Assembly (NCBI GenBank): GCA_029259745.1
Contig: JAJDEO010000031.1
Coordinates: forward strand, 67,001 to 131,000
Length of the DNA: 64,000 nucleotides
From: Planctomycetota bacterium
Lineage (GTDB): Bacteria > Planctomycetota > B15-G4
Reading direction: 5' to 3'
Every line of letters begins with the position of its first letter. Positions within the stretch are counted from its first letter, which is position 1. Under the pieces are notes generated by a model. That model did no database searches, had not been told where the DNA came from, and worked only from the letters and a program-made list of their open reading frames with translations. Below are positions 1-64,000 of the stretch, in pieces. The position numbers and the translations under genes are program-made.

Positions 1-1
1 G

Positions 2-451
2 AAAGAAGCTCGCGAAGCCAACGCGATCGCCGACGAGCGTCAACCGAACGCCTTCGTGCACCTCAACGCGATCGGCAAGCTGCACCTCCGCCGCGGCGAG
101 TTCAGCGCCGCCATCGAGCCGCTGCGGCGGGCGATCAGTGCGCACCGCGGGCTCGGCTCCGAGGAAACCTACTGGTCGCTCGGCCGTGCCTATCTCTACA
201 CGCATCGGCTCGAAGAAGCTTGGATCGTCTTCTACGACTTGATCGGGATCCATGCGTACCACGAGATCCGACCGTCGTTGCTGCTCGACGCCGCAGAGAC
301 GCTGCTGTTCCTCGATCGCAACCCGGCCTTCGTGCGCACGCTGCTGCGTTGGTACGTCGAGCGCGTCGACGAACCGTCCGAGCGACTCGCCGAACTCCAG
401 CGTCATCTCGCACAGCAGCTCGAACGCCCGCCGCGCCCGCGCGAGCGCTGA
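2..451 (+). CDS. TPR-repeat protein, C-terminal part (5' end outside window)
   Basis: The frame is open from the first bases of the window to a TGA at 449-451, so about 149 codons of a longer gene are present. The visible part contains helical TPR-like pairs, for example a stretch with GKLHLRRGEFSAAIEPLRRA followed by YWSLGRAYLYTHRLEEAW, typical of scaffolds for protein contacts. It ends in a short basic Pro/Arg tail. The stop lies directly against the end of the convergent kinase gene, with no spacer. The gene could be a free TPR protein or the end of a TPR-containing enzyme; the window cannot tell. A GTG at 56 is in frame, but the reading frame continues upstream of it, so I treat the gene as truncated by the window edge. 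Confidence 0.7.
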   Translation, partial: KEAREANAIADERQPNAFVHLNAIGKLHLRRGEFSAAIEPLRRAISAHRGLGSEETYWSLGRAYLYTHRLEEAWIVFYDLIGIHAYHEIRPSLLLDAAETLLFLDRNPAFVRTLLRWYVERVDEPSERLAELQRHLAQQLERPPRPRER

Positions 452-3145
452 TCAGCGCGACGTGCTCACCGACGCGTCGAGCCAGGCCCGCGCCGTGTCG
501 GCCTCGGCGCGACGCCCGGCCGCCTCGTAGAGCGCAACCATGCGCGTGAGACACGCCGTGACGGTCCAGTGCCCGGCCCCGTAGGCGCGCCGTACGTCAG
601 GTTCGAGGGCCTCGAGAACGGCGATCGCCTCGTCTTCACGCTCGGCGGCTGACAGCATGTCGGCCAGGGCGACGGTGGCGTCGATCACGGTGAAGCTCGC
701 AGCCGGATGAGCGCGCGACAGGCGTCCGTGAGCCGCGAGCGCGCGTGCCGCCGCGGCACGGGCATCCCCGAGTTCGAAGAGCACGTGCGCGTGCTGAAGA
801 AGCGCGCGTCCGGCCAGGGCATCACCGCCGCGTGTCGCAAGCGTGTCCGAGACGGTTTCGATCACAACGAGCGCCTCGTCGAGACGCCCGACCGACCAGA
901 GCGCCCGGGCGAGATCGATCTGCAGGTTCAGGGTGGCAACGTGTTCAGCGCCACGACGGGCGCGCGAGGCCTCCAGTGCCTCCTCGAAGAGAGCGACGGC
1001 CTTGTCGCCCTGCTCCGTCCCGAGATAGAGCGCCGCGAGTTCACTGCGAGCTGCCGCGGTCCGCACGGACGTCGACAGCCGCTCACCGAGCACATCCAGC
1101 GCCGCTCGATAGTGCTCTTCGGCGACGTCGTAGAGTCGGCGTTGACGCGCGAGGTTCCCGAGCAACACCCGCGACGACGCGACGTCCTCGCGTGCGCGCA
1201 GCGCCTGCTCTGGGTCGACATCTCCAGCGGACCGCTCGAAGTGCTCCAACCACGCTTCGCGCAAGCCCAGCGCAGCCGCCGCCGACACCTCGGCCGCCTC
1301 GCCTTCGCCGAGTGAGTAGTCGAGCATCGCGAGATTGAAGAGCGCGTCGGCGTGCTCGTGTCCTGCGATGTCCGCGCCCAGGCGCTCGGCCATGGCGAGG
1401 GCCGCGTCGAGCATCTCGCGCGCTTCGGCGTCGCGCCCACGACGCGCCAGCACGACTCCGACGTCGCCAAGCGCAGCGCACACGTCGCGATGGTCGGACG
1501 CATGCTCGGCGCGCCGCAGCTCGAGCACACGCTCGTACTCGGCCAGCGCGGCATCGAAGCGTCCGAGCCCTTCGTAGGAGTGGCCGAGTGCCTTGCGGAG
1601 CGCGACTTCGACCTCTGGTTCGTCGGCGAACTTCTCCGTTGCCATCGTCGAGGCCTCGTCGAGCATCTCGGCGACAGTCACGTTGGCCCCGCGCACGCTG
1701 GGGTCCGCGGAGCGAAAGATGTCGAGCAGGAAACGGTTCACGATCGTGTTGATGCGGTCCGCCTTGGCCAGCGTGTCGTAACTGGTCGCGAGCTGGTCAT
1801 GCGCGTGCCCGAGAACTCGGTTGTGGATCGCGAGTGCGATCGGCGTGGCGAGCACGACGAAGAGCGCCAGCGCGGCCGCCGTGGCTGCGGCGGGATTGCG
1901 ACGCATCCAGCGCCCGACGCGCGTGAGCGTGCCGACCGGTCGCACGTGCAGGGGCTGATAGTCGAGAAAGCGCAGCAGGTCGGCGGCCATCTCCGCGGCC
2001 GAGGGATAGCGACGCGCCGGGTCCTTCTCGAGCGCCGTCAGGCAGATCGTCTCGAGGTCGCGCGGCACGGACGGATTGCGTTTGCGCGGCGAGGCGGGCT
2101 CGTTGCCGTGGATGCGCTTGAAGACCTCGTGGTTCGTGCGACCCTCGAAGGGGCGCGTCAACGTCAGCAGCTCATAGAGCGTGACGCCGAGGGAGTAGAC
2201 GTCCGTGCGCGCGTCTGTCTCGTCGCCATGGGCCTGTTCGGGCGAGACGTAGTACGGCGTGCCCGTGAAGTCACCCGTCATCGTCAGCGACGAGTTCGAC
2301 TCGGTGTGCGCGAGCCCGAAGTCGAACAGCTGCGCGCGACCATCCTGGCTCACGAGGATGTTGCTCGGCTTGACGTCGCGGTGAACGATGCCATGCCTGT
2401 GCGCGTGCTCGAGAGCGTCCGCGACGTCGAGCACGAGACGGCAGATCGCCTGGACGTAGGCACGTCCCCATTCGCGCGGGAGCGTCACCACGGGGACGTC
2501 GTCGTCGGCGGTCTTGGGCAGTGGTTCGTCGCTCTCGCGCTCGACGGCCGCGAGGAACGTCGCGCGACCGAGATCCGTCGAGTCGAGCTTGTCGGCTGAG
2601 ATCTCGAGTCCGCGCAGCGACGCGATCACGGCGTCGAGCGTGCGCCCCTCGACGAACTCCATCGTGAAATACGGTTGACCGTCATCCTCGCCGACGTCGT
2701 AGACAGGCACGATGCAGGGGTGACGCAAGCTCGCCACCGCGCGCGTCTCCCGGCGGAAGCGTTCGAGCGCGCGCTCGCTCTGGACGAGCTGCGACGGCAG
2801 GGCCTTGAGTGCCACGACGCGCGACAAGCGCGTGTCCTCGGCGAGATAGACAACTCCCATCCCGCCGCGGCCGAGCGGCCGCAAGATGCGGTAGTGGCCG
2901 AGGCGCCGGCCGCTGCCCGCGAGCCCGGTGCCGACGAGCACGCGGACATTCGCGACGATCTCGTCGGCGTGCTCGGGGTGCTCGCGGCAGAAATCTTCGA
3001 AGGCCTCGTCGCCGTCGGCATCGAGACGCTCGAGACCTTCAGCGATCAGCAATCCGAGCGGCGTCAGGCCCAAACCGTCTCCGTCACCGTCGATCCGCCC
3101 GGGATCGTCGGCTCCATCGGAAGGAGGCGTCTCGATGTCGACCAT
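452..3145 (-). CDS. Membrane Ser/Thr protein kinase with C-terminal TPR sensor region
   Basis: An 897-aa PknB-type (Hanks) kinase. A short acidic N-terminal region precedes the kinase domain at about 84-395. Visible motifs are the glycine loop LGRGGMG (91-97), the ATP-anchoring Lys in VALK (111-114), the catalytic loop HRDVKPSN (255-262), DFG (275-277) and an activation segment ending in GTPYYVSPEQ. The domain holds a roughly 45-residue acidic insert before the catalytic loop. A single membrane segment lies at about 418-440. The rest, about 460-890, is TPR-like and probably lies outside the cytoplasm if the kinase domain is inside. This kinase-TM-TPR layout is common in Planctomycetota. The gene diverges from an ECF sigma gene, which suggests a signalling pair, but that is inference from position only. 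Confidence 0.9.
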   Translation of the reverse strand: MVDIETPPSDGADDPGRIDGDGDGLGLTPLGLLIAEGLERLDADGDEAFEDFCREHPEHADEIVANVRVLVGTGLAGSGRRLGHYRILRPLGRGGMGVVYLAEDTRLSRVVALKALPSQLVQSERALERFRRETRAVASLRHPCIVPVYDVGEDDGQPYFTMEFVEGRTLDAVIASLRGLEISADKLDSTDLGRATFLAAVERESDEPLPKTADDDVPVVTLPREWGRAYVQAICRLVLDVADALEHAHRHGIVHRDVKPSNILVSQDGRAQLFDFGLAHTESNSSLTMTGDFTGTPYYVSPEQAHGDETDARTDVYSLGVTLYELLTLTRPFEGRTNHEVFKRIHGNEPASPRKRNPSVPRDLETICLTALEKDPARRYPSAAEMAADLLRFLDYQPLHVRPVGTLTRVGRWMRRNPAAATAAALALFVVLATPIALAIHNRVLGHAHDQLATSYDTLAKADRINTIVNRFLLDIFRSADPSVRGANVTVAEMLDEASTMATEKFADEPEVEVALRKALGHSYEGLGRFDAALAEYERVLELRRAEHASDHRDVCAALGDVGVVLARRGRDAEAREMLDAALAMAERLGADIAGHEHADALFNLAMLDYSLGEGEAAEVSAAAALGLREAWLEHFERSAGDVDPEQALRAREDVASSRVLLGNLARQRRLYDVAEEHYRAALDVLGERLSTSVRTAAARSELAALYLGTEQGDKAVALFEEALEASRARRGAEHVATLNLQIDLARALWSVGRLDEALVVIETVSDTLATRGGDALAGRALLQHAHVLFELGDARAAAARALAAHGRLSRAHPAASFTVIDATVALADMLSAAEREDEAIAVLEALEPDVRRAYGAGHWTVTACLTRMVALYEAAGRRAEADTARAWLDASVSTSR

Positions 3146-3191
3146 CGCTCCTCGGAGTGCGGCCAGGATTCGCGCGCTCGGACACGCGCAC

Positions 3192-3219
3192 GTAATACTT
3201 TGACACTACACTGCTACAA
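3192..3219 (-). promoter_or_regulatory. Possible sigma-70-type promoter of the kinase gene
   Basis: On the minus strand, TTGTAG (3219-3214) and TATTAC (3197-3192) are separated by 16 nt and lie about 45 nt upstream of the kinase ATG. The match to the consensus is only moderate. Confidence 0.28.
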
Positions 3220-3277
3220 CCGAGGTGGCTGCGGGTTCGTCTCGATCGTCGGGTAGGGCGCACGACGGCGAACCTTC

Positions 3278-3310
3278 GACAGCAGCGGTTTTGACAGCAG
3301 CGGTGCTGTC
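3278..3310. repeat. 12-bp direct repeat merging into a hairpin, upstream of the ECF sigma gene
   Basis: GACAGCAGCGGT occurs at 3278-3289 and again at 3293-3304. The second copy forms an inverted repeat, GACAGC (3293-3298) with GCTGTC (3305-3310) around a 6-nt loop. It lies in the kinase/sigma divergent spacer, 92 nt upstream of the proposed sigma start. It may be an operator; this is inference. Confidence 0.4.
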
Positions 3311-3401
3311 AGATGCCGCACGCTGCCGCGGTCATGAGCGGCGGTGCGGACCGCTCGCCATCCACGTCGCCCAACTCCATCGCTGTGAGGTGCCTCTCAC
3401 G

Positions 3402-3989
3402 ATGACGCAACGTCCGCCGAGTGAATCGGATTCGTCCGACATCCCGGTCGAGGAGTGGCTCGAGCGATACATTCCTCAGCTCACTGGATACATCCGGAGT
3501 CGCACCGACCGCATTCTCGCTGCGCGTGAGTCGACATCCGATCTCGTCCAGTCGGTCTGCCGCGAAGTCTTGCAGCATATGGACCGCTTCGAGCACCGCA
3601 GTGAGGCCGGGTTCCGCCAATGGCTGTTCCGCACGGCCGAGCGCAAGATCATCGATCGCTACCGCTACCACACGGCCGAGCGTCGCCACCCCGGGCGGGA
3701 AGATCACAACGAACTTCGTTTGCTCGACGAGGCGCTCTTCCAGACGCCGAGCCAAGATGCGATGGCGCGCGAGGAACTCGAACGAGTCAAGGCGACGTTC
3801 TCGGCGCTGCCGGCTCACTATCAGCGCGTGATCGTGCTCGCGCGCGTCGACGGCCTCTCACACGCCGAGATCTCCGAGCGCGTCGGCAAGTCGTCCGACG
3901 CGGTGCGCAACATCCTCTACCGCGGGCTCGCGACGATGTCGCTGGCGCTCACCAATCGCCCGTCGTCGAACAAGCGCGACAAGGCCTGA
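3402..3989 (+). CDS. ECF-type RNA polymerase sigma factor (sigma-70 family)
   Basis: A 195-aa protein with the two helical regions of extracytoplasmic-function sigma factors. Region 2 is at about 45-95 (core contact and -10 recognition, ending in RTAERKIIDRYR). Region 4 is at about 131-183, with LPAHYQRVIVLARVDGLSHAEI and a helix-turn-helix reading VGKSSDAVRNILYRGL. The frame is open well upstream, but I choose ATG 3402 because the protein then has a normal ECF length and GTGAGG (3385-3390) is a possible ribosome site. No anti-sigma gene follows. The divergent neighbour is a Ser/Thr kinase, so control by phosphorylation is an alternative to a classical anti-sigma factor (inference). The gene ends just before a strong hairpin at 4026-4068. 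Confidence 0.85.
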   Translation: MTQRPPSESDSSDIPVEEWLERYIPQLTGYIRSRTDRILAARESTSDLVQSVCREVLQHMDRFEHRSEAGFRQWLFRTAERKIIDRYRYHTAERRHPGREDHNELRLLDEALFQTPSQDAMAREELERVKATFSALPAHYQRVIVLARVDGLSHAEISERVGKSSDAVRNILYRGLATMSLALTNRPSSNKRDKA

Positions 3990-4025
3990 GCGGTCCGGCG
4001 AGCGACAACGTGCGCGGGAGGAATA

Positions 4026-4068
4026 GAGACGAGGGCCGGGCCCCACACAGTGTCCCGACCCTCGTCTC
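4026..4068 (+). terminator. Terminator-like hairpin after the ECF sigma gene
   Basis: GAGACGAGGGCCGGG (4026-4040) pairs with CCCGACCCTCGTCTC (4054-4068) with one mismatch and a 13-nt loop. There is no T-tract, as in the other hairpins of this window, so termination may depend on the hairpin alone or on Rho. Confidence 0.6.
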
Positions 4069-4121
4069 GGATCCGACGGCGTCGCGGTCCGCAAGGAGAG
4101 CCGCCTCGCCCTCAGACCTAT

Positions 4122-4243
4122 CAGTGCGTTGGAAAACTCATTCGGCGTGCGACGCGTACCCAGTCGCCCTCATCGAGGCGAGATGCCTCGATGAGAACAA
4201 CTGGTCACGCACCGCTCATCCGAAGCAGTTTTTCAACACGCTG
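4122..4243. repeat. MITE-like short element with terminal inverted repeats and internal hairpin
   Basis: The left arm (4122-4145, containing CGTTGGAAAACTCATTCGG) and right arm (4220-4243, containing CCGAAGCAGTTTTTCAACA) match in inverted orientation at 19 of 24 positions. Between them lies a perfect 11-bp hairpin, CTCATCGAGGC (4169-4179) and GCCTCGATGAG (4185-4195), with a 5-nt loop. A related left part recurs at 44518. The 122-bp length, inverted ends and lack of a gene fit a non-autonomous transposable element or a REP-type palindrome. The ends resemble sequences I recall at insertion-sequence termini; that is memory, not a search result. Confidence 0.55.
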
Positions 4244-4576
4244 CTTTGAGGGGTCGAACCGTTGCCTCGCTTTCGGCTTCCCACGTCACCGATCGCGACA
4301 CGACGCCTCGACAGAGTCCTCTTCGGCCGCGCTCCCCAGCGAGCTTGACGTCTGGTTGAGGAATGCCCCATCGGCGGAGTCGCGTCCAACAGGGACGCAC
4401 TTTCACGGGTAGAGTTTCTGTGCAGGGGGCGCGTCGCACTCTCACCACTCGCTCCTCACCACGCAGCGGCAACCGCCCCCTGCGCTCGATCACCGACCAC
4501 AGCCGGCTCAGATCGACGGCGCGTCGCCACGGACGCCTTGCCTCACAGCCAGCGAATCGGTGGGATGACGCCCTCG

Positions 4577-4653
4577 GTCCCCGTAGCTCAGCTGGATAGA
4601 GCATCGGATTTCTAATCCGACGGTCGCAGGTTCAAGTCCTGCCGGGGACGCCA
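4577..4653 (+). tRNA. tRNA-Arg (anticodon TCT)
   Basis: A complete cloverleaf can be read. The acceptor arm GTCCCCG (4577-4583) pairs with CGGGGAC (4643-4649). A D arm begins GCTCAG, the anticodon stem TCGGA/TCCGA encloses the loop TTTCTAA, and the T arm contains GGTTCAAGTCC. The middle bases of the anticodon loop are TCT, which reads AGA codons. The discriminator is G (4650) and the CCA end is encoded (4651-4653). Its 3' end lies 6 bp from the end of the convergent His-rich gene. Confidence 0.95.
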
Positions 4654-4659
4654 TACGTC

Positions 4660-5625
4660 TCAGAAGTGGCGGCTGATACCCACGACGACGCCATCGTCGA
4701 TGTCTTCGGGGCCACCGATCGGGACGCGGTAGCCCGCGCGCACGGCCCAGGTGCTTCCGAGCTGGTGCGTGATGCCCACGAGCACTTCGGCCGTGTCGCG
4801 CCCGCGGTCGTCGCCGCGCACCGCCGTGCGACCGGTGAGTTCGAGCGTCGCGGCCGTGAGACGGTGCTCGACGGGGCCGGGTGCCGGAGCGTGGCCCGAC
4901 TCGTCGATCACGTAGACGAGGCCGCCGCGGTAGAAGAACTCGATGTCGTCGCTCTCGAAGCCGTACTCGGCCCCCACCTGCGCCCCGGCCTGGAAGTCAC
5001 GGCCGAGATCGAACCAGGCCGAGAGGGACGGCGCGACGGCCCACTCGCCGCTGCCCGTGTCCTTGCGCGCCGAGCCCGTGGGCGCCGAGACCTCGAGGTT
5101 CGCGGACAGCAGGTGAGTGTCGGAGGCGTCGAGCACCCAGCGGGGCGCGACGGCAATGTCGCCGAGGCCTGAGTTGGCGCGCTCGCCGTCGGCGTCGACG
5201 CGCACCCACGGTGCCTCGATCGCGATGCCGAACGTCTCGCTGAAGGCCCACTCGAGCTCGGCCTCGAGCTCGAGCTCGTCTTCGTCGTCACCGCGCGTGC
5301 GAACGGCGTCGATGAACAGTTCGCGCCCGAGGAACGCCGGCTCGAAGCCGAACGGGTGCACGTACGGCGTGCCGAGCGGGCTCGCGTGACCGTGCGGTGG
5401 CCCATGGTCGTGAGCCTGTCCGTCACCGTGCACGTCGGACTCGTCGTGAGCGTGCTCGTGACCGTCATCGTCGGCGTGAACGCCGGCGGACGCGTGATCG
5501 TGCGCGTGCTCGACCGTGGCCTCGTCATCGAGGCCCGTCCGCACCGTCTGGACCGGGGAAGGCCCGGCGCAGCCGAGGAGTGAGAAAAGGGCGACGAGGA
5601 GGATGACGGCGACGTGGATCTTCAT
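4660..5625 (-). CDS. His-rich outer-membrane lipoprotein, probable metal-handling barrel
   Basis: A 321-aa protein with a lipoprotein signal peptide ending in LLGC (Cys19). A low-complexity segment at about 40-80 follows, with 12 histidines in roughly 40 residues mixed with Asp and Glu, a typical metal-binding spacer. Residues from about 95 on have the alternating pattern of an outer-membrane beta-barrel and end in the terminal aromatic His-Phe often seen in barrel proteins. I start at ATG 5625 because it begins a clean signal peptide (MKIHVAVILL); in-frame ATGs also lie at 5631 and 5637. The gene diverges from a Fur-family regulator with a palindrome at 5646-5661 between them, suggesting metal-dependent control, with zinc the best guess. 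The barrel family is not recognised with certainty; a role in metal uptake, binding or efflux is inference. Confidence 0.72.
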   Translation of the reverse strand: MKIHVAVILLVALFSLLGCAGPSPVQTVRTGLDDEATVEHAHDHASAGVHADDDGHEHAHDESDVHGDGQAHDHGPPHGHASPLGTPYVHPFGFEPAFLGRELFIDAVRTRGDDEDELELEAELEWAFSETFGIAIEAPWVRVDADGERANSGLGDIAVAPRWVLDASDTHLLSANLEVSAPTGSARKDTGSGEWAVAPSLSAWFDLGRDFQAGAQVGAEYGFESDDIEFFYRGGLVYVIDESGHAPAPGPVEHRLTAATLELTGRTAVRGDDRGRDTAEVLVGITHQLGSTWAVRAGYRVPIGGPEDIDDGVVVGISRHF

Positions 5626-5645
5626 GGGCATGACCATCGCCTACA

Positions 5646-5661
5646 TGCCAATGCATTTGCA
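5646..5661. promoter_or_regulatory. Candidate Fur/Zur-family operator palindrome
   Basis: TGCCAATGCATTTGCA equals its reverse complement at 14 of 16 positions. A second half-site, TGCATT, follows at 5664-5669. It sits in the 76-bp spacer between the His-rich lipoprotein and the Fur-family gene, where a shared operator controlling both would be expected. Confidence 0.5.
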
Positions 5662-5701
5662 ACTGCATTCCGACAGAATCAAGCGCTACACTCGTCGCGC
5701 C

Positions 5702-6076
5702 ATGCGAATGACCATCCAACGCCGCGCAATCCTCGACGCGCTCCGGCGTGTCCAACGCCCGCTGACGCCCAAGGAGATCCTCGAAGAGGCTTCCGCCGAG
5801 GCCGAGGATCTGAGCCTCACGACGGTTTACCGCAACCTCAAGGCTCTCACGGCGTCAGGAGCGCTCACCGTCGTGGAGGTCTTCGGACAGCCGCCCCGGT
5901 ACGAACTCGCGGGGCTCGACCACCACCACCACTTCCTCTGCCAGGTCTGCGATCGGCTCTTCGACGTCGAAGGCTGCCCCGGCACGTTGGCCTCCATGGC
6001 GCCTCCTGGCTTCGCCGTGCTCGGTCACTCCGTGCTGCTCACGGGCCAGTGCGCGGAGTGCGGCGAGAGCAGCTGA
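5702..6076 (+). CDS. Fur-family metalloregulator (Zur/Fur/PerR type)
   Basis: A 124-aa protein, slightly shorter than typical Fur. The N-terminal winged helix includes MTIQRRAILDALRR and the recognition-helix region DLSLTTVYRNLKAL. The dimerisation half carries the metal cluster DHHHHFLCQVC at about 77-87 and a closing CAEC, giving the two CxxC pairs of the structural zinc site found in many Fur and Zur proteins. ATG 5702 gives the normal family start; the frame is open further upstream but runs through the neighbour's promoter. It faces away from a His-rich outer-membrane lipoprotein, which favours zinc (Zur) over iron or peroxide as the signal. That choice is inference, since the family cannot be assigned to one metal by eye. 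A possible -10 element TACACT (5687-5692) lies close to the ATG, so the upstream palindrome could allow autoregulation. Confidence 0.85.
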   Translation: MRMTIQRRAILDALRRVQRPLTPKEILEEASAEAEDLSLTTVYRNLKALTASGALTVVEVFGQPPRYELAGLDHHHHFLCQVCDRLFDVEGCPGTLASMAPPGFAVLGHSVLLTGQCAECGESS

Positions 6077-6286
6077 CCAGCGGCGTGCTTGCGAGAGCAC
6101 GCCGTCCGCTTCCGAGGCGTTCGAGGGCTCTCGATCGTGGGATCCCGCGCGCGGTGCACAATGGTCGTGTCACTCGGTCGCCGAGGTCTTCGTCGGCCGA
6201 GCCATGACAACCTCGCCCGGTGCACGGCGCTGCCTTGGACGGTCTGCCCGCCGTGCCGCCGAGCTCATGCATCCCAGGAGAGTTCC

Positions 6287-6925
6287 ATGAACCTCACGAC
6301 AATCCTCCAGACGACGAGCCTCGCGCTTGCGCTCTCGGTGCCCGCAGCAACTCAGGAAGTCGCCGTCACGGGCGTGGTCAAGCCGATCGGCGCGCCCGTC
6401 TGCGCCGGTGCGACCCACGAACTCGAGTGCACGGACGTCACTCTCGCGAGCGCCGTCATCGACCTCGACGCGCTCATCGGCCAGAACGTGCGCCTCACGG
6501 GCAAGCTCACCGGCGCGCCCTGCGCCACCCTCGACGTCGGCGCAAGCGAGCCGCCGGTCGCAACACTCATCTCGTGCGGCAACCCCGTGCCGGGATGCGG
6601 CATGCGCTTTCGCGTCGGCCCCTCAGGCGTCATCGGTCAGTACTGGCTGTTCTACTCGCCGTTCAGCGACGTCGTTCCGCTAAGTCCGCAGAAAGGAACG
6701 CTGCTCCTCGGCAACCCCTTCTTCTTGCTCGCCAGTGGATTGACGTTCGGCGACGAGGCGGCCGTCGACATCGTGTTGCCGTCCGACACGAGCCTGACCG
6801 GCGTCGAGGTCTTCCTCCAGGGCGCGCGGCGCGACGTCGGGCCCGTGGGTCCGATCCAGTTCAGCAACGCGATCTGCTTCACGATCCTCGGTCCGTCCCC
6901 ACCGTGCGTGTCGACCGACTGCTGA
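6287..6925 (+). CDS. Secreted protein of unknown function
   Basis: A 212-aa protein with an N-terminal signal peptide (MNLTTILQTTSLALALSVPA, cleavage likely after AAT). ATG 6287 is supported by AGGAG at 6276-6280. The mature part contains Cys residues in spaced pairs (PVCAG/LECTD, APCAT/ISCGN, PGCGM and a Cys-rich end PPCVSTDC), suggesting disulfides in an exported beta-rich domain. A middle segment resembles the C-terminal module of the metzincin-like protein at 7048-8763, since both read like short Planctomycetota secreted domains, but I cannot name a family. It is followed by a strong terminator shared with the convergent protease gene. Confidence 0.65.
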   Translation: MNLTTILQTTSLALALSVPAATQEVAVTGVVKPIGAPVCAGATHELECTDVTLASAVIDLDALIGQNVRLTGKLTGAPCATLDVGASEPPVATLISCGNPVPGCGMRFRVGPSGVIGQYWLFYSPFSDVVPLSPQKGTLLLGNPFFLLASGLTFGDEAAVDIVLPSDTSLTGVEVFLQGARRDVGPVGPIQFSNAICFTILGPSPPCVSTDC

Positions 6926-6979
6926 GACCGGCCGGGCGCATGTGACACTCGCGCCACGCGCGAGGCGCACCTTGGAACG

Positions 6980-7022
6980 CAGACACCGCGGGCGGGACCG
7001 TGTGGCCCACCCGCGGTGTCTG
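6980..7022. terminator. Bidirectional terminator hairpin between convergent genes
   Basis: CAGACACCGCGGGCGGG (6980-6996) pairs with CCCACCCGCGGTGTCTG (7006-7022), 17-bp arms with one mismatch and a 9-nt loop. It lies between the ends of the genes at 6925 (+) and 7048 (-). No T-tract is present on either side. Confidence 0.72.
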
Positions 7023-7047
7023 TCGAAGCGAACGCGAGGTGCGTGCG

Positions 7048-8763
7048 TTACGGAGCGGCGATTCGGAAGCCGTCCGAGACCGCAAAGCCTTCAGCGGCGC
7101 CCGAGTCGACGATCCAGTACTGCATGAAGATCTCGAAGCCCGGGGGCAGGCCGTCGGGCCACGTCGACGAAAGCTGGATCAAGCCGAGGAAGCTCGTGGT
7201 CAGCGGGATGATGAAGCCCGGCGCCGACGGGTCGGGAACCAGGATGCCACCCTTGAAGGGAGCGCTGAGTTCCGAGACACCGATGACGAGGTTCGCGAGC
7301 GCGTTCGGCGGCGCCGCGACGAGCGTGTAGCTGATCAGGTTGCCGGCGCACGGCGTGCCCGAGAGCAACAGCGAAGGCACGACGGGCGAAGTGCCTGGCA
7401 CGCCACCACCGAGGTTCGAGATCCCCGAGCCCTGGGCGTTCACCGACACGGTGTAGGCACCGCGGCTGCCGTAGTCGCTGTAGACACCGGCCTTTTCGCC
7501 GCCATCGATGAGGATGGTGTAGTTGCCTGCAGCGAGGTCAGGTGTGACCGTCACGCTTTGCGTGTTCGTCGGCGTCTCCGTGAGCACCTCCGAACCCGAG
7601 CCGTCGAGCAGCGTCAGATCGATGTCGACGTTTCCGCCGGGCGCCGTCGGCGTGGCCGAGATCGTGACCGTGCCGCCGGACGTCGAGAACGAGAAGGCGT
7701 CGACGTCGTTGCGACGTTCGATCACACCGTCGACCGAACCGGGCGCGGGAACCGGACACCCGACACCAGGCGGCACCGGCGTGGCCGAGCCACTCGTGTC
7801 GCCGTGGTCATCGTCGTACAGGTCGATGCCGTTGCTGCTGTTCGTGATGATCTGGATGTCGTTCTGACTCGTGGTCGCTCCGGAGTAGTCGCCGTTGCTC
7901 CACTGGACGAGGCTCGAACCGAACGGCGCGCCCATGATCGGACCCCAACCCTGCGTACCCGGGTGGTACGACGAACCGTTGAGACCGTCGTGGACGAGAC
8001 CGAACGTGTGGCCGACCTCGTGACTGACGGTCATCGACCCGGTGTTGTTGCCCTTGTTGAAGGCGAAGCACGGGTTGTCGATCGAGTCGTTGAAGGAGTT
8101 GAGCAGCGCGACGCCGCCGATGCCGTCACCGAAGCCACTCGTGGACTGCGTGATGACGCAGCGCATGCCGTAGCGCTGGTCGCCCGAGCCGTTGCGCGTC
8201 AGGTCGCTGAGCGGCGGCTCGACCGTCGTGACGTTGACGTCGAAGGGGGAGAAGTCTTCGACCACGTAGAGCCACCACGTGATGATCTCTTCGAGCTCGC
8301 CGGTGCTGAAGCTGGCCGAGGAGCCCGAGGTGTTGTAGGGCGGGAACGTGATGTTGTGGCCCCACGAGTTGCTCACCGACTGGTGACCCGTGAAGTCCAT
8401 GTAGATCGTCTTGTCGGCGCCCGGGTTGCTGCTCAGGTTGAAGGCGTCTTCGGGCGGAATCGAGGCGCCCAGGGCCGGCGACTCGTCGTCGCCGCCGGGG
8501 GCCGTCGCCGTGTCGACGACAAAGAGGCGCTGATCTTCGCTGACCCACAAGGTCGGATCGTTGCGAAGAGCGGACACGAGTTCGGCCGGCGGGATCGAAT
8601 GTTCCTCAGCGACGCGCGCGAGGTCGCTCCCGAGGAACTCGATCGCCGCACGACCGCCGAGGCGATTGTCGAGGAGATCGGATTGGGCTGAGACGGACGC
8701 ACTCAGGGCGAGCAACGCCCAGAGTCCGGCCCGCGGAGCGGACGGAGAGAACAGGGTGGTCAT
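7048..8763 (-). CDS. Secreted metzincin-like zinc metalloprotease with pre-peptidase C-terminal domain
   Basis: A 571-aa exported protein. The start at ATG 8763 gives a signal peptide ending near SVSAQ (about 27); the frame stays open upstream but loses protein character. A pro-region covers about 28-110. The protease part is at about 115-320 with the zinc motif HEVGHTFGLVHD (248-259), that is HExxHxxGxxHD as in metzincins, where the third His and Asp extend the site. A conserved IMGAPFGSS segment follows about 15 residues later and may be the Met-turn. A pre-peptidase C-terminal-like beta domain lies at about 335-425 (DVDAFSF ... GNYTILIDGG), and a C-terminal beta module of about 120 residues ends the protein. 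It probably digests extracellular protein. The family subgroup is uncertain. Confidence 0.82.
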   Translation of the reverse strand: MTTLFSPSAPRAGLWALLALSASVSAQSDLLDNRLGGRAAIEFLGSDLARVAEEHSIPPAELVSALRNDPTLWVSEDQRLFVVDTATAPGGDDESPALGASIPPEDAFNLSSNPGADKTIYMDFTGHQSVSNSWGHNITFPPYNTSGSSASFSTGELEEIITWWLYVVEDFSPFDVNVTTVEPPLSDLTRNGSGDQRYGMRCVITQSTSGFGDGIGGVALLNSFNDSIDNPCFAFNKGNNTGSMTVSHEVGHTFGLVHDGLNGSSYHPGTQGWGPIMGAPFGSSLVQWSNGDYSGATTSQNDIQIITNSSNGIDLYDDDHGDTSGSATPVPPGVGCPVPAPGSVDGVIERRNDVDAFSFSTSGGTVTISATPTAPGGNVDIDLTLLDGSGSEVLTETPTNTQSVTVTPDLAAGNYTILIDGGEKAGVYSDYGSRGAYTVSVNAQGSGISNLGGGVPGTSPVVPSLLLSGTPCAGNLISYTLVAAPPNALANLVIGVSELSAPFKGGILVPDPSAPGFIIPLTTSFLGLIQLSSTWPDGLPPGFEIFMQYWIVDSGAAEGFAVSDGFRIAAP

Positions 8764-9195
8764 GGACAACACCGATTTCGGGGAGAGACGAATCGTCGAT
8801 CGACGAAAACTCATCGACGTCCGAGCCACTGCACTCGAGACGGATCGGAAGTCTGTCGACCAACGGACCGGGAGATGCGCAGCACATCGACCCGCGGCAA
8901 GGGGGAGAGTTCGGGGGAGCCGCGGAATCCTGCGCAAACGAGATGATTGCCGGAGTTTGGGAAACCGACAAGTCCGAAGTTGGGACGCGTCCCGATTCGG
9001 GACGTTTGCGTTGACGACGACGGCAACTCGACTTGGCCACCGAAGCGCCGGCAGCTCTCGTGATTGACCACGAGCCGTCGGTTTCAGCCGCAACGCAGGC
9101 ATCCACGACGGCACGGAGCACCACGTTCGCGGCTCGCGCCTCGACGGCGTCTCACGTGCGCCGAACACACGCCCACGTGACCGCGACGGCTCAGC
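8764..9195. other. 432-bp intergenic region upstream of the protease gene; overlapping palindromes only
   Basis: No gene seen. It contains a perfect 12-bp palindrome GGGACGCGTCCC (8982-8993) overlapping TCCCGATTCGGGA (8990-9002). These could be an operator for the protease gene or part of a terminator for the gene at 9196-11319; nothing decides between them. Confidence 0.4.
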
Positions 9196-11319
9196 TCACT
9201 CGGGAACCGCGGCCACGGTGACCGGCTCGCTCGCAGCACCACGTCGGCCCTCTTCGGCGATCGTGCGCACCCAGTAGCGGTACGACACACCGGTTTCGGC
9301 CGAGAAGTCGAAGTAGCGCAGCGTGCCGCCGGCCTCGGTGCAGCTGGCCTCGACGATGTCCAGTGGGCGCGACGGACGCGGGCCCATCTCAGTCGCCCGG
9401 TAGATCTCGTACCACTTGGCTTCCGACGTGCAGTTGATCACGAACGTCGGCAGGCCTCCGGGAAAGCCGAACTCACCGTCGAAGGTCGACAGCTCGGGGT
9501 CGGACACCGTCGGTGGCGCAGGCTGATCATCGGTGGCACGACGCCAGCCGATGTTGCCGGCGAAGAACTGGATCCGGTTCGGGTCGCCGTCGGGGTGGAA
9601 GTAGGCTTCGACGTTCACGCCCAACCCGGAGGGCGCCGTGAAACTGGCTCCGACCTCTTCGACCTTTTCGATCGTGTACTGCACCGTGTGTGCGTCGGGG
9701 AGCACGGAAGTGATCGGCGTCACCGACCATTCAGAGATCCGGTATGTCGTGACAGCCGGACCATCGCGCACGACGAGCTTGCTACGCCCGCTCGCTCGAT
9801 CGAGGTCGAACGTGAAGCGCGAGCTGTTCTGCGACGTGATGAAGTCGTCGCGCACCCAGTCGCCGACGAGGTCGGCTCCAGCACCGGCGATCGTCTTCGT
9901 GTCCGACTTCTTGAACTTCGGAAAGCGGACGCGGGACTTGACGGACTGCGTGATGCCTTCTTCGACTTCCGAAAGGTCGCTGGCGAAAAGCCGGTAGCCG
10001 CCGAGCGCAGGAATCGGCAGATCGTTGATCTCATAGTTGTTGCCGATCTGCGTGAGATAGTCACTGACATCGACTTCACCGAGGTCACCGAGGAGCGTCG
10101 GCGGAATGAGATTGCTGGCCGTGTCGCCCTTCGTCTTGACCGTGACGTCGAGCGTGCTGCCGGCGCGGGCGGGGAAGACCGCCACCGGGTCTTGCCCCTT
10201 CGTGAGCGTCTCGGGAGCCACGGGCTTGCGAGCCTCGCGCGGCGGCTTGTTGCGCAGTCGCGCGGAGAAGAGCCCGGCCGTGCCTTCGAGTCCGCTGACG
10301 CGCACTTCGTAGATGCCCGTGCTCGGCAGCTTCACCTTTGCACGCGCCCGCGCCCCACCGGTTCCGGCGCTGCCGATCACGGCCCCGGTGGCCTGTTCGA
10401 TGACGGCGATGGTCGGCTTCAGCGCGCCGGCCTCGCGGCGGACGAGCACCGTTGCCCGTTCACCTTCGAGCCCCTCGAACCGCACCGACTGCTCTTCGCC
10501 CACGTCGATCGGGCCTTTGAAGTCACGACCGCGGGCGATCGTCGGAGCGAGCGTCGCGCCTTCGACGAGCCGCAGCGATGTCCCGCGCAGCTCGAGGTAC
10601 GGGCTCGGCTCGGCGCCGTTGTCGAAGACGAACGGGCCGAGGAACGACTTGTCGAGCAGGTAGGCCTCGGTGTCGAGACCGAAGGGATTGTCCTCCCCCG
10701 TCGCAACGATCCAGAGCGGCCCTGTGTTGATGTCGAAGGGCTGGAAGGACATCGCGAACGGACCGTTCTCGAGCACGACGGGATCACCGCGCGGTGCGTC
10801 GTCGCCGGCGGTGCTCGGATCCGAGAGCAGCACGTCGAAGGAGTAGGCCGCGGCGTTGAGGTTTCCCATTCCGCCGACGACACCGCCGGGGAAGCCCTTG
10901 AACGTGAAGTTGCGCGTGGCACCGAGCTCGCCGTTGCCCGTGGCGCCCGTGTGCAGCCGGATCGTGAACGTCACCGTGCCCGACGAGGCCGAGATGTAGC
11001 CGACCGAGAAGGATGTCAGCGCTTCACTGCCCGCCGTGTCGAGATTCCCGTCGAGCCGGAAGACGTCTGCGAGGCCGACGGATCCCAACGAGTACCCGGC
11101 GATGTCACCGCTCGTGTTCGAGAAGATCACGGCCTCGTCGGTGTCGTCGTCGCCAAGCGTGTCGGGCAGGAACGTCTTTGTCGCCCAGTCGTATGTCCCG
11201 AGATACTCGGCCGGATCATCGAAGTTCTGGAAACTGCGCGTGCCTTGCTGCGCGAACGCCGTGGTGGCGAGCAACAGGGACGCCGCGATCGAACAAGCGA
11301 GACGTGAGGAAAGAGACAT
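9196..11319 (-). CDS. Large secreted protein, tandem paralogue A
   Basis: A 707-aa exported protein whose signal peptide (MSLSSRLACSIAASLLLATTAFA) ends near residue 23. It aligns by eye along its whole length with the next gene (11395-13494). Shared blocks include an N-terminal Y-D-x-A-T-K-x-F segment, a PPC-like beta sandwich at about 265-360 (VRFEGLEGERATVLVRR ... GIYEVRVSGLEG), a central block with TFDLDR.SGRSK and AVTTYRI.EW, and a C-terminal fibronectin-type-like module ending in YRYWVRTI. No catalytic motif is visible, so a structural or binding role at the cell surface is likely, but this is inference. The two genes are 75 bp apart on the same strand and probably arose by tandem duplication. 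Confidence 0.7.
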   Translation of the reverse strand: MSLSSRLACSIAASLLLATTAFAQQGTRSFQNFDDPAEYLGTYDWATKTFLPDTLGDDDTDEAVIFSNTSGDIAGYSLGSVGLADVFRLDGNLDTAGSEALTSFSVGYISASSGTVTFTIRLHTGATGNGELGATRNFTFKGFPGGVVGGMGNLNAAAYSFDVLLSDPSTAGDDAPRGDPVVLENGPFAMSFQPFDINTGPLWIVATGEDNPFGLDTEAYLLDKSFLGPFVFDNGAEPSPYLELRGTSLRLVEGATLAPTIARGRDFKGPIDVGEEQSVRFEGLEGERATVLVRREAGALKPTIAVIEQATGAVIGSAGTGGARARAKVKLPSTGIYEVRVSGLEGTAGLFSARLRNKPPREARKPVAPETLTKGQDPVAVFPARAGSTLDVTVKTKGDTASNLIPPTLLGDLGEVDVSDYLTQIGNNYEINDLPIPALGGYRLFASDLSEVEEGITQSVKSRVRFPKFKKSDTKTIAGAGADLVGDWVRDDFITSQNSSRFTFDLDRASGRSKLVVRDGPAVTTYRISEWSVTPITSVLPDAHTVQYTIEKVEEVGASFTAPSGLGVNVEAYFHPDGDPNRIQFFAGNIGWRRATDDQPAPPTVSDPELSTFDGEFGFPGGLPTFVINCTSEAKWYEIYRATEMGPRPSRPLDIVEASCTEAGGTLRYFDFSAETGVSYRYWVRTIAEEGRRGAASEPVTVAAVPE

Positions 11320-11394
11320 CTTTGGTTCCAGCGAAGGGTGTACGTGTGTGCGGGGCGGAGCGCGTGGGTCGAAGAACAGACGAGCCGAGGACGG

Positions 11395-13494
11395 TCAGTC
11401 CTCGCCCTCCGTCGTGACGTCCAGCGGCTCACTCGTGGGTCCGCGACGGCCATCGGCGTCGAGGACACGGACCCAGTAGCGGTAGGTGACGCCGGGATCG
11501 CCGTCGTAGTCGATATAGCGGCGCGTACTCATCGACGCCCCGGTGCATGTTGCTTCGACGACATCACGCGGCGCACTCGGACGGTCACCTGGCGCCTCGA
11601 CGCGATAAATCTCGAACCAGCGCGCCCCGGGGGGGCACTCGATCGTGAAGACCGGGAGCCCTGAAGGCACGCCGAACTCACCGTCCGTGACCGTGACGCC
11701 GCCGTCGGACAGGCTCGAAGCCGGGGGCAGATTCAGGGTAGGACGCCGCCAGACGATGCCCGAGTCGACGAACTGGATCCGATCGGGGTCGTTGTCGGGG
11801 TGGAAGTACTCGCGCACTTCGAATCCACCGTCGGTGACCGAAGTGAAGGCGCCCGTGATCGTCTCGATCTCGTCGACGTCCAGCTCGAGGGTGCGCGCGC
11901 CTGGCAACGACGTGAAGGACGGCTTGATCCGCCACTCGCCGATCCGATACGTCGTCACGGCGGTGCCGTCGACGACGACGAACTTGCTGCGGCCGCTGCG
12001 ACGGTCGAGGTCGAACGTGTAGCGCGCCGAGTTCTCCTTCGTCACGAAGTCAGAGCGTTCCCACTGACCCACGAGATCGCGATCCTCGACGGACACCATC
12101 TTGCGATCCGACTTCTTGATCTTCGCGAAGCGGATCTTGGCTTTGATCTTCTGCGGCACCTGCTCGAACATCAGCTCGGGGTCGTCCACGACCGCGCCAC
12201 CGAAGAGCTGATAGCCCCCAACGGCTGGCAGCGGGAAGTCGGTGATCTCGAAGGCGTTGCCGATCTGCGTCAACACGTCGCTGAGATCGAGGTCGCCGAG
12301 ATCGGAGCGCAGGACGGGTTCGAGCAGCGCCAGGGTCGTCTCTTCGGAGGGTTCGATCGTGGCGCTGAGGAGGCCGGCCCCGCGCGCGGGAAACACGACC
12401 TTCGGCGGTTCACCATCGACGAGTGTCTCGGGCTCTACGGGTTTGCGGGCAGCGCGCGGCGGCTTGCCGCGCACGCTCGCCGTGAAGGCACCCGCGGCAC
12501 CGTCCGCGCTCGTGATCCGCAGCTCGAACAACCCCGTGCGCGGCAGCGTGATGCGCGTGCGCGCCTTGCCGCCGCCGTTGCCCGCCGTTCCGATGACCTC
12601 GTCCGTCGCCAAGTCGACGATGTCGACGAGCGGACGCAGCGGGCTGCCCTTCTGACGGCGCACGAGCACCGTCATGCGTTCGTCCTCGAGCCCCTCGAAG
12701 CGCACGCGTAGCTCGGGCTCGTCGACAATCGCGGCGTCGAGATCGCGGCCGAGTTCGATCATCACGGGCACGCGATCGCCGCCAGTGATGCGCTGCGTCG
12801 TGCCGTTCAACCCGAGGATCGGGCTCGGCACGTTGTCTTCGAACTCACGTGTGAACAAGTACTGCGTGTCGACGTCGTAGACATCGACGCCCGGTGCGAA
12901 GGGGTTCTCTTCAGCCGTGACGTCAGCCCACGTCGGGCCGGTCAGGAAGTTGTCGACCTGCATCGACAGGCCGATGTTTCCATCCGTGATGACGAGCGGA
13001 TCGCCCTCCGAGACGTCGTCACTCGTGGGGTCGGCGAGGACTATGCTGAAGGAGTAGGCGATCGGGTTCTCACCGTCGCTCGCCGGCATGCCATCGAAGA
13101 AGAAGGCGCGCGACGTCCCTGGCTCACCGGCGCCCGCGCCCGTGTGCAGGTTGAAGGTGAACGAGGTCGTGTTGAAGGCGCGCGTGTTGTAGCCGAACGT
13201 CAGCGATGTGATCGCGGTCGCTTCGCTGATGTCGAGCGGCGTGACGAGCCACGAAAGCTCGAGTTCGTCCGTGAGCAGGCCGTCGTAGCCGAGTCCCGCC
13301 AGGGCGGTGTTGTCGAGCAGCACTTCGGCCGGGTCGGTGTCGCTCAGCGTCTGGCCGGTGAAGCTCTTGGTCGCCATGTCATAGACGCCGAGATCGATGA
13401 CCTCGGCCGTCTTGAAGGTCTGCTGAGCCGACAGGCTCACGCAGGCCAGTGCGAACGCGCTCAGGGTGCGGGCGAGACAAGCAGTGGTCGTCAT
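11395..13494 (-). CDS. Large secreted protein, tandem paralogue B
   Basis: A 699-aa paralogue of the downstream gene. I start at ATG 13494, which opens a signal peptide (MTTTACLARTLSAFALACVS, cleavage near LSAQ); an ATG at 13596 would add 34 basic residues before it. The layout is the same: an N-terminal beta region beginning Y-D-M-A-T-K-S-F, a PPC-like domain (VRFEGLEDERMTVLVRR), a linker with KPPRAARKPVEPETL, a central block with TFDLDRRSGRSK and TTYRIGEW, and an Ig/fibronectin-like end with YRYWVRVLD. The C-terminal residues are acidic (EGED). Divergence from paralogue A is moderate and spread over the protein, so the duplication is not recent. No enzyme motif is seen; partner and role are unknown. 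Confidence 0.7.
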   Translation of the reverse strand: MTTTACLARTLSAFALACVSLSAQQTFKTAEVIDLGVYDMATKSFTGQTLSDTDPAEVLLDNTALAGLGYDGLLTDELELSWLVTPLDISEATAITSLTFGYNTRAFNTTSFTFNLHTGAGAGEPGTSRAFFFDGMPASDGENPIAYSFSIVLADPTSDDVSEGDPLVITDGNIGLSMQVDNFLTGPTWADVTAEENPFAPGVDVYDVDTQYLFTREFEDNVPSPILGLNGTTQRITGGDRVPVMIELGRDLDAAIVDEPELRVRFEGLEDERMTVLVRRQKGSPLRPLVDIVDLATDEVIGTAGNGGGKARTRITLPRTGLFELRITSADGAAGAFTASVRGKPPRAARKPVEPETLVDGEPPKVVFPARGAGLLSATIEPSEETTLALLEPVLRSDLGDLDLSDVLTQIGNAFEITDFPLPAVGGYQLFGGAVVDDPELMFEQVPQKIKAKIRFAKIKKSDRKMVSVEDRDLVGQWERSDFVTKENSARYTFDLDRRSGRSKFVVVDGTAVTTYRIGEWRIKPSFTSLPGARTLELDVDEIETITGAFTSVTDGGFEVREYFHPDNDPDRIQFVDSGIVWRRPTLNLPPASSLSDGGVTVTDGEFGVPSGLPVFTIECPPGARWFEIYRVEAPGDRPSAPRDVVEATCTGASMSTRRYIDYDGDPGVTYRYWVRVLDADGRRGPTSEPLDVTTEGED

Positions 13495-13665
13495 CGACGT
13501 GTGGGTCCGTGTTGACGGGGTTCGGGCGCGACGCGAGGAACGGCACGGTCCGATTCGGGGCGATCTTCGGATAGCGCCCCCGAGTTTAACGCGCATGGCC
13601 TGCCGCGCGCAGCGATGGATCGCTTTCCCGCGCCTCGACCGCGACTTCGGCGCCCTCGGGGCACG

Positions 13666-16600
13666 TCAGGGCAGGACGATCGAGCAGTAGTTCACGGCGT
13701 TTGACGGCTGATCGTAGTAGTGCGCAGGGATATCCCCACCGAGCCCCACGAAGTCGGGCTTGGCCGGCCCGGTCGACCCGATCCAGGCCGGACTGAGCGA
13801 GACGGTCGTCTCCGCCACGGGCGTGAACGGCTCGAGGGCGAACGTCGCCACGCCGTTGGCAGCGGTCTTGGCGTCCTGCTCCCAGCTCTGTGAGCCGATG
13901 TCTCCCTCCCAGAAGACACGCACGTTGACGCCCCCCACGGGTGCGCCCGTGTGGTCGTTCACCGTCACCGTGGCGACGACGTCGTAGGGCGCCGACGGCG
14001 AGGCCGCGAGCGTGATGTCCGCGACGTGGAAGAACGGCGGCAGCGTCTCGAAGCTCCCGTCGACGAAGATCTCGATGCCGTCGCGATCGCGGACTGTGGC
14101 GCGGTAGTGCACGACCGAGCCGCCGGGAAGCCCGACAACCACGAGGTCGTGCCGCCGCGCAAGCCCCGGCGGGCTCGTCACCACCCCGAGCGAGCTGCCG
14201 CCGGGAACGAGCCCGAAGGTCACGTCGACATCCACGGGCTCGTCCACGACCAGCGCGATCGTGGCGCTGCTGTGGAAGATCTCCTCGGCGCTGTGGGCGA
14301 GCACCACCGGGGCCGCCCCGCCGGCCAACGCGACGTCGGGCACGAGCGGGTTGCCGCCGCGCAGCAGCTCGTCACCGTCGAGGTATCCGTCACCGTCGGT
14401 ATCAGGATTCGTCGGCGACGTCCCCGAGGTGCGCTCGAGTTCGTCGAAGAAACCGTCCTCGTCGCGGTCGATCCCCAGACGCGTCCCCATTCCCGGCGGA
14501 ACGACCGTGAACGTGAACCAGACGATGTCGAGCGCAGCAACGGCTTCGAGCAGCGCGCGTTCGACGAACGTGCCCGTATCGAAGAGGTAGCCCCAGAGCC
14601 CCGACGGCTCGTCGAACGTGTAGACGGCGCCGCGCGACAACGGCGTGCCGTCGACGTCCTCGCGGTAGCCGTGGAGGATGATGTCGAACTGCGGCGGGTC
14701 GTTGCGCGCGAAGGGCTCGGCGAGATCGAGATGCGCCGCCGTCGACGCGATCGAGTCGGCGCGCAACGTCACCTGCGAACCGACGAGCGGCGCCAGCCCC
14801 GTGTCCCACTGCTGCACGAACGTCGCGACGGCGTCCTTGTCGAGCGTGTCGAAGTTGCCGAAGGTCGGCATTCCGCCGTTCGGGACGTGGAAGTCCATGA
14901 AGCCACGCACGCCGTCGACGGCCCCGTCGTGCAGCGCGCCGAAGCCCGTGAGGAACTTGAAGTCCTTCTCGTAGATGTAGCGCAGCTGCGCGGTGTTGAA
15001 GAGCTGCGTGAAGCTGCCGGCGCTCACCGTCGGGCGCGCGCCGGTGAAGTCCGTGCCGTTCGTGAAGTCGCCGACGTGGCACTGGATGCAGAAGAGCTCC
15101 GTGTTGATGGCGTAGCTCTTTGGCGGCACTGCGGGGTTCATGCCGTACGTCTCGGCCCCCAGCGCCGCCAGCCCGGTGTACTCGCGGTCGAGTGGCTGCA
15201 TGGGGTTCGGGCCGTAACGCAGCGTGCGCAGGTACGTCGTGAACTCCTGCATCTCCGTCGGAGTGACACCACCGCCGCCGAGCAGCGAACCGAACGCGCC
15301 CGCGAAGGTGTGAAACGTGCGCCGGTCGCCGCGCCAGTGCAGCGGGCTGTCGTCCTTCGTGTCGGGGTCGATGAGTCCGCGTAGGCTCTGGGTGACCATC
15401 GGACCTTTGAGCGGATTGAGGATCGGTGTCGTCGCCGCGACGACGAGTTCGTCGGGATAGCCGCCCAGGCCCGTCATGACGTCCGGGAAGTAGTACGACA
15501 GCCCGCCTTCGGGGTCGCCGAGGTCCCAGGCCATCTGGTCGAAGTGGCCGAAGATGTGGCATGACGCGCAGGACATCGACCCGTTGCCGTGCCCCGTCGC
15601 CACGCGCGCGTCGTAGAGATGCTCGCGGCCCGCCTTGACGGCGTCCGGTTCGGGGTCGAAGGCCAACGCCGCGCGCGCGACGACCCGATCACCGTGGTTG
15701 ACCGCCAGCGCGCGCACCGTCGCATCGCCGCGCGTCAGCACGTAGACAATCCCGCGCGCCTCGTCGACGGCCAGTCCGCTGGGCAGTGTGGCCTCGAGCG
15801 CCACCTCCCGGACGACCTCGGCCGTTTCACCGTCGAGCACGACGAGCGAGGCCGTGCCCAACGCCGACACGTAGGCGCGCGGCGCGCTGCCCTCGCGCCC
15901 GAAGGCGATCTGCGTGGGTTGCGCGTGGTGCGCGGCCGTCGTCGGCGGGGCCAGCGAGACGATGCTCTTCACGGCACCGCCCGGCGCGACGATCGCAACG
16001 CGGTTGTCGATGGCCGCGCCTTTGAGCACCGGTTCGAAGCGCGTGAGGTTGCGAGCCTCGGTCGCCGCAACCCAAAGATCGCCCGTGAACGGGTTGAGTT
16101 CGAGATCGAAGAGCGTCGTGCCGACGCCCGTCGTCGGGCTCGCCGCGATGGCCAGCGTCGTGGCATCAACCGCCAGCACGTCGTGGTCGAGGAGCTGCGG
16201 GGCGAGCGTCGGGAAGTCGGAGTCGCGCACGATGCGCCCGGCGATCGGAATCTGCCATCCGCGCACGAACGCCGGCAGCTCGGCCTTCGTGAGCACGGGG
16301 TTCACGGGGAACGGCGTCTCGTCGCCGGCGAGCGTCAGCTGCGACCAGCCCAGGGTCGTCGTCGTGTCGGTCTCGTCGAGCAGCGTCGTGCGGTTGCCCG
16401 AGTTCTGCGGGACGACGTACACGGCGCCGTCGAGCGCCACGACGTCGCGCGGCTTGATGACGCCGAGCGACACGTGCTCGATGAGCGCGTAGGGCGCGAC
16501 GGCTTGGGCGACGACGAGCACGTGGTGACTCGTGTCGCCCTTGTCCGTCTCACCGGCCGGCGGCGATACGGTCGGCGTGCGCGCGCAGGCGACGAAGATC

Positions 16601-17157
16601 CGGTCGTCCACGACCACGAGCCCCTGGGGTTCGTCCCCGACGGGAATCGTGGCCACCGTGAACCCGACGGCGAGGTCCACGACCGACACCGTGTCGGACA
16701 TGTGGTTCGCGACGAAGAGCGTCGTGCCGTCGAGCGAGAGCGCCATCGAAACCGGCTCGAGTCCGACGAAGATCGACCGCTCGTGGCGAAGCCGCACAGC
16801 CGGAAGTGGCGGCACGACACCCGCTCCGCCGAGCGCCACGACGCCGCCGCCTTCGGCGACCCCGCCCTGTGCCATCGACGTCGAGCCGGACGTCCCGGGA
16901 CTGCGCCCGCCGCGCGTCGCGACCGGGCGCGGTTCGATCGCAAAGACCTCGACGCGGTGGTCGGGCGTGTTGAGCGCGTACAGCGTCTGGCCGTCGGGTG
17001 CGAGCAGGAGCGGCTCGACGTGGCCGGACTCGAACTGGATGTACGGCGCCGCGGCCGCCGAGCGAACGGAAGGGTCGGCCTGCCCGAATGCCGCGCACAC
17101 ACCGACAGCCACGCTGATCAGCGCACGAACGAACAAGGGGGAAATCGACATCGACAA
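13666..17157 (-). CDS. Exported beta-propeller protein with two c-type heme sites and Ca-binding tail
   Basis: An 1163-aa protein with a signal peptide ending near AAFGQ (26). Residues about 35-500 form YVTN/YncE-like propeller repeats (for example DGTTLFVANHMSDTVSVVDL and ARGIVYVLTRGD). Two c-type heme motifs follow, CASCH (530-534) and CIQCH (690-694), in a region resembling the di-heme cytochrome c peroxidase/MauG group. Near residues 890-935, DRDEDGFFDELE and DTDGDGYLDGDEL are thrombospondin type-3 calcium repeats, then come Ig-like beta modules. This suggests a surface or periplasmic electron-transfer enzyme, possibly a peroxidase or oxidase. The substrate is unknown. Genes with propeller and CCP parts together occur in several environmental bacteria, so the fusion itself need not be new. 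Confidence 0.8.
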   Translation of the reverse strand: MSMSISPLFVRALISVAVGVCAAFGQADPSVRSAAAAPYIQFESGHVEPLLLAPDGQTLYALNTPDHRVEVFAIEPRPVATRGGRSPGTSGSTSMAQGGVAEGGGVVALGGAGVVPPLPAVRLRHERSIFVGLEPVSMALSLDGTTLFVANHMSDTVSVVDLAVGFTVATIPVGDEPQGLVVVDDRIFVACARTPTVSPPAGETDKGDTSHHVLVVAQAVAPYALIEHVSLGVIKPRDVVALDGAVYVVPQNSGNRTTLLDETDTTTTLGWSQLTLAGDETPFPVNPVLTKAELPAFVRGWQIPIAGRIVRDSDFPTLAPQLLDHDVLAVDATTLAIAASPTTGVGTTLFDLELNPFTGDLWVAATEARNLTRFEPVLKGAAIDNRVAIVAPGGAVKSIVSLAPPTTAAHHAQPTQIAFGREGSAPRAYVSALGTASLVVLDGETAEVVREVALEATLPSGLAVDEARGIVYVLTRGDATVRALAVNHGDRVVARAALAFDPEPDAVKAGREHLYDARVATGHGNGSMSCASCHIFGHFDQMAWDLGDPEGGLSYYFPDVMTGLGGYPDELVVAATTPILNPLKGPMVTQSLRGLIDPDTKDDSPLHWRGDRRTFHTFAGAFGSLLGGGGVTPTEMQEFTTYLRTLRYGPNPMQPLDREYTGLAALGAETYGMNPAVPPKSYAINTELFCIQCHVGDFTNGTDFTGARPTVSAGSFTQLFNTAQLRYIYEKDFKFLTGFGALHDGAVDGVRGFMDFHVPNGGMPTFGNFDTLDKDAVATFVQQWDTGLAPLVGSQVTLRADSIASTAAHLDLAEPFARNDPPQFDIILHGYREDVDGTPLSRGAVYTFDEPSGLWGYLFDTGTFVERALLEAVAALDIVWFTFTVVPPGMGTRLGIDRDEDGFFDELERTSGTSPTNPDTDGDGYLDGDELLRGGNPLVPDVALAGGAAPVVLAHSAEEIFHSSATIALVVDEPVDVDVTFGLVPGGSSLGVVTSPPGLARRHDLVVVGLPGGSVVHYRATVRDRDGIEIFVDGSFETLPPFFHVADITLAASPSAPYDVVATVTVNDHTGAPVGGVNVRVFWEGDIGSQSWEQDAKTAANGVATFALEPFTPVAETTVSLSPAWIGSTGPAKPDFVGLGGDIPAHYYDQPSNAVNYCSIVLP

Positions 17158-17339
17158 TCGCTCCGCAGAATCGGGCCTCTAGGAAACGATATCGAGATCC
17201 CGCGCCGGGGATCCCAGATTGGCCGCCCCTCCGTGAAAGGTTGTCGGGGATCGGCACGCATAAGCGCGGCCGGCACCCAGTGTCTCGCGCGCGACGACTG
17301 TATGCCGGCCGGATGCCGCCTGACCTGGTCCACGGACGA

Positions 17340-19010
17340 TCAGAAGATCAGCGGACTCACGACCCGGATCTTCAGGCCGCTCTTCTTCGTCTTGTCACCG
17401 TCCGTGACGACGAGCCGCGCGACCTGCTTGCCGAGATCGTCGAATCCGGGCGTCCAGCGCAGGATCGTGCGCCCGTCCTCTTCGACGACGACGGCGTCGC
17501 TGCCGTCGATGTTGAAGATGCTCTTCTTGTTGCTGTCGTCGGCCGTGATCGTGACGGCGTCGCCGTCGGGATCGAAGGCCAGCAGCTCCATCTCGAACGG
17601 AATCCCGACGAGCGCCTGCAGCGGCTTGACCTTGATGAGCTTCGGCGGCTTGTTCTTGTCGACGTTGGCATCCACCGGCACGACCTTGACCGACACGGTG
17701 GTCTTTTTCGCCTTGGCCTCACCGTCATCGACGAGGATGCGCGCCTTGACGCCCCCCTTCGTCAACGTGTCGTCGAGTTCGAGGCGCTGGGTCTTGTCAT
17801 CCCACGTCACGCCCGGATCCAGATCGGCTGGGTCGTCGAACAACGACACGAGCAGGTCCTCGGCGAGCTTGTCCGAGTCGGACAGCACGATCGGCACCGA
17901 GACCGGCATGCCCTCGAGGGCGCGCATCTTGTAGCGACCGACGAGCGGCTTGCTGTTCTTGAAGTTCGAGAGATCGGGCGCGGCGGTCGAGACGGCTGCG
18001 CGCACGTAGCCCTTCTTCAAGAACGTGAGCAGCGGCGGCGTGGGTGCCAGCCCCGTGTACAGACGGCCGTCCGAGCGCAGGGCCCAGAACTCGAGCTCGA
18101 CGGCATCGCCAAGCACGAAGTCGACGAAGATCTCGTCGACGTTGTCGCCATCACCCGCGTAGTCGACCTGGAGCTGTGGCTCCTCGAGGAGCAGCGAGGC
18201 CGTGTAGACCTGACCGTCCTGGCGCATGGCAATCGGCGTCGGGATGAGCCCGGGCTGGATCTCGAAATCGCGGTACGTGAAGGCCGTGACCGGCGCCATG
18301 ACCGTGGGCCCGGGAAAGAGCGCCCACGTGATGGCGATCGCCGGGGGCGCGGCGCCCTCGACGGCCGTCCCGCGCTGCATCAGGCCATCGGCGCGGAGCC
18401 CGTACGTGACGCCGTCCTCGGCGATCTCGATGTCGACCCACGCGGCGAAGAACGGCGTGCCGTTGGGCTCGCCGAGCGGGCCGGGGATCAGCGGGTCGCC
18501 GCGAAGATCGAGCGCGAAGTCGACGTCGTCGTCGTTGACGAAGACCACGCCATCGATGGTGAGCGTCTGGACGTCACCGTTGGGTGCGATCTCGATGTCG
18601 ACGAACGGAAAGCCATCGGCGGGCAGCTCGGCGAAGATCTTCTTGTCGCGCGTCACGACGCCGTCGGCGCGCACGGCCCAGACGACATCGTCGACGACGG
18701 TCATCTTGACCCACAGCGGGTCGGCCGGAGTCCACGGAAGCTTGAAGAGCTTGGCGCCGTTCTTGCGCACGATGCCGTCGCCGCGCAGCGCGTAGCGATC
18801 GGCGCCGATCACGACGAGATCGACCCAGATCTGCTCGGCGTTGGGATCTGCCTCGTCTTCGGGATCGTAGTTCCCCGGCAGCTTGTCGAGCACGGTGCCG
18901 TTGAGCGCGAGACGGCCGCTCTCCCCCATCGCGTAATACTTCTCGTCTTGTGCCGTCATGGAGGCAGCGAGCAGTGCGAGCGCGCCGAGAGCGCGGAACG
19001 GGGTGATCAT
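17340..19010 (-). CDS. Exported repeat protein with C-terminal cadherin-like domain
   Basis: A 556-aa protein. ATG 19010 opens a signal peptide (MITPFRALGALALLAASMTA) with cleavage near residue 20. The N-terminal 300 residues carry four or more spaced repeats of the form [YVW]-[AG]-[LV]-R-x-DG (YALRGDG, WAVRADG, YGLRADG, WALRSDG), each preceded by a W-V-D-hydrophobic strand. This looks like a propeller or tachylectin-type repeat. The C-terminal part, about 400-556, is acidic and Ca-binding-like (FDPDGDAVTI, ending in VARLVVTDGD), as in cadherin-like or putative-Ig domains that hold substrates or neighbours. No catalytic residues are evident. It is 182 bp from the di-heme gene on the same strand, so co-expression is possible. 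Confidence 0.65.
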   Translation of the reverse strand: MITPFRALGALALLAASMTAQDEKYYAMGESGRLALNGTVLDKLPGNYDPEDEADPNAEQIWVDLVVIGADRYALRGDGIVRKNGAKLFKLPWTPADPLWVKMTVVDDVVWAVRADGVVTRDKKIFAELPADGFPFVDIEIAPNGDVQTLTIDGVVFVNDDDVDFALDLRGDPLIPGPLGEPNGTPFFAAWVDIEIAEDGVTYGLRADGLMQRGTAVEGAAPPAIAITWALFPGPTVMAPVTAFTYRDFEIQPGLIPTPIAMRQDGQVYTASLLLEEPQLQVDYAGDGDNVDEIFVDFVLGDAVELEFWALRSDGRLYTGLAPTPPLLTFLKKGYVRAAVSTAAPDLSNFKNSKPLVGRYKMRALEGMPVSVPIVLSDSDKLAEDLLVSLFDDPADLDPGVTWDDKTQRLELDDTLTKGGVKARILVDDGEAKAKKTTVSVKVVPVDANVDKNKPPKLIKVKPLQALVGIPFEMELLAFDPDGDAVTITADDSNKKSIFNIDGSDAVVVEEDGRTILRWTPGFDDLGKQVARLVVTDGDKTKKSGLKIRVVSPLIF

Positions 19011-19199
19011 CGGGTGGGTCTCCTTGCCAGAGTCGAACGTCGTAGGACGTCGCTCCGGGCAGATTTCTTCCGCGAATCCTAGCATCGGTGCCCAGCGGCG
19101 TCCGCGAGGGCGACCCACGACCAAAGAGACAGACCTCGGAGATTCCCGATACGATTCGCGCAGCACGAGCGTTGAGACATCAGCAGGAGGTCGCGCCAT

Positions 19200-21326
19200 A
19201 TGGGATCACCTCAACCGACAGCGTGGGCCCTCGCCCTCGGAATCCTGGCAACGTTCTCCGGGAGTAAAGCACAGGACATCGACTCGCCGACGGTGCTCAC
19301 AGGCCGAGTGATCCGCGAGGTCGACGCGAGCCCCGTCGTCGGCGCGACCGTGCGTCTCCAGCGCCCGATCCGGATCAACTACTGCGCGACGGGCTGGGTC
19401 CACGAACAGCCGTCAACGGTCCTGTTCGATGAAACGGACGCCGATGGGCGCTTCGAGTTCCAGTGGCAAGGCGGACTCGGGTTGCACTCGCTGGTCGTCA
19501 TGCCCACCGCCGACACCGGCGTGGCCGGCATCGCCCGGTCGTCGAGACCAGCACTCGACGTCGTCGAGGCCAGTGAGTCGGCAGATGTCGTCTGCATCGC
19601 GCCACCGCACTGCAGCGCCAGCGGACGCACCCTCGACGAGCGCGGAGTCCCGGTCGCCGGCGCACAGGTCCATGTCTGGCACGGAACCAAGATCCGCAAC
19701 GCGGACCGCACGACCATGGCGCCCGACGCCACGGTCATAAGTGATGCCGCCGGTCACTTCCGGCTAGCCTCGCTGGGCGCAGGCGCCATCATCGAGGTCG
19801 AGGCCGAAGGATTCGCCCCGAATCATTCACTGAGGGCCCGCGTCGAGCCTGGCGAGCACATGCGCGGGCTGCGGCTGGTTCTTCATCGCGAACGGTTCAT
19901 GTCTGGGCGGGTCGTCGATGAAGCCGGTGACGCGCGTGCCGGCGTCACGATCACGGCTCGTCGAGACAGCTTCCGCGGGGACGCAGAACGGAGCGAGTGG
20001 CCAGGCGTCGTACGACAGGCAGCCACGCCGTGGACGAGCACGACGACCGCCGATGACGGCACATTTCGCCTCGGCCCGCTACCCTACGACACGGTCACCC
20101 TCACCATCCCAGGCATGCCGAAGCTGCCCTGGTCGAAGCGCGTTGACACCGACGGGGCGCCACTCGCGATCACCCTCGAACGCGGCGCGCGACTGACGGG
20201 CATCGTCCGCGGCCCGGACGGGTCGCCAATCTCAGGCGCAGCCGTGGCCACACACGCCTACAACGCGACGCCCGGCCGACAACCCGGTGACGTCGTCACG
20301 GGCAGCGACGGCGTCTACGAGTTGCTCGGCGTCCCCGTCTCCGACAGTGCCGTCGTCACCGTCAAGGCTGCGGGCCATGCCTGGGCCGTCTCCGACGGGA
20401 TCGTCATCCCCGCCCCCGGAAGTTACCGGCGCGACATCACGCTCGAGCCGGCTGCGACACTCACCGTCCGCATCCTCACGCCAGAGGGCGAGCCCTACGC
20501 CCATCAATCGATCGCTTGGCGAGGAGATCGAGCCGTTGCGGGCCAGCCCGTGAGGAACCGCCGCTGGGAGCTCCTCGGCTTCGCCAACGCGTCTTGGAGC
20601 CACGCCCTCGGCAGGCGTGACGCCTACACCGACGAAGAGGGCGTATTGACGATCGATGCGCTCTATGCCGGCGAGTACACGCTCCACGTGCCCCGGCACG
20701 AGCAGATCTTCAGGGTCTCCCCGAGCCCGCAAACCATCGAGCTGCGGCTCACGCCGGCCGACGACCTGCGGCGCCGGCTCGTCGGCCGCGTCGTCAGCGC
20801 TGAGGACGGCGGATGTCTCGACGATTATGACGTCACTGTCCAACGCGGCACACGTGGCCCGCGCGAACCGGACCCGATCGAAGCCCGCGCGGATCAATTC
20901 ACGGTCGAGATCGGTCGCGGGAACTCGCGTGTTTGGGTGACTGCTCCCGACCGGGCGTACTGGGTCGAGTCTTTCAGCGGTTCCGACGCCCTTAATTTCC
21001 AACGCGTCGTCGAACTCCCCCGAGCCCATCGCCTCACCGTGCGCGTCGTCGACCGTGATCACGCGCCTGTGCGCATGTCCAACGTCGCTATCTACGCCAA
21101 CTTCCCCGCGTCAGTTCTCTTCGACGCCGACGGAAGATTGTGCCCCGGGTTCAGCCGCGTGAATCGCGACGGCACGCTCCACGCCGATCGACTTCCGCCG
21201 GGATTCCTCACGGTGACGGCGTCGGTGCCTCACCCATACCACGGCTGGACGATCGCGGCCCTCGGATCCGTCAACGTCACGGATGTCGACCGCACGTACG
21301 AGCTGGAGCTCGTCGTCGATCCGTGA
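19200..21326 (+). CDS. Exported protein of carboxypeptidase-regulatory-like (CarboxypepD_reg) repeats
   Basis: A 708-aa protein whose ATG is well supported by AGGAGG (19185-19190), 9 nt upstream. A short hydrophobic leader (ALALGILATFSGSKAQ) suggests export. The rest consists of about six beta-sandwich repeats of 80-100 residues with the carboxypeptidase-regulatory signature: G-x-V, then D-x-x-G-x-P-[VI]-x-G-A-x-V, then T-x-x-D-G-x-[FY]-x-[LF] (for example PDGSPISGAAV ... TGSDGVYELLGV and TADDGTFRLGPLP). Such domains serve as adhesive or spacer modules and in TonB-linked proteins. There is no peptidase domain. It faces away from the repeat protein at 17340-19010, with starts 189 bp apart. Confidence 0.78.
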   Translation: MGSPQPTAWALALGILATFSGSKAQDIDSPTVLTGRVIREVDASPVVGATVRLQRPIRINYCATGWVHEQPSTVLFDETDADGRFEFQWQGGLGLHSLVVMPTADTGVAGIARSSRPALDVVEASESADVVCIAPPHCSASGRTLDERGVPVAGAQVHVWHGTKIRNADRTTMAPDATVISDAAGHFRLASLGAGAIIEVEAEGFAPNHSLRARVEPGEHMRGLRLVLHRERFMSGRVVDEAGDARAGVTITARRDSFRGDAERSEWPGVVRQAATPWTSTTTADDGTFRLGPLPYDTVTLTIPGMPKLPWSKRVDTDGAPLAITLERGARLTGIVRGPDGSPISGAAVATHAYNATPGRQPGDVVTGSDGVYELLGVPVSDSAVVTVKAAGHAWAVSDGIVIPAPGSYRRDITLEPAATLTVRILTPEGEPYAHQSIAWRGDRAVAGQPVRNRRWELLGFANASWSHALGRRDAYTDEEGVLTIDALYAGEYTLHVPRHEQIFRVSPSPQTIELRLTPADDLRRRLVGRVVSAEDGGCLDDYDVTVQRGTRGPREPDPIEARADQFTVEIGRGNSRVWVTAPDRAYWVESFSGSDALNFQRVVELPRAHRLTVRVVDRDHAPVRMSNVAIYANFPASVLFDADGRLCPGFSRVNRDGTLHADRLPPGFLTVTASVPHPYHGWTIAALGSVNVTDVDRTYELELVVDP

Positions 21327-21350
21327 TCGCACGCTCGGCCCCGCCGCAGC

Positions 21351-21938
21351 TCACGACCAGCGCGTGGCCGCCGGGGCTTCCCAGGTCGCCAGCATCTCGA
21401 GCAGCTCGGCGGGTGAGCTGGCCCAGAGCAGCTGGTCGGCGGCGTGGCGTCCCATGAAACCCTCGGTGCAGACGTGATCCAGGAGGTCGCGGAAAGGCTG
21501 CCAGTAGCCGTCGACGTCGAACATCGCGCAGGGCTTGTGGTGGAAGCCGAGCTGCAGCCAGGCGAAGACCTCCGTGAGTTCCTCGAGTGTGCCGATCCCG
21601 CCGGGCATGGCGACGAAGGCATCCGAGGCCGCCATCATCGCCTCTTTGCGCTCGTGCATCGTGTCGACGACGATCAGCTCGCGACAGCCGTCGTGCGCGA
21701 GTTCGCGCGTCCGCAGCGCGTCGGGGATCACGCCGATCACTTCGCTTCCGGCCTCGATCGTCGCATCCGCGATGGCGCCCATCAGCCCGACGTTGCCACC
21801 GCCGTAGACGAGGCCCCAGTCGCGCGCGCCGAGCGCCGCGCCGAGCGCCCGCGCCGCATCTTCGTAGACGGGCCGTTGCCCGACACTCGCGCCGCAGAAC
21901 ACGGCCACACGCGGATGCCTGTGCGTCGGCGCGTTCAC
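21351..21938 (-). CDS. LOG-family protein (putative cytokinin-type nucleoside 5'-monophosphate phosphoribohydrolase)
   Basis: A 195-aa Rossmann-fold protein. It has VAVFCGAS near the N-terminus, LVYGGGNVGLMG, the arginine-containing MHERK segment and the family signature PGGIGTLEE at about 113-121. These match LOG (formerly lysine decarboxylase-like) enzymes, which release the base from nucleoside monophosphates. Related bacterial proteins act on AMP or modified AMP. Its ATG overlaps the stop of the methyltransferase gene by 4 nt (21935-21938), so the two are translationally coupled. The natural substrate cannot be read from sequence. Confidence 0.88.
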   Translation of the reverse strand: MNAPTHRHPRVAVFCGASVGQRPVYEDAARALGAALGARDWGLVYGGGNVGLMGAIADATIEAGSEVIGVIPDALRTRELAHDGCRELIVVDTMHERKEAMMAASDAFVAMPGGIGTLEELTEVFAWLQLGFHHKPCAMFDVDGYWQPFRDLLDHVCTEGFMGRHAADQLLWASSPAELLEMLATWEAPAATRWS

Positions 21939-22804
21939 GTCAGACCCACGACGTAGGCCACCCAGCTCGAGTCGTTCTCCATCGTCTTGCGCAGACGGAA
22001 GATGCCGTCCGACTCGTCGGCGTCGTCGTCCCAGCCCTCCATGTAGACCTCCGTCGACGCGAAGCCCGCTTCGATCATGAGGTCGCGGATCTCGGGCAGC
22101 GTCCAGAAGCGCCAGTCGTAGGTGAAGGCCTTCTTGATCTTCTTGCCACCCTTCAACTTGAAGTGGATGTGGCAGAGGATGTCGTGGTTGCAGACGTTGA
22201 ACTTCGCCTGGTCCCAGATGTACGTGAAGTTGGGGACCTTGTTCCCGTCGGGCGTCTTGCCGTCGGTGATGCGGCGTTCTTCCTTACCGTCATCCATGGC
22301 GTCCTGGCCACCGAAGGCGTCGACGAAGAAAACGCCGCCCTCGTCAAGGCCGGCGCGCACGGCGCGGAAGTAGGCGAGCAGCGTCGCGCGCTCCTTGAAG
22401 ATCCAGTACGAGAAGTTCAGCGCGCAGGCGACGTCGACGGGCGGGACGTCGGCCGTCATGACGTTGTCCTGGATGTGCACGACGCGTTCGCCGGCGTCAC
22501 CCAGCGGGCCGATGTGATGCTCGCGCCCCCAGGCCAGCGTCGGACCATCGAGGTCGATGCCGTAGGCGACGTTGTCTGCGTGGCGCTTGACGAACGTCGC
22601 GCTCAGCAGCGACGTGCCGCAGAAGTCTTCGCGGAAGCGACGGAAGTCGGCTTTCCGGTGGCGCTTGAAGACGCGCCGAAAGAAGGAGAGGTCGGCATCG
22701 GGGCTCTGGACGGACGCCTCGTAGAGCACGTGCTTGTTGCGCAGCAATGCCTTGTCGCCGCCCTTCGCTTTCTTCTGCTTCTTCGTCTTCGTCGCCGTCA
22801 CCAC
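21935..22804 (-). CDS. Class I SAM-dependent methyltransferase
   Basis: A 289-aa protein. I place the start at GTG 22804, with GAAGGGA about 7 nt upstream; a start at ATG 22873 would add 23 unlikely residues. A Lys-rich tail (TKTKKQKKAKGGDK) precedes the Rossmann core, with the SAM-site motif EDFCGTSLLS at about 60-69, an acidic strand end YGIDLDG, and motif ALNFSYW in place of the usual post-motif. The C-terminal half contains a beta insert (HIHFKLKGGKKIKKAF), then TYDWRFWTLPEIRDLMIEAGF, typical of small-molecule methyltransferases. The substrate is unknown. Stop and start overlap with the LOG gene downstream. Confidence 0.82.
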   Translation of the reverse strand: MVTATKTKKQKKAKGGDKALLRNKHVLYEASVQSPDADLSFFRRVFKRHRKADFRRFREDFCGTSLLSATFVKRHADNVAYGIDLDGPTLAWGREHHIGPLGDAGERVVHIQDNVMTADVPPVDVACALNFSYWIFKERATLLAYFRAVRAGLDEGGVFFVDAFGGQDAMDDGKEERRITDGKTPDGNKVPNFTYIWDQAKFNVCNHDILCHIHFKLKGGKKIKKAFTYDWRFWTLPEIRDLMIEAGFASTEVYMEGWDDDADESDGIFRLRKTMENDSSWVAYVVGLT

Positions 22805-22933
22805 GCTGTCCCTTCCGGATCGAATCAGTCCTGCCGTTCCTCGGCCCTGCCGCACAAGACACCGTGCGAACACGCGAACGCGTCACTCTGCCAGACGCCG
22901 AGGGGCGAGAACACTCCGACATGGCGAGAACGG

Positions 22934-23992
22934 TCAGACGACGAAGGCCGTGAGGGCGTCCGTCGACGCGACGATTCGCGGAGCGGCTGACGGCACCGCC
23001 GCGTCGCCGCGCGTCGCGCCGAGCTGCGTCGGCTCGTTCGGGCGGCGGTGGTGCCAGACGCGTGCGACGTGCCCCATCGTGAGGCGCGCGTTGACCTCGC
23101 CGAGGGCGTGGAGCGCCGTGCTGCCGTCGTCGCACTGCCAGCGCCAGGCGTCGATGCCGTAGCCGCCCCGCAGCCCGCGCGTCCAGAGTTCGCGCCCCAC
23201 TGCCAGACCGACCTCGTCCAGACGGCCCGCGTCGTCGGCTGTCACATCCCCGGGAATCTCGATGCCGACGAAGCGTCCCGCCACATCCACGCGCTGCACG
23301 TGGGCACCGATCGCCACCGGCCCGGCCTCGTCGACCCAACCGACCCAGCCGAAGTCGGCCACGCGTCGCTGCCATGGTTCGAGCAACGCTTGTCCGTGGA
23401 GGCCAAGGAAGCGCTCGGCGGCCGCGCGGCCCTCGTCGTCGAGACGCCCGCGCCAGCGGTCACGCCCGGCGGCCGACAGCGGCGCCTTGAGCACCCAGCC
23501 GAGCCGCGTCGGTGAGGTCGCGCCCGCGTCGCGCGCAGCCGCAGCGAGGTCGGCAGCCGACGTCGCCCAGCGCGCCGCTTCGAGGCCAAGTCCGTGAGCC
23601 TTCCCGAACTCGAAGGCGAAGCGTCGATGATGAGTCGCGGCGCTGGCTTGCGTCGGCCCTGCTCGCTGGGGACGCCCGTCGGCTGCGAGCGTCGGTCGTG
23701 CTGCGCGTGCCGTCGCGACGCTCGGCGTCTCGCACCATGCGAGGACCTCGTCGTGACGCGCCGCGGCGGCCGCAAGATCGCCGCACACGAGCGTCGGGCC
23801 CGTCCCCTCGGACAGCCTCAGCTGTGGAAGATCCGCACGCCGCGTGCACGGCAACCACAGCTCGTCGCCGGCGCGACACCAGCCCGCGAGCAGGGCGCCG
23901 AAGACGCTTGCGGCCGAGCGCGCGCGCGGAGCCAGCGTCGCGCCCGCCAGCTCGGCCTCGGCGTCGAGATTGGCGACGACGAGACGTGTCAT
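22934..23992 (-). CDS. Putative ATP-grasp-fold protein, coupled to DUF455 gene
   Basis: A 352-aa protein. Its ATG at 23992 overlaps the stop of the DUF455 gene by 4 nt. The centre holds VLKAPLSAAGRDR, which resembles the nucleotide-binding lysine strand of ATP-grasp ligases. The C-terminal half holds GGYGIDAW followed by GEVNARLTMG, resembling the metal-binding E-x-N-x-R motif of that fold. If correct, it would join a carboxylate to an amine or thiol using ATP. The N-terminal 150 residues are Ala/Arg-rich and unassigned. I am fairly sure of the C-terminal motifs, less sure of the whole fold, and the substrate is unknown. Confidence 0.6.
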   Translation of the reverse strand: MTRLVVANLDAEAELAGATLAPRARSAASVFGALLAGWCRAGDELWLPCTRRADLPQLRLSEGTGPTLVCGDLAAAAARHDEVLAWCETPSVATARAARPTLAADGRPQRAGPTQASAATHHRRFAFEFGKAHGLGLEAARWATSAADLAAAARDAGATSPTRLGWVLKAPLSAAGRDRWRGRLDDEGRAAAERFLGLHGQALLEPWQRRVADFGWVGWVDEAGPVAIGAHVQRVDVAGRFVGIEIPGDVTADDAGRLDEVGLAVGRELWTRGLRGGYGIDAWRWQCDDGSTALHALGEVNARLTMGHVARVWHHRRPNEPTQLGATRGDAAVPSAAPRIVASTDALTAFVV

Positions 23993-24789
23993 CGCCGCGC
24001 GCGCGTGGCGCCTGCGAGCTGCGTGATGAAGGCCTCGTCGAAGCCCGCCCGCCGACGCGCCTCGGCGTCGAAGTGTCGTCCGCGCGCGAGTTCGGGGCGC
24101 AGCGGCCAGCGCATGCGCGCGCAGTACGCATCCCACATCGTCTCGTCGTCGCCCTTGAACGCGTCCAACATGCGCCAGCCGAACGCGACGTGGCGGACCT
24201 CGTCACGATGAACCACGCGCAAGGCGCTCACGAGCCGCTCGTCGCCGCGCTCGATGGCCGCCTGCTCGGTGGCCTCGGCGTGGTCGAGGTTCGCGTTCTC
24301 GAACGTCAGGCACATGGCGCAGACGAAGTGCGCCGGCGACGAGAGCAGCGCGACCTTGTTCCAGAAGTAGCCCGACACCGCGAGGTCGCCGAAGGACACG
24401 CCTTGCTCGGCGAGACACTCCTGGTAGAGCACGAAGTGACGCTGCTCGTCGACGAGCGTCGACACGAGCCCGCGCCGAAAATCGTCCGGCGCATCCGGGT
24501 AGGCCAGCAGCGCCCAGGCGAAGAGTTCGATGGCCTGCAGCTCGTGGTTCGCGAGGGCGTGCACGATGCGCGCTCGCTGGCTCGGGTCGGCGAGACCGGC
24601 CAGCGGCGGGACACGCGCCTGCTTCGCGGGACGGATCGCAAGCGACTCGCTGCGCGCCGGAGCGAGGGGCAACGCGTCGAGCACACGCTCGTCGTCGGGC
24701 AGATCGCGCGCCGGCGCACGCAGCTTGTCGACCAACACCGGCGAGGCGACGATCCGCAGCGCCGCATCGCGCAGACACGCCTCGCTCAT
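23989..24789 (-). CDS. DUF455-family ferritin-like protein
   Basis: A 266-aa helical protein with the spaced acidic/histidine pattern of a diiron carboxylate site. Visible elements are ANHELQAIELFAWAL, LVDEQRHFVLY, SGYFWNKV, LTFENANLDHAEA and VHRDEVRHVAFGW. These match my memory of DUF455, a ferritin-like family of unknown activity. The last four elements provide Glu/His ligands for two metals, so an oxygen-dependent oxidation or hydroxylation is plausible (inference). It sits between an esterase-like lipoprotein and an ATP-grasp-like protein, with 4-nt overlaps on both sides. The three are thus one transcription unit and likely act together. Confidence 0.82.
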   Translation of the reverse strand: MSEACLRDAALRIVASPVLVDKLRAPARDLPDDERVLDALPLAPARSESLAIRPAKQARVPPLAGLADPSQRARIVHALANHELQAIELFAWALLAYPDAPDDFRRGLVSTLVDEQRHFVLYQECLAEQGVSFGDLAVSGYFWNKVALLSSPAHFVCAMCLTFENANLDHAEATEQAAIERGDERLVSALRVVHRDEVRHVAFGWRMLDAFKGDDETMWDAYCARMRWPLRPELARGRHFDAEARRRAGFDEAFITQLAGATRARR

Positions 24790-25481
24790 CGGTCGAGGCG
24801 GCTTTCGAGCACGTCCTCGAGAACGCCCCAGACGACCTCGGCGATCACGGCGTGCCCCTCCTCGTTGGGATGGATGCGATCGAGCTGATTCAGCGCCGCG
24901 ACGCCGCCCACGCCCTCGAGCAGGAACGGGACGAAGGCGGTGTCGAGTTCGTCGGCCAGCTCGGGGAAAACGTCCTCGAAGCTCTCGCGGAAGTCGGAAC
25001 CCATGTTCGGCACGGCCTTCATGCCCGCGATCACGACAACGACGCCGGGCGAGGCGTCGCGCACATCCATGACGATGGCCTCGAGGTTGCGGCGCATCTC
25101 GTCGGTGGGCGTGCCGCGCAGGCCGTCATTGCCGCCCAGTGCGAGGACAAGCACGTCGATCGGCGCACGCAGGAGCCAGTCGATCCGGGCCCGGCCCGAG
25201 GCCGTCGTGTCGCCCGAGATCCCGGCGTTGACGACCTCGAAGCCCCAACCGCGCCGCTCGATGAAGCCCTCGATCAAGGCCGGATACGCATCACCGGGAT
25301 CCACGCCGTAGCCGGCCGTCAGGCTGTCACCCAGGAACACGACGCGCTGGCCCGCGCCCGGCGCCTCGGCTGCGACACGCGCATCGCCATCATCGTGTGC
25401 TAAACCCGGTTCGGCCCGACCTTCGCTACACCCCGCGAAGCCGAGAGCGACGACGAGCACACCGAACCCAAGACACGCCAT
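24786..25481 (-). CDS. GDSL/SGNH lipoprotein esterase, TesA-like
   Basis: A 231-aa SGNH hydrolase. ATG 25481 opens a lipoprotein signal peptide ending in GFAGC. The four SGNH blocks are seen: FLGDSLTAGYG (Ser nucleophile), GISGDTTASGR (Gly), LGGNDGLRG (Asn) and DRIHPNEEGH (Asp and His). This is the layout of TesA-type thioesterase/lysophospholipase I, which cleaves fatty acyl esters in the periplasm. As in Escherichia coli, where tesA diverges from ybbA-ybbP, it diverges from an ABC transporter. Here the two ATGs overlap (25479-25481 and 25480-25482), so there is no spacer between them. Its stop overlaps the start of the DUF455 gene by 4 nt. Confidence 0.88.
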   Translation of the reverse strand: MACLGFGVLVVALGFAGCSEGRAEPGLAHDDGDARVAAEAPGAGQRVVFLGDSLTAGYGVDPGDAYPALIEGFIERRGWGFEVVNAGISGDTTASGRARIDWLLRAPIDVLVLALGGNDGLRGTPTDEMRRNLEAIVMDVRDASPGVVVVIAGMKAVPNMGSDFRESFEDVFPELADELDTAFVPFLLEGVGGVAALNQLDRIHPNEEGHAVIAEVVWGVLEDVLESRLDR

Positions 25482-26187
25482 GTTGATTTGCGAGAACATC
25501 TCCAAAGTGTACACGAGCGGCGAGCGCGAGCTCACGGTGCTCGACGCCGTGTCGTTCGAGCTGCCCGTCGGTCAGCGGTGTGCGATCGTGGGCCCGTCGG
25601 GAAGCGGCAAGACGACGCTGCTCGGGCTCTGCGCGGGGCTCGATCGGCCGACCTCGGGCGCGCTCGTCGTCGACGGACGCGACCTCGCGACGATGGACGA
25701 GGACGCCCTGTCGCGCTGGCGCGCCACGGAGGTCGGCTTCGTCTTCCAGAACTTCCGACTTCTGCCGACGCTGACGGCGCTCGAGAACGTCATGGTCCCG
25801 CTCGAACTCCAGGGCGCGGCCCGCGGCGCACGTCAGGTCGCCACGGATCTGCTCGACCGCGTCGGGCTCGGCGCCCGCATGGACCACTACCCCGCGCAGC
25901 TCTCCGGCGGTGAGCAGCAGCGCGTCGCCCTGGCACGGGCCTTCGTCAACTCGCCCAAGTGGCTCTTCGCCGACGAGCCCACCGGCAACCTCGACACCGA
26001 GACGGGCGCGCCGCTCGCCGACCTGCTCTTCGACCTCGACCGCGAACGCGACGCCACGCTGCTGCTCATCACCCACGACCGCGAACTCGCAGCGCGCGCC
26101 GATCGCGTGCTCACGATGCGCGGCGGGAAGCTCACGGACGACTCGACGACGAACCCACCGGCAGCGCGCGAGGTCGCCACGCTTTGA
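25480..26187 (+). CDS. ABC transporter ATP-binding protein, LolD/YbbA-like
   Basis: A 235-aa ATPase with Walker A GPSGSGKTT (38-46), Q-loop FVFQNF (87-92), signature LSGGEQQR (141-148), Walker B WLFADEP (161-167) and switch His199. The length and motifs fit the MacB/LolD/YbbA group, whose members power lipoprotein or lysolipid movement. The gene overlaps the next one by 4 nt and starts at ATG 25480, which lies inside the start codon of the divergent esterase. The neighbourhood of esterase, ATPase and large permease copies the tesA-ybbA-ybbP arrangement, so I favour YbbA-like function over macrolide or lipoprotein export. Confidence 0.92.
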   Translation: MLICENISKVYTSGERELTVLDAVSFELPVGQRCAIVGPSGSGKTTLLGLCAGLDRPTSGALVVDGRDLATMDEDALSRWRATEVGFVFQNFRLLPTLTALENVMVPLELQGAARGARQVATDLLDRVGLGARMDHYPAQLSGGEQQRVALARAFVNSPKWLFADEPTGNLDTETGAPLADLLFDLDRERDATLLLITHDRELAARADRVLTMRGGKLTDDSTTNPPAAREVATL

Positions 26188-28745
26188 AGCAGGTCTTGGC
26201 GGCCCTCCGCGACGGCTGGACCTGGCGCATGGCCTGGCGCGACGCACGCTCGCGTCGCCGGCAGCTCGCGCTCTTCGCCGCGTCGATGACGCTCGGTGTC
26301 GCGGCCCTCGTGGCCGTGGCGTCGTTCGCCGACAACCTGCGCGCCGTCGTCGCGACGGAGGCGAAGGGTATCCTCGGTGCCGACCTGCGCGTGCGCCGCA
26401 ACTCGCTCATGGACGAGGAGCTCCGCGCTGCCGTCTATGCCGCGCTCGGCGACGTCGAGTCGACGCGCCAGCTCTCGTTCGCGTCGATGGCGTCCTTCAA
26501 CCCCGATGGAGCCGCCGAGACGCGCCTCGTCCAGGTCCGCGCCCTCGACGGTGCCTACCCCTACTACGGCGACGTCGAGACCGTTCCCGCCGACGCCCAT
26601 GCGACGTTCCGGCAGTCCGGCGGCGCGCTCGTCGACGACGGGCTCATGCTGCAGTTCGATCTCGAACCCGGCGACACCGTCAAGATCGGTCGGCGATCGT
26701 ACGAGATCACGGGGGCGCTGACGAAGTTCCCGGGCCAGACGGGCGCCAACGCGTACTTCGGCCCGCGCATCTACGTGCCGCTCGAAACGCTCGACGAGGA
26801 GCTGCTCAGTCGCGGCAGTCGCGTCACTGAGGCGCTCTATGCGCACATGCCCGACGAGCCCGACACGGCGCGCTTCGTCGAGCCGATCGAGAACCTCACG
26901 GACGACGAGAGCCTACGCGCGACGACGATCGACGACGCCGAGGACGCGTGGAGTCGGTCGGTCGAACGCCTCGACGCATTCCTCGGACTCGTCGGCTTCG
27001 TGGCGCTGCTGCTCGGCGGGCTCGGGGTCGGCTCGGCGATCCACGTGCACGTGCGCCGCTCGCTCGCCGACCTCGCCACGCTGCGCTGCCTCGGCGCAAC
27101 CGAGGCGCGCACGGTCGCGCTCGTCACGGCGCAGGTGCTGGGCCTGGGCCTCGCCGCGGCGCTCGTCGGCTCGGCCCTCGGCGTCGCGATCCAAACGATC
27201 ATGCCCAGCGTCCTCGCCGACTTCCTGCCCGTCGACGTCCCGGTCGCCTTCGCGCCACGCGCCGTCGCCCTCGGGCTCGTCATCGGCGTCTCGTCGGCGC
27301 TGCTATTCGCGCTCCTGCCCCTCGCGGACGTCTCGCGCATCCCGCCGCTCGCGGCCCTGCGCGCCACCGTCGACGCGAGCGACCTCGCCACGCGTCGACG
27401 CGCCCGCGCGCCGCTCGCGATCGCCGTCGTCCTGGGGATCGCCGGCTTCGCATCGATCCAGGCCCACTCCATCACCGTGGGCCTGGGGTTCACGGCCGGC
27501 ATCGCGCTCGTCTTCGTCGTGCTGTCGCTGATCGCGCGCGGGCTCATGACGCTGCTGCGACAGCTCGTGCCGTCGTCGTGGTCGTACGTCTGGCGCCAGG
27601 CGCTCGCGAACCTCCACCGGCCCTACAACCAGACCACGAGTCTGATGGTCGCGCTCGGCCTCGGCGCCTTCCTCGTCCTCACGATGGTGCAGACCGAGCG
27701 CATCCTGCTCGCGCAGGTCGACATGAGCGCCGTCGGTACGCAACCGAACCTCGTGATGTTCGACATCCAGGATCACCAGCGTGACGACGTCGCGGCGATG
27801 ATCGAGTCGAACGGGCTGCCGCTGATGGACATGGTGCCCATCGTCACGATGCGCATCGCGTCGGTGGCCGGACGTTCGGTCTCGGAGCTGCGCGACGACG
27901 AGTCGGTCGACACGCCCTCGTGGCAGCTGACACGCGAGTATCGCTCGACGTTCCGCAGCGAGCTGACGGACACCGAGGAGATCGTCGCCGGCGCGTGGAC
28001 GGGGCGCGTCGAGCCCGGCACCGCGCGGCCGCCGATCTCGCTCGAGGCCGACATCGCCGAGTCGCTCGGCGTCGGTGTGGGCGACGAGATCGTCTTCGAC
28101 GTCCAGGGCGTCGCCATTCCGACCGTGATCGGTTCGCTGCGCGCTGTCGAGTGGCGCCGCGTGCAGCCGAACTTCTTCGCCGTCTTCCCCGAGGGCGTGC
28201 TCGACGCGGCACCGAAGTTCCACGTCGCCGTCACGCGCGCCGACTCGCGCGACGCGTCGGCCCTGCTCCAGCGCGAGGCCGTGCGGCGCTTCCCCAACGT
28301 CAGCTCGATCGACCTGGCGACGATCCTCGAGGTCGCCGACGAGATCCTCGGCCGCGTCGCCTTCGTCATCCGCTTCATGGCCGCCTTCTCGATCCTCACG
28401 GGGCTCGTCGTGCTCGCCGCCTCCCTGATCGCCAGCCGCGACCAGCGCATCGAAGAATCGGTGCTGCTGCGCACGCTCGGCGCCGTGCGGGCCCAGGTGA
28501 CGGCAATCACACGCATCGAACTCGTGTTGCTCGGCCTGCTTGCCACGGGCGCCGGCGCGGTGCTCTCGATCGCCGGCTCGTGGGCCCTGTCGCGCTTCGT
28601 CTTCGAGACGCCCTTCGTCCTGGCGGCGGGCCCGTGGTTCACTGCCGTCGCCGTGCTCTGTGCCGTGACGACGCTCGTCGGCAGCCTGCAGACGCGCGGT
28701 CTGCACGAGCGCCCGCCGCTCGAGGTGCTACGCCAAGAGGCCTGA
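26184..28745 (+). CDS. ABC transporter permease, FtsX/YbbP-like
   Basis: An 853-aa FtsX-type permease. It has an N-terminal membrane segment (QLALFAASMTLGVAALVAVAS), a large exported domain of about 200 residues, a cluster of helices in the middle (VGFVALLLGGLGVGSAI, VTAQVLGLGLAAALVGSAL, LVIGVSSALLFALLPLADV, then two more), a second exported domain, and a C-terminal trio ending near residue 840. Two exported domains and about ten helices match YbbP rather than the four-helix LolC/E. The start is set at TTG 26184 (overlapping the ATPase stop by TTGA, with GAGG 10 nt upstream). TTG 26196 and ATG 26229 are alternatives that would shorten it by 4 or 15 residues. Confidence 0.88.
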   Translation: MKQVLAALRDGWTWRMAWRDARSRRRQLALFAASMTLGVAALVAVASFADNLRAVVATEAKGILGADLRVRRNSLMDEELRAAVYAALGDVESTRQLSFASMASFNPDGAAETRLVQVRALDGAYPYYGDVETVPADAHATFRQSGGALVDDGLMLQFDLEPGDTVKIGRRSYEITGALTKFPGQTGANAYFGPRIYVPLETLDEELLSRGSRVTEALYAHMPDEPDTARFVEPIENLTDDESLRATTIDDAEDAWSRSVERLDAFLGLVGFVALLLGGLGVGSAIHVHVRRSLADLATLRCLGATEARTVALVTAQVLGLGLAAALVGSALGVAIQTIMPSVLADFLPVDVPVAFAPRAVALGLVIGVSSALLFALLPLADVSRIPPLAALRATVDASDLATRRRARAPLAIAVVLGIAGFASIQAHSITVGLGFTAGIALVFVVLSLIARGLMTLLRQLVPSSWSYVWRQALANLHRPYNQTTSLMVALGLGAFLVLTMVQTERILLAQVDMSAVGTQPNLVMFDIQDHQRDDVAAMIESNGLPLMDMVPIVTMRIASVAGRSVSELRDDESVDTPSWQLTREYRSTFRSELTDTEEIVAGAWTGRVEPGTARPPISLEADIAESLGVGVGDEIVFDVQGVAIPTVIGSLRAVEWRRVQPNFFAVFPEGVLDAAPKFHVAVTRADSRDASALLQREAVRRFPNVSSIDLATILEVADEILGRVAFVIRFMAAFSILTGLVVLAASLIASRDQRIEESVLLRTLGAVRAQVTAITRIELVLLGLLATGAGAVLSIAGSWALSRFVFETPFVLAAGPWFTAVAVLCAVTTLVGSLQTRGLHERPPLEVLRQEA

Positions 28746-28894
28746 AACGCTCGGGCGCGCCCTCGTCACCATCACCCGCGAGAGTCCCGCTCGATGACTT
28801 CCCCAACGGATTCACGCGCCTTTCTGGCGCTCGATCATGAGGGACTGACGGCGCTCGAAGGGCTCGGCAGTCAACCAAACCGCTTCCATCGACC

Positions 28895-30199
28895 ATGACG
28901 ACATCCGAGACCGGCCACCGATCCGAGCCCGTGCCTCGTCCCGACGCCGCGCGAACGCGGAGCGCTCTGCTCGCTCGGTTCGAGGCGACGCGCACCTTCA
29001 GCACGGCACTCACGGCGACCTTCACACCTGTCGAGTGCGACATCCAGTCGATGCCGGATGCGAGCCCCACGCGCTGGCACCTCGCCCACACGACCTGGTT
29101 CTTCGAAACCTTCGTCCTGCGGGAAACCCCTGGCTACACGCCGTTCGACGCGTCCTATGAGGCGCTCTTCAACTCGTATTACAACGCCGTCGGCGAACAG
29201 CCGCGGCGCGTTCGCCGCGGCGCTCGCGCGCACCCCGACCTCGCCACCGTCGGCGCGTATCGAGCGCACGTCGACGGCGCCGTCAGGGCCCTGTTCGAGC
29301 GCGGTGTCATCGACGACCGTCGGGCCGAGATCGTCGAACTGGGCATCCAGCACGAACAGCAACATCAGGAGTTGATCGTCACGGACATCACGCATGCCCG
29401 CTGGCAGAGGCGTCGCGTTCCGACCGGCTCCCGCACACCGTCCCCGGTACCACCGCCGCGCGAGCAGACCTGGGTCGCGGGGCGCGAAGGCATCGCGCGG
29501 ATCGGCCACGCGGCCAAGGGCTTCAGCTTCGACAACGAGCGGCCGCGCCATCGCGTCTTCCTCGAGCCCTACGAGATCGCGACGCGCACGGTCACGAACG
29601 GTGAGTACCGTGCCTTCATCGCCGACGGCGGCTACCGGCGCCCCGAGCTGTGGCTCTCTCTGGGCTGGGACACGGTGCGCTCCGAACGCTGGTGTGCGCC
29701 GCTGTACTGGAGTGAGGACGCGGCGTGCGAGTTCACGCCCGCCGGCTGGATTCCCCTCGAGGACGCCGCCCCTGTCTGCCACGTCTCCTACTTCGAGGCC
29801 GACGCGTTCGCGCGTTGGTCGGGTGCGCGGCTGCCCACGGAGTTCGAGTGGGAAGACGCGGTCAGCTCGCACGAGCAGCGAGGCGGACAATCCTGGTCGA
29901 CGCACCTGCATCGCGCCGGTCTCCCGATCCACCCCTGCGCCGACGCGGCCGACGATGGCCCGCTCGAACACGCGCTCGGCAACGTCTGGGAATGGACGTC
30001 CAGTCACTACTCGCCCTACCCCGGTTACGAGCCCGCCGCCGGGGCACTGGGCGAGTACAACGGCAAGTTCATGTGCTCGCAGTTCGTTTTGCGCGGTGGG
30101 TCGTGTGCCACGCCTGCCGGTCATGCGCGCCCCAGCTATCGAAACTTCTTCCCGCCGTCGACGCGTTGGCAGTTCAGCGGCATCCGGCTCGCCCGATGA
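28895..30199 (+). CDS. egtB: Ergothioneine biosynthesis protein EgtB (sulfoxide synthase)
   Basis: A 434-aa enzyme with an N-terminal DinB-type iron domain and a C-terminal formylglycine-generating-enzyme-like domain. The iron ligands are seen as RWHLAHTTWFFE (about 60-71) and HEQQHQEL (His153 and His157), the three-His site of EgtB. The FGE-like domain begins near 190, with FSFDNERPRHR and FARWSGARLPTEFEWE, and ends with QFVLRGGS and SYRNFFPPSTRWQFSGIRLAR. EgtB joins the thiol of cysteine or gamma-glutamylcysteine to N-alpha-trimethylhistidine using oxygen. The stop overlaps the egtD start by 4 nt. No egtA, egtC or egtE is visible in the window. Confidence 0.94.
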   Translation: MTTSETGHRSEPVPRPDAARTRSALLARFEATRTFSTALTATFTPVECDIQSMPDASPTRWHLAHTTWFFETFVLRETPGYTPFDASYEALFNSYYNAVGEQPRRVRRGARAHPDLATVGAYRAHVDGAVRALFERGVIDDRRAEIVELGIQHEQQHQELIVTDITHARWQRRRVPTGSRTPSPVPPPREQTWVAGREGIARIGHAAKGFSFDNERPRHRVFLEPYEIATRTVTNGEYRAFIADGGYRRPELWLSLGWDTVRSERWCAPLYWSEDAACEFTPAGWIPLEDAAPVCHVSYFEADAFARWSGARLPTEFEWEDAVSSHEQRGGQSWSTHLHRAGLPIHPCADAADDGPLEHALGNVWEWTSSHYSPYPGYEPAAGALGEYNGKFMCSQFVLRGGSCATPAGHARPSYRNFFPPSTRWQFSGIRLAR

Positions 30200-31158
30200 C
30201 AGAACCCATGTCACCAGCTCACGCGACCTTCATGCGCGACGTCATCGCAGGCTTGCAGCGCACGCCGAAGACGCTGCCGTGCAAGTACTTCTACGACGAG
30301 CGTGGATCAGCGCTGTTCGACGAGATCTGTGAACTCGACGCGTACTATCCGACGCGCACCGAGCTCGCGATCATGGAGCGTCACGCGCCGGCTCTCGCGC
30401 AACACCTCGGCCCACGCGCACGAATCGTGGAGTTCGGCAGCGGCAGCAGCGTCAAGACGCAACTCCTGCTCGACGCGCTCGTCGACCCTGTCGGCTATGT
30501 GCCGGTCGACATCTCACGCGAGCACCTTCTCGCAACGGCCGAGCGTCTCCGCGAGCGCTACCCGCAACTCGACATCCAGCCCGTCGTCGCCGACTTCACG
30601 AAGAGCTTCGAGATCCCGGCGTCGCCCGAACACCCGGCGAGCACCTGGGTCTACTTCCCGGGATCGACGATCGGAAACTTCGAGCATGACGAAGCGCGTC
30701 GACTCCTCGCGCGCATGGCATCCCTGGCTGGGCGCGTCGGCGGCATTGTCGTCGGCGTCGACCTCGACAAGGACCGCGCCACGTTGGAGCTCGCCTACGA
30801 CGATCCGGCGGGAGTGACGGCGGCGTTCAACAAGAACCTCCTCGTGCGACTCCGCGACGAGCTCGGCGCGCGCGTGGACGTCGACGCGTTCGACCACATC
30901 GCACGCTACGACGCGACGCGGATGCGCATCGAGATCTTCCTCGAGAGTCGCACCCATCAGTCGATCGCGCTCGCCGGACACGAGTTTGCGTTGGCCCCCG
31001 GCGAGCGCATCCTCACGGAGTACTCCCACAAGTACACGCTCCCGGCTCTCACGGACCTCGCCGCGCCAGCCGGCCTGCGGCTCGCGGCGCACTGGACGGA
31101 TCCCGACTCACTGTTCGCCGTCGCATGCTTCGACGTCGACACCGCGACCGAGGACTGA
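30196..31158 (+). CDS. egtD: EgtD, histidine N-alpha-methyltransferase
   Basis: A 320-aa enzyme that trimethylates histidine, the first step to ergothioneine. Recognised segments are LPCKYFYDERGSALFDEI, EFGSGSSVKTQLLL (SAM site), PVDISREHL, YFPGSTIGNFEHDEA and EYSHKYTL near the C-terminus, all typical of EgtD. Length fits the family. ATG 30196 overlaps the egtB stop as ATGA, so the two are coupled. It is followed 3 bp later by mtfA. With egtB this forms the minimal two-gene ergothioneine set, which implies that cysteine-lyase activity comes from elsewhere in the genome. Confidence 0.94.
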   Translation: MTEPMSPAHATFMRDVIAGLQRTPKTLPCKYFYDERGSALFDEICELDAYYPTRTELAIMERHAPALAQHLGPRARIVEFGSGSSVKTQLLLDALVDPVGYVPVDISREHLLATAERLRERYPQLDIQPVVADFTKSFEIPASPEHPASTWVYFPGSTIGNFEHDEARRLLARMASLAGRVGGIVVGVDLDKDRATLELAYDDPAGVTAAFNKNLLVRLRDELGARVDVDAFDHIARYDATRMRIEIFLESRTHQSIALAGHEFALAPGERILTEYSHKYTLPALTDLAAPAGLRLAAHWTDPDSLFAVACFDVDTATED

Positions 31159-31161
31159 GGC

Positions 31162-31944
31162 ATGCTCTTGAAGCTCTATCGACGCTGGCGCCGTAAGCGC
31201 GTGCGCGCCCAGCCCTTCCCGCCGGCCTGGCAGGAGATCATCGATCGCAACGTGCCGCTCTACGCGCAGCTGTCGCCCGAGCGTCAAGACATCCTGCGTG
31301 GGCACGTGCAGGTCTTGCTCGACGAGAAGAACTTCGAGGGCTGCGGCGGACTCGAACTCACGGACGAGATGCGCGTCACGATCGCGGCGCACGCGGCCCT
31401 CTTGATCCTCCGTGAAGACTCCGAGATGTACCCCGGACTCGCGTCGATCCTCGTCTATCCCGACGCCTACCGCGCCAGTCCGGGTCACGTGCGCGGGCGC
31501 AGCGACATCGTGAGCGAGCATGGCACGGACGTGCTCGGACAGTCGTGGAGCGGCGGCACGCTCATCCTGGCCTGGTCGCCGTCGATGTCCGGTGCGCGCA
31601 ACGCCGACGACGGCCACAACGTCATCCTGCACGAGTTCGCGCATCAGCTCGACACGCAGGACGGCAACGCCGACGGCACGCCGCCCCTCTCGGGCAAGAC
31701 GGCCTACGCCGCCTGGGCCAAGGCACTGGAGCCCGAGTACGAGGCGCTGCGCAAGACCCCGCACAAGAGCGTCCTCGATCGCTACGGCGCGACGAACCCG
31801 GCCGAGTTCTTCGCCGTCGCGACGGAGGCCTACTTCGAGAAGCCGAAGCAGCTCGCGCGTCACCATCCCGAACTGTTCGAGGCGCTCGAGAAGTTCTACG
31901 GACTCGAGCGCGCCGAGCGCAGCTCTTCGACCAAGGCGCGGTAG
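31162..31944 (+). CDS. mtfA: MtfA-like zinc metallopeptidase (family M90)
   Basis: A 260-aa protein of the length of Escherichia coli MtfA. The zinc site is HEFAHQLD at about 156-163, and a glutamate ligand probably lies in the downstream stretch ATEAYFEKP. Other family marks are FEGCGGLELTDEM near 53, the strand VYPDAY and the LSGKTAY linker. MtfA binds the Mlc repressor in enterobacteria; nothing here links it to sugar control. It starts 3 bp after egtD, so it may share that operon. Its last 49 bp overlap the tail of the convergent HELTH gene. Confidence 0.9.
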   Translation: MLLKLYRRWRRKRVRAQPFPPAWQEIIDRNVPLYAQLSPERQDILRGHVQVLLDEKNFEGCGGLELTDEMRVTIAAHAALLILREDSEMYPGLASILVYPDAYRASPGHVRGRSDIVSEHGTDVLGQSWSGGTLILAWSPSMSGARNADDGHNVILHEFAHQLDTQDGNADGTPPLSGKTAYAAWAKALEPEYEALRKTPHKSVLDRYGATNPAEFFAVATEAYFEKPKQLARHHPELFEALEKFYGLERAERSSSTKAR

Positions 31945-32390
31945 AGCGGGTCGCGTCGTGCGGTCGGGTCGGCGAACCAGCGCTCGACGATCACGGCCTG
32001 GTGCTCGGCCGGGTAGCTCGCGAAGGGCCGCCCGGGGACGAGCGTCGGCCGGTAGGCGCCGCGGCGTGAGCCCGTCGTCACGATCGCGTGGAGCTGTGCC
32101 GTGAGTGAATCCGAGATGTAGGCGCCGCCGCCATGTTGATATTGCCAGACGTGCGTCAGCTCGTGGACGAGCATGCGATCGGGCATCGGCCCGGACGTGC
32201 GGATCACGTTGCCGAGCACCGCGGGCGTCGCAAGCACGGTGGCCTCGGCGATCACGACAGCGGCGACGTCGAGCGAGGCACCGAAGACCTCACGCGCCAG
32301 CTCGCGTTCACGCAGATCGAGCACACGACGACTGCGGGTCCACGACGTCGCATGATCGCAGAGCAAGTCCTCGAGCCAGCGCACGCGCAT
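31896..32390 (-). CDS. Small HELTH-motif protein (DUF4157-like)
   Basis: A 164-aa protein, starting at ATG 32390 (an ATG at 32450 would add 20 residues). The motif LVHELTHVWQ at about 93-102 is a HExxH zinc site with the Q that follows it in DUF4157-type proteins, preceded by a hydrophobic pair of strands (VAAVVIAEATVLATPAVLGNV). The C-terminal half is Arg-rich. It could be a metallopeptidase or a domain found in larger toxins or secreted proteins. No effector or immunity partner is seen nearby. The gene overlaps mtfA tail-to-tail over 31896-31944. Confidence 0.68.
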   Translation of the reverse strand: MRVRWLEDLLCDHATSWTRSRRVLDLRERELAREVFGASLDVAAVVIAEATVLATPAVLGNVIRTSGPMPDRMLVHELTHVWQYQHGGGAYISDSLTAQLHAIVTTGSRRGAYRPTLVPGRPFASYPAEHQAVIVERWFADPTARRDPLYRALVEELRSARSSP

Positions 32391-32527
32391 CCCGCGGTCT
32401 CCAGATCGGCTCGTCTCCAGACCCTGCACAACGCCAGACCGGCGCGGCACAGACGCGAACTCCGCCGCCGAAGACGCCGCGCAGGCGCATCGACGGCGGA
32501 GCGGTGACGCAGCGCTGACCAGCGAGA

Positions 32528-33139
32528 CTACTTGGCCGCGTCGTAGCGCTTCTGGACGGCCTTCCAGCTGACGACGTTCCAGAAAGCCTTGAGGTAGTCG
32601 GGGCGGCGGTTCTCGTACGTCGGGTAGTAGGCGTGCTCCCAGACGTCGTTGATCACGAGGACGTGGCGCCCTTCGGTGACCGGCGAATCCTGGTTGGGCG
32701 TCGTCTCGATGGCGAGCTCACCGCTCTTGTCCATCGTCAGGTAGACCCACCCGCTGCCGAAGCGTCCCGCGCCGGCTGCGTTGAACTCGCTCTTGAACTT
32801 GTCGAAGTCGCCGAACTTGGCGTTGATCTTGTCGGCCAGCTCGCCGCTCGGAGCGCCACCGCCGTCGGGCGACATGATCTCCCACATCGTGGCGTGGTTG
32901 AGGTGACCGCCACCGTTGTTGCGCACCGCGCCGCGGACGGCTTCGGGCAGGGAGCCGAGGTTGGCGATCAGGTCCTCGATCGAGCGGCTCGCGAGGTCGT
33001 CGTGACCTTCGAGCGCGTCGTTGAGCTTGCCCACGTAGGCCGGGTGATGCTTGCCGTGATGGAGCTCGAGGTTTCGCTTCGTGATATGGGGCTCGAGCGC
33101 GTCATAAGCGAACGGCAGCGGAGCTACGTCGAACGTCAT
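32528..33139 (-). CDS. sodA: Superoxide dismutase, Mn type
   Basis: A 203-aa Fe/Mn superoxide dismutase starting at ATG 33139; the frame is open far upstream but only this part is protein-like. Metal ligands are His in ELHHGKHH (about 27), His81 in [11 protein letters not shown], and Asp/His in DVWEHAYY (about 165 and 169). Gly in NNGGGHLNH and NQDSP near 150 are features of Mn-using members rather than Fe-using ones. It destroys superoxide in the cytoplasm. It has its own promoter region of about 185 bp upstream and no obvious operon partners. Confidence 0.93.
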
Positions 33140-33324
33140 CGGTTCAGTCCAAAATCGGAGGGTAGAAAGTAGGAGTTTCGAGGTCGGGCGGGCGACAAGC
33201 CGCCCATCGTCCAGACCGACGCGGGTCGTCGCGAGAAGTTCTCGCTCGTGAATCGATGGCGCGCCGCTGTTGCCCAGGTCCTGAAGTGCGTTGGATGCAG
33301 CGAATGGCCTCCGGGGTACGCACC

Positions 33325-35352
33325 TCAGGGCGCTGTCGGGGCGCGCCGCAGAGCCTCGTCGCCGGGCTCGTCCGACGGCAGCGGAGCCGCAATGGCGGCA
33401 CGCAACTGCTCCACCGGCGGTCCCGGGTCGCTGGGATCCTGGAGGTGGCCGTGGCGTTCCCAGGCGTCGAGGCATGCCTGCCAGGCCTCGGCCGCTGCCG
33501 CCGGCCCGGCCGTCCGCTGCAGGACGACGCCCAGGTTCAGCCATGGGCGCCAGGCGCGTTCGGTGCCCGCGAGCTGTGTGGTCGCCTCTTCGTAGTGCTC
33601 GGCGGCGCGCGCCCATTGTCCGGCCTGTTCGGCCGTGTAGCCCATGGCGAAGAAGGCCTCGCCGTAGCGCAGACAGCCCTCGCGCTCGAAGCCGTCGTGC
33701 GGGAAGTCGTCGGGATCGGGGCGCTCCAGTGTGGCCGCAAGCTGCTCGTCGATCGCGAAGAGCTGTTCGTACGGCGGCACCGCGCCGCGCGGCACCGCAA
33801 GCGAGACGAGTCCGCGAGCAACGCGCTCGAAGCTGCGCTGCCAGCTGCCGTCCTTGGGATCGACGACGGCCACGGGCATGCGCTCGATGTGCGCCGCGAA
33901 CAGCATCTCGCTCGTGACGTTCTTCCCGTCGTAGCGCGGCCGCTCGTCGACGCCTTCGGGCCACGGCAACGTGAAGCGCGCGTCGCGGCGGGCCGTGCGC
34001 GCGGCGTACCAGGGATAGGTCAGCTTCTCCTGGTCGACGACAAGGACGTCGGGTCGCCGGCCGAGACAAAACTGGTTGTACTCGACGGTGTTGGTGACGA
34101 GGTCGGAGCGCGAGAAGAAGATCGCCCCCGGGGGCACGGATGCGAGCACGTCGCGGCCGAAGTCGCGCGAGAACGTCACGTCGCTCATGTCGACCTCGGC
34201 GTGGTTGCGCGCCACGAGCACGACGACCACGGCGAGGCACAGTCCGTCGCGCAGCCGCGGCGCCAACGGAAGCGCGGCGAGACCGCAGGCGCCGAGCACG
34301 CCGACGAACGCCAGCGGGAGGATCATGAAGCGCTCGACAACGCCTTGCAGCAGAGGACTGTCGAGCGGTGCGTTGAAGAGCAGGAAGAAGACCGGCCCCG
34401 TGACGATCGCGAGCACGAGGACGAGTCCGCGTGCGAAGGAGTCGCCGGTGAGCTGGTTGCGACGCAGGCAGGCGACGACGAAGAGCACGAGCGTGACGGG
34501 TGCGATCCACGACGTCAGCGGGCCCAGGCGTGCGAGCAGGAACGCCGGTGCCGCGAGGACGGACGCCGAGTCGGCCGCGATGTCGTCCGAGACGAGTTGC
34601 AGCGAGCCATAGTCGGCGCGTGTCACGTGTCGCCAGAAGCCCTCCCACGTGTCGGTCTGGCCCCAGGCCAGGAGCGGATCACGCCCGGCCGCCCAGGGCA
34701 GATAGCCATAGGGCAGCAAACCGACGGCGGCACCGACCAGCGACCAACCCAGCGCCCCCACTGCGGGCTTCCAGCTCACCGTCGCGCGCCCCACCCGCCA
34801 CCCGAGCGCGCCGAGGCAGCCGAGCGCGACCAGCGATGTGGTGTGGTGATTCGACATCCCGAGGCCGAAGAGCAAGCCCACGAGGAGTGCCGCTCGACGC
34901 GCGGCGCGCCGTTCGCGCAGAGCATCGTCGAGCGCGAGCACCGCCAAGACCGCCCCGACGTTGAGCGCGACGTTGAGCCCGAAGACCTCGGCGCCCGACG
35001 CGTGTCGCCACGACACGATCGAGAGGGCGCTGAGCGCCGCCCCAGCCACGGCCGGCCAGACCGCCCCGGCGCAGCGCCGCGCCAGCAGATAGGTCAGCCC
35101 AGCCCCCACGGCCGCCATGAGCGCCCCGAGGACGTTGATCCGCCAGGCCGGCTCGCCGACGTCGGAGACCCGGTCGGCCACTGCTCCCAAGAGCGTGAAC
35201 AACGGATATCCCGGCGGATGCGCGACCCCGAGCGTGTGGGCCACGGTGATCAGCTCGCCACTGTCTCCCCCCGGGACGGTGGGACACACCGTCGAGAGAA
35301 AAAGGGCCGCCGACACGACCACCACGCTCCAGCTTACGAATCGTGCCTTCAC
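33325..35352 (-). CDS. DUF2723 integral membrane protein with soluble C-terminal tail
   Basis: A 675-aa membrane protein with about ten hydrophobic helices between residues 5 and 400. It carries the DUF2723 signature [25 protein letters not shown] (residues about 25-49), as in bacterial relatives of protein O-mannosyltransferase-type enzymes. The tail, from about 560, is TPR-like ([28 protein letters not shown]). The likely role is lipid-linked sugar transfer to cell-surface molecules, by family analogy. The start is GTG 35352, whose frame continues upstream without methionine. It diverges from the subtilase gene, with starts 228 bp apart. Confidence 0.82.
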
Positions 35353-35484
35353 GTCGTGAATCCGCCCTGTAGGCTCATGCGGTACCGTGTCCCAGTTCGA
35401 GGTGGCAGTTCTCTGCCGCTCCCCACGTCGAGTGCTGTTCTGCCTCTGCGAACGGCGCCTCGTCGTGATCGGTCCTCGAAGACG

Positions 35485-35512
35485 TTGTCTTGCGAGGGCG
35501 TCACGATACAAA
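35485..35512 (+). promoter_or_regulatory. Possible sigma-70 promoter of the subtilase gene
   Basis: TTGTCT (35485-35490) and TACAAA (35507-35512) are 16 nt apart and lie about 70 nt before the subtilase ATG. Each box matches the consensus at 4 of 6 positions. Confidence 0.27.
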
Positions 35513-35580
35513 GGATTCGACCCGCTCGCCGCAGCACCCCACACATCCGCTCTCTATCCGACTTCGGAACCGACTCCGCC

Positions 35581-38500
35581 ATGTCGTCCCCCGTGATCCG
35601 CTTCTTCTCGCTCGTGCTGGCCTTCGCGCTGGCCACGGCCTCGTCGTTCTCTCAAGAGATCGACTTCGACATCAACCTCGGCGACTCGGTCAACGGCCAG
35701 ATCGTCGGCGCGATCGACACCGACACAGTGCGCTTCACGGGCATCATCGGCACCACGATGACGATCACGGTGAAGGGCAAGAAGGGCTTTCAGCCCACGC
35801 TCGATCTTCTCGATGCCGAGACCGAGGAGGTCATCAACACGACGGCCTTCTCGAACGGTCCGGGGAAGCCCGCCGTCTCGATCAAGAAGTTCCCGCTGCC
35901 CGAGACGAAGAGCTACCTCGTCCGCGTCGGGACGAACGAGGGCGAGGCCGGCGAGTACAAGCTGTCCGTGAAGGGCAAGATCTCGAAGGAACTCACGAGC
36001 AAGAAGGTCGAGGTCGTCGTCGACGATGGCGACTCGCTCGCTGTGCCGTTCGTCGGTGACATCGGCGCGCTGCTGACGGCCACCGTCAAGCCGTCGAAGA
36101 AGTCGGACGCCGTGCCGTCGATCGACCCGATCGACACGCCCACGGGCACGACGGACCCCGGCGCGTTCGTCAAGATCAAGAAGACGACGGCGAGCCTCAA
36201 GAAGTTCCCGCTCGACGAGATCGGAGATCACACGTTCAACATCACCAACGACGGAGCCGAGGGCGGCCTGAAGGTCACGCTCAAGATCAAGTTCCCGAAG
36301 GTCAAGAAGACGAAGTACGTCGAGCCCACGACGCCGGGAACGATCGAAGGCGACATCAGCGTGCAGCAGCTCGCCGTGCAGCCGGAGATCGAGCCGAACG
36401 ACAACTTCGGTGACGAGCAGATCCTCGGCGGCATGACCGTCGGCAGTCTCAAGCGCATCCAGGGCAGCATCTCGTCGTTCCAGGACGTCGATGCCTTCCA
36501 GCTCCAGTTCACCGGCCCGCAGACCGTCTCGCTCGTCCTGCTCCACGACGCGACGCCCGCCGGTGCCGTGAACCTCGACATCTTCGTCGAGGATGCGCTG
36601 ACGACCGAGGGCCTGGCGCTGTTCGACTCGGACAGCGAACCCGAGCTCGCGCTACTCGACATCAACCAGGGCGCCAACGACACGTTCGGCCTCAACCTCG
36701 TCGTGCTGTCGAACTTCGGCGCGGCCATCACGGGCGACTACATCCTCCAGCTCCAGTCGCTGCCGCTCGGCGCGGGGCTGTCGAGTGTAGCCGCGGCACC
36801 GGTCGCCGACGCGACGAGCGACTCCGAACCTGCCGCGCGTCCCGCGCGCGTCGTCGCCCAGAACGGCGCCGAACTCACCGAGGAGAAGCTCGCTGCGATC
36901 GCAGGGCTGCGCCCCTCACCGTTCGACGGTCCTGCGATGGAAGGCGAGTTCATCGTCAAGCTCCGTGACCACGCGATGGACCCCGTCAGCTGGGCTGCCA
37001 AGCGCGGCATGACCGTTGCCCAGCGCTCCGGTGGAGGTCACTTCCTCGTGCGTGACACGGCGCTGCTGAGTCTCGCCACGGCCGACGCCCGGCGCGCGGC
37101 GACGCGCACCGCGATGCGTGAGGCGCAGCTCGACCCGGACGTCGAGTACGCCGAGCCGAACGCGATCCTCCAGGCCATGCGCGAACCGAACGACACCTTC
37201 TACCCGCTCCAGTGGCACTACCCGTCGATGAACCTCCCCGCCGCATGGGACCTCACGACAGGCTCGAGCGATGTGATCGTGGCCGTGCTCGACACGGGCA
37301 TCTTCGGGACGCACCCCGACCTCGCGGCACGCGACAGCGGCTACGGCATCGACATGATCTCGTCGCCCCAGATCTCGCTCGACGGCAACGGCATCGACAC
37401 CGATCCGACCGACGCCGGTGACCAGATCAACCAGGACGGCACGTCGTCGTGGCACGGCACACACGTGTCGGGAACGATCGGTGCGGTGTCCGACAACGGT
37501 TCCGGTGTGGCCGGCGTCGACTGGGCCTGTCGCCTCATGCACGTGCGCGTGCTCGGTAAGGGTGGCGGCACGACGTTCGACATCTACGAGGGCGTGCGCT
37601 ATGCCGCGCGCCTTTCAAACGCCTCGGGTCTGTTGCCGACCGAACGCGCCGACGTGCTGAACATGAGCCTCGGTGGATTCGGCTTCTCGCAGACGGCGCA
37701 GAACGCTGTCACGGCGGCCTTCAACGCCGGCTGCGTGATCGTCGCCGCGGCAGGCAACGAGAACACGAGTCAGCTCGCCTACCCGGCCAGCTACGACAAC
37801 GTGATCTCCGTCTCGGCGATGGACTTCGCCAAGCAGCGCGCGCCGTACAGCAACTTCGGGTCGGCGATCGACGTCGCCGCTCCGGGTGGCAACATCCAGG
37901 TCGACCTCAACGGCGACCAGTACGGAGACGGCATCGCGAGCACCATCGTCGACGACAGCAATATCTTCAGCCTGCAGCCGGCGTACAAGTTCAACCAGGG
38001 CACGTCGATGGCCTGCCCGCACGTGGCCGGACTGTGCGCGCTGATGCTCGCCGTCAACGACGGGCTGTCACCCTCGCAAGTCGAGTCACTGCTGAAGAGC
38101 AGCGCCGACGACCTCGGCGCGGCCGGTCGTGACGACATCTACGGCGATGGATTCGTCAACGCCCTCGAAGCCGTTCAGGCGGCCCAGGGTGGTGCCGGCG
38201 CCGAGCCGATTCTCTCGGTCTCGCCGACGACGCTGAACTTCGGGGCGACGCTGACATCGCTCATCATCGGGATCACGAACTCGGGCGGCGGAACGCTGAA
38301 CGTCACGGACGTCACCGAGACGGAGCTCTCGGGCCCGACGGGCGGTGGCAGTGGCTGGTTGAGCATGACGCCGAACCCGGCCGGAATCCTCGTGTCCGTG
38401 AACCGCACGGTTGCAGCGGCCAACGGCGTCTTCACGGGCAACATCGCGATCACGACGAACGCGGGGAACCTCAACGTGCCCGTCACGATGGAGAAGATCG

Positions 38501-38874
38501 CCGGGACGACGACGACGCTCGACGTCGGCACGATCTTCGTGCTCGCCGTCAACATCGACACGCTCGCGACCGTCGCCCAGGACACCGTCACGGAATCGTT
38601 CCCGGGCTACACGCTCTCGAACGTGCCGGTCGGTTCGTGGCTCATCGCCGCTGGCCCGGACCTCGACGACGACGGGTTCATCTGCGGCATCGGTGAGCCC
38701 TGCGGCCTCTACCCCGTGCTCAGCGAGCCCGTGCTGGTCGGCCTCGACGCCTCCGACATGCTCGACGCGATCGACTTCTCGATCAACGAGTCGTCGGTCT
38801 TGCCGGCAGCGTTCGGTGGCGGCGCCGCGGCGTTCCTCCCCGCTCAGGGCCTGCGCCTGCCCACGCAGCAGTGA
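35581..38874 (+). CDS. Large secreted subtilisin-like serine protease with PPC-like and BACON-type modules
   Basis: A 1097-aa protein with a signal peptide ending near SSFSQ (about 24). Two PPC-like beta domains cover about 25-250 and a third covers about 280-400. An inhibitor-type propeptide segment lies at about 455-540 (FIVKLRDHAMDPVSW). The subtilase domain has all catalytic residues: Asp571 in VLDTGI, His625 in WHGTHVSG and Ser809 in GTSMACPHVAG. After it, from about 875, a BACON-like module (LSVSPTTLNFG ... GGTLNVTD) probably binds carbohydrate or protein. The catalytic residues indicate an active enzyme. The start is set at ATG 35581; the frame is open upstream but not protein-like. 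It ends before a strong terminator. Confidence 0.9.
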   Translation: MSSPVIRFFSLVLAFALATASSFSQEIDFDINLGDSVNGQIVGAIDTDTVRFTGIIGTTMTITVKGKKGFQPTLDLLDAETEEVINTTAFSNGPGKPAVSIKKFPLPETKSYLVRVGTNEGEAGEYKLSVKGKISKELTSKKVEVVVDDGDSLAVPFVGDIGALLTATVKPSKKSDAVPSIDPIDTPTGTTDPGAFVKIKKTTASLKKFPLDEIGDHTFNITNDGAEGGLKVTLKIKFPKVKKTKYVEPTTPGTIEGDISVQQLAVQPEIEPNDNFGDEQILGGMTVGSLKRIQGSISSFQDVDAFQLQFTGPQTVSLVLLHDATPAGAVNLDIFVEDALTTEGLALFDSDSEPELALLDINQGANDTFGLNLVVLSNFGAAITGDYILQLQSLPLGAGLSSVAAAPVADATSDSEPAARPARVVAQNGAELTEEKLAAIAGLRPSPFDGPAMEGEFIVKLRDHAMDPVSWAAKRGMTVAQRSGGGHFLVRDTALLSLATADARRAATRTAMREAQLDPDVEYAEPNAILQAMREPNDTFYPLQWHYPSMNLPAAWDLTTGSSDVIVAVLDTGIFGTHPDLAARDSGYGIDMISSPQISLDGNGIDTDPTDAGDQINQDGTSSWHGTHVSGTIGAVSDNGSGVAGVDWACRLMHVRVLGKGGGTTFDIYEGVRYAARLSNASGLLPTERADVLNMSLGGFGFSQTAQNAVTAAFNAGCVIVAAAGNENTSQLAYPASYDNVISVSAMDFAKQRAPYSNFGSAIDVAAPGGNIQVDLNGDQYGDGIASTIVDDSNIFSLQPAYKFNQGTSMACPHVAGLCALMLAVNDGLSPSQVESLLKSSADDLGAAGRDDIYGDGFVNALEAVQAAQGGAGAEPILSVSPTTLNFGATLTSLIIGITNSGGGTLNVTDVTETELSGPTGGGSGWLSMTPNPAGILVSVNRTVAAANGVFTGNIAITTNAGNLNVPVTMEKIAGTTTTLDVGTIFVLAVNIDTLATVAQDTVTESFPGYTLSNVPVGSWLIAAGPDLDDDGFICGIGEPCGLYPVLSEPVLVGLDASDMLDAIDFSINESSVLPAAFGGGAAAFLPAQGLRLPTQQ

Positions 38875-38889
38875 GCGCTTGATGCCCGC

Positions 38890-38924
38890 GAGCCCTCTGT
38901 CGCGCGCCATGCGACAGAGGGCTC
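38890..38924. terminator. Perfect 14-bp bidirectional terminator hairpin
   Basis: GAGCCCTCTGTCGC (38890-38903) and GCGACAGAGGGCTC (38911-38924) are perfect inverted repeats around a 7-nt loop, between the subtilase stop and the convergent xth stop. No T-tract follows. Confidence 0.75.
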
Positions 38925-38997
38925 GGTCGTCAACACGAGCGCGGCTCGCTCACACCACCACGACGGCGCCACGACGTGGTCCCGCGCTCGCGCTGGC

Positions 38998-39774
38998 TCA
39001 GACCTCGAACGCTGCCGTCACAGGTGCGTGATCCGAGGGCTTCTCGCCCCCGCGCTCGACCTTGTCGACATCGACGCCCGTGCAGACCTCGAGTGCCGAT
39101 GGACTGCACAGAACGTGGTCGATGCGCAGCCCACGGTCACGCAGGAACCCGCGCGTGCGGAAGTCCCACCAGGTGTAGATCCCCGCGTCCTCGGTGAAGG
39201 TGCGCAGGGCATCCGTCAGGCCCGGCTCCATGATCTTCGCCAGCGCGGAACGCTCGGGCTCCGAGCAGAGGATCTTCCCGCGCCAGCGCTCGGGGTCGTA
39301 GACGTCGCGGTCGTCGAACGTGATGTTGAAGTCGCCGACGAGCACGACGCGCCCGGCCATGTCGAACGTCTCGACGTAACGCGAAAGGCGCTCGAGCCAG
39401 TCGAGCTTGTAGGCGTATTTCACGTCACCGACTTCCTTCCCGTTGACGACGTAGACGTTCAAGACCCGCAATCCGCCGACCGTCGCCGCGATCACGCGTG
39501 CGTCGGCGCCGTCTTCGTCGTCCGGCATACCCTTGGCAACGTCTTCCTGCGGCTCGCGCGAGAGGATCGCCACGCCGTTGTAGGTACGCTGGCCGTGGAT
39601 CGAGACGTGGTAGCCGAGTTTCTCGAACGGCTCGTGCGGAAACTCCTCGTCGCGGCACTTCGTCTCCTGGAGGCAGACGATCTCGGGTTTGTGCTGCGCC
39701 AGCCAGGCTTCGATGCGCGGCATGCGAGCCCGCACGGAGTTGACGTTCCAAGTCACGACACGGACGGCAGACAT
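38998..39774 (-). CDS. xth: Exodeoxyribonuclease III (AP endonuclease)
   Basis: A 258-aa EEP-family nuclease. Active-site segments are TWNVNSVRAR at the N-terminus, CLQETKCRD (catalytic Glu), YNGVAILSR, VLVGDFNIT (Asp and Asn), and a closing SDHAPV with the catalytic Asp-His pair. Length and motifs fit ExoIII/XthA, which cuts at abasic sites and degrades 3' ends. It is the last gene of an apparent lhr-cupin-xth unit, 39 bp after the cupin. The neighbouring Lhr helicase also works in DNA repair, so the operon looks like a repair set. Confidence 0.92.
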   Translation of the reverse strand: MSAVRVVTWNVNSVRARMPRIEAWLAQHKPEIVCLQETKCRDEEFPHEPFEKLGYHVSIHGQRTYNGVAILSREPQEDVAKGMPDDEDGADARVIAATVGGLRVLNVYVVNGKEVGDVKYAYKLDWLERLSRYVETFDMAGRVVLVGDFNITFDDRDVYDPERWRGKILCSEPERSALAKIMEPGLTDALRTFTEDAGIYTWWDFRTRGFLRDRGLRIDHVLCSPSALEVCTGVDVDKVERGGEKPSDHAPVTAAFEV

Positions 39775-39813
39775 CGGGTCTCCAACAGAGAGGTGACGAC
39801 GGGCGACGGGCGT

Positions 39814-40149
39814 TCAGCTCGCGCGCAGCATCGTGAGGACGATCTTGCAGCGCTCGGTGGCGCTGAGAGCATGGGGACGAAGCGCCGGGATGAGAACGGC
39901 CTGGCCGGCAGCGACGGCGTGTTCCTTGCCATCGACGGTGACGGTGAGCGCGCCCTCGAGGACGTGGATCATGGCGTCGAAAGGCTGGCTCGATTCACCG
40001 ACGCCCTGTCCGGCATCGATCGCGAACGCCGTCACGGCGCCCGACGAACTCTTGAGCAGCTCCTTGCTCGCGATCGAACCCTCGCGGTACTCGAGCCCGT
40101 CGTCCAGCGGCCCTGCCCACGTGTCGCCCAACACCACACCACAACCCAT
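39814..40149 (-). CDS. Small cupin-domain protein
   Basis: A 111-aa single-domain cupin. ATG 40149 is preceded by GGAGGTCGACG, an excellent ribosome site. The two cupin motifs are degenerate: the first reads AGQGVGESSQPFDAMIHVLEG without the usual paired His, the second IPALRPHALSA. The missing ligands suggest a binding or sensing protein rather than a metal enzyme. It lies between lhr (29 bp upstream) and xth (39 bp downstream). Its role in the repair operon is unknown. Confidence 0.75.
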   Translation of the reverse strand: MGCGVVLGDTWAGPLDDGLEYREGSIASKELLKSSSGAVTAFAIDAGQGVGESSQPFDAMIHVLEGALTVTVDGKEHAVAAGQAVLIPALRPHALSATERCKIVLTMLRAS

Positions 40150-40178
40150 CGTCGACCTCCGGTTTCGCGAGTGACGCG

Positions 40179-43100
40179 TCAGCAAACAGCGACGCGCGCG
40201 GGAGCATTCGACGGAACCCGCTCTTCGGGCGTCAAGATGCCAACGAGATTCAGCGGGTCCGAGGCCGCGACCGTGAGCGGCGCATCGAGGCGACGACGAC
40301 GGGCCGCGCGCACGGCATCGACGGCCTCGGGGAGCGCAAACTGCTCGCCGTGGAAGCCCGCGACGAAGCGGCCGCCGCGAATGTCGCCACGGGCCTCGAG
40401 GCGCCGCAGCACGAACAGGACGTCGCGCCACGGGATCGGCATGCGCTCGCGCTCGAGCACCTTGCGGAAGACGATGCCCCAGCGCCGAAGCAGCCGGCGC
40501 GCAATGAACTCGGCGTCCGGCGTCTCGCCGTCGTCGACGGCCGTCCCGCGCCGCAGCAGCGTCCAGCGCCCCGTCATCGCCACGGCGCCGCTTGGTCCCT
40601 GGTAGCCCGGACGCCGCCGGCGTCGCCCCGAGCTCTTGCGCGCCGCGAACAGTGCGCGGAGCCCCGAGAAGCCGTCCGCCGTGGCGAGCCCCAAGCCGAC
40701 GAGTTCGGTCAGCCCTTCGTCGACCTGGCCCGGGAGCAGCTTGGCGCTGCGCTCGAGCTCCGTCGCAAAGCAGGCACCGCGCTTGCCCAGCACCTCGAAG
40801 ACGGCGCGCGCGTTGGCCTTGAGCCCCCACTCGTCGCCGGGCGGCGCCAGGGCGAGCCAGGTGTCGACGTCCGTACGCGGGACGAGCGAGATCGGAGTGG
40901 TTCGCATCGCGCCCGTCCCCGAACCCCACAGCCGGCCCCAGACGATGTGACCGCCGAGGGCCAACTCGTCGAGCCACGACTTGCGATACCCACGCACGCG
41001 GGCCGGCAGCAGATGCGCGTCCCAGGCCGCCGCCGGGACTTCGCACCCGGCGAGCTGTTGGATCGTCTCGAGCACGCCGAGCGGGCCTTCGCGCTGACGA
41101 CCGGGCTCGACGCAGTGCCAGCGCGCGAGGAAGCGCAGGTAGTCGGCGGCCGTGACGGGTTCGATCTGCTTGCGCAGGGCGTCGAGCGTGTAGCGGTGGA
41201 TGCGCGCGAGGAGGCGTCGATTGCACCAGGCCTCGACGCCGTCGATGCGTGTGCGCAGGACCACGCCTTCGGCCTCGAGCGTGGCCAGTGCGACCTCTTG
41301 AGCGGCGAACTCCGGGTGATCCGTGCGCACGGGCCCGAGCGCCTCGAGGCGTCCGCGCAGCACGTCGACGTCGCCGCGCGGCGCCTCGCGTGCGAACCAA
41401 CGCTCGCCGTCACGCTCGGCGCGGCCGGAGCTCTCCAGGCGCCGCAGGTGCTCGGTCCAGCCGTGCTCGTCGGCCTCCGCGTCGCTCACGAAGCCCATCC
41501 AGAGCAGCACCTCGTGGACCTCCTCGAAGTCGCGCGGGCGCGGCCAAGCCTCGTCGCGCACACGCTCGACGGCGAGCGGGTCGAGCGCACCGATCGCGTC
41601 GGCAGCGCCGGGGTCGAGGATGCGCCGCGTGCGCACGGCCTGGGTGCGGCGTTCTTCGAGCGGCGCATCGTCGAGGAACGAGTACGGGGCCGCCGCGAGG
41701 ATGCCGTGCGCGAATGCCGAGGGCTCGGGGACGTCGGCCGTGCAGATCTCGATCGTGGTGTCTTCGAGCCCGGTGAGCAGGCCGATCAACCCGTCGACGT
41801 CCATGTGCTCCTCGAGGCAATCCTCCACCGTTTGAGCGACGATCGGATGGTCCATCGGGACGGGCAGATCGCCGGCGGGCAGCGTCTCGCCGCAGGCCAT
41901 CACGGCCGGGAAGCTCTTCACGAGCAAGTCATCGGCACGCATGCGCAACAGCGCCGGCGGGACGCGCTTGCCGCCCTGCATGCGTGGCAGCATCAGCGAG
42001 CGCGAAACGTTCCAGCGCCAACGCGTCTGGAAGACGGGCGCCTGCAGGCTGGCCTGCACGAGCGTGTCGCGCGCCGACTTGCTGTGCAGGAACTTGAAGA
42101 CGTCGGCCAGCGGGAAGGAATGGTGCGGGCCGAGCGAGATCAGGATCGCCTCTTCGGTGGCGGCGGCCTGGAGCTCGAAGCCGAATCCGCGGCAGAACTT
42201 CTTGCGCAGCGCGAGGCCCCACGCGCGGTTGATGCGTCCGCCGAAGGGCGCGTGGATGACGAGCTGCATGCCGCCCGTCTCGTCGAAGAAGCGCTCGCCG
42301 ACGACGCGTTTCTGCGTGGGCACGGCACCGAGCACGGCGTAGCCCTCGGCGATGAACAGTGCGACCTGACGCGTGACCTCGAGACAGGCACCAGAGACGG
42401 CATGCATCCATTGGGCCGCCGCCTCGATCGGATCCTCGGGCCCACCGCGGACAAGCTCGCCCGCCGACATCGCGGCGACGGTTGCCACGAGTCGCGCGTG
42501 GTCGCCGGCCGTCGACACCATGACGCCGACTGCCTCCTCACGCATCTCACCGATGAGCCCCGAGAGTTCTTCGGTGCGCGCGGGCGCCTCGCCGAGCCAG
42601 AAGGGCAACGTCGGCGGCTCGCCGGCCGCGTCGGCCACGCGCACGATGCCCGGCTCGATCTTCAGGATGCGCCACGACGCGTTGCCGAGCTGGAAGATGT
42701 CAGCGACGTTGGCCTCGACCGCGAAGTCCTCGTTGAGCGTGCCGACGATGGTGCCCTCGGGCTCGAGGATCACGCGGTAGTCGGCCGTGTCGGGGATCGC
42801 GCCGCCGCTCGTCAGACTCGGCATCCGGGCGCGCTTGGTGCCGAGCAGTCGTCCGGCGACACCATCGCGGTGCAGCAGCGAATAGCGGCCCTCGCTGTGC
42901 AGGTCGACGGCCGCATCGAACGTCTCACGCGCGAGGTCGCGGTACGGCCACGAGCGTCGGCACAGCGCGTGGAGTTCGCCGGCGTCCCACTCCTCGGGCA
43001 CGCATGCGGCGACGATCTGCTGCGCGAGGATGTCCTTGCCGCCGATCGGCTGGGGCGTGCGGTCGAGCAGCCCGTCGCGCATGGCCTTCATCAGCGCGAC

Positions 43101-44387
43101 AGCCTCGGAGGCCTCGTCGAGCGTCAGCGGCACGATGCGACCTTTCGGCGTGCGGCCCATGGCGTGGCCCGACCGTCCGACGCGCTGTAGCAGCGTGGCG
43201 ATCGAACGCGTCGCGCCGACCTGGAAGACGAGGTCGATGTCGCCGATGTCGATCCCGAGTTCGAGCGACGCCGTGGCCACGAGCGCGCGGTACTCACCGG
43301 CCTTGAGCTTGACCTCGGCCTCGTGGCGCGTTTCTTTCGCGAGGCTTCCGTGGTGACATCCCACGAGCCCCTCGCCCACCACCTCCTCGAGCCTTGCAGC
43401 CAGGCGCTCGGCGAGCTTGCGCGTGCCGACGAACAGCAGCGTCGTGCGGTGCTCGAGGATCATCTCGGCCATGCGCGCGTACAGCTCGCCCCACTGTTCG
43501 TGCGAGCACACGGCGCTGAGCGGCGACTCGGGCACGAGCACGTCGACATCCATCGCGCGCTGGTGCCCGACGTCGACGAGCGTGCACGCGCGTTCGGGGC
43601 CGACGAGCAGGCGCGCGACCTGCTCGAGCGGCTTTTGCGTGGCCGAAAGGCCGATGCGCTGCAGCCACGGTCGTCCGGGTGCCATGCCGCCCGCGGTGCT
43701 CGTCGCACGCACGGGCGCGAGCTGTACGACTTCGGGTGCGCTCGGGATCTCGTCGTCGCCGTCGCGCTGGAACAGGCTCGGCGTCACGCACTCGCGGACA
43801 CGCTGCGAATCGGCGACGAGCGACTCGAGGCGTTCGAGCGACAGCGCGAGGTGGCTGCCGCGCTTGTCGCGCGAGAGCGCGTGGATCTCATCGACGATCA
43901 CCGTGCGCACCGTGCGCAGCATCCCGCGCCCGCCGTCGCTCGTCAGCAGGATGTACAGCGACTCGGGTGTCGTGACGAGCACATGCGGCGGCTTGCGCAT
44001 CATCTTGGCGCGCTCGGACGGCGTGGTGTCGCCGGTGCGCACCGAGACGCGTATCTCGGGCAGCGACGGGTCACGTTCGCGCAGCTCGGCGAGCGGCTGC
44101 TCGAGATTCAGGCGCACGTCGTTGCTCAGCGCGCGCAGCGGCGAGACGTAGAGCACCTCGGTGGCGTCGGGCAGGTCGGCGCCGCGGCACAGCAACCCGT
44201 CGAGGGCCCACAGGAACGCCGCGAGCGTCTTCCCCGTGCCCGTGGGCGCGGCGATGAGGACGTGCTCGCCGGTGCTGATCGCAGGCCAGCCGAGCACCTG
44301 CGGCGGCGTGGGAGTGCCGAGGCGCTCCGCGAACCATGTGCGCACGCTGGGGTGGAAGCGATCGAGGCGTGCGGGCGATGCAGACAT
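40179..44387 (-). CDS. lhr: Lhr-type ATP-dependent DNA/RNA helicase
   Basis: A 1402-aa superfamily 2 helicase starting at ATG 44387, where a frame open further upstream has no protein character. Motif I is APTGTGKT (47-54), motif II DEIH (166-169), followed by ALSRDKRGSHLALSLERL. Motif VI reads QRVGRSGHAMGRTPKGRIVPL near 440. The Lhr core beyond it is present and a long C-terminal region (about 900-1400) has winged-helix-like segments. Lhr unwinds DNA and is linked to repair. The protein is shorter than Escherichia coli Lhr (about 1540 aa) and close to the archaeal/mycobacterial forms with extra C-terminus. It is the first gene of the cupin-xth operon. Confidence 0.9.
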   Translation of the reverse strand: MSASPARLDRFHPSVRTWFAERLGTPTPPQVLGWPAISTGEHVLIAAPTGTGKTLAAFLWALDGLLCRGADLPDATEVLYVSPLRALSNDVRLNLEQPLAELRERDPSLPEIRVSVRTGDTTPSERAKMMRKPPHVLVTTPESLYILLTSDGGRGMLRTVRTVIVDEIHALSRDKRGSHLALSLERLESLVADSQRVRECVTPSLFQRDGDDEIPSAPEVVQLAPVRATSTAGGMAPGRPWLQRIGLSATQKPLEQVARLLVGPERACTLVDVGHQRAMDVDVLVPESPLSAVCSHEQWGELYARMAEMILEHRTTLLFVGTRKLAERLAARLEEVVGEGLVGCHHGSLAKETRHEAEVKLKAGEYRALVATASLELGIDIGDIDLVFQVGATRSIATLLQRVGRSGHAMGRTPKGRIVPLTLDEASEAVALMKAMRDGLLDRTPQPIGGKDILAQQIVAACVPEEWDAGELHALCRRSWPYRDLARETFDAAVDLHSEGRYSLLHRDGVAGRLLGTKRARMPSLTSGGAIPDTADYRVILEPEGTIVGTLNEDFAVEANVADIFQLGNASWRILKIEPGIVRVADAAGEPPTLPFWLGEAPARTEELSGLIGEMREEAVGVMVSTAGDHARLVATVAAMSAGELVRGGPEDPIEAAAQWMHAVSGACLEVTRQVALFIAEGYAVLGAVPTQKRVVGERFFDETGGMQLVIHAPFGGRINRAWGLALRKKFCRGFGFELQAAATEEAILISLGPHHSFPLADVFKFLHSKSARDTLVQASLQAPVFQTRWRWNVSRSLMLPRMQGGKRVPPALLRMRADDLLVKSFPAVMACGETLPAGDLPVPMDHPIVAQTVEDCLEEHMDVDGLIGLLTGLEDTTIEICTADVPEPSAFAHGILAAAPYSFLDDAPLEERRTQAVRTRRILDPGAADAIGALDPLAVERVRDEAWPRPRDFEEVHEVLLWMGFVSDAEADEHGWTEHLRRLESSGRAERDGERWFAREAPRGDVDVLRGRLEALGPVRTDHPEFAAQEVALATLEAEGVVLRTRIDGVEAWCNRRLLARIHRYTLDALRKQIEPVTAADYLRFLARWHCVEPGRQREGPLGVLETIQQLAGCEVPAAAWDAHLLPARVRGYRKSWLDELALGGHIVWGRLWGSGTGAMRTTPISLVPRTDVDTWLALAPPGDEWGLKANARAVFEVLGKRGACFATELERSAKLLPGQVDEGLTELVGLGLATADGFSGLRALFAARKSSGRRRRRPGYQGPSGAVAMTGRWTLLRRGTAVDDGETPDAEFIARRLLRRWGIVFRKVLERERMPIPWRDVLFVLRRLEARGDIRGGRFVAGFHGEQFALPEAVDAVRAARRRRLDAPLTVAASDPLNLVGILTPEERVPSNAPARVAVC

Positions 44388-44687
44388 GGGCCTATTCTGC
44401 GACGGCACGGCCACGTCGACCAGTGACGTTCGGTGACGTGTCGATGAGCGCACACCGCGTCGCGCTGTGCGCCCGGACCTCTCACCAGAGTCGTGACGAG
44501 GAGGCCGCCTAGCATCCCGTTGGAAAACTCATCCGGCGCGTCGCACGCACCCGAGTGCGCCTGTGCGCGCGCGGGAGCCTCGACGAATCCACGGATTCGC
44601 CTGCGGCGATGCGCCTTTCCAGCGACGACGATGACCCAAAACTCATTTCGCGAACTTTTGAATCACACCACTATTTGAATCACACCA
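44388..44687. other. 300-bp region upstream of lhr: repeat remnant and tandem repeat, no gene
   Basis: It carries the related copy of the 4122-4243 element (44518-44599) and most of a 17-bp tandem repeat (44657-44690) that runs into the stop of the next gene. The part nearest to lhr (44388-44515) should hold its promoter, but I see no convincing boxes. Confidence 0.5.
44518..44599. repeat. Partial copy of the MITE-like element
   Basis: 44518-44538 matches 4127-4147 at 20 of 21 positions (CGTTGGAAAACTCAT core), and weaker similarity follows for about 25 bp and again around GCCTCGA. The central hairpin here is CGAATCC (44584-44590) with GGATTCG (44593-44599). A CTTTCCAGCG at 44615-44624 may be a decayed right arm. 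Confidence 0.5.
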
Positions 44688-44690
44688 CTA
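44657..44690. repeat. Two perfect 17-bp tandem repeats over a stop codon
   Basis: TTTGAATCACACCACTA occurs at 44657-44673 and 44674-44690 with no change. The second copy includes the stop codon (TAG on the minus strand) of the toroid-like gene. A slipped-strand duplication is the simplest origin. Confidence 0.75.
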
Positions 44691-46565
44691 GTGGACGCGC
44701 AGCGGGAGACCGTGGCGCTCGACCTCGACGCGCGCCCACGACGTCGCGAGGCATGTGTTCGAGCCAAGCCAGGAGACGTCGAGCAGGGCAGGCCGCCCCA
44801 GCGACTCGCCGACTTCGACGCGCCATGCGACGTCGTCGGCAAGCCCGGTGAGGCGTGCTCCACAGCGCGCCCACCCCTGGGCGTCGGCCGACGGCAAACT
44901 GACAGGTCGCCCGAGTTCCAACTCGCGCTCATCCTTGCGCCCGACAACGGCGGCCACGGCGGGAAGTTCGTCGCCCGAACTGGCATGACCGCAGGGGTTG
45001 AGCCACGTCAGATGCTCGCCGCCCAGAACCCACCACGCGTGGGCCCAGCGGCCCGCCGCGGCGTCGACGGCCAACGCCGCCACGACCTCGACGCCGGCGA
45101 GCGTCGGCGCCCGCAGCGCACGCCGCCGTCGCTGAGTTCCGCCGAGCACGTGATCGATGTTCTCCGTCCACCAACCCGGACTCCAGCGCGCCGGAGCCCC
45201 GTGATGCAGCTGCTGGGGAACGCCGCGCGCGACGACGAGCGTGCGCGCGCCGTCGACGGCCACGACCGGCCGATGAGCCGCCTCGACGAGACCGTAGAGC
45301 CGCCCTTCGCGCTCGAAGATCGGCGTCGAGCCCGCGAGAGCCGGCTGGGCTCGCAGCGCCGCGACCGAGACGCGCGTGCCGGCTTGCGTGCGCACGACTC
45401 CGTCGGCCGACCGCAGGTGAAACGCGCGCCAGCCGGCATAGCGCAGGTCGACGGCGTCGGCACGGAACGACTGCACGGGCTGCCCGCGCGTCGCGATCAA
45501 GGCCGTCCCACGCGCCTCGTGCCGAGCGAGCAGCCCGGCGTCCTCATCATGGAGCGAGGCCGGCCGTGCCGCCGCGATCGGTGTCCTGCCATCTGCCTGC
45601 CAGCGACGCAACGCCCAGGCGGCAACGCCGGCGAAGTAGGCGTTGTAGACCGTCAGGTGCATGTACGGATCCCAGCCGCCCGACGCGCCAGACGCTCCGC
45701 TGGGCGTCAGCGCGAGCAGCCCGTCGGCGCGACGACCTGACTCGAGACGCGCCGTGGTCGCCGCCAGAGCAGCGCTGCAGACCGCGTGGTCGGATGTCTT
45801 TCGACCCATGGCATCGACGAAGACCGCGACGGCGCAGGCGTCGCCGAACAGTGCCGACGTCGAGCGACCGAAGCCACCGAGGCGTCCGCTGTCACTGAAC
45901 GCCAGGAGCCAGCGCCGCATGCATGCGAGCTGCCGCGCGCGCTCCGGCGTCGGATGGGCACGCTGGACCAGCGCGGCGAGCAACGTCGCCTTCGCGTGGT
46001 AGGCGATCGGCGTCGACCCACGCCACGGATGCGGAGCTGAGCCACCCGGAACGGGGTCGTCGCCAGGAGCTGTCGGACCGTCGACGAACGCCCCCGCCGG
46101 CGTTGTCCAGTGCGCCAGCAGATCGTCGAAGCGCTCGGGCGATGCGCCTTCCAGCACTCGGCATGCGGCCGTGAGCAGGCGCCAGTTGTTCGACGGATCG
46201 TCGTCGCGCAGCGGGCACTTGTCCCGCCAACGCACCCAGGTCGCGGTGTCGGCGAGGTCGGGCAGCACGTCGTGCAGACACGCCAGCGCGAGACGATTGA
46301 ACGGAAAGTGCCCGCGCGGCGCACCGCCACACCACGCCTCGACGAGCTCGCGCGCGCGCGGCGCATCGTGCTCGCCGTTGCGTACGGCCAGGGCGAGCGC
46401 GAGAAACGTCGACGCGTAGTGATCACTCGGCGTCGGGCACGTTTCGTCCGCCAGCACGCCGCCCTCGACGCGCGCCGCAAGCGCTGCCGTCGTGCGTGAC
46501 ACGAGCGACGCGAGGGACGCGCCGTCACTGCTCGTCAATGCTGCTTCGTCGACGCGACCACCCAC
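44688..46565 (-). CDS. Putative alpha/alpha-toroid enzyme (polysaccharide-lyase-like, unassigned)
   Basis: A 625-aa protein. Residues about 25-350 are rich in helices with aromatic pairs (YASTFLALALAV, NRLALACLHDVLP, YHAKATLLAALVQ, YNAYFAGVAAWALRRW), consistent with an alpha/alpha toroid as in heparinase or alginate lyase families. The rest is beta-rich, like the sheet domain that follows such toroids. I do not recognise the catalytic residues, so the fold assignment is a guess from pattern. No signal peptide is seen. The gene overlaps the end of the glycosyltransferase gene by 31 bp, and the pair is probably co-expressed in surface-sugar work. A 17-bp duplication covers its stop codon. Confidence 0.55.
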   Translation of the reverse strand: MGGRVDEAALTSSDGASLASLVSRTTAALAARVEGGVLADETCPTPSDHYASTFLALALAVRNGEHDAPRARELVEAWCGGAPRGHFPFNRLALACLHDVLPDLADTATWVRWRDKCPLRDDDPSNNWRLLTAACRVLEGASPERFDDLLAHWTTPAGAFVDGPTAPGDDPVPGGSAPHPWRGSTPIAYHAKATLLAALVQRAHPTPERARQLACMRRWLLAFSDSGRLGGFGRSTSALFGDACAVAVFVDAMGRKTSDHAVCSAALAATTARLESGRRADGLLALTPSGASGASGGWDPYMHLTVYNAYFAGVAAWALRRWQADGRTPIAAARPASLHDEDAGLLARHEARGTALIATRGQPVQSFRADAVDLRYAGWRAFHLRSADGVVRTQAGTRVSVAALRAQPALAGSTPIFEREGRLYGLVEAAHRPVVAVDGARTLVVARGVPQQLHHGAPARWSPGWWTENIDHVLGGTQRRRRALRAPTLAGVEVVAALAVDAAAGRWAHAWWVLGGEHLTWLNPCGHASSGDELPAVAAVVGRKDERELELGRPVSLPSADAQGWARCGARLTGLADDVAWRVEVGESLGRPALLDVSWLGSNTCLATSWARVEVERHGLPLRVH

Positions 46566-47845
46566 TCGAAGATCCCATACAGCTGACGCGTCAGCGACCG
46601 GCCGTCGTAGCGTCCGATCGCTGCGGGCCGAGGTTTGACCTCGAGCGTCCCGTCACACAGCGACGTCAGTGTCGCCTCGAGGCCTTGGACGATCCCGTTG
46701 AGACTGTCGTCCTCGATGAGCACACCGAGTCCGCTCGATTCGAGCACATCCCAGGCATCGCCGCGCGGCAGCACCGAGATGATCGGACGCTCCACGAGCA
46801 GGTAGTCGTAGACCTTGCTCGGAATCCAGTGCCAGCCGTTCGGTGGGACGACGTAGAGCAGCGCGTCGGCGGCGGCCATCAGCGCGGGCAGCTCATGCGA
46901 CGGGCAGCGCCCGTGCAGCTCGATCGCGCCCTTGGCCTCGAGCTCTGCTGCGATCTCGGCAACGCCGGGGTCCATGGTTCCGACGAACGTCAGGCGCACG
47001 CGGTCGATCCAACTCGGATCACGCTCGACGAGCAACTGGTAGGCGCGCAGCGCACTCTCGCCGCCTTGATAGAGGTGGCCCGTGTAGACGATCTGCTTGC
47101 GCATGTCGTCCAGACGCGCTCGGCGCGCAACCTCGCGCCCGGCGTCCATCGCCGCGCGGCGGTTCGGATCGAAGCCGTTCGTGATCACGAAGACCTTCTG
47201 GGGGTCGAGTCCCTCGAAGCCCTCCAGCCACATCGTCTTGTTGCCCGGCGTGTTGGCGATCACGGCATCAGCCTCGCGCAACAAGCGAGCCTCCATGCGC
47301 TCCTCGATGATGCGGTGAACCGCACTCGGCCAACGCCGCTGCGGATTCCGATTCCACGGGTCGCGGAAGTCGACGACGAGGGGGACGCCGAAGCGTCGCT
47401 TCAGCGCCTGCCCGATGAGGTGCAATGAGTGTGGCGGCGAGCTGCAGAAGATGAGGTCGTATTGGTTCTTCGTGAGCAGCTCACTGCCCTTGGCGAGCGC
47501 CGCCGGATACCACGCGATCTGCCGATCGGGGATCCAGGCGAAGAGCGTCAAGAGCGTCTTGCTGACCTTGGCGAGGAACCGACTGACGAGCGACCGCGGA
47601 CGCGCGCTGAAGCGTTGGCCGACGTGCTCCATCGTCAGCCAGCCGAGCACGGGCGCCTTGTAGATCGTGACGCGCTCGGCGACCTGTTCGAGCAGCTCGG
47701 TGTTGTCGAGAGCCTCGGTCGGGTTCGCCACCGTGAGCACGTCGATGTCGACATCGCCGGGGAGGTCGCGTGCAAAGCGCGCCACGCGATGCGAGCCGGT
47801 CGAGTTCATCGGCGGGAAGTGGTAGCAGATGAACAGCACGCGCAT
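46535..47845 (-). CDS. Glycosyltransferase family 4
   Basis: A 436-aa GT-B fold enzyme starting at ATG 47845, with the nucleotide-sugar fold start MRVLFICYHFPPMNSTGSHR. Further family elements are YDLIFCSSPPHSLHLIG and DFRDPW, then VVDFRDPWNRNP and VITNGFDP in the middle, and an acceptor/donor region with YVVPPNGWHWIPSKVYDYLLVERPI, holding the conserved acidic/Pro pattern near the C-terminus. It transfers a sugar to a surface polymer or lipid carrier. Its end overlaps the toroid-like gene by 31 bp. Upstream are 464 bp without a gene, which should hold the promoter of the pair. Confidence 0.86.
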   Translation of the reverse strand: MRVLFICYHFPPMNSTGSHRVARFARDLPGDVDIDVLTVANPTEALDNTELLEQVAERVTIYKAPVLGWLTMEHVGQRFSARPRSLVSRFLAKVSKTLLTLFAWIPDRQIAWYPAALAKGSELLTKNQYDLIFCSSPPHSLHLIGQALKRRFGVPLVVDFRDPWNRNPQRRWPSAVHRIIEERMEARLLREADAVIANTPGNKTMWLEGFEGLDPQKVFVITNGFDPNRRAAMDAGREVARRARLDDMRKQIVYTGHLYQGGESALRAYQLLVERDPSWIDRVRLTFVGTMDPGVAEIAAELEAKGAIELHGRCPSHELPALMAAADALLYVVPPNGWHWIPSKVYDYLLVERPIISVLPRGDAWDVLESSGLGVLIEDDSLNGIVQGLEATLTSLCDGTLEVKPRPAAIGRYDGRSLTRQLYGIFEWVVASTKQH

Positions 47846-48309
47846 CCGCGACGCCTTTCCGTGTTCGGCAAGCGAGGCCGGGGCGTCCGTCGAGGGGGGC
47901 GCTGCGACGGTAGTGGACAACAGTTCGCTCCAACGTGACGACGGCCAGTGCGGTCCCTTCCTGGCGAACCTCATCGTCACTTGGTCGTTCAGGGCTCCTG
48001 TTGAGCCCCGCACCGTCCGCGTGCGATGAAACCAGCCGTTGTCCCCGACGCATCCTGCCACACGCCACGCACCGAACGCCTGCACTCTCCGACAACGCAT
48101 GCACAACACACGAGATCGAGAGGCGCTTGCGCGGGCACGCTCACACGCAGGACATCCCTTCTACGCGTGATATGGACAGGCCTGCATCGACCGAACCGCG
48201 GGCAGATCTTGATGCGACGTACGCCGACGCCAACCGTCCCCTCCTGAGGAGAGCACGGTCGGCGCCGCATGATCATGGACGCCTCGGCGCCTGCCACCGC
48301 GACCGGCGG
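47846..48309. other. 464-bp intergenic region, no gene seen
   Basis: It separates the GTPase stop from the glycosyltransferase start on the same strand and so should carry the glycosyltransferase promoter. I find only a short palindrome CTCCTGAGGAG (about 48243-48253) and no strong terminator or protein-like frame. Confidence 0.4.
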
Positions 48310-50403
48310 TCAGGACTCGTCGTCGTTCGTCGCCACAGCGACGTCGTCGCCGGCCTCGGCGTCGGCTTCCTCGCCCTCGACGAGCGTCGTGAGCTCCTCG
48401 GGGTCGGTGTCACCGTAGCGCTGGATGAGATCGTCGAGTTCCTGGCGCGTGGTGGCCGTCCTCGCGGTCAGCGCCGAGAGGGCGTCGTGAGCGGCCGCGA
48501 GTTCGCGAACCTGACGCCCGAGCACGTCGGCTTCACGATGGTTGGCCGTCCGGCGCTTCGCCACCGTTTCCAGGACGCCGCCCTTCACGGCCGTGACGTA
48601 CTCGTCGAGCACGCCCCCCGTGAGACGATCGAGCGCCGAGTCGAAGTATGCCGCCATGCCGCTGTCGAGCGACGCATGCAACGCCTCGAAGCCATGCTCG
48701 CCGAGCTTGCGCGCCTTGACATGGCGCGGGATCGCACGCGTGAGGTCGCCGTCATTGCCGAACACGCGCTTGCGCATCGAGGCCTGACTGCGGAACAGGA
48801 GCCAGTCGAGCAGCCCCTTGCGGACCGGGATCATCGAGGCGTCGACGCCGAGCTTCGTCGATCCCAGGCCGCGCCCCAGCTCGAGCTTCTCGGAGACACC
48901 GCGCCCGATCGCACCGAGGTCGAGGCCGAGCGTGGACAGCGCCGCGTCGGCCTGTGGCTCGAGGGTCGCCCCGGCCGTGTCGTTGCCGGCGACGGTTTGG
49001 AAGACACCTTGCGCCGTGGTGGCGAGGTCGTCGCGGCAGCGCCGAATGACGGGTTCGACGTAGTCATCCAGCAGGCTCTGAAACGACGCGTCGCCCTCGG
49101 ACCAGCGGTCGACGGCGTCGTCGAGTTCCTCGCTCGCCTCGGCCCGCAGCTTCTCGATGCGGCCCTTGGTGATCGACGTGAGGTCGTCCCCGAGACGCTC
49201 GAAGGCCGGCTTCCAGCTCACCGTCGCGAGCGTCTCGAGCGCCTCGGCCTCGCGGTCGCAGCGCTCCTTCTCGGCCTCGAGATGTGCCACCTGCGTGCCG
49301 AGTTCGCGGACCACGTCACGGTTGGTGAGCCGCGCGACGTCCGACAGCACCGATTCGGCCTGGCGCAGACTGTCGCCGAGGAAGGCCACGAGGTAGTCGG
49401 TGCTGTTCAAGTACTCCGTCAGGTCGTCGAGGAACGGCTCGAACGACGCCGCACCTTCGAGGTCGGCATCCAGGCCTTCGAGCCGACGGGACGCGGCGTT
49501 GAGAAGGTCGACGGGGTAGATCCGCAGGCGCCCATCCTCGGTGGCCTGCTTGATCGGCGCGCTCATCGACAACGTCTCGAAGGCCGACACGATGCGTGCC
49601 GGGTCGGTGTTCTCGAGACTCGGCCCGAGCTGACCGTCGGGCTGGAGGTCGCGCTTCGTCGTGTCGAGGTTCACGACGAGGAAGATGCGGCTGAAGATCT
49701 GCAGCAGCTGCTCGAACTCGTCGAAGACCTGCTCGAGGAAGAGGTTGTCGGTCTTGACGACGAACACGGCGCAGGCCGCGCTGTCGCGGAAGTCGCGCGT
49801 CATGCGGTCGTAGCCGAAACGCATGCGGCTGTAGAGACCGGGCGTGTCGACGAGGACCGCGCTCGATTCTTTGAGGTCGGGAGCCGGCAGGCGCACGTCG
49901 ACACGTCGAATCGCATTCGGCATGTGCTCGTTGGGCTCGAACTCGCCCCCCTCGCCCTCGACCTCGCGCAGACGCTTGGCGAGCTCGGTGTGCGCAAACT
50001 CCATCAGCGTGTGCATCGCGCCGACGTCCGTGAAACGCTCGCGCTCGCCGTTGTAGCGCGTGACCGTGAACTCGCGCGTCTCGCCGTGGTTCACGTAGAC
50101 CATGCACGGATAGGCCGGCAGCGCCGTCACCTCGCTGACGTACGTGGCCGCGATGCCATTCATGAGCGTGGACTTACCGCTCTTGAGGGGCCCGAAGATG
50201 AGCACGTAAGCCTGCTGCTCGGCGACCTTGTCGGCCAGCGTGCGGAGGCGATGTCGCACTTCGCGCACACCCGGGAGCACGCCACGAACGGGCAGCTCGT
50301 CGGACATGTCGTCCAACACTTCGGCGGTGGACTTGAGCGGCTCGAGGACTGGGCGGACGACCGCCTCGAACTCCTCGCAGAACTTGGAGAGCTGCGTCTT
50401 CAT
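48310..50403 (-). CDS. Dynamin-like large GTPase
   Basis: A 697-aa protein starting at ATG 50403. An N-terminal helix with coiled-coil character (about 1-65) precedes the GTPase domain, with P-loop GPLKSGKST (71-79), a switch region near EVTALPAYPC, G3 DTPG (186-189) and a probable G4 in VVNLDTTKRDL. Long helices follow (about 380-650) with a predicted coiled-coil stalk, and a hydrophobic patch is not obvious. The C-terminus is acidic. Bacterial dynamin-like proteins remodel membranes or protect them from phage and toxins; which applies here cannot be seen. It stands alone, without the second dynamin gene that many bacteria have in tandem. Confidence 0.8.
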   Translation of the reverse strand: MKTQLSKFCEEFEAVVRPVLEPLKSTAEVLDDMSDELPVRGVLPGVREVRHRLRTLADKVAEQQAYVLIFGPLKSGKSTLMNGIAATYVSEVTALPAYPCMVYVNHGETREFTVTRYNGERERFTDVGAMHTLMEFAHTELAKRLREVEGEGGEFEPNEHMPNAIRRVDVRLPAPDLKESSAVLVDTPGLYSRMRFGYDRMTRDFRDSAACAVFVVKTDNLFLEQVFDEFEQLLQIFSRIFLVVNLDTTKRDLQPDGQLGPSLENTDPARIVSAFETLSMSAPIKQATEDGRLRIYPVDLLNAASRRLEGLDADLEGAASFEPFLDDLTEYLNSTDYLVAFLGDSLRQAESVLSDVARLTNRDVVRELGTQVAHLEAEKERCDREAEALETLATVSWKPAFERLGDDLTSITKGRIEKLRAEASEELDDAVDRWSEGDASFQSLLDDYVEPVIRRCRDDLATTAQGVFQTVAGNDTAGATLEPQADAALSTLGLDLGAIGRGVSEKLELGRGLGSTKLGVDASMIPVRKGLLDWLLFRSQASMRKRVFGNDGDLTRAIPRHVKARKLGEHGFEALHASLDSGMAAYFDSALDRLTGGVLDEYVTAVKGGVLETVAKRRTANHREADVLGRQVRELAAAHDALSALTARTATTRQELDDLIQRYGDTDPEELTTLVEGEEADAEAGDDVAVATNDDES

Positions 50404-51105
50404 GACTGGAACCGGCAGAAGGGACGTGAATGTCGGCGAGCACGACGTGCCTCGGGCAGACCATGGGCGCCTTCGTGGACGCTCGGCAGCAGGCGACGCC
50501 AACCGCGGCTCGGTGTGCGCCCATCGCTCGGACCGAATGGCGGTGCATCGAGCGAAGAATCGGCGCGCACCCGTCACGCTGCCGGAGGTGGTCCAGGTCT
50601 TCGACGATACAGCCCGTCACGCGCCCTTTCGAGCGGCCAACTTCATGAACTCCGTGTGTTTGCGTCGCGGAGCCGGAGTGAGCGACTCGATCTGGGACGA
50701 TCCACGCGTGGCAACATCGCGGGTACGCGGTCGCCTGTTCGCATCGGATGGCACGACGGCTGGTGACGGTGCGTGCCGTTCGGGCGTCACGGGCATCTCC
50801 GCGTCACGGGCGACGCCGATGTCACGGCGGCTTGCAGCCTCGCGCGTGGACGACATGCCGTGGCGAACGCAACGTCACCGACGACGTCGACGATCACGGG
50901 GACGCCGATCAGCGAACGGAGGTCCCGTCCGCCTACGGCGCGCCGACGTCAAGCGGACGCCGGGCCGAAGACGCCACGATCGGGCGTGTGGCGACGATCA
51001 AGCCCCGGTGATCGTCGCGATTTCGGACCTCCAACCCCGCTGAGCCGAGGGAAGTCGAACGCCCGGTGGGTGCGCCCGAGCGGGCTCCCGTCGTATCTTG
51101 GCGCC
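50404..51105. other. 702-bp intergenic region between divergent genes, no gene seen
   Basis: It is the longest gene-free stretch. Short frames in it (for example at 50430-50648) are Arg/Ser-rich and look like random high-GC frames. I see no tRNA, no paired hairpin of note and no conserved repeat. It should contain promoters for the GTPase (-) and the amidohydrolase (+). Confidence 0.45.
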
Positions 51106-52878
51106 ATGAAGATCCCCTCGTTGATCGTCGCGCTCGTCGCGTTCGTCGCACTGAGCCCGCCTGCACATCTGCAGGACCCGCAGCCCGCCGACCTCGTCCT
51201 GCGCGGCGCCGTGGTGCATACGCTGAACCCGGCCCGACCGACCGCCGAGGCGATCGCCGTGATCGACGACCGCATCGCCTTCGTCGGCTCCTCACGCGAT
51301 GTCACGGCCTGGATCGGCGACGCGACCCGCGTCGTCGACTTCGCGTCCGAGGGCGCGGGCATGGCGATCTACCCGAGCTTCGCCGACTCGCACCTGCATC
51401 TCGTGGGTCACGGCGAGGCACTGCGGCGCGTCGACCTCGTGGGAACGACGAGCTACGACGAGGTCATCGCGCGCGTCGTTGCCCGCGCAGAAACTGAGCA
51501 ACCCAACGCGTGGATCCTCGGCCGCGGCTGGGACCAGAACGACTGGGACGACAAGACCTTCCCCCATCACGCGGCGCTCAGCGCTGCGGTGCCCGACAAC
51601 CCCGTCATCCTGCGACGCATCGATGGTCACGCGCTGCTCGCCAACCAGCGCGCGCTCGAGTTGGCACGCGCTGACGGGCCGCTCAGCTGGGAGCAAGACG
51701 GCGGGCGTATCATCACGGATGAGAACGGCGAGACCGGCGTCTTCATCGATCGCGCGATGGCGCTCGTCCAACGCGTCGCGCCGGCGACATCCGAGTCGAT
51801 GATCCGCGCGTCCGTCACGGCGGCGATCGAGGACCTCCACGCCCACGGCATCACGTCGATCCACGACGCCGGGATCAGCACGTCAGCCGTCGAACTGTAT
51901 GCCGACATGATCCGCAAGGACGCCTTCGACCTCCGCGTCCATGCCCTCCTCAGCGGCCATGACCCCACACTCAAACGCGCGCTGCGCGGCGATGACACGC
52001 CCTTCCCGACGCCCGACTACACCGGCCACGGACGTCTCGCGGTGCGCGCGATCAAGCTCTCGATCGACGGCGCCTTGGGTTCGCGCGGCGCCGCGCTGCT
52101 CGAGGACTACAGCGACGAGCCGGGCAACAACGGCCTGCTGCTCGAAACTCCCGAGTACGTCGAAGACACGGCCCGGCGCGCGCTGCGCCACGGCTTCCAG
52201 CTCTGCGTGCACGCCATCGGCGATCGCGGAAACCGCGCGGTGCTCGACGCCTTTGCGCGTGCCATGACGGACGTGCGGCTCACCGACCGAGCCGTGCCCT
52301 CGCCGCGCTTCCGCATCGAGCACGCTCAGATCCTGCACCCCGACGACGTGTCCCGCTTCGCGTCGCTGGGCATCATCCCGTCGATGCAGGCGCTGCACCT
52401 GACGTCCGACATGCCCTGGGCCGCGACGCGTGTCGGCGATCGTGTCCGCGGCGCCTACGTTTGGCGCGCGCTGCTCGACACCGGCGTGATCATCCCCGGT
52501 GGCAGTGACGCGCCCGTCGAAGTGCCGTCCGCGATCCTCGGGTTCCATGCCGCGATCACGCGCCGCAACGCCGAGGGCGAGCCGACCGGGGGCTGGTCCC
52601 CCGACCAGGCCATGACGCGCGCCGAAGCGCTCCAGCACCTCACCCTCTGGCCGGCCATCGCAGCCTTCGATGAGCACCGGCTCGGGTCGCTCGAAGTCGG
52701 CAAGCTCGCCGACATCGTCGTCACGGACGGAGACCTGATGACACTCGAGCCGCAGTGGATCCCGCGCGTCGCCGTGCGCATGACCGTCTTCGACGGACGA
52801 GTCGTGCACGAGGCCGCCGGGCCGTCGCTCGCCGCACGCCGCGCGAGCGGCGACGTCACGGCCGCCTACGAACCCTGA
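51106..52878 (+). CDS. Exported amidohydrolase of the YtcJ/Amidohydrolase-3 type
   Basis: A 590-aa protein with a signal peptide (MKIPSLIVALVAFVALSPP). The metal-dependent hydrolase motifs are FADSHLHLVGHG (HxH pair), HAIGDRGNRA, RIEHAQILHPDD and PGGSDAPVE (Asp), all placed as in the YtcJ-like group that cleaves amide or ester-type bonds in small molecules. Long length and the middle SIDGALGSRGAAL segment fit that family. The enzyme should act outside the cytoplasm. It is 13 bp from a homocysteine methyltransferase gene that overlaps a DUF5665-like gene, so the three may be co-transcribed. Confidence 0.88.
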   Translation: MKIPSLIVALVAFVALSPPAHLQDPQPADLVLRGAVVHTLNPARPTAEAIAVIDDRIAFVGSSRDVTAWIGDATRVVDFASEGAGMAIYPSFADSHLHLVGHGEALRRVDLVGTTSYDEVIARVVARAETEQPNAWILGRGWDQNDWDDKTFPHHAALSAAVPDNPVILRRIDGHALLANQRALELARADGPLSWEQDGGRIITDENGETGVFIDRAMALVQRVAPATSESMIRASVTAAIEDLHAHGITSIHDAGISTSAVELYADMIRKDAFDLRVHALLSGHDPTLKRALRGDDTPFPTPDYTGHGRLAVRAIKLSIDGALGSRGAALLEDYSDEPGNNGLLLETPEYVEDTARRALRHGFQLCVHAIGDRGNRAVLDAFARAMTDVRLTDRAVPSPRFRIEHAQILHPDDVSRFASLGIIPSMQALHLTSDMPWAATRVGDRVRGAYVWRALLDTGVIIPGGSDAPVEVPSAILGFHAAITRRNAEGEPTGGWSPDQAMTRAEALQHLTLWPAIAAFDEHRLGSLEVGKLADIVVTDGDLMTLEPQWIPRVAVRMTVFDGRVVHEAAGPSLAARRASGDVTAAYEP

Positions 52879-52891
52879 CACCGCCGCGGCG

Positions 52892-53758
52892 ATGATCACG
52901 CTGATCGACGGCCCGATGGGCTCGGAACTCGAAGCTCGCGGTGGTCGCTGCCCGGCGCCGGAGTGGACGTCGCGCCCGCTGGCCGAGCGCCCCGAGCTCG
53001 TGCGTGCGATTCACGCCGACTACGCCGCCGCCGGAGCCGACATCCACACCGCCGCGACCTTTCGCGCTCACGAGCGCTCGCTGGCCGGCACGGACCTCGT
53101 CGGGCGCTGGCACGAACTGGCGACGCGCGCCGTCGACCTCGCGCGCCTCGGCGCGTCGACCGACAGCGCCCGCGCGCCGTGCGTTGCCGGCGCGATCGCG
53201 CCGCTGATGGACTGCTATCGCCCTGACCTCACACCCGACGACGCGGCCCTCGCGCGCGAGCACGCCCAGCTCGCCGTCGCCCTCGACGAGGCCGGCTGCG
53301 ACCTGCTGCTCGTCGAGACCATGCCGACGCTGCGCGAACTCGTCGCAGCCACGGCCGCGGCCGCCGCCACGGGACTCCCCGTCTGGTCCGCGATCACGCT
53401 CGGCCCGACACTCGACTTCTTCAGTCGGGCCGAGATCATCGAGGCGCAGCGACGCGCCGCCGACGCCGGTGCCTCGGCCTTCCTGCTCAACTGCACGCCC
53501 GCGGACATCATCACGCAGCACATCGACGCGCTTGCCGACGCCGCCTCGGCGCTGCCGTTCGGTGCCTACGCCAACGCGATCTTCGCTGGCCACACGGACT
53601 GGCCCGTCGCACGTTACGTCGACGAGGCCTCGCAATGGGTCGCGCGAGGTGCGACGCTCATCGGCGGCTGCTGCGGCACCTCGCCGCTCCACATGCGCGC
53701 CCTCCGCGCCGCTTGGCCGCGCACTCCCCCCCACGCCCCCGGACCGACGTCCCGATGA
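52892..53758 (+). CDS. Homocysteine S-methyltransferase (MmuM/BHMT-type)
   Basis: A 288-aa TIM-barrel enzyme with DGPMGSELEARG at the N-terminus, then FRAHERSL, LLVETMPTLREL, and the zinc cysteines in LLNCTP and GGCCGTSP. This matches the family that moves a methyl group from S-methylmethionine, betaine or a related donor to homocysteine to give methionine. The donor is not clear from sequence. ATG 52892 is placed 13 bp after the amidohydrolase stop, and the stop overlaps the next gene by 4 nt. Confidence 0.9.
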   Translation: MITLIDGPMGSELEARGGRCPAPEWTSRPLAERPELVRAIHADYAAAGADIHTAATFRAHERSLAGTDLVGRWHELATRAVDLARLGASTDSARAPCVAGAIAPLMDCYRPDLTPDDAALAREHAQLAVALDEAGCDLLLVETMPTLRELVAATAAAAATGLPVWSAITLGPTLDFFSRAEIIEAQRRAADAGASAFLLNCTPADIITQHIDALADAASALPFGAYANAIFAGHTDWPVARYVDEASQWVARGATLIGGCCGTSPLHMRALRAAWPRTPPHAPGPTSR

Positions 53759-54324
53759 ACGACGCCTCGGCGCCACACGCGAAGCGCCCCGACGACACTC
53801 CCGAAGACGGCGCTCCCGACAGCGACGAGTCTCGCGCGACGGAGATGGCGACGGAGGAACTCGTCGAAGCGGTGGAGAAGGTTGCCGCTGCGAGCGACAC
53901 GACCGTCGCGGAGCAACTTCGCGAGCTGCACATGCTCGTCGCCACGCAGCACGCTGCCGACGTGCACGGCATGACTCAGATGCTCGGCTCGAAACGTCAC
54001 CTCCTCTTCGTCAACTTCATGACGGGCGTCGCGCGTGGTGTCGGGTTCTTTCTCGGTGCCACGTTGATCGGTGCGCTGATCATCGGCGCGGGCGCCTACT
54101 TCCTCGATGCCTCGGCTGAAGCCGTGGGACTCAAGGACGTCACGACGCGCCGGCTCGTCGGCACGCTCTACTCGAAGTTCCACGAGATCCGCTCCGTGAT
54201 CGACGATCTCGAAGAGGAAACCGAGAAGCTCGGGAGCGCCGAGAAGGCCGCCGAGAAGATCGTCGATGAAGCCGAGGCCAAGGCAGATGCTGACGTCCCC
54301 GATGACGCCGAGAAGGATCGCTGA
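53755..54324 (+). CDS. DUF5665-like small membrane protein
   Basis: A 189-aa protein coupled to the methyltransferase gene by ATGA. An acidic N-terminus is followed by a helix and then NFMTGVARGVGFFLGATLIGALIIGAGAY (residues about 85-113), a Gly-rich segment typical of the DUF5665 group, which anchors in the membrane. The C-terminal 70 residues form a charged coiled-coil (EEETEKLGSAEKAAEKIVDEAEAK). The function is unknown. Confidence 0.7.
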   Translation: MNDASAPHAKRPDDTPEDGAPDSDESRATEMATEELVEAVEKVAAASDTTVAEQLRELHMLVATQHAADVHGMTQMLGSKRHLLFVNFMTGVARGVGFFLGATLIGALIIGAGAYFLDASAEAVGLKDVTTRRLVGTLYSKFHEIRSVIDDLEEETEKLGSAEKAAEKIVDEAEAKADADVPDDAEKDR

Positions 54325-54330
54325 GCTACT

Positions 54331-55620
54331 TCAGGGCGACATGACGTCGAGCATGCGCTGCAGGGTCATGATGCCGAACGCCGTGCCGTAGGCCGTGTCG
54401 AACTGGAAGAGCGGGTAGTCCCACATCGTACCGTCGGCTTCTTGCGTCTTGATGATCTCGCGCGCGAGCCGTGCGGCGTAGGCGGCACCGACGGGCGGTT
54501 CGAGCCGCTCGATCAGTCGCGCCGCGTAGAAGTGGCCGAAGAAGTAGAAGTAACCGCTGTTGTAGTAGTACGTCTCGTGCGGGATCGGCTTGCGGCGCGC
54601 GACGTCGAGAAAACGGTGATGGCGGAAGAACTCATCGAGCCCTTCGACGACGACGGCCGCGTCGACCGATTCGTGCCCGGCGGCCCACAGCGCATCGTTG
54701 CCGACCTGGACGCGTGACAACGAGCCCTTCACCTGGTCGATGTACTCCAGCCCCGTGCGCGGGACGGCGTCGAAGGAATAACTGTAGGCGCCGTGTGGCA
54801 GCCGGCAGCGTGCCAGGCCTTCGACAGCGCGCGACAACATCGACTCAGGGATCGCAACGCCGGCATCTCCGGCGTCGAGCAGCGCGAGGATGGCGGCCGC
54901 GGTCATGAAGCTCGTGGCCCAGGACGGACGTCGCGCGCGCGTCTCGAAGGCATAGTAGCCCCAGCCCCCCGCAGGCGTTTGGTACTCGGCGAGTGACGCG
55001 ACGTATTCGGCAGCGCGCTTGCGCAACGCGGCACGAAGGTCGAGCCCGACGCGTTCGGGGTGATGCAGTGCCGTGGCCATGCCGGCGAGGCCGTAGATGA
55101 GGCCCCAGGTGTTGTCGACGTCCCAGTCGGATGGACGCTTGGGCAGGGGCATCTCGACCAACGCCGTGACACCGCGCGTGACCGCGGCATCGACCGACGC
55201 CGACCCGGGCGACTCGATCAACGCCATGACGGCGAGCCCCGTCGTCGCGACGGTCCAGGCCTCGTGCGTGTGGATGTTGCTCCAAAACTCCTGACCGGGC
55301 AGCGGCGAGCGGTAGCCGCCCCACGTGCCCGCTTCGTTCTGTTCGGCCAAGAGCGCCTGCCGCGCGACCCGCAGCGCACGCTCGATCGTCGGCGCCGCCG
55401 GCATCAGCACAGCCTCCTCGACCAGCCCGACGCGCCCGGCTTCGAGCACGTCCTTCGCCGGCTTGTCGACGAGCCGCGGGGAACGCACCGCGAGCCGTTC
55501 GGACAGCGCCTCGAGCACAGCTTCGGCCTGCTCGTCGACGCTCATCGCGGGCGCATCGTCCTGCCCGTCACTCGCATCCACCGCGCAGAGCAGCACGAGC
55601 ACGGCGCGCGCGAAGATCAC
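54331..55620 (-). CDS. Exported prenyltransferase/squalene-oxidase-repeat (QW) protein
   Basis: A 429-aa protein with a short signal peptide (MIFARAVLVLLCAVDA, from GTG 55620). It has at least three QW-type motifs (QNEAGTW near 80-100, QTPAGGW, QEADGTMW) spread over a helical alpha/alpha barrel, the fold of terpene cyclases, but no DxDD acid triad, so I doubt cyclase activity. The start overlaps the stop of the coiled-coil lipoprotein as GTGA, which makes them a coupled pair. Similar exported proteins are common in Planctomycetota and their role is not known to me. Confidence 0.78.
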   Translation of the reverse strand: MIFARAVLVLLCAVDASDGQDDAPAMSVDEQAEAVLEALSERLAVRSPRLVDKPAKDVLEAGRVGLVEEAVLMPAAPTIERALRVARQALLAEQNEAGTWGGYRSPLPGQEFWSNIHTHEAWTVATTGLAVMALIESPGSASVDAAVTRGVTALVEMPLPKRPSDWDVDNTWGLIYGLAGMATALHHPERVGLDLRAALRKRAAEYVASLAEYQTPAGGWGYYAFETRARRPSWATSFMTAAAILALLDAGDAGVAIPESMLSRAVEGLARCRLPHGAYSYSFDAVPRTGLEYIDQVKGSLSRVQVGNDALWAAGHESVDAAVVVEGLDEFFRHHRFLDVARRKPIPHETYYYNSGYFYFFGHFYAARLIERLEPPVGAAYAARLAREIIKTQEADGTMWDYPLFQFDTAYGTAFGIMTLQRMLDVMSP

Positions 55621-56465
55621 GGTGTCCCCCGCTCGATCTCCCACTCGGCGATGTCGGTCTCGAGGCGACTGAGCTCGACCTGGAGATCCTCTGTGGCCCG
55701 CCCCAGCGCGCGCTCTTCGACGAGGACGGCGCGCAGCTTGGCGTTGTGTTCGAGCGTCGAGGCTTCGGCCTCACGACGGGCGTTCTCGAGCGCCACCTGC
55801 GCGTTGACAACGGCCGACTCGAGTTCCTCCTCCTTGCGCGGGAACTCACGTGCGTCGAGTTCCACGAAGCCCTCCTGGGCCAAGCCGTGGCGCAGCTCGG
55901 CGAGCTCGAGGCGACGGCGCGTGCGCTCGAGCACGATCTCGGCCGTGGCGTCGCCGAGCTCGTTGCCGTACATGAGTTCGAGCTGTGCGAGCTCTTCGCG
56001 CGTGTCGGCGAGGGCATCGGCAGCCTCGCGCAGCTCCAGACTCACCTCCTCGCGGCGCTTCTGCTTGCCCTCGCTCTGGAAGTGCACGAGGTCTTCTTGA
56101 GCATGGCGCAACCCGAGCTCGGCGCTCGTGATGGCCCGCGCCGCCTCGGCCGCCGCGATGTCACGGCGCAGCGTCTCCTCTTCGCGTCGCAGGCTCAGCT
56201 CGCGCGACTTCTCCTGTTGATCCTCCCGGCGGCGCGTCAGATCCCGGCGACGGTCTTCGAATCGCTCGCGCGCCTCGCGGATCGAGCGCGGCGCATCCGG
56301 CGCGAGTTCGGTGTTCAAACTCGCCAGCTCGGGAATGGCGGGAACGACGACGGGCGCCGCGGCACCAACAAGACTGTCGGGTCCGTCGGCGTGTTCGACC
56401 GTCGGCACACTGCAGGCGCCCAACGTCACAACGCCGACGAGCACGGCGAAAAGGCATCGATCCAC
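55617..56465 (-). CDS. Coiled-coil lipoprotein
   Basis: A 282-aa protein starting at GTG 56465, with CGGAGACC giving GGAG 9 nt upstream. The signal peptide ends in a lipobox TLGAC at about 20. After a short Pro/Ala linker, nearly all of residues 60-280 is a charged helix with many E/R/K residues (RRREDQQEKSRELS), typical of a long coiled-coil reaching from the membrane. It probably binds a partner, most simply the exported QW-repeat protein translated from the same mRNA. No enzyme motif is seen. Confidence 0.75.
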   Translation of the reverse strand: MDRCLFAVLVGVVTLGACSVPTVEHADGPDSLVGAAAPVVVPAIPELASLNTELAPDAPRSIREARERFEDRRRDLTRRREDQQEKSRELSLRREEETLRRDIAAAEAARAITSAELGLRHAQEDLVHFQSEGKQKRREEVSLELREAADALADTREELAQLELMYGNELGDATAEIVLERTRRRLELAELRHGLAQEGFVELDAREFPRKEEELESAVVNAQVALENARREAEASTLEHNAKLRAVLVEERALGRATEDLQVELSRLETDIAEWEIERGTP

Positions 56466-56639
56466 AGGTCGGTCTCCGGAGAAGTTGCGCCCACTGCAGC
56501 CAGCTGAAGACCTGATCCGGGCGGCGGCCGCGCCGGCTGAGGACTTCAACCGGACACGAGGATACCGAAGCCCGCATGTCACATCCGCAGCGATGACACG
56601 ACTCCCTTCTGAAACCACACTCATCGAGGAGATCGTCAC

Positions 56640-58136
56640 GTGTCGCGCACCACTCGCCTCACGCTCGTCACCCTGCTGCTCATCTGTTGCAGCGCCGTAC
56701 CCCGCGCCGGTCAGACGGCTCATGGCTCGCCTGCCGCGAACGCCTGCGTCTCTCCGCAAGGGGGCACTCCGCAATGGGGACTCTACTTCGTCGCCAATGC
56801 CGAGCTCGTCATCGACGAGGTCTCCGAGTCGCCGCTCGATCGACTCGGCGACCAGGAGCTGGCCTGGGTTGCACCGCTGTCTCACGAGCCAGCCGTCAAG
56901 GTGCAATCGGAGGCGTCACGAAGGATCCTCCTCGGCGACGTCGACCCTGCCGTCCCGTGGCTCTACGACTGGGGCGACCTCGATGCCCTCGCACTTCGAA
57001 GCTACGGCGTCTTGACCGACCGTCCCGTGTTCGACGACTTCATCGTCAGTGTCGAGCAGAAGTTCGCCCATGCCGACGAAGGGTCCATCAAGGACATCGA
57101 CGGAGCCGTGGACGGCTCGCTCTTCCGCGTCACGCGCAGCGGCACGGGCGCTCCACAGCTCGACTTCTTCATGACGGAGGCGCAGATCGTCACGGCGCTC
57201 GGCCACGACGAGCTCACGGTGACGAATGGTGTCGATGTCGACGCCTTCATGCAGGACTCGTGGGGCAACATCTTCCTCTCGTTCCGAACGGACGAGCTCG
57301 TGGTGGGAACACTCGTCGGCGATGCCGCCCTGGTGTGCATTCCGCGGACGGCCATCACCTACGACGGCGATGTCGATGTCCAAAGCGTGATCCCGTCATC
57401 GGCCGTCGTCGTCTGGGACGATGCGATGGCTGACGCATTCGCCGAGAACGCAGCGCTCGTCACCGCCACCGGGAAGAAGATCGACGCACTCGGCGACCTC
57501 CAGGCTGTCACGCTCGACCCCGCGGGCGGCACGTTCGCAGCACTGCAAGCGATCCCGGGCCTCGGCCATGACATGCCGAACGTCCTCTTCGCGGGACAGT
57601 CCGTCGGCGCCTCCGTCCTCTCCACTCGCGACGGAGGGTCACCCGCCATCATCGACGGCGTCGCGCTGGCGGAACCGGTGATCCACGGCGGAGCCCTCGG
57701 GCTCGCGCCCGACGCAACGGCGGCCACCACCGACGACCTCAACGCTCTCGCGCTCGCAGCGATCCATCGCCCGCAGGCCTGTCTCGACACGCCGCACGGC
57801 GCCGTCATGCTCGGGGTCGAAAACGTCGTGCTGCACGGCGCGGGTTTTACGCCTGACGACCTCGTCGTCCTGCTCATCGATGTCGAGCCGGCGAGCCCAC
57901 AGCTGTCCGCCATTCCCTCGCTTCCCGCTCCGGCGTGGGCCGGCTACCGGCACCTGTTCATGACCGGTCCGCTCGCCGTCCTGCTCCAGGCCGACTCCGA
58001 GGGACGCGCAGCCTGGCAAAGCGCTCCGTGGGACGTCGGAGCGCCCGACATCGCCACCTGGGTGCGGGCGCAGATGTGGAGTCTGGGCGACGGCCAGCTC
58101 TCCACGCCCGTGAGCGTCTGGTGCGCCACGCCGTGA
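56640..58136 (+). CDS. Secreted protein of unknown function
   Basis: A 498-aa protein starting at GTG 56640, with GAGGAG about 9 nt upstream, and a signal peptide (MSRTTRLTLVTLLLICCSA). The mature part has about ten beta-rich stretches with repeats of D/G-rich loops (DVDPAVPWLYDW, DGDVDVQSVIP). It includes AGQSVGASVLSTRDGGSPAIIDG and a late block LHGAGFTPDDLVVLLIDVEP. This reads like a propeller or similar repeat fold, but I cannot name one. It diverges from the coiled-coil lipoprotein, with starts 174 bp apart. Confidence 0.65.
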   Translation: MSRTTRLTLVTLLLICCSAVPRAGQTAHGSPAANACVSPQGGTPQWGLYFVANAELVIDEVSESPLDRLGDQELAWVAPLSHEPAVKVQSEASRRILLGDVDPAVPWLYDWGDLDALALRSYGVLTDRPVFDDFIVSVEQKFAHADEGSIKDIDGAVDGSLFRVTRSGTGAPQLDFFMTEAQIVTALGHDELTVTNGVDVDAFMQDSWGNIFLSFRTDELVVGTLVGDAALVCIPRTAITYDGDVDVQSVIPSSAVVVWDDAMADAFAENAALVTATGKKIDALGDLQAVTLDPAGGTFAALQAIPGLGHDMPNVLFAGQSVGASVLSTRDGGSPAIIDGVALAEPVIHGGALGLAPDATAATTDDLNALALAAIHRPQACLDTPHGAVMLGVENVVLHGAGFTPDDLVVLLIDVEPASPQLSAIPSLPAPAWAGYRHLFMTGPLAVLLQADSEGRAAWQSAPWDVGAPDIATWVRAQMWSLGDGQLSTPVSVWCATP

Positions 58137-58219
58137 GCCCGGGCGCGGCTCGGGTGGTGACGCAGCACGCCAACGCGTAGGATCTCGCGCCTCGCTCGTT
58201 CTCCCCCGGACACCCCGCC

Positions 58220-59773
58220 ATGGCCACCTCGACCACCCTTCAGAGCTATCTCGCTGGACGCTGGCAGACCGGCGGCGACCCGACGGCGACGCTGATCAAC
58301 CCGACGACCGAAGAGTCCCTCGCCACGGCCTCATCGAGCGGTCTCGACCTCGCCGAAGCTGTCCGCCACGCGCGCGACGTCGGCGGGCCGGCTCTCCGCG
58401 CGCTGACGTTGCCCGAGCGCGGGAAGATCGTCGACGCGATGTCCCAAGCGATCCACGCCCACCGCGAGGAGCTCATCGAGCTGGGCATCGCCAACGCCGG
58501 AAACACGCGCAGCGATGCGAAGTTCGACATCGATGGTGCGACGGCCACGCTGTCGGCCTACGCCGAGTGGGCCGCCGAGTGCCCCGAGTCGACGTTCCTG
58601 TCCGACGGCGAGGGCCTGCAGCTCGGTCGCTCACCACGCTTCCACGGCCAGCACATCTGGGTTCCGCGACATGGCGTCGCCGTTCACATCAACGCGTTCA
58701 ACTTCCCGGCGTGGGGCATGATGGAGAAGATCGGCTCGTCGCTGCTCGCCGGCGTGCCGGTGATCGAGAAGCCCGGCACACCCACGGCGTTGATGGCCGA
58801 GCGCATCGCGCACATCGTCGTCGATGCGGGTATCGTGCCCGAAGGCGGATTCTCCTTCCTCTGCGGGTCGGCCGGCGATCTGCTCGATCACCTCGGTGGT
58901 CAGGACGGCGTGGCGTTCACGGGCTCGTCCGGCACCGGACAGGTTCTCCGTCGGCACGCGGCGTTCGTCGAGCGCAGCGCGCGACTGAACGTCGAAGCCG
59001 ACTCGCTCAACGCCACCGTCCTCGGCCCGGACATCGACAGCGACGCCGAGGCCTTCGATGCGTTCATCCGCGACCACGCGCGTGAGATCACGCAGAAGAC
59101 AGGCCAGAAGTGCACGGCCACGCGCCGGGTGTTCGTCCCCGAAGCCATGGTCGACGAAGTCTGCGAGGCACTCGCGGCCGCGCTCGACGCCGTCAAGGTC
59201 GGCGACCCGAGTGAGCGCGACGTGCGCATGGGGCCGCTCACGAACGCGCGCCAGCTCGAAGACGTCCAAGCCGGGATCGGACGGCTCGCTGAACACGCCG
59301 AGATCGTCACCGGCGGTCCCGACCGCACGACGAGCAAAGGCTACTTCCTCGCCGCAACTCTGCTGCGTGCACGGGACGCCAACGACGACGTGTTCCACGC
59401 CGACGAAGTCTTCGGCCCCGTCGCAAGCGTGCTTCCCTATGACGGCGAGGCCAAGACGGCCGCGCAGCTCGTGGCGCGCGGCGGCGGCGGACTCGTCGCT
59501 TCCGTCTACAGCGACGACCGACGCTTCCCGATCGACGCGGCCCTCGAGCTGGCCCCCTACTCGGGACGCATCTACCTCGGCAGCAGTCGCATCGCCGACC
59601 ACGGAACCGGCCCCGGGATCGTGCTGCCCGCGATGGTGCACGGTGGTCCCGGCCGCGCCGGCGGTGGCGAGGAACTCGGAGGCCTGCGCGGTCTGCAGTT
59701 CTGGATGCAGCGCACGGCGATCCAGGGCTTCAAGTCGATCGTCGACCCCGGCTTCGGGCAGGCCCGCGCCTGA
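58220..59773 (+). CDS. Aldehyde dehydrogenase of PaaZ/BoxD type (dehydroadipyl-CoA semialdehyde dehydrogenase)
   Basis: A 517-aa NAD(P)-dependent dehydrogenase. ALDH marks include INAFNFPAWGMMEKI, the Glu in NVEADSLN, and the catalytic Cys in TGQKCTATRR. The latter two are typical of the PaaZ N-terminal and BoxD group that oxidises semialdehydes from aerobic aromatic breakdown via CoA-thioesters. It lacks the C-terminal hydratase domain that PaaZ carries, so BoxD or a stand-alone version is likelier. The substrate stays uncertain. The CoA enzymes from 61.5 kb on support an acyl-CoA pathway but are separated by two other genes. Confidence 0.88.
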   Translation: MATSTTLQSYLAGRWQTGGDPTATLINPTTEESLATASSSGLDLAEAVRHARDVGGPALRALTLPERGKIVDAMSQAIHAHREELIELGIANAGNTRSDAKFDIDGATATLSAYAEWAAECPESTFLSDGEGLQLGRSPRFHGQHIWVPRHGVAVHINAFNFPAWGMMEKIGSSLLAGVPVIEKPGTPTALMAERIAHIVVDAGIVPEGGFSFLCGSAGDLLDHLGGQDGVAFTGSSGTGQVLRRHAAFVERSARLNVEADSLNATVLGPDIDSDAEAFDAFIRDHAREITQKTGQKCTATRRVFVPEAMVDEVCEALAAALDAVKVGDPSERDVRMGPLTNARQLEDVQAGIGRLAEHAEIVTGGPDRTTSKGYFLAATLLRARDANDDVFHADEVFGPVASVLPYDGEAKTAAQLVARGGGGLVASVYSDDRRFPIDAALELAPYSGRIYLGSSRIADHGTGPGIVLPAMVHGGPGRAGGGEELGGLRGLQFWMQRTAIQGFKSIVDPGFGQARA

Positions 59774-59817
59774 CGAGTGCGCTGCCGGCCGGATGTCGTC
59801 GGGCACTGAAACGCGAG

Positions 59818-59833
59818 CGAATCCGGGGATTCG
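59818..59833. repeat. Palindrome CGAATCC/GGATTCG shared with 44584-44599
   Basis: CGAATCC (59818-59824) and GGATTCG (59827-59833) form the same hairpin, with a different 2-nt loop, as in the repeat remnant near 44.59 kb. Flanking bases are only weakly similar. It lies after the aldehyde dehydrogenase gene and could be a short terminator-like structure. Confidence 0.4.
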
Positions 59834-60020
59834 GCGCGGCTATCGCTGCGGTCAGCGGCGACCCGCTGCGCGCCAGCCCCGTGGGTTCTTGAACCGGCAG
59901 CCGCGCACACCGGCCTGAAACCGTGATTCGACAGGCGTCTTGGTCGCAAGATGGCTCAACCTCGCGGGCTCGACGTCCGAAAGAGGCTCTTGCTCGCGTC
60001 CCATGCGAGGGAGCCCTCCT

Positions 60021-60446
60021 GTGTCCGACCAAACTCATGTCGTGCGTGTCTTCGTCTTCCGTCAAGACGCCGGCAACGTCGAGTACCTCATGGTTCGCCG
60101 CGAACCGGAGCACGACTCGTTCTGGACGCCCGTCACGGGGCTCATGAAGCCGCACGAGTCGATCTTCCAAGCTGCTGTCCGCAGCGTGGGCGAAGATCTA
60201 GGGCTCACCGCACCGCGCCAGATCGTCGACCTGCAGCTCGCCACGCATACGCAGATCGGTGAGTTCGAGGAGATCGACTGGGCCGTCGGCTATCGCACGC
60301 GCGACAACGCGGGCGAGCTCTACCCGTCCGACGGACTCGCCGGCGTTCAGTGGCTCGACTTCGACTCGATCTACCAGAACCTCGAGAGTGAAGACGACCG
60401 ACGCTCCGTCATGCGCTTGCACTTCACGCTCCGCGCTGCCGGCTGA
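60021..60446 (+). CDS. Nudix-family protein with degenerate Nudix box
   Basis: A 141-aa protein; GTG 60021 has GAGGGAG (60007-60013) 7 nt upstream, and an ATG at 60003 would add 6 residues. The Nudix segment reads GLMKPHESIFQAAVRSVGEDLGL (23 residues, at about 49-71). Compared with GX5EX7REUXEEXGU it keeps the first Gly, first Glu and Arg, but REU is RSV and EE is ED. The missing metal-binding Glu suggests loss or change of hydrolase activity. The substrate, if any, is unknown. Confidence 0.75.
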   Translation: MSDQTHVVRVFVFRQDAGNVEYLMVRREPEHDSFWTPVTGLMKPHESIFQAAVRSVGEDLGLTAPRQIVDLQLATHTQIGEFEEIDWAVGYRTRDNAGELYPSDGLAGVQWLDFDSIYQNLESEDDRRSVMRLHFTLRAAG

Positions 60447-60470
60447 CGCGACCGCTCGTCGACTCGTCGC

Positions 60471-60492
60471 CGCGAGGAACACGCGAGGAACA
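60471..60492. repeat. Two perfect 11-bp tandem repeats
   Basis: CGCGAGGAACA occurs at 60471-60481 and 60482-60492, in the spacer between the convergent Nudix and YhhQ genes. A 12-bp palindrome GGCGGCGCCGCC lies at 60526-60537 and may help to end transcription. Confidence 0.6.
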
Positions 60493-60605
60493 ACCGAGCG
60501 ACGCCGCACGAGTACCGTCGACCACGGCGGCGCCGCCACGATCCCCGCCCACGTGCGGGCGAGTGCCGCCACTTCGAGGTGACACTCCTTCGCAACACCG
60601 CCGGC

Positions 60606-61487
60606 TCAACGACTCGCAGCTGCGCGCCGTTTGAAGATGGCGACGCCGAGATAGCAGAGCGGTGTATCGAACAGCGCGAGCACGAACTTCACGACGTAGA
60701 CGCTGATGATCACGGCCACGATCGGCTTGGCTTCCATCTTCCAATAGAAGTGCAGGAAGATGCCGTTGACGATCGCCGTGTCGATGAGTTGCGACAACCC
60801 CGTCGACATGTTGTTGCGGAACCACAGCGCCTTGCCCTTCGTGAGGCGTCGCCAGAAGTGGAACAGCCGGTTGTCGATGAGCTGCGCGACGAGGTACGCG
60901 GTCATCGATGCGAAAAGCAGCACACCGGGTGCGTCGAACGTGAACTGGTAGGCGGCCTGGGCCGCGATGTGGTCTCCGATCACGGCGCCGCTGTCGAGCG
61001 TCACCTGATACTCGGGCGCGATCACGTGTGCGAATGACTCGGGGACACTCCAGACGACCGACGGCGGGAGCGCACGGGCGACCTGGATCACGCCGAGCAT
61101 CAGGAGCGAGGCCGCAAACCCGAGCATGACCATGACGTCGGCGCGCTTGCGGCCCCAGACCTCCGAGACGATGTCGGTGATGAGGAACGTCAGCGGATAC
61201 GTGATGAGCCCCGCCGTCAGCGTCAGGTGTGTTTGTGGCGGTTGGTCGAGGATCGACTGGAGCAATCCGTCCACGAACGACAGCAAAGGGCCGATCACGG
61301 GCGCATCGACGCTCAGTGCAAAGAGCTTCGTGCCGACGACGTTCGTCAGGATCAGCAGCGAGACGAAGAGCGTGGCGAGAAAGAAGTAGTCGCGCTCAAA
61401 GTTGCTGTGCGGGACGTGTGGGACGTGGCCGGGATCGTGGACCTCGGGTGCCGGGGCAGGTCGGGACTCGGGCTCGTTGGGCGTCAC
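60606..61487 (-). CDS. yhhQ: YhhQ/VUT-family queuosine-precursor transporter
   Basis: A 293-aa inner-membrane protein with about six helices. Family marks are LILTNVVGTKLF near the N-terminus, TAGLITYPLTFLITDIVSEVWGRKRAD (residues about 91-117), ASMTAYLVAQLIDNRLFHF and FRNNMSTGLSQLIDTAIV. These match VUT-family transporters that import 7-cyano-7-deazaguanine, a queuosine precursor. The N-terminal tail is Pro- and His-rich and longer than usual. It diverges from the enoyl-CoA hydratase gene, with starts 47 bp apart. Confidence 0.9.
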   Translation of the reverse strand: MTPNEPESRPAPAPEVHDPGHVPHVPHSNFERDYFFLATLFVSLLILTNVVGTKLFALSVDAPVIGPLLSFVDGLLQSILDQPPQTHLTLTAGLITYPLTFLITDIVSEVWGRKRADVMVMLGFAASLLMLGVIQVARALPPSVVWSVPESFAHVIAPEYQVTLDSGAVIGDHIAAQAAYQFTFDAPGVLLFASMTAYLVAQLIDNRLFHFWRRLTKGKALWFRNNMSTGLSQLIDTAIVNGIFLHFYWKMEAKPIVAVIISVYVVKFVLALFDTPLCYLGVAIFKRRAAASR

Positions 61488-61534
61488 GAAGGCGTCTCTC
61501 GGGCGGTTTCATCGCTGCACGGCGAGGCGGTAGT

Positions 61535-62419
61535 ATGCCCGGCTCGACGACGCGGCGCACGAAGCGAGCTGCGCCACGGCCCGCCCCCACCCCCGAGACA
61601 TCGCCCGTGCCCTCGAACGACCAGCTTTCGACCGACAAGCCCCTCATCGACGCGAAGCACGAAGACGGCGTTGCTCTGATCACCCTGAACAACCCACCGG
61701 CGAACGCGTACAGCCACGAGATGCACCGTCAGCTCGACGACGCGATCCTCGCGGCGCGCTTCGACGAGGACGTCCACGTGATCGTCCTCACCGGCGCGGG
61801 CGAGAAGTTCTTCTGCGCTGGCGCCGACATCGAGATGCTCGAGCGCGTCACGCCGGAGTACAAGTACAACTTCTGCCTGCACGCCAACGAGACGCTCTGC
61901 CGCCTCGAACAAACGCCCAAGCTCGTCATCGCGGCGCTCAACGGCCACACGGTCGGCGGCGGACTCGAGATCGCCCTGGCTGCCGACATGCGCTGGGCGC
62001 GCGAGGGCCGCGGCAAGATCGGCATGCCCGAAGTCGCGCTCGGCGTGCTGCCCGGCACAGGCGGCACCGTCCGGCTGTCGCGCTTGCTCGGCAAGGCCCG
62101 AGCGCTGCAGTTGATGATCGACGGCGCGAACATGGGCGTCGACGAAGCCCTCGCGCTCGGGATCGTCAACGAGGTCCTCCCGCACGAGAACTTCCTCGAG
62201 ATCGTGCTCGAGCGAGCGCGCAGCTACTGCCCGCCACACAAGGCCGCGATGGCGGTCGGACACATCAAGCGCTCCGTCGTCTCCGGGCTCGAGATGTCGT
62301 CGTCCGAACATCTCGCGCTCGAACGTGAACTCCAGCAACAGCTCTTCAAGAGCCACGACGCCCGCGAAGGTTTCAACGCCTTCAACGAAAAGCGTCCACC
62401 CGTCTTCCAAGGCCGCTGA
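61535..62419 (+). CDS. Enoyl-CoA hydratase/isomerase (crotonase family)
   Basis: A 294-aa protein. The frame is open upstream, and ATG 61535 follows GAGGCGG; a GTG at 61607 would trim 24 residues of a Lys/Pro-rich tail. Crotonase marks are LNNPPANAYS, CAGADIEML (oxyanion hole), GHTVGGGLE (first catalytic Glu) and PEVALGVLPGTGGT (second Glu). Both catalytic Glu residues are present, so it should hydrate enoyl-CoA. Chain specificity is unknown. It precedes a 3-hydroxyacyl-CoA dehydrogenase, the next step in beta-oxidation or aromatic ring-product breakdown. Confidence 0.9.
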   Translation: MPGSTTRRTKRAAPRPAPTPETSPVPSNDQLSTDKPLIDAKHEDGVALITLNNPPANAYSHEMHRQLDDAILAARFDEDVHVIVLTGAGEKFFCAGADIEMLERVTPEYKYNFCLHANETLCRLEQTPKLVIAALNGHTVGGGLEIALAADMRWAREGRGKIGMPEVALGVLPGTGGTVRLSRLLGKARALQLMIDGANMGVDEALALGIVNEVLPHENFLEIVLERARSYCPPHKAAMAVGHIKRSVVSGLEMSSSEHLALERELQQQLFKSHDAREGFNAFNEKRPPVFQGR

Positions 62420-62446
62420 CGCGCGCTGACCTCAAGGAACACTCCC

Positions 62447-63313
62447 ATGACCTCACCCACCTTCAGTCGCGTGGCCGTGATCGGCGCCGGAACGATGGGC
62501 CGCGGCATCGCCCACGTCGCCGCCTCGTCCGGCGCTGCCGTGCACCTCATCGACGCCGATGCCGCGGCCGCCGCGGCCGCCAAGGACCAGATCGACGGAA
62601 CGCTGACGCGCGCAGTCGCCAAGGGCCGCGTCACGGAAGACGACCGCACGTCGATCCTCGAGAAGATCGTCACAAGCGATGACCGCATCGGAGCCGTCTC
62701 GGCGGCGGACGTGGTCGTCGAAGCCGTGCCTGAGATCATGGACCTCAAGCGGTCGCTGTTCGCCGAGTTTGCGGCCAACGCACCGGCCCATGCGCTGCTC
62801 GGGACGAACACGTCGTCGCTGTCGATCACGTCGATCGCCGCCGACACCGGCGCCGCCGACCGCATCATCGGCCTGCACTTCTTCAACCCCGTGCACATCA
62901 TGCAGCTGCTCGAGATCGTGCGCGGCGAAGAGACCTCCGACGCCACCGTCGCAGCCGCCCAAGCCTTCGCTTCACAGCTCGACAAGGAAGCCATCCTCGT
63001 GCGCGACGTCCCGGGCTTCGCGACGAGCCGACTTGGCGTGCTGCTCGGCCTCGAGGCCATGCGCATGGTGGAAGAGAAGGTGGCCTCGGCCGCCGACATC
63101 GACACCGCGATGGAGCTCGGCTACCGCCATCCGATGGGCCCGCTCAAGCTCACCGACCTCGTCGGTCTCGACGTGCGCCTCGCCATCGCCGACCACCTGC
63201 ACGCCGAGCTGAAGAGCCCGCGCTTCGAGCCGCCGCAGATCCTGCGCGACATGGTCGCGAGCGGAAAGCTTGGCAAGAAGAGCGGCGCGGGGTTCTATTC
63301 GTATGACGCCTGA
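62447..63313 (+). CDS. 3-hydroxyacyl-CoA (3-hydroxybutyryl-CoA) dehydrogenase
   Basis: A 288-aa enzyme. NAD site VIGAGTMGRGIAHVAA at the N-terminus, TNTSSLSI, the catalytic His in LHFFNPVHIMQLLEIV, and DVPGFATSRLG with the following helical domain are all in place. The length matches the stand-alone HbdA/PaaH family. It oxidises a 3-hydroxyacyl-CoA to the 3-keto form. It lies 27 bp after the enoyl-CoA hydratase and overlaps the SDR gene by 11 bp, so the three are probably one operon. Confidence 0.94.
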   Translation: MTSPTFSRVAVIGAGTMGRGIAHVAASSGAAVHLIDADAAAAAAAKDQIDGTLTRAVAKGRVTEDDRTSILEKIVTSDDRIGAVSAADVVVEAVPEIMDLKRSLFAEFAANAPAHALLGTNTSSLSITSIAADTGAADRIIGLHFFNPVHIMQLLEIVRGEETSDATVAAAQAFASQLDKEAILVRDVPGFATSRLGVLLGLEAMRMVEEKVASAADIDTAMELGYRHPMGPLKLTDLVGLDVRLAIADHLHAELKSPRFEPPQILRDMVASGKLGKKSGAGFYSYDA

Positions 63314-64000
63314 AGGCGCGCGGGTGCTCGTCACGGGCGCGGGGCGTGGCATTGGCCTGGCCGTGTCCACGCGCCTGTCGCCCGGCGCGCACATGCATCT
63401 TGTTGCACGCAGCGCGGATCAGCTCGAGGCGGCGGCGCAGGCATGTCGTGCCGCGGGTGCGGCGTCGGTGGCGGTGCACACCTGCGACCTCACGGATCGC
63501 CGTGCACTCGCCGCGCTGGTCTCGGCGGTGCCCGAGGTGGACGTGCTCGTGGCCAACGCGGGCATCGCCCCGTCGGCGTCGCTCGAGCGCACCGACGACG
63601 CACTGTGGGACAGGGTCTTCGCGCTCAACGTCCATGCACCCTTTGCCCTGGCACGGGCCTGGCTGCCGGGCATGGTGTCGCGCGGCTCAGGACGAATGGT
63701 CGTGGTCGCCTCGACGGCAGCGCTGGAGGGCTTCGCCTACACAAGCGCCTACTGCGCGTCGAAGCACGGCGTCCTCGGGCTGGTACGCAGCTTGGCCGCG
63801 GAGATTGCCACGCGCACGAAGGGCGCCGTGGATGTCGGCATCGCTGCGGTGTGTCCGGGATTCGTCGACACGGACATCGTGCGGGCCAGCGCCGAGCGCA
63901 TCGCGGAGAGCACCGGGTGTACGGTGGACGAAGCGCGCAAGCGCCTCGGCTCGATGAACGCAGGCGGCGCGCTGCTCACGCCCGACGATGTCGCAATGGG
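63303..64000 (+). CDS. Short-chain dehydrogenase/reductase (3' end outside window)
   Basis: The frame runs from ATG 63303, inside the end of the previous gene, to the window edge without a stop (about 232 codons). SDR marks are TGAGRGIG (NAD(P) site), ANAG, a Ser in VVASTAA and the YxxxK pair in YCASK, then CPGFVDTDI. The protein is near full length for SDRs of about 250 aa. The 11-bp overlap suggests it belongs to the same CoA pathway, but SDR substrates cannot be read by eye. Confidence 0.88.
   Translation, partial: MTPEGARVLVTGAGRGIGLAVSTRLSPGAHMHLVARSADQLEAAAQACRAAGAASVAVHTCDLTDRRALAALVSAVPEVDVLVANAGIAPSASLERTDDALWDRVFALNVHAPFALARAWLPGMVSRGSGRMVVVASTAALEGFAYTSAYCASKHGVLGLVRSLAAEIATRTKGAVDVGIAAVCPGFVDTDIVRASAERIAESTGCTVDEARKRLGSMNAGGALLTPDDVAM

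Follow-up and report, generated by a model that had tools for sequence, protein, structure and literature searches.

A probable Zur-type regulator and a histidine-rich, predicted outer-membrane lipoprotein share a conserved operator in a planctomycete

Introduction

In Caulobacter, Zur controls the TonB receptors ZnuK and ZnuL via sites of the GTTA-N5-TAAC type (PMC4176598). Together with ZnuD of Neisseria, these proteins exemplify the Zur-regulated TonB zinc receptors, large plugged barrels of the outer membrane that admit scarce zinc. The porin MspD of Mycobacterium smegmatis is tied to zinc homeostasis (PMC13098993). When B. cenocepacia is starved of zinc, a "phenol degradation protein" whose number adjoins that of a TonB receptor increases together with zur and znuABC (PMC10563805). 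ZepA, a Zur-linked secreted PEP-CTERM exoprotein, is found in several phyla including the PVC group (PMC10957091). The Zur boxes of E. coli are bound by one or two dimers (PMC6103462). Caulobacter zrpW was also considered as a precedent and was dropped because it is described as a six-transmembrane protein and not as a barrel (PMC4176598).

Here, we describe a divergent gene pair of a probable Zur-type regulator and a His-rich lipoprotein, located in a stretch of 64,000 nucleotides from a Planctomycetota bacterium (the window). Like the TonB zinc receptors, the lipoprotein is a putative outer-membrane protein under a Zur operator, which would admit scarce zinc. In contrast to them, it is small, lipidated according to its lipobox, of the PF13557 type, and equipped with a His-rich arm, and the box at its operator is of a TGC type and not of the Caulobacter type. 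It resembles ZepA in its Zur linkage, its export, the histidines near the mature N-terminus, and the Fur-family gene nearby, but ZepA is a secreted PEP-CTERM exoprotein, whereas the window protein has a lipobox and a predicted barrel (PMC10957091). Targeted literature searches retrieved no description of such a target for a planctomycete Zur, and the outer-membrane component of the module is new.

Results

The lipoprotein gene (321 amino acids, 4660–5625, minus strand) and the regulator gene (124 amino acids, 5702–6076, plus strand) are divergently orientated, as an earlier reading of this DNA, made from the letters and open reading frames (the sequence-only reading), had stated, and share a spacer of 64 bp (5638–5701). 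Further in-frame ATG codons of the lipoprotein gene are located at 5631 and 5637, of which 5637 is listed as the alternative start. The lipoprotein gene converges with a tRNA-Arg gene (TCT; 4577–4653, plus strand; predicted by ARAGORN) and ends 6 bp past the 3' end of the tRNA.

The lipoprotein starts with a signal peptide and lipobox (MKIHVAVILLVALFSLLGC; 5569–5625, minus strand). The lipobox LLGC (residues 16–19) is perfect and ends at Cys19, which bears out the earlier lipoprotein assignment. It is followed by a His-rich segment (residues 40–90; 5356–5508, minus strand) containing 13 histidines. The sequence-only reading had counted 12 His in about 40 residues; the segment is indeed His-rich, but the count has to be corrected, as any 40 residues hold 11 at most. 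Residues 92–321 (4663–5352, minus strand), which display alternating hydrophobicity and end with a C-terminal Phe, are predicted to form a beta-barrel. Within this part, residues 129–227 match PF13557 (E 2.4e-9, 38.1 bits, curated cut-off 22), and 13 of 15 members of the lipoprotein family match it at E 0.01. The barrel assignment rests on this family membership, because single-sequence AlphaFold2 folding of the domain alone yielded a pLDDT of 32 and was uninformative on the fold. The "barrel-like" domain of the sequence-only reading thus agrees with the family match and gained nothing from the structure model. A profile search of solved structures (PDB) gave no relative of the lipoprotein. 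The Pfam scan of all 321 residues revealed neither a TonB nor a plug domain, so that the protein lacks the combination of plug and 22-strand barrel by which TonB receptors are recognized.

Among 392 genomes sampled from the phylum, close homologues of the lipoprotein were found in only two others. The genome G350, from a planctomycete of a different family, encodes the same lipoprotein (46% identical) divergently from the regulator; this homologue has a lipobox (LLLAGC) and pairs of His residues, located ahead of the barrel and within one loop. The lipoprotein-type homologue in the third genome, G378 (45% identical), is devoid of a lipobox, its PF13557 match alone falls short of E 0.01, and neither a relative of the regulator nor a box was detected in this genome. 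His60, His80, His90, His245, and His320 are invariant among the three proteins. Conservation among these close homologues is higher in the barrel part, and the long His arm, the most expanded part of the window protein, is confined to that protein. In the alignment of distant homologues (about 27% identical), most of the five histidines are absent, and no Zur linkage was seen in seven of their loci that were inspected. The search of plasmids and viral contigs retrieved no homologue. PF13557 genes in 15 proteobacterial genomes carrying relatives of the regulator had no convincing Zur box. A PF13557-type family (L120–L140; about 310–355 amino acids), found mostly in one planctomycete family (f43) and often with two copies per genome, has a conserved motif of the W-TPW type ahead of the barrel region and no Zur link.

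The regulator matches PF01475, the Fur winged-helix and dimerization family (E 1.2e-20, 74.3 bits, cut-off 23.1), consistent with the Fur-family identity proposed before. The closest solved structures are Zur of Streptomyces (1.1e-14) and Zur of M. tuberculosis (4e-12), followed closely by a Fur. In the NCBIfam search, the regulator reached no equivalog cut-off. The best match, a Mn-dependent PerR model, remained far below threshold (59.8 of 200 bits), and the Zur equivalog NF008646 scored 11.8 bits with a cut-off of 167. As the latter model represents the enterobacterial type, the miss lowers the weight of the Zur label while remaining compatible with a Zur function.

Relatives of the regulator (80 fetched, 45% to 56% identity) stem mostly from Burkholderiales and also from Planctomycetota, Gemmatimonadota, Chloroflexota, Thermus, and others. 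ZnuA, ZnuB, CobW, or ZIP are encoded within the fetched flanks of 32 of these 80 relatives and at 11 of the 19 planctomycete loci; ZnuC was left out of these totals because its counts are inflated by other ABC ATPases. Beside the window pair itself, there is no adjoining znu gene. In two planctomycetes (L146:6566–9110 and L147:3259–5213), the Zur relative is accompanied by an ABC ATPase and/or permease and by a small His-containing lipoprotein, which in L146 carries the tract HDHGHDHGHDHGHGHEH and matches PF10986 (ZrgA).

Seven residues (Cys80, Cys83, Cys92, Cys117, His74, His76, and His109) are invariant across 105 relatives, and Glu68 and Cys120 are nearly so. Cys80, Cys83, Cys117, and Cys120 are predicted to form a structural-type Cys4 site; Glu68, His74, His76, and Cys92 are candidate sensor residues. 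An extra cysteine at the sensor site is a known mark of Zur proteins, and Cys92 would be this sensor ligand. A second Fur, of the iron type, is encoded on the same contig at a distance of 9 kb from the pair, shortly before the window begins (L087:8419–8925). Its motif is HHDH, compared to HHHH in the regulator family, and it has Asp in place of His76 and Glu in place of Cys92. Because of the zinc-gene neighbourhoods of its relatives, the Zur proteins among the closest solved structures, and the invariant extra Cys92, a zinc sensor of the Zur type is the most likely identity of the regulator, with zinc as its probable effector. The same three lines of evidence uphold the link to Zur that the sequence-only reading had drawn.

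In a maximum-likelihood tree, in which the bootstrap had not fully settled, the regulators of the window and G350 grouped together (100/90) with those of G146 and L006 as their sister group, and all four formed one clade (100/94). In G146 and L006, the regulator is divergent from an unrelated porin-like gene heading an operon of the order porin-znuA-znuC-znuB. The divergent partner in the four-member clade is therefore an outer-membrane-type protein each time, namely the lipoprotein in the window and G350 and the porin-like protein in G146 and L006. The porin-like protein is longer and exported, and one of its relatives matches Porin_O_P weakly, below the cut-off. Porin-like genes heading a znu operon and divergent from a sister Zur are located at L145:2009–6042 and L006:819–3914. 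Six Zur-linked proteins of the porin-like kind were aligned, and all of them have His223, His490, and His492, among which is an H.H-type motif at the C-terminus.

The operator (5646–5669) is composed of the palindrome TGCCAATGCATTTGCA at 5646–5661 and an overlapping extra half-site, with TGCATT at 5664–5669, 3' of the palindrome within the spacer. Seven of the eight base pairs of the palindrome are complementary, which equals the 14 of 16 palindromic positions reported earlier, and the second TGCATT is present as described. Read as a whole, the operator consists of four tandem hexamers in 6-bp steps (TGCCAA-TGCATT-TGCAAC-TGCATT). Palindromic 16-mers of equal quality occur 86 times in the window, and one is present in 1.3% of the shuffled spacers; by itself, the palindrome is only mildly significant and weak evidence. 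We take the operator to be real because it is conserved: boxes occur in the relatives, and each of the four spacers in the closest clade has one. When a palindromic weight matrix was trained on the regions upstream of the regulator relatives, it converged on AATGATAATGCATTATCATT. This family-wide box was found upstream of 65 of 106 distinct regulator relatives compared to 2% of shuffled upstream regions, where the independence of the matrix is incomplete because it was seeded with the window core and the window is one of the 106. The converged consensus differs from the window site in the outer letters, and the window site scores moderately (12.1), so that it appears to be a planctomycete variant of the family-wide box. 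The window, G350, G146, and L006 all have a box in the divergent spacer. An alignment of the four spacers showed the box and the region of the extra half-site in common, and the invariant columns were concentrated there and at the start of the regulator gene. The search of related genomes for the gene pair and a palindrome in front of it, which had been suggested as a check, was thus answered by G350, another species in which both recur.

A larger regulon in the same genome was considered and rejected, because a convincing box was found at this spacer only. A perfected 16-mer with up to three mismatches had two other weak places in the genome, fewer than the reversed-pattern control. The pattern TGNNAANGCNTTNNCA with up to one mismatch had 37 sites, as many as the reversed-pattern control, which gives no support for a larger regulon. 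No good box was present at the znu-like operon on C34, the ZnuA-like gene on C58, or the best cobW on C9. On C58 (L164:5980–8309), a permease-like gene precedes one for a ZnuA-like protein containing a short His tract, and no Zur box was found there. Since the box is convincing at this spacer and missing at the inspected znu-like and cobW genes, the operator appears to be a local switch dedicated to this pair and not the exposed part of a more extensive regulon. A sigma-70 promoter scan found no promoter; its model is uninformative for this bacterial group.

The pair was probably gained laterally beside the tRNA-Arg gene. The genome G002, which belongs to the same family, retains the run of purD-like, O-antigen ligase-like, ECF sigma, and tRNA-Arg genes, and the pair is absent beyond the tRNA. 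Two further genomes of the family, G003 and G001, have a more distant regulator (45% and 41%, respectively), whose inspected neighbour is a TPR lipoprotein, and the regulator of G003 falls outside the four-member clade. Both the missing pair in the tRNA-Arg context of G002 and the distant regulators of G003 and G001 fit a lateral gain. The window holds no att-like repeat of the 3' end of tRNA-Arg, a GC anomaly was not found either, and no integrase was noticed in a general inspection of the ORFs near the pair. Between the O-antigen ligase-like and ECF sigma genes, the window contains a serine/threonine kinase-like ORF (452–3145) whose C-terminus carries a long extension; this ORF is absent from the same context in G002. 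At 7051–7458, the window encodes the C-terminal region of a secreted protein, which recurs in several secreted proteins of genomes of the same family.

Discussion

The pair is a real, conserved module of regulator, operator, and target, and it probably handles zinc in the uptake direction. The zinc-linked porins, that is, MspD (PMC13098993) and the porin-like proteins of G146 and L006, are comparable to the lipoprotein as non-TonB pores or predicted pores tied to zinc status. The G146 and L006 proteins also share the regulator clade and the operator with the window pair. However, no sequence relation to the window protein is detectable for either, and the long His arm is missing in G146 and L006. 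Proteins of PF13557 (Phenol_MetA_deg) have the C-terminal domain in common with the lipoprotein, in which it scores above the family cut-off, but the other members seen are without the long His arm and the Zur operator. The "phenol degradation protein" of B. cenocepacia presumably bears an old name for a PF13557 member and may be a precedent for a zinc-regulated protein of this family.

We favour, as rather probable, a compact zinc-starvation module made up of an autoregulated Zur-type repressor and an outer-membrane lipoprotein serving the capture or entry of zinc. With ample zinc, the metal-bound regulator would occupy the 24-bp operator, either as a single dimer or as two dimers that overlap, and repress both its own gene and the divergent lipoprotein gene. 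Upon zinc scarcity, it would release the operator, and the lipoprotein would be made, exported, and lipid-anchored at the outer membrane. There, the His-rich arm may bind zinc near the mouth of the C-terminal barrel, and the lipoprotein would let the zinc pass, or hand it over, to the periplasm, where it would be available to ordinary inner-membrane importers. All steps past the operator are ones we infer. Tentatively, and with more doubt than confidence, the lipoprotein may represent a zinc entry protein independent of TonB: a single lipid-anchored polypeptide would combine a His-rich, zinc-gathering arm with a pore of its own, and its gene and that of the dedicated autoregulated Zur would have passed as a module from one planctomycete lineage to another.

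A different role of the lipoprotein under the same Zur control is conceivable, although we regard it as unlikely: it may be a zinc store, scavenger, or surface chelator, whose His arm buffers zinc and whose barrel is a mere anchor. Such a role would suit the expansion of the His arm in the window protein, the merely predicted pore function, and the redundant anchoring that a lipid anchor together with a barrel would give. The better conservation of the barrel part argues against it, as do the sister regulators facing porin-like genes at the head of znu operons, which suggest a slot for an outer-membrane entry protein.

Doubts may also concern the metal. That the regulator senses Fe, Mn, Ni, or peroxide and the lipoprotein handles the respective metal is improbable in view of the zinc-type neighbours of the relatives (ZIP, CobW, ZnuA with His-rich loops, and ZrgA), the invariant Cys92, and the separate iron-type Fur nearby. 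The sub-threshold PerR match points the other way, ZnuA-like context proteins may carry Mn, and sequence gives no certain metal specificity in the Fur family. A chance arrangement, in which an ordinary PF13557 porin for hydrophobic or aromatic compounds lies opposite a Fur gene and the His tract is unrelated to the regulator, would accord with the distant homologues and with the proteobacterial PF13557 genes, which are found among other genes and without a convincing Zur box. It is very improbable, given that the same pair and box recur in G350, which belongs to another family within the phylum, and given the five invariant His positions in the three close homologues.

For the zinc-starvation module favoured here, the comparison with G146 and L006 suggests that unrelated outer-membrane proteins take turns under the Zur of this clade: the slot is conserved and its occupant changes. 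Little is known about how free zinc gets across the outer membrane in the absence of a TonB receptor, and this locus, which unites regulator, operator, and outer-membrane protein in one short module, offers a testable candidate.
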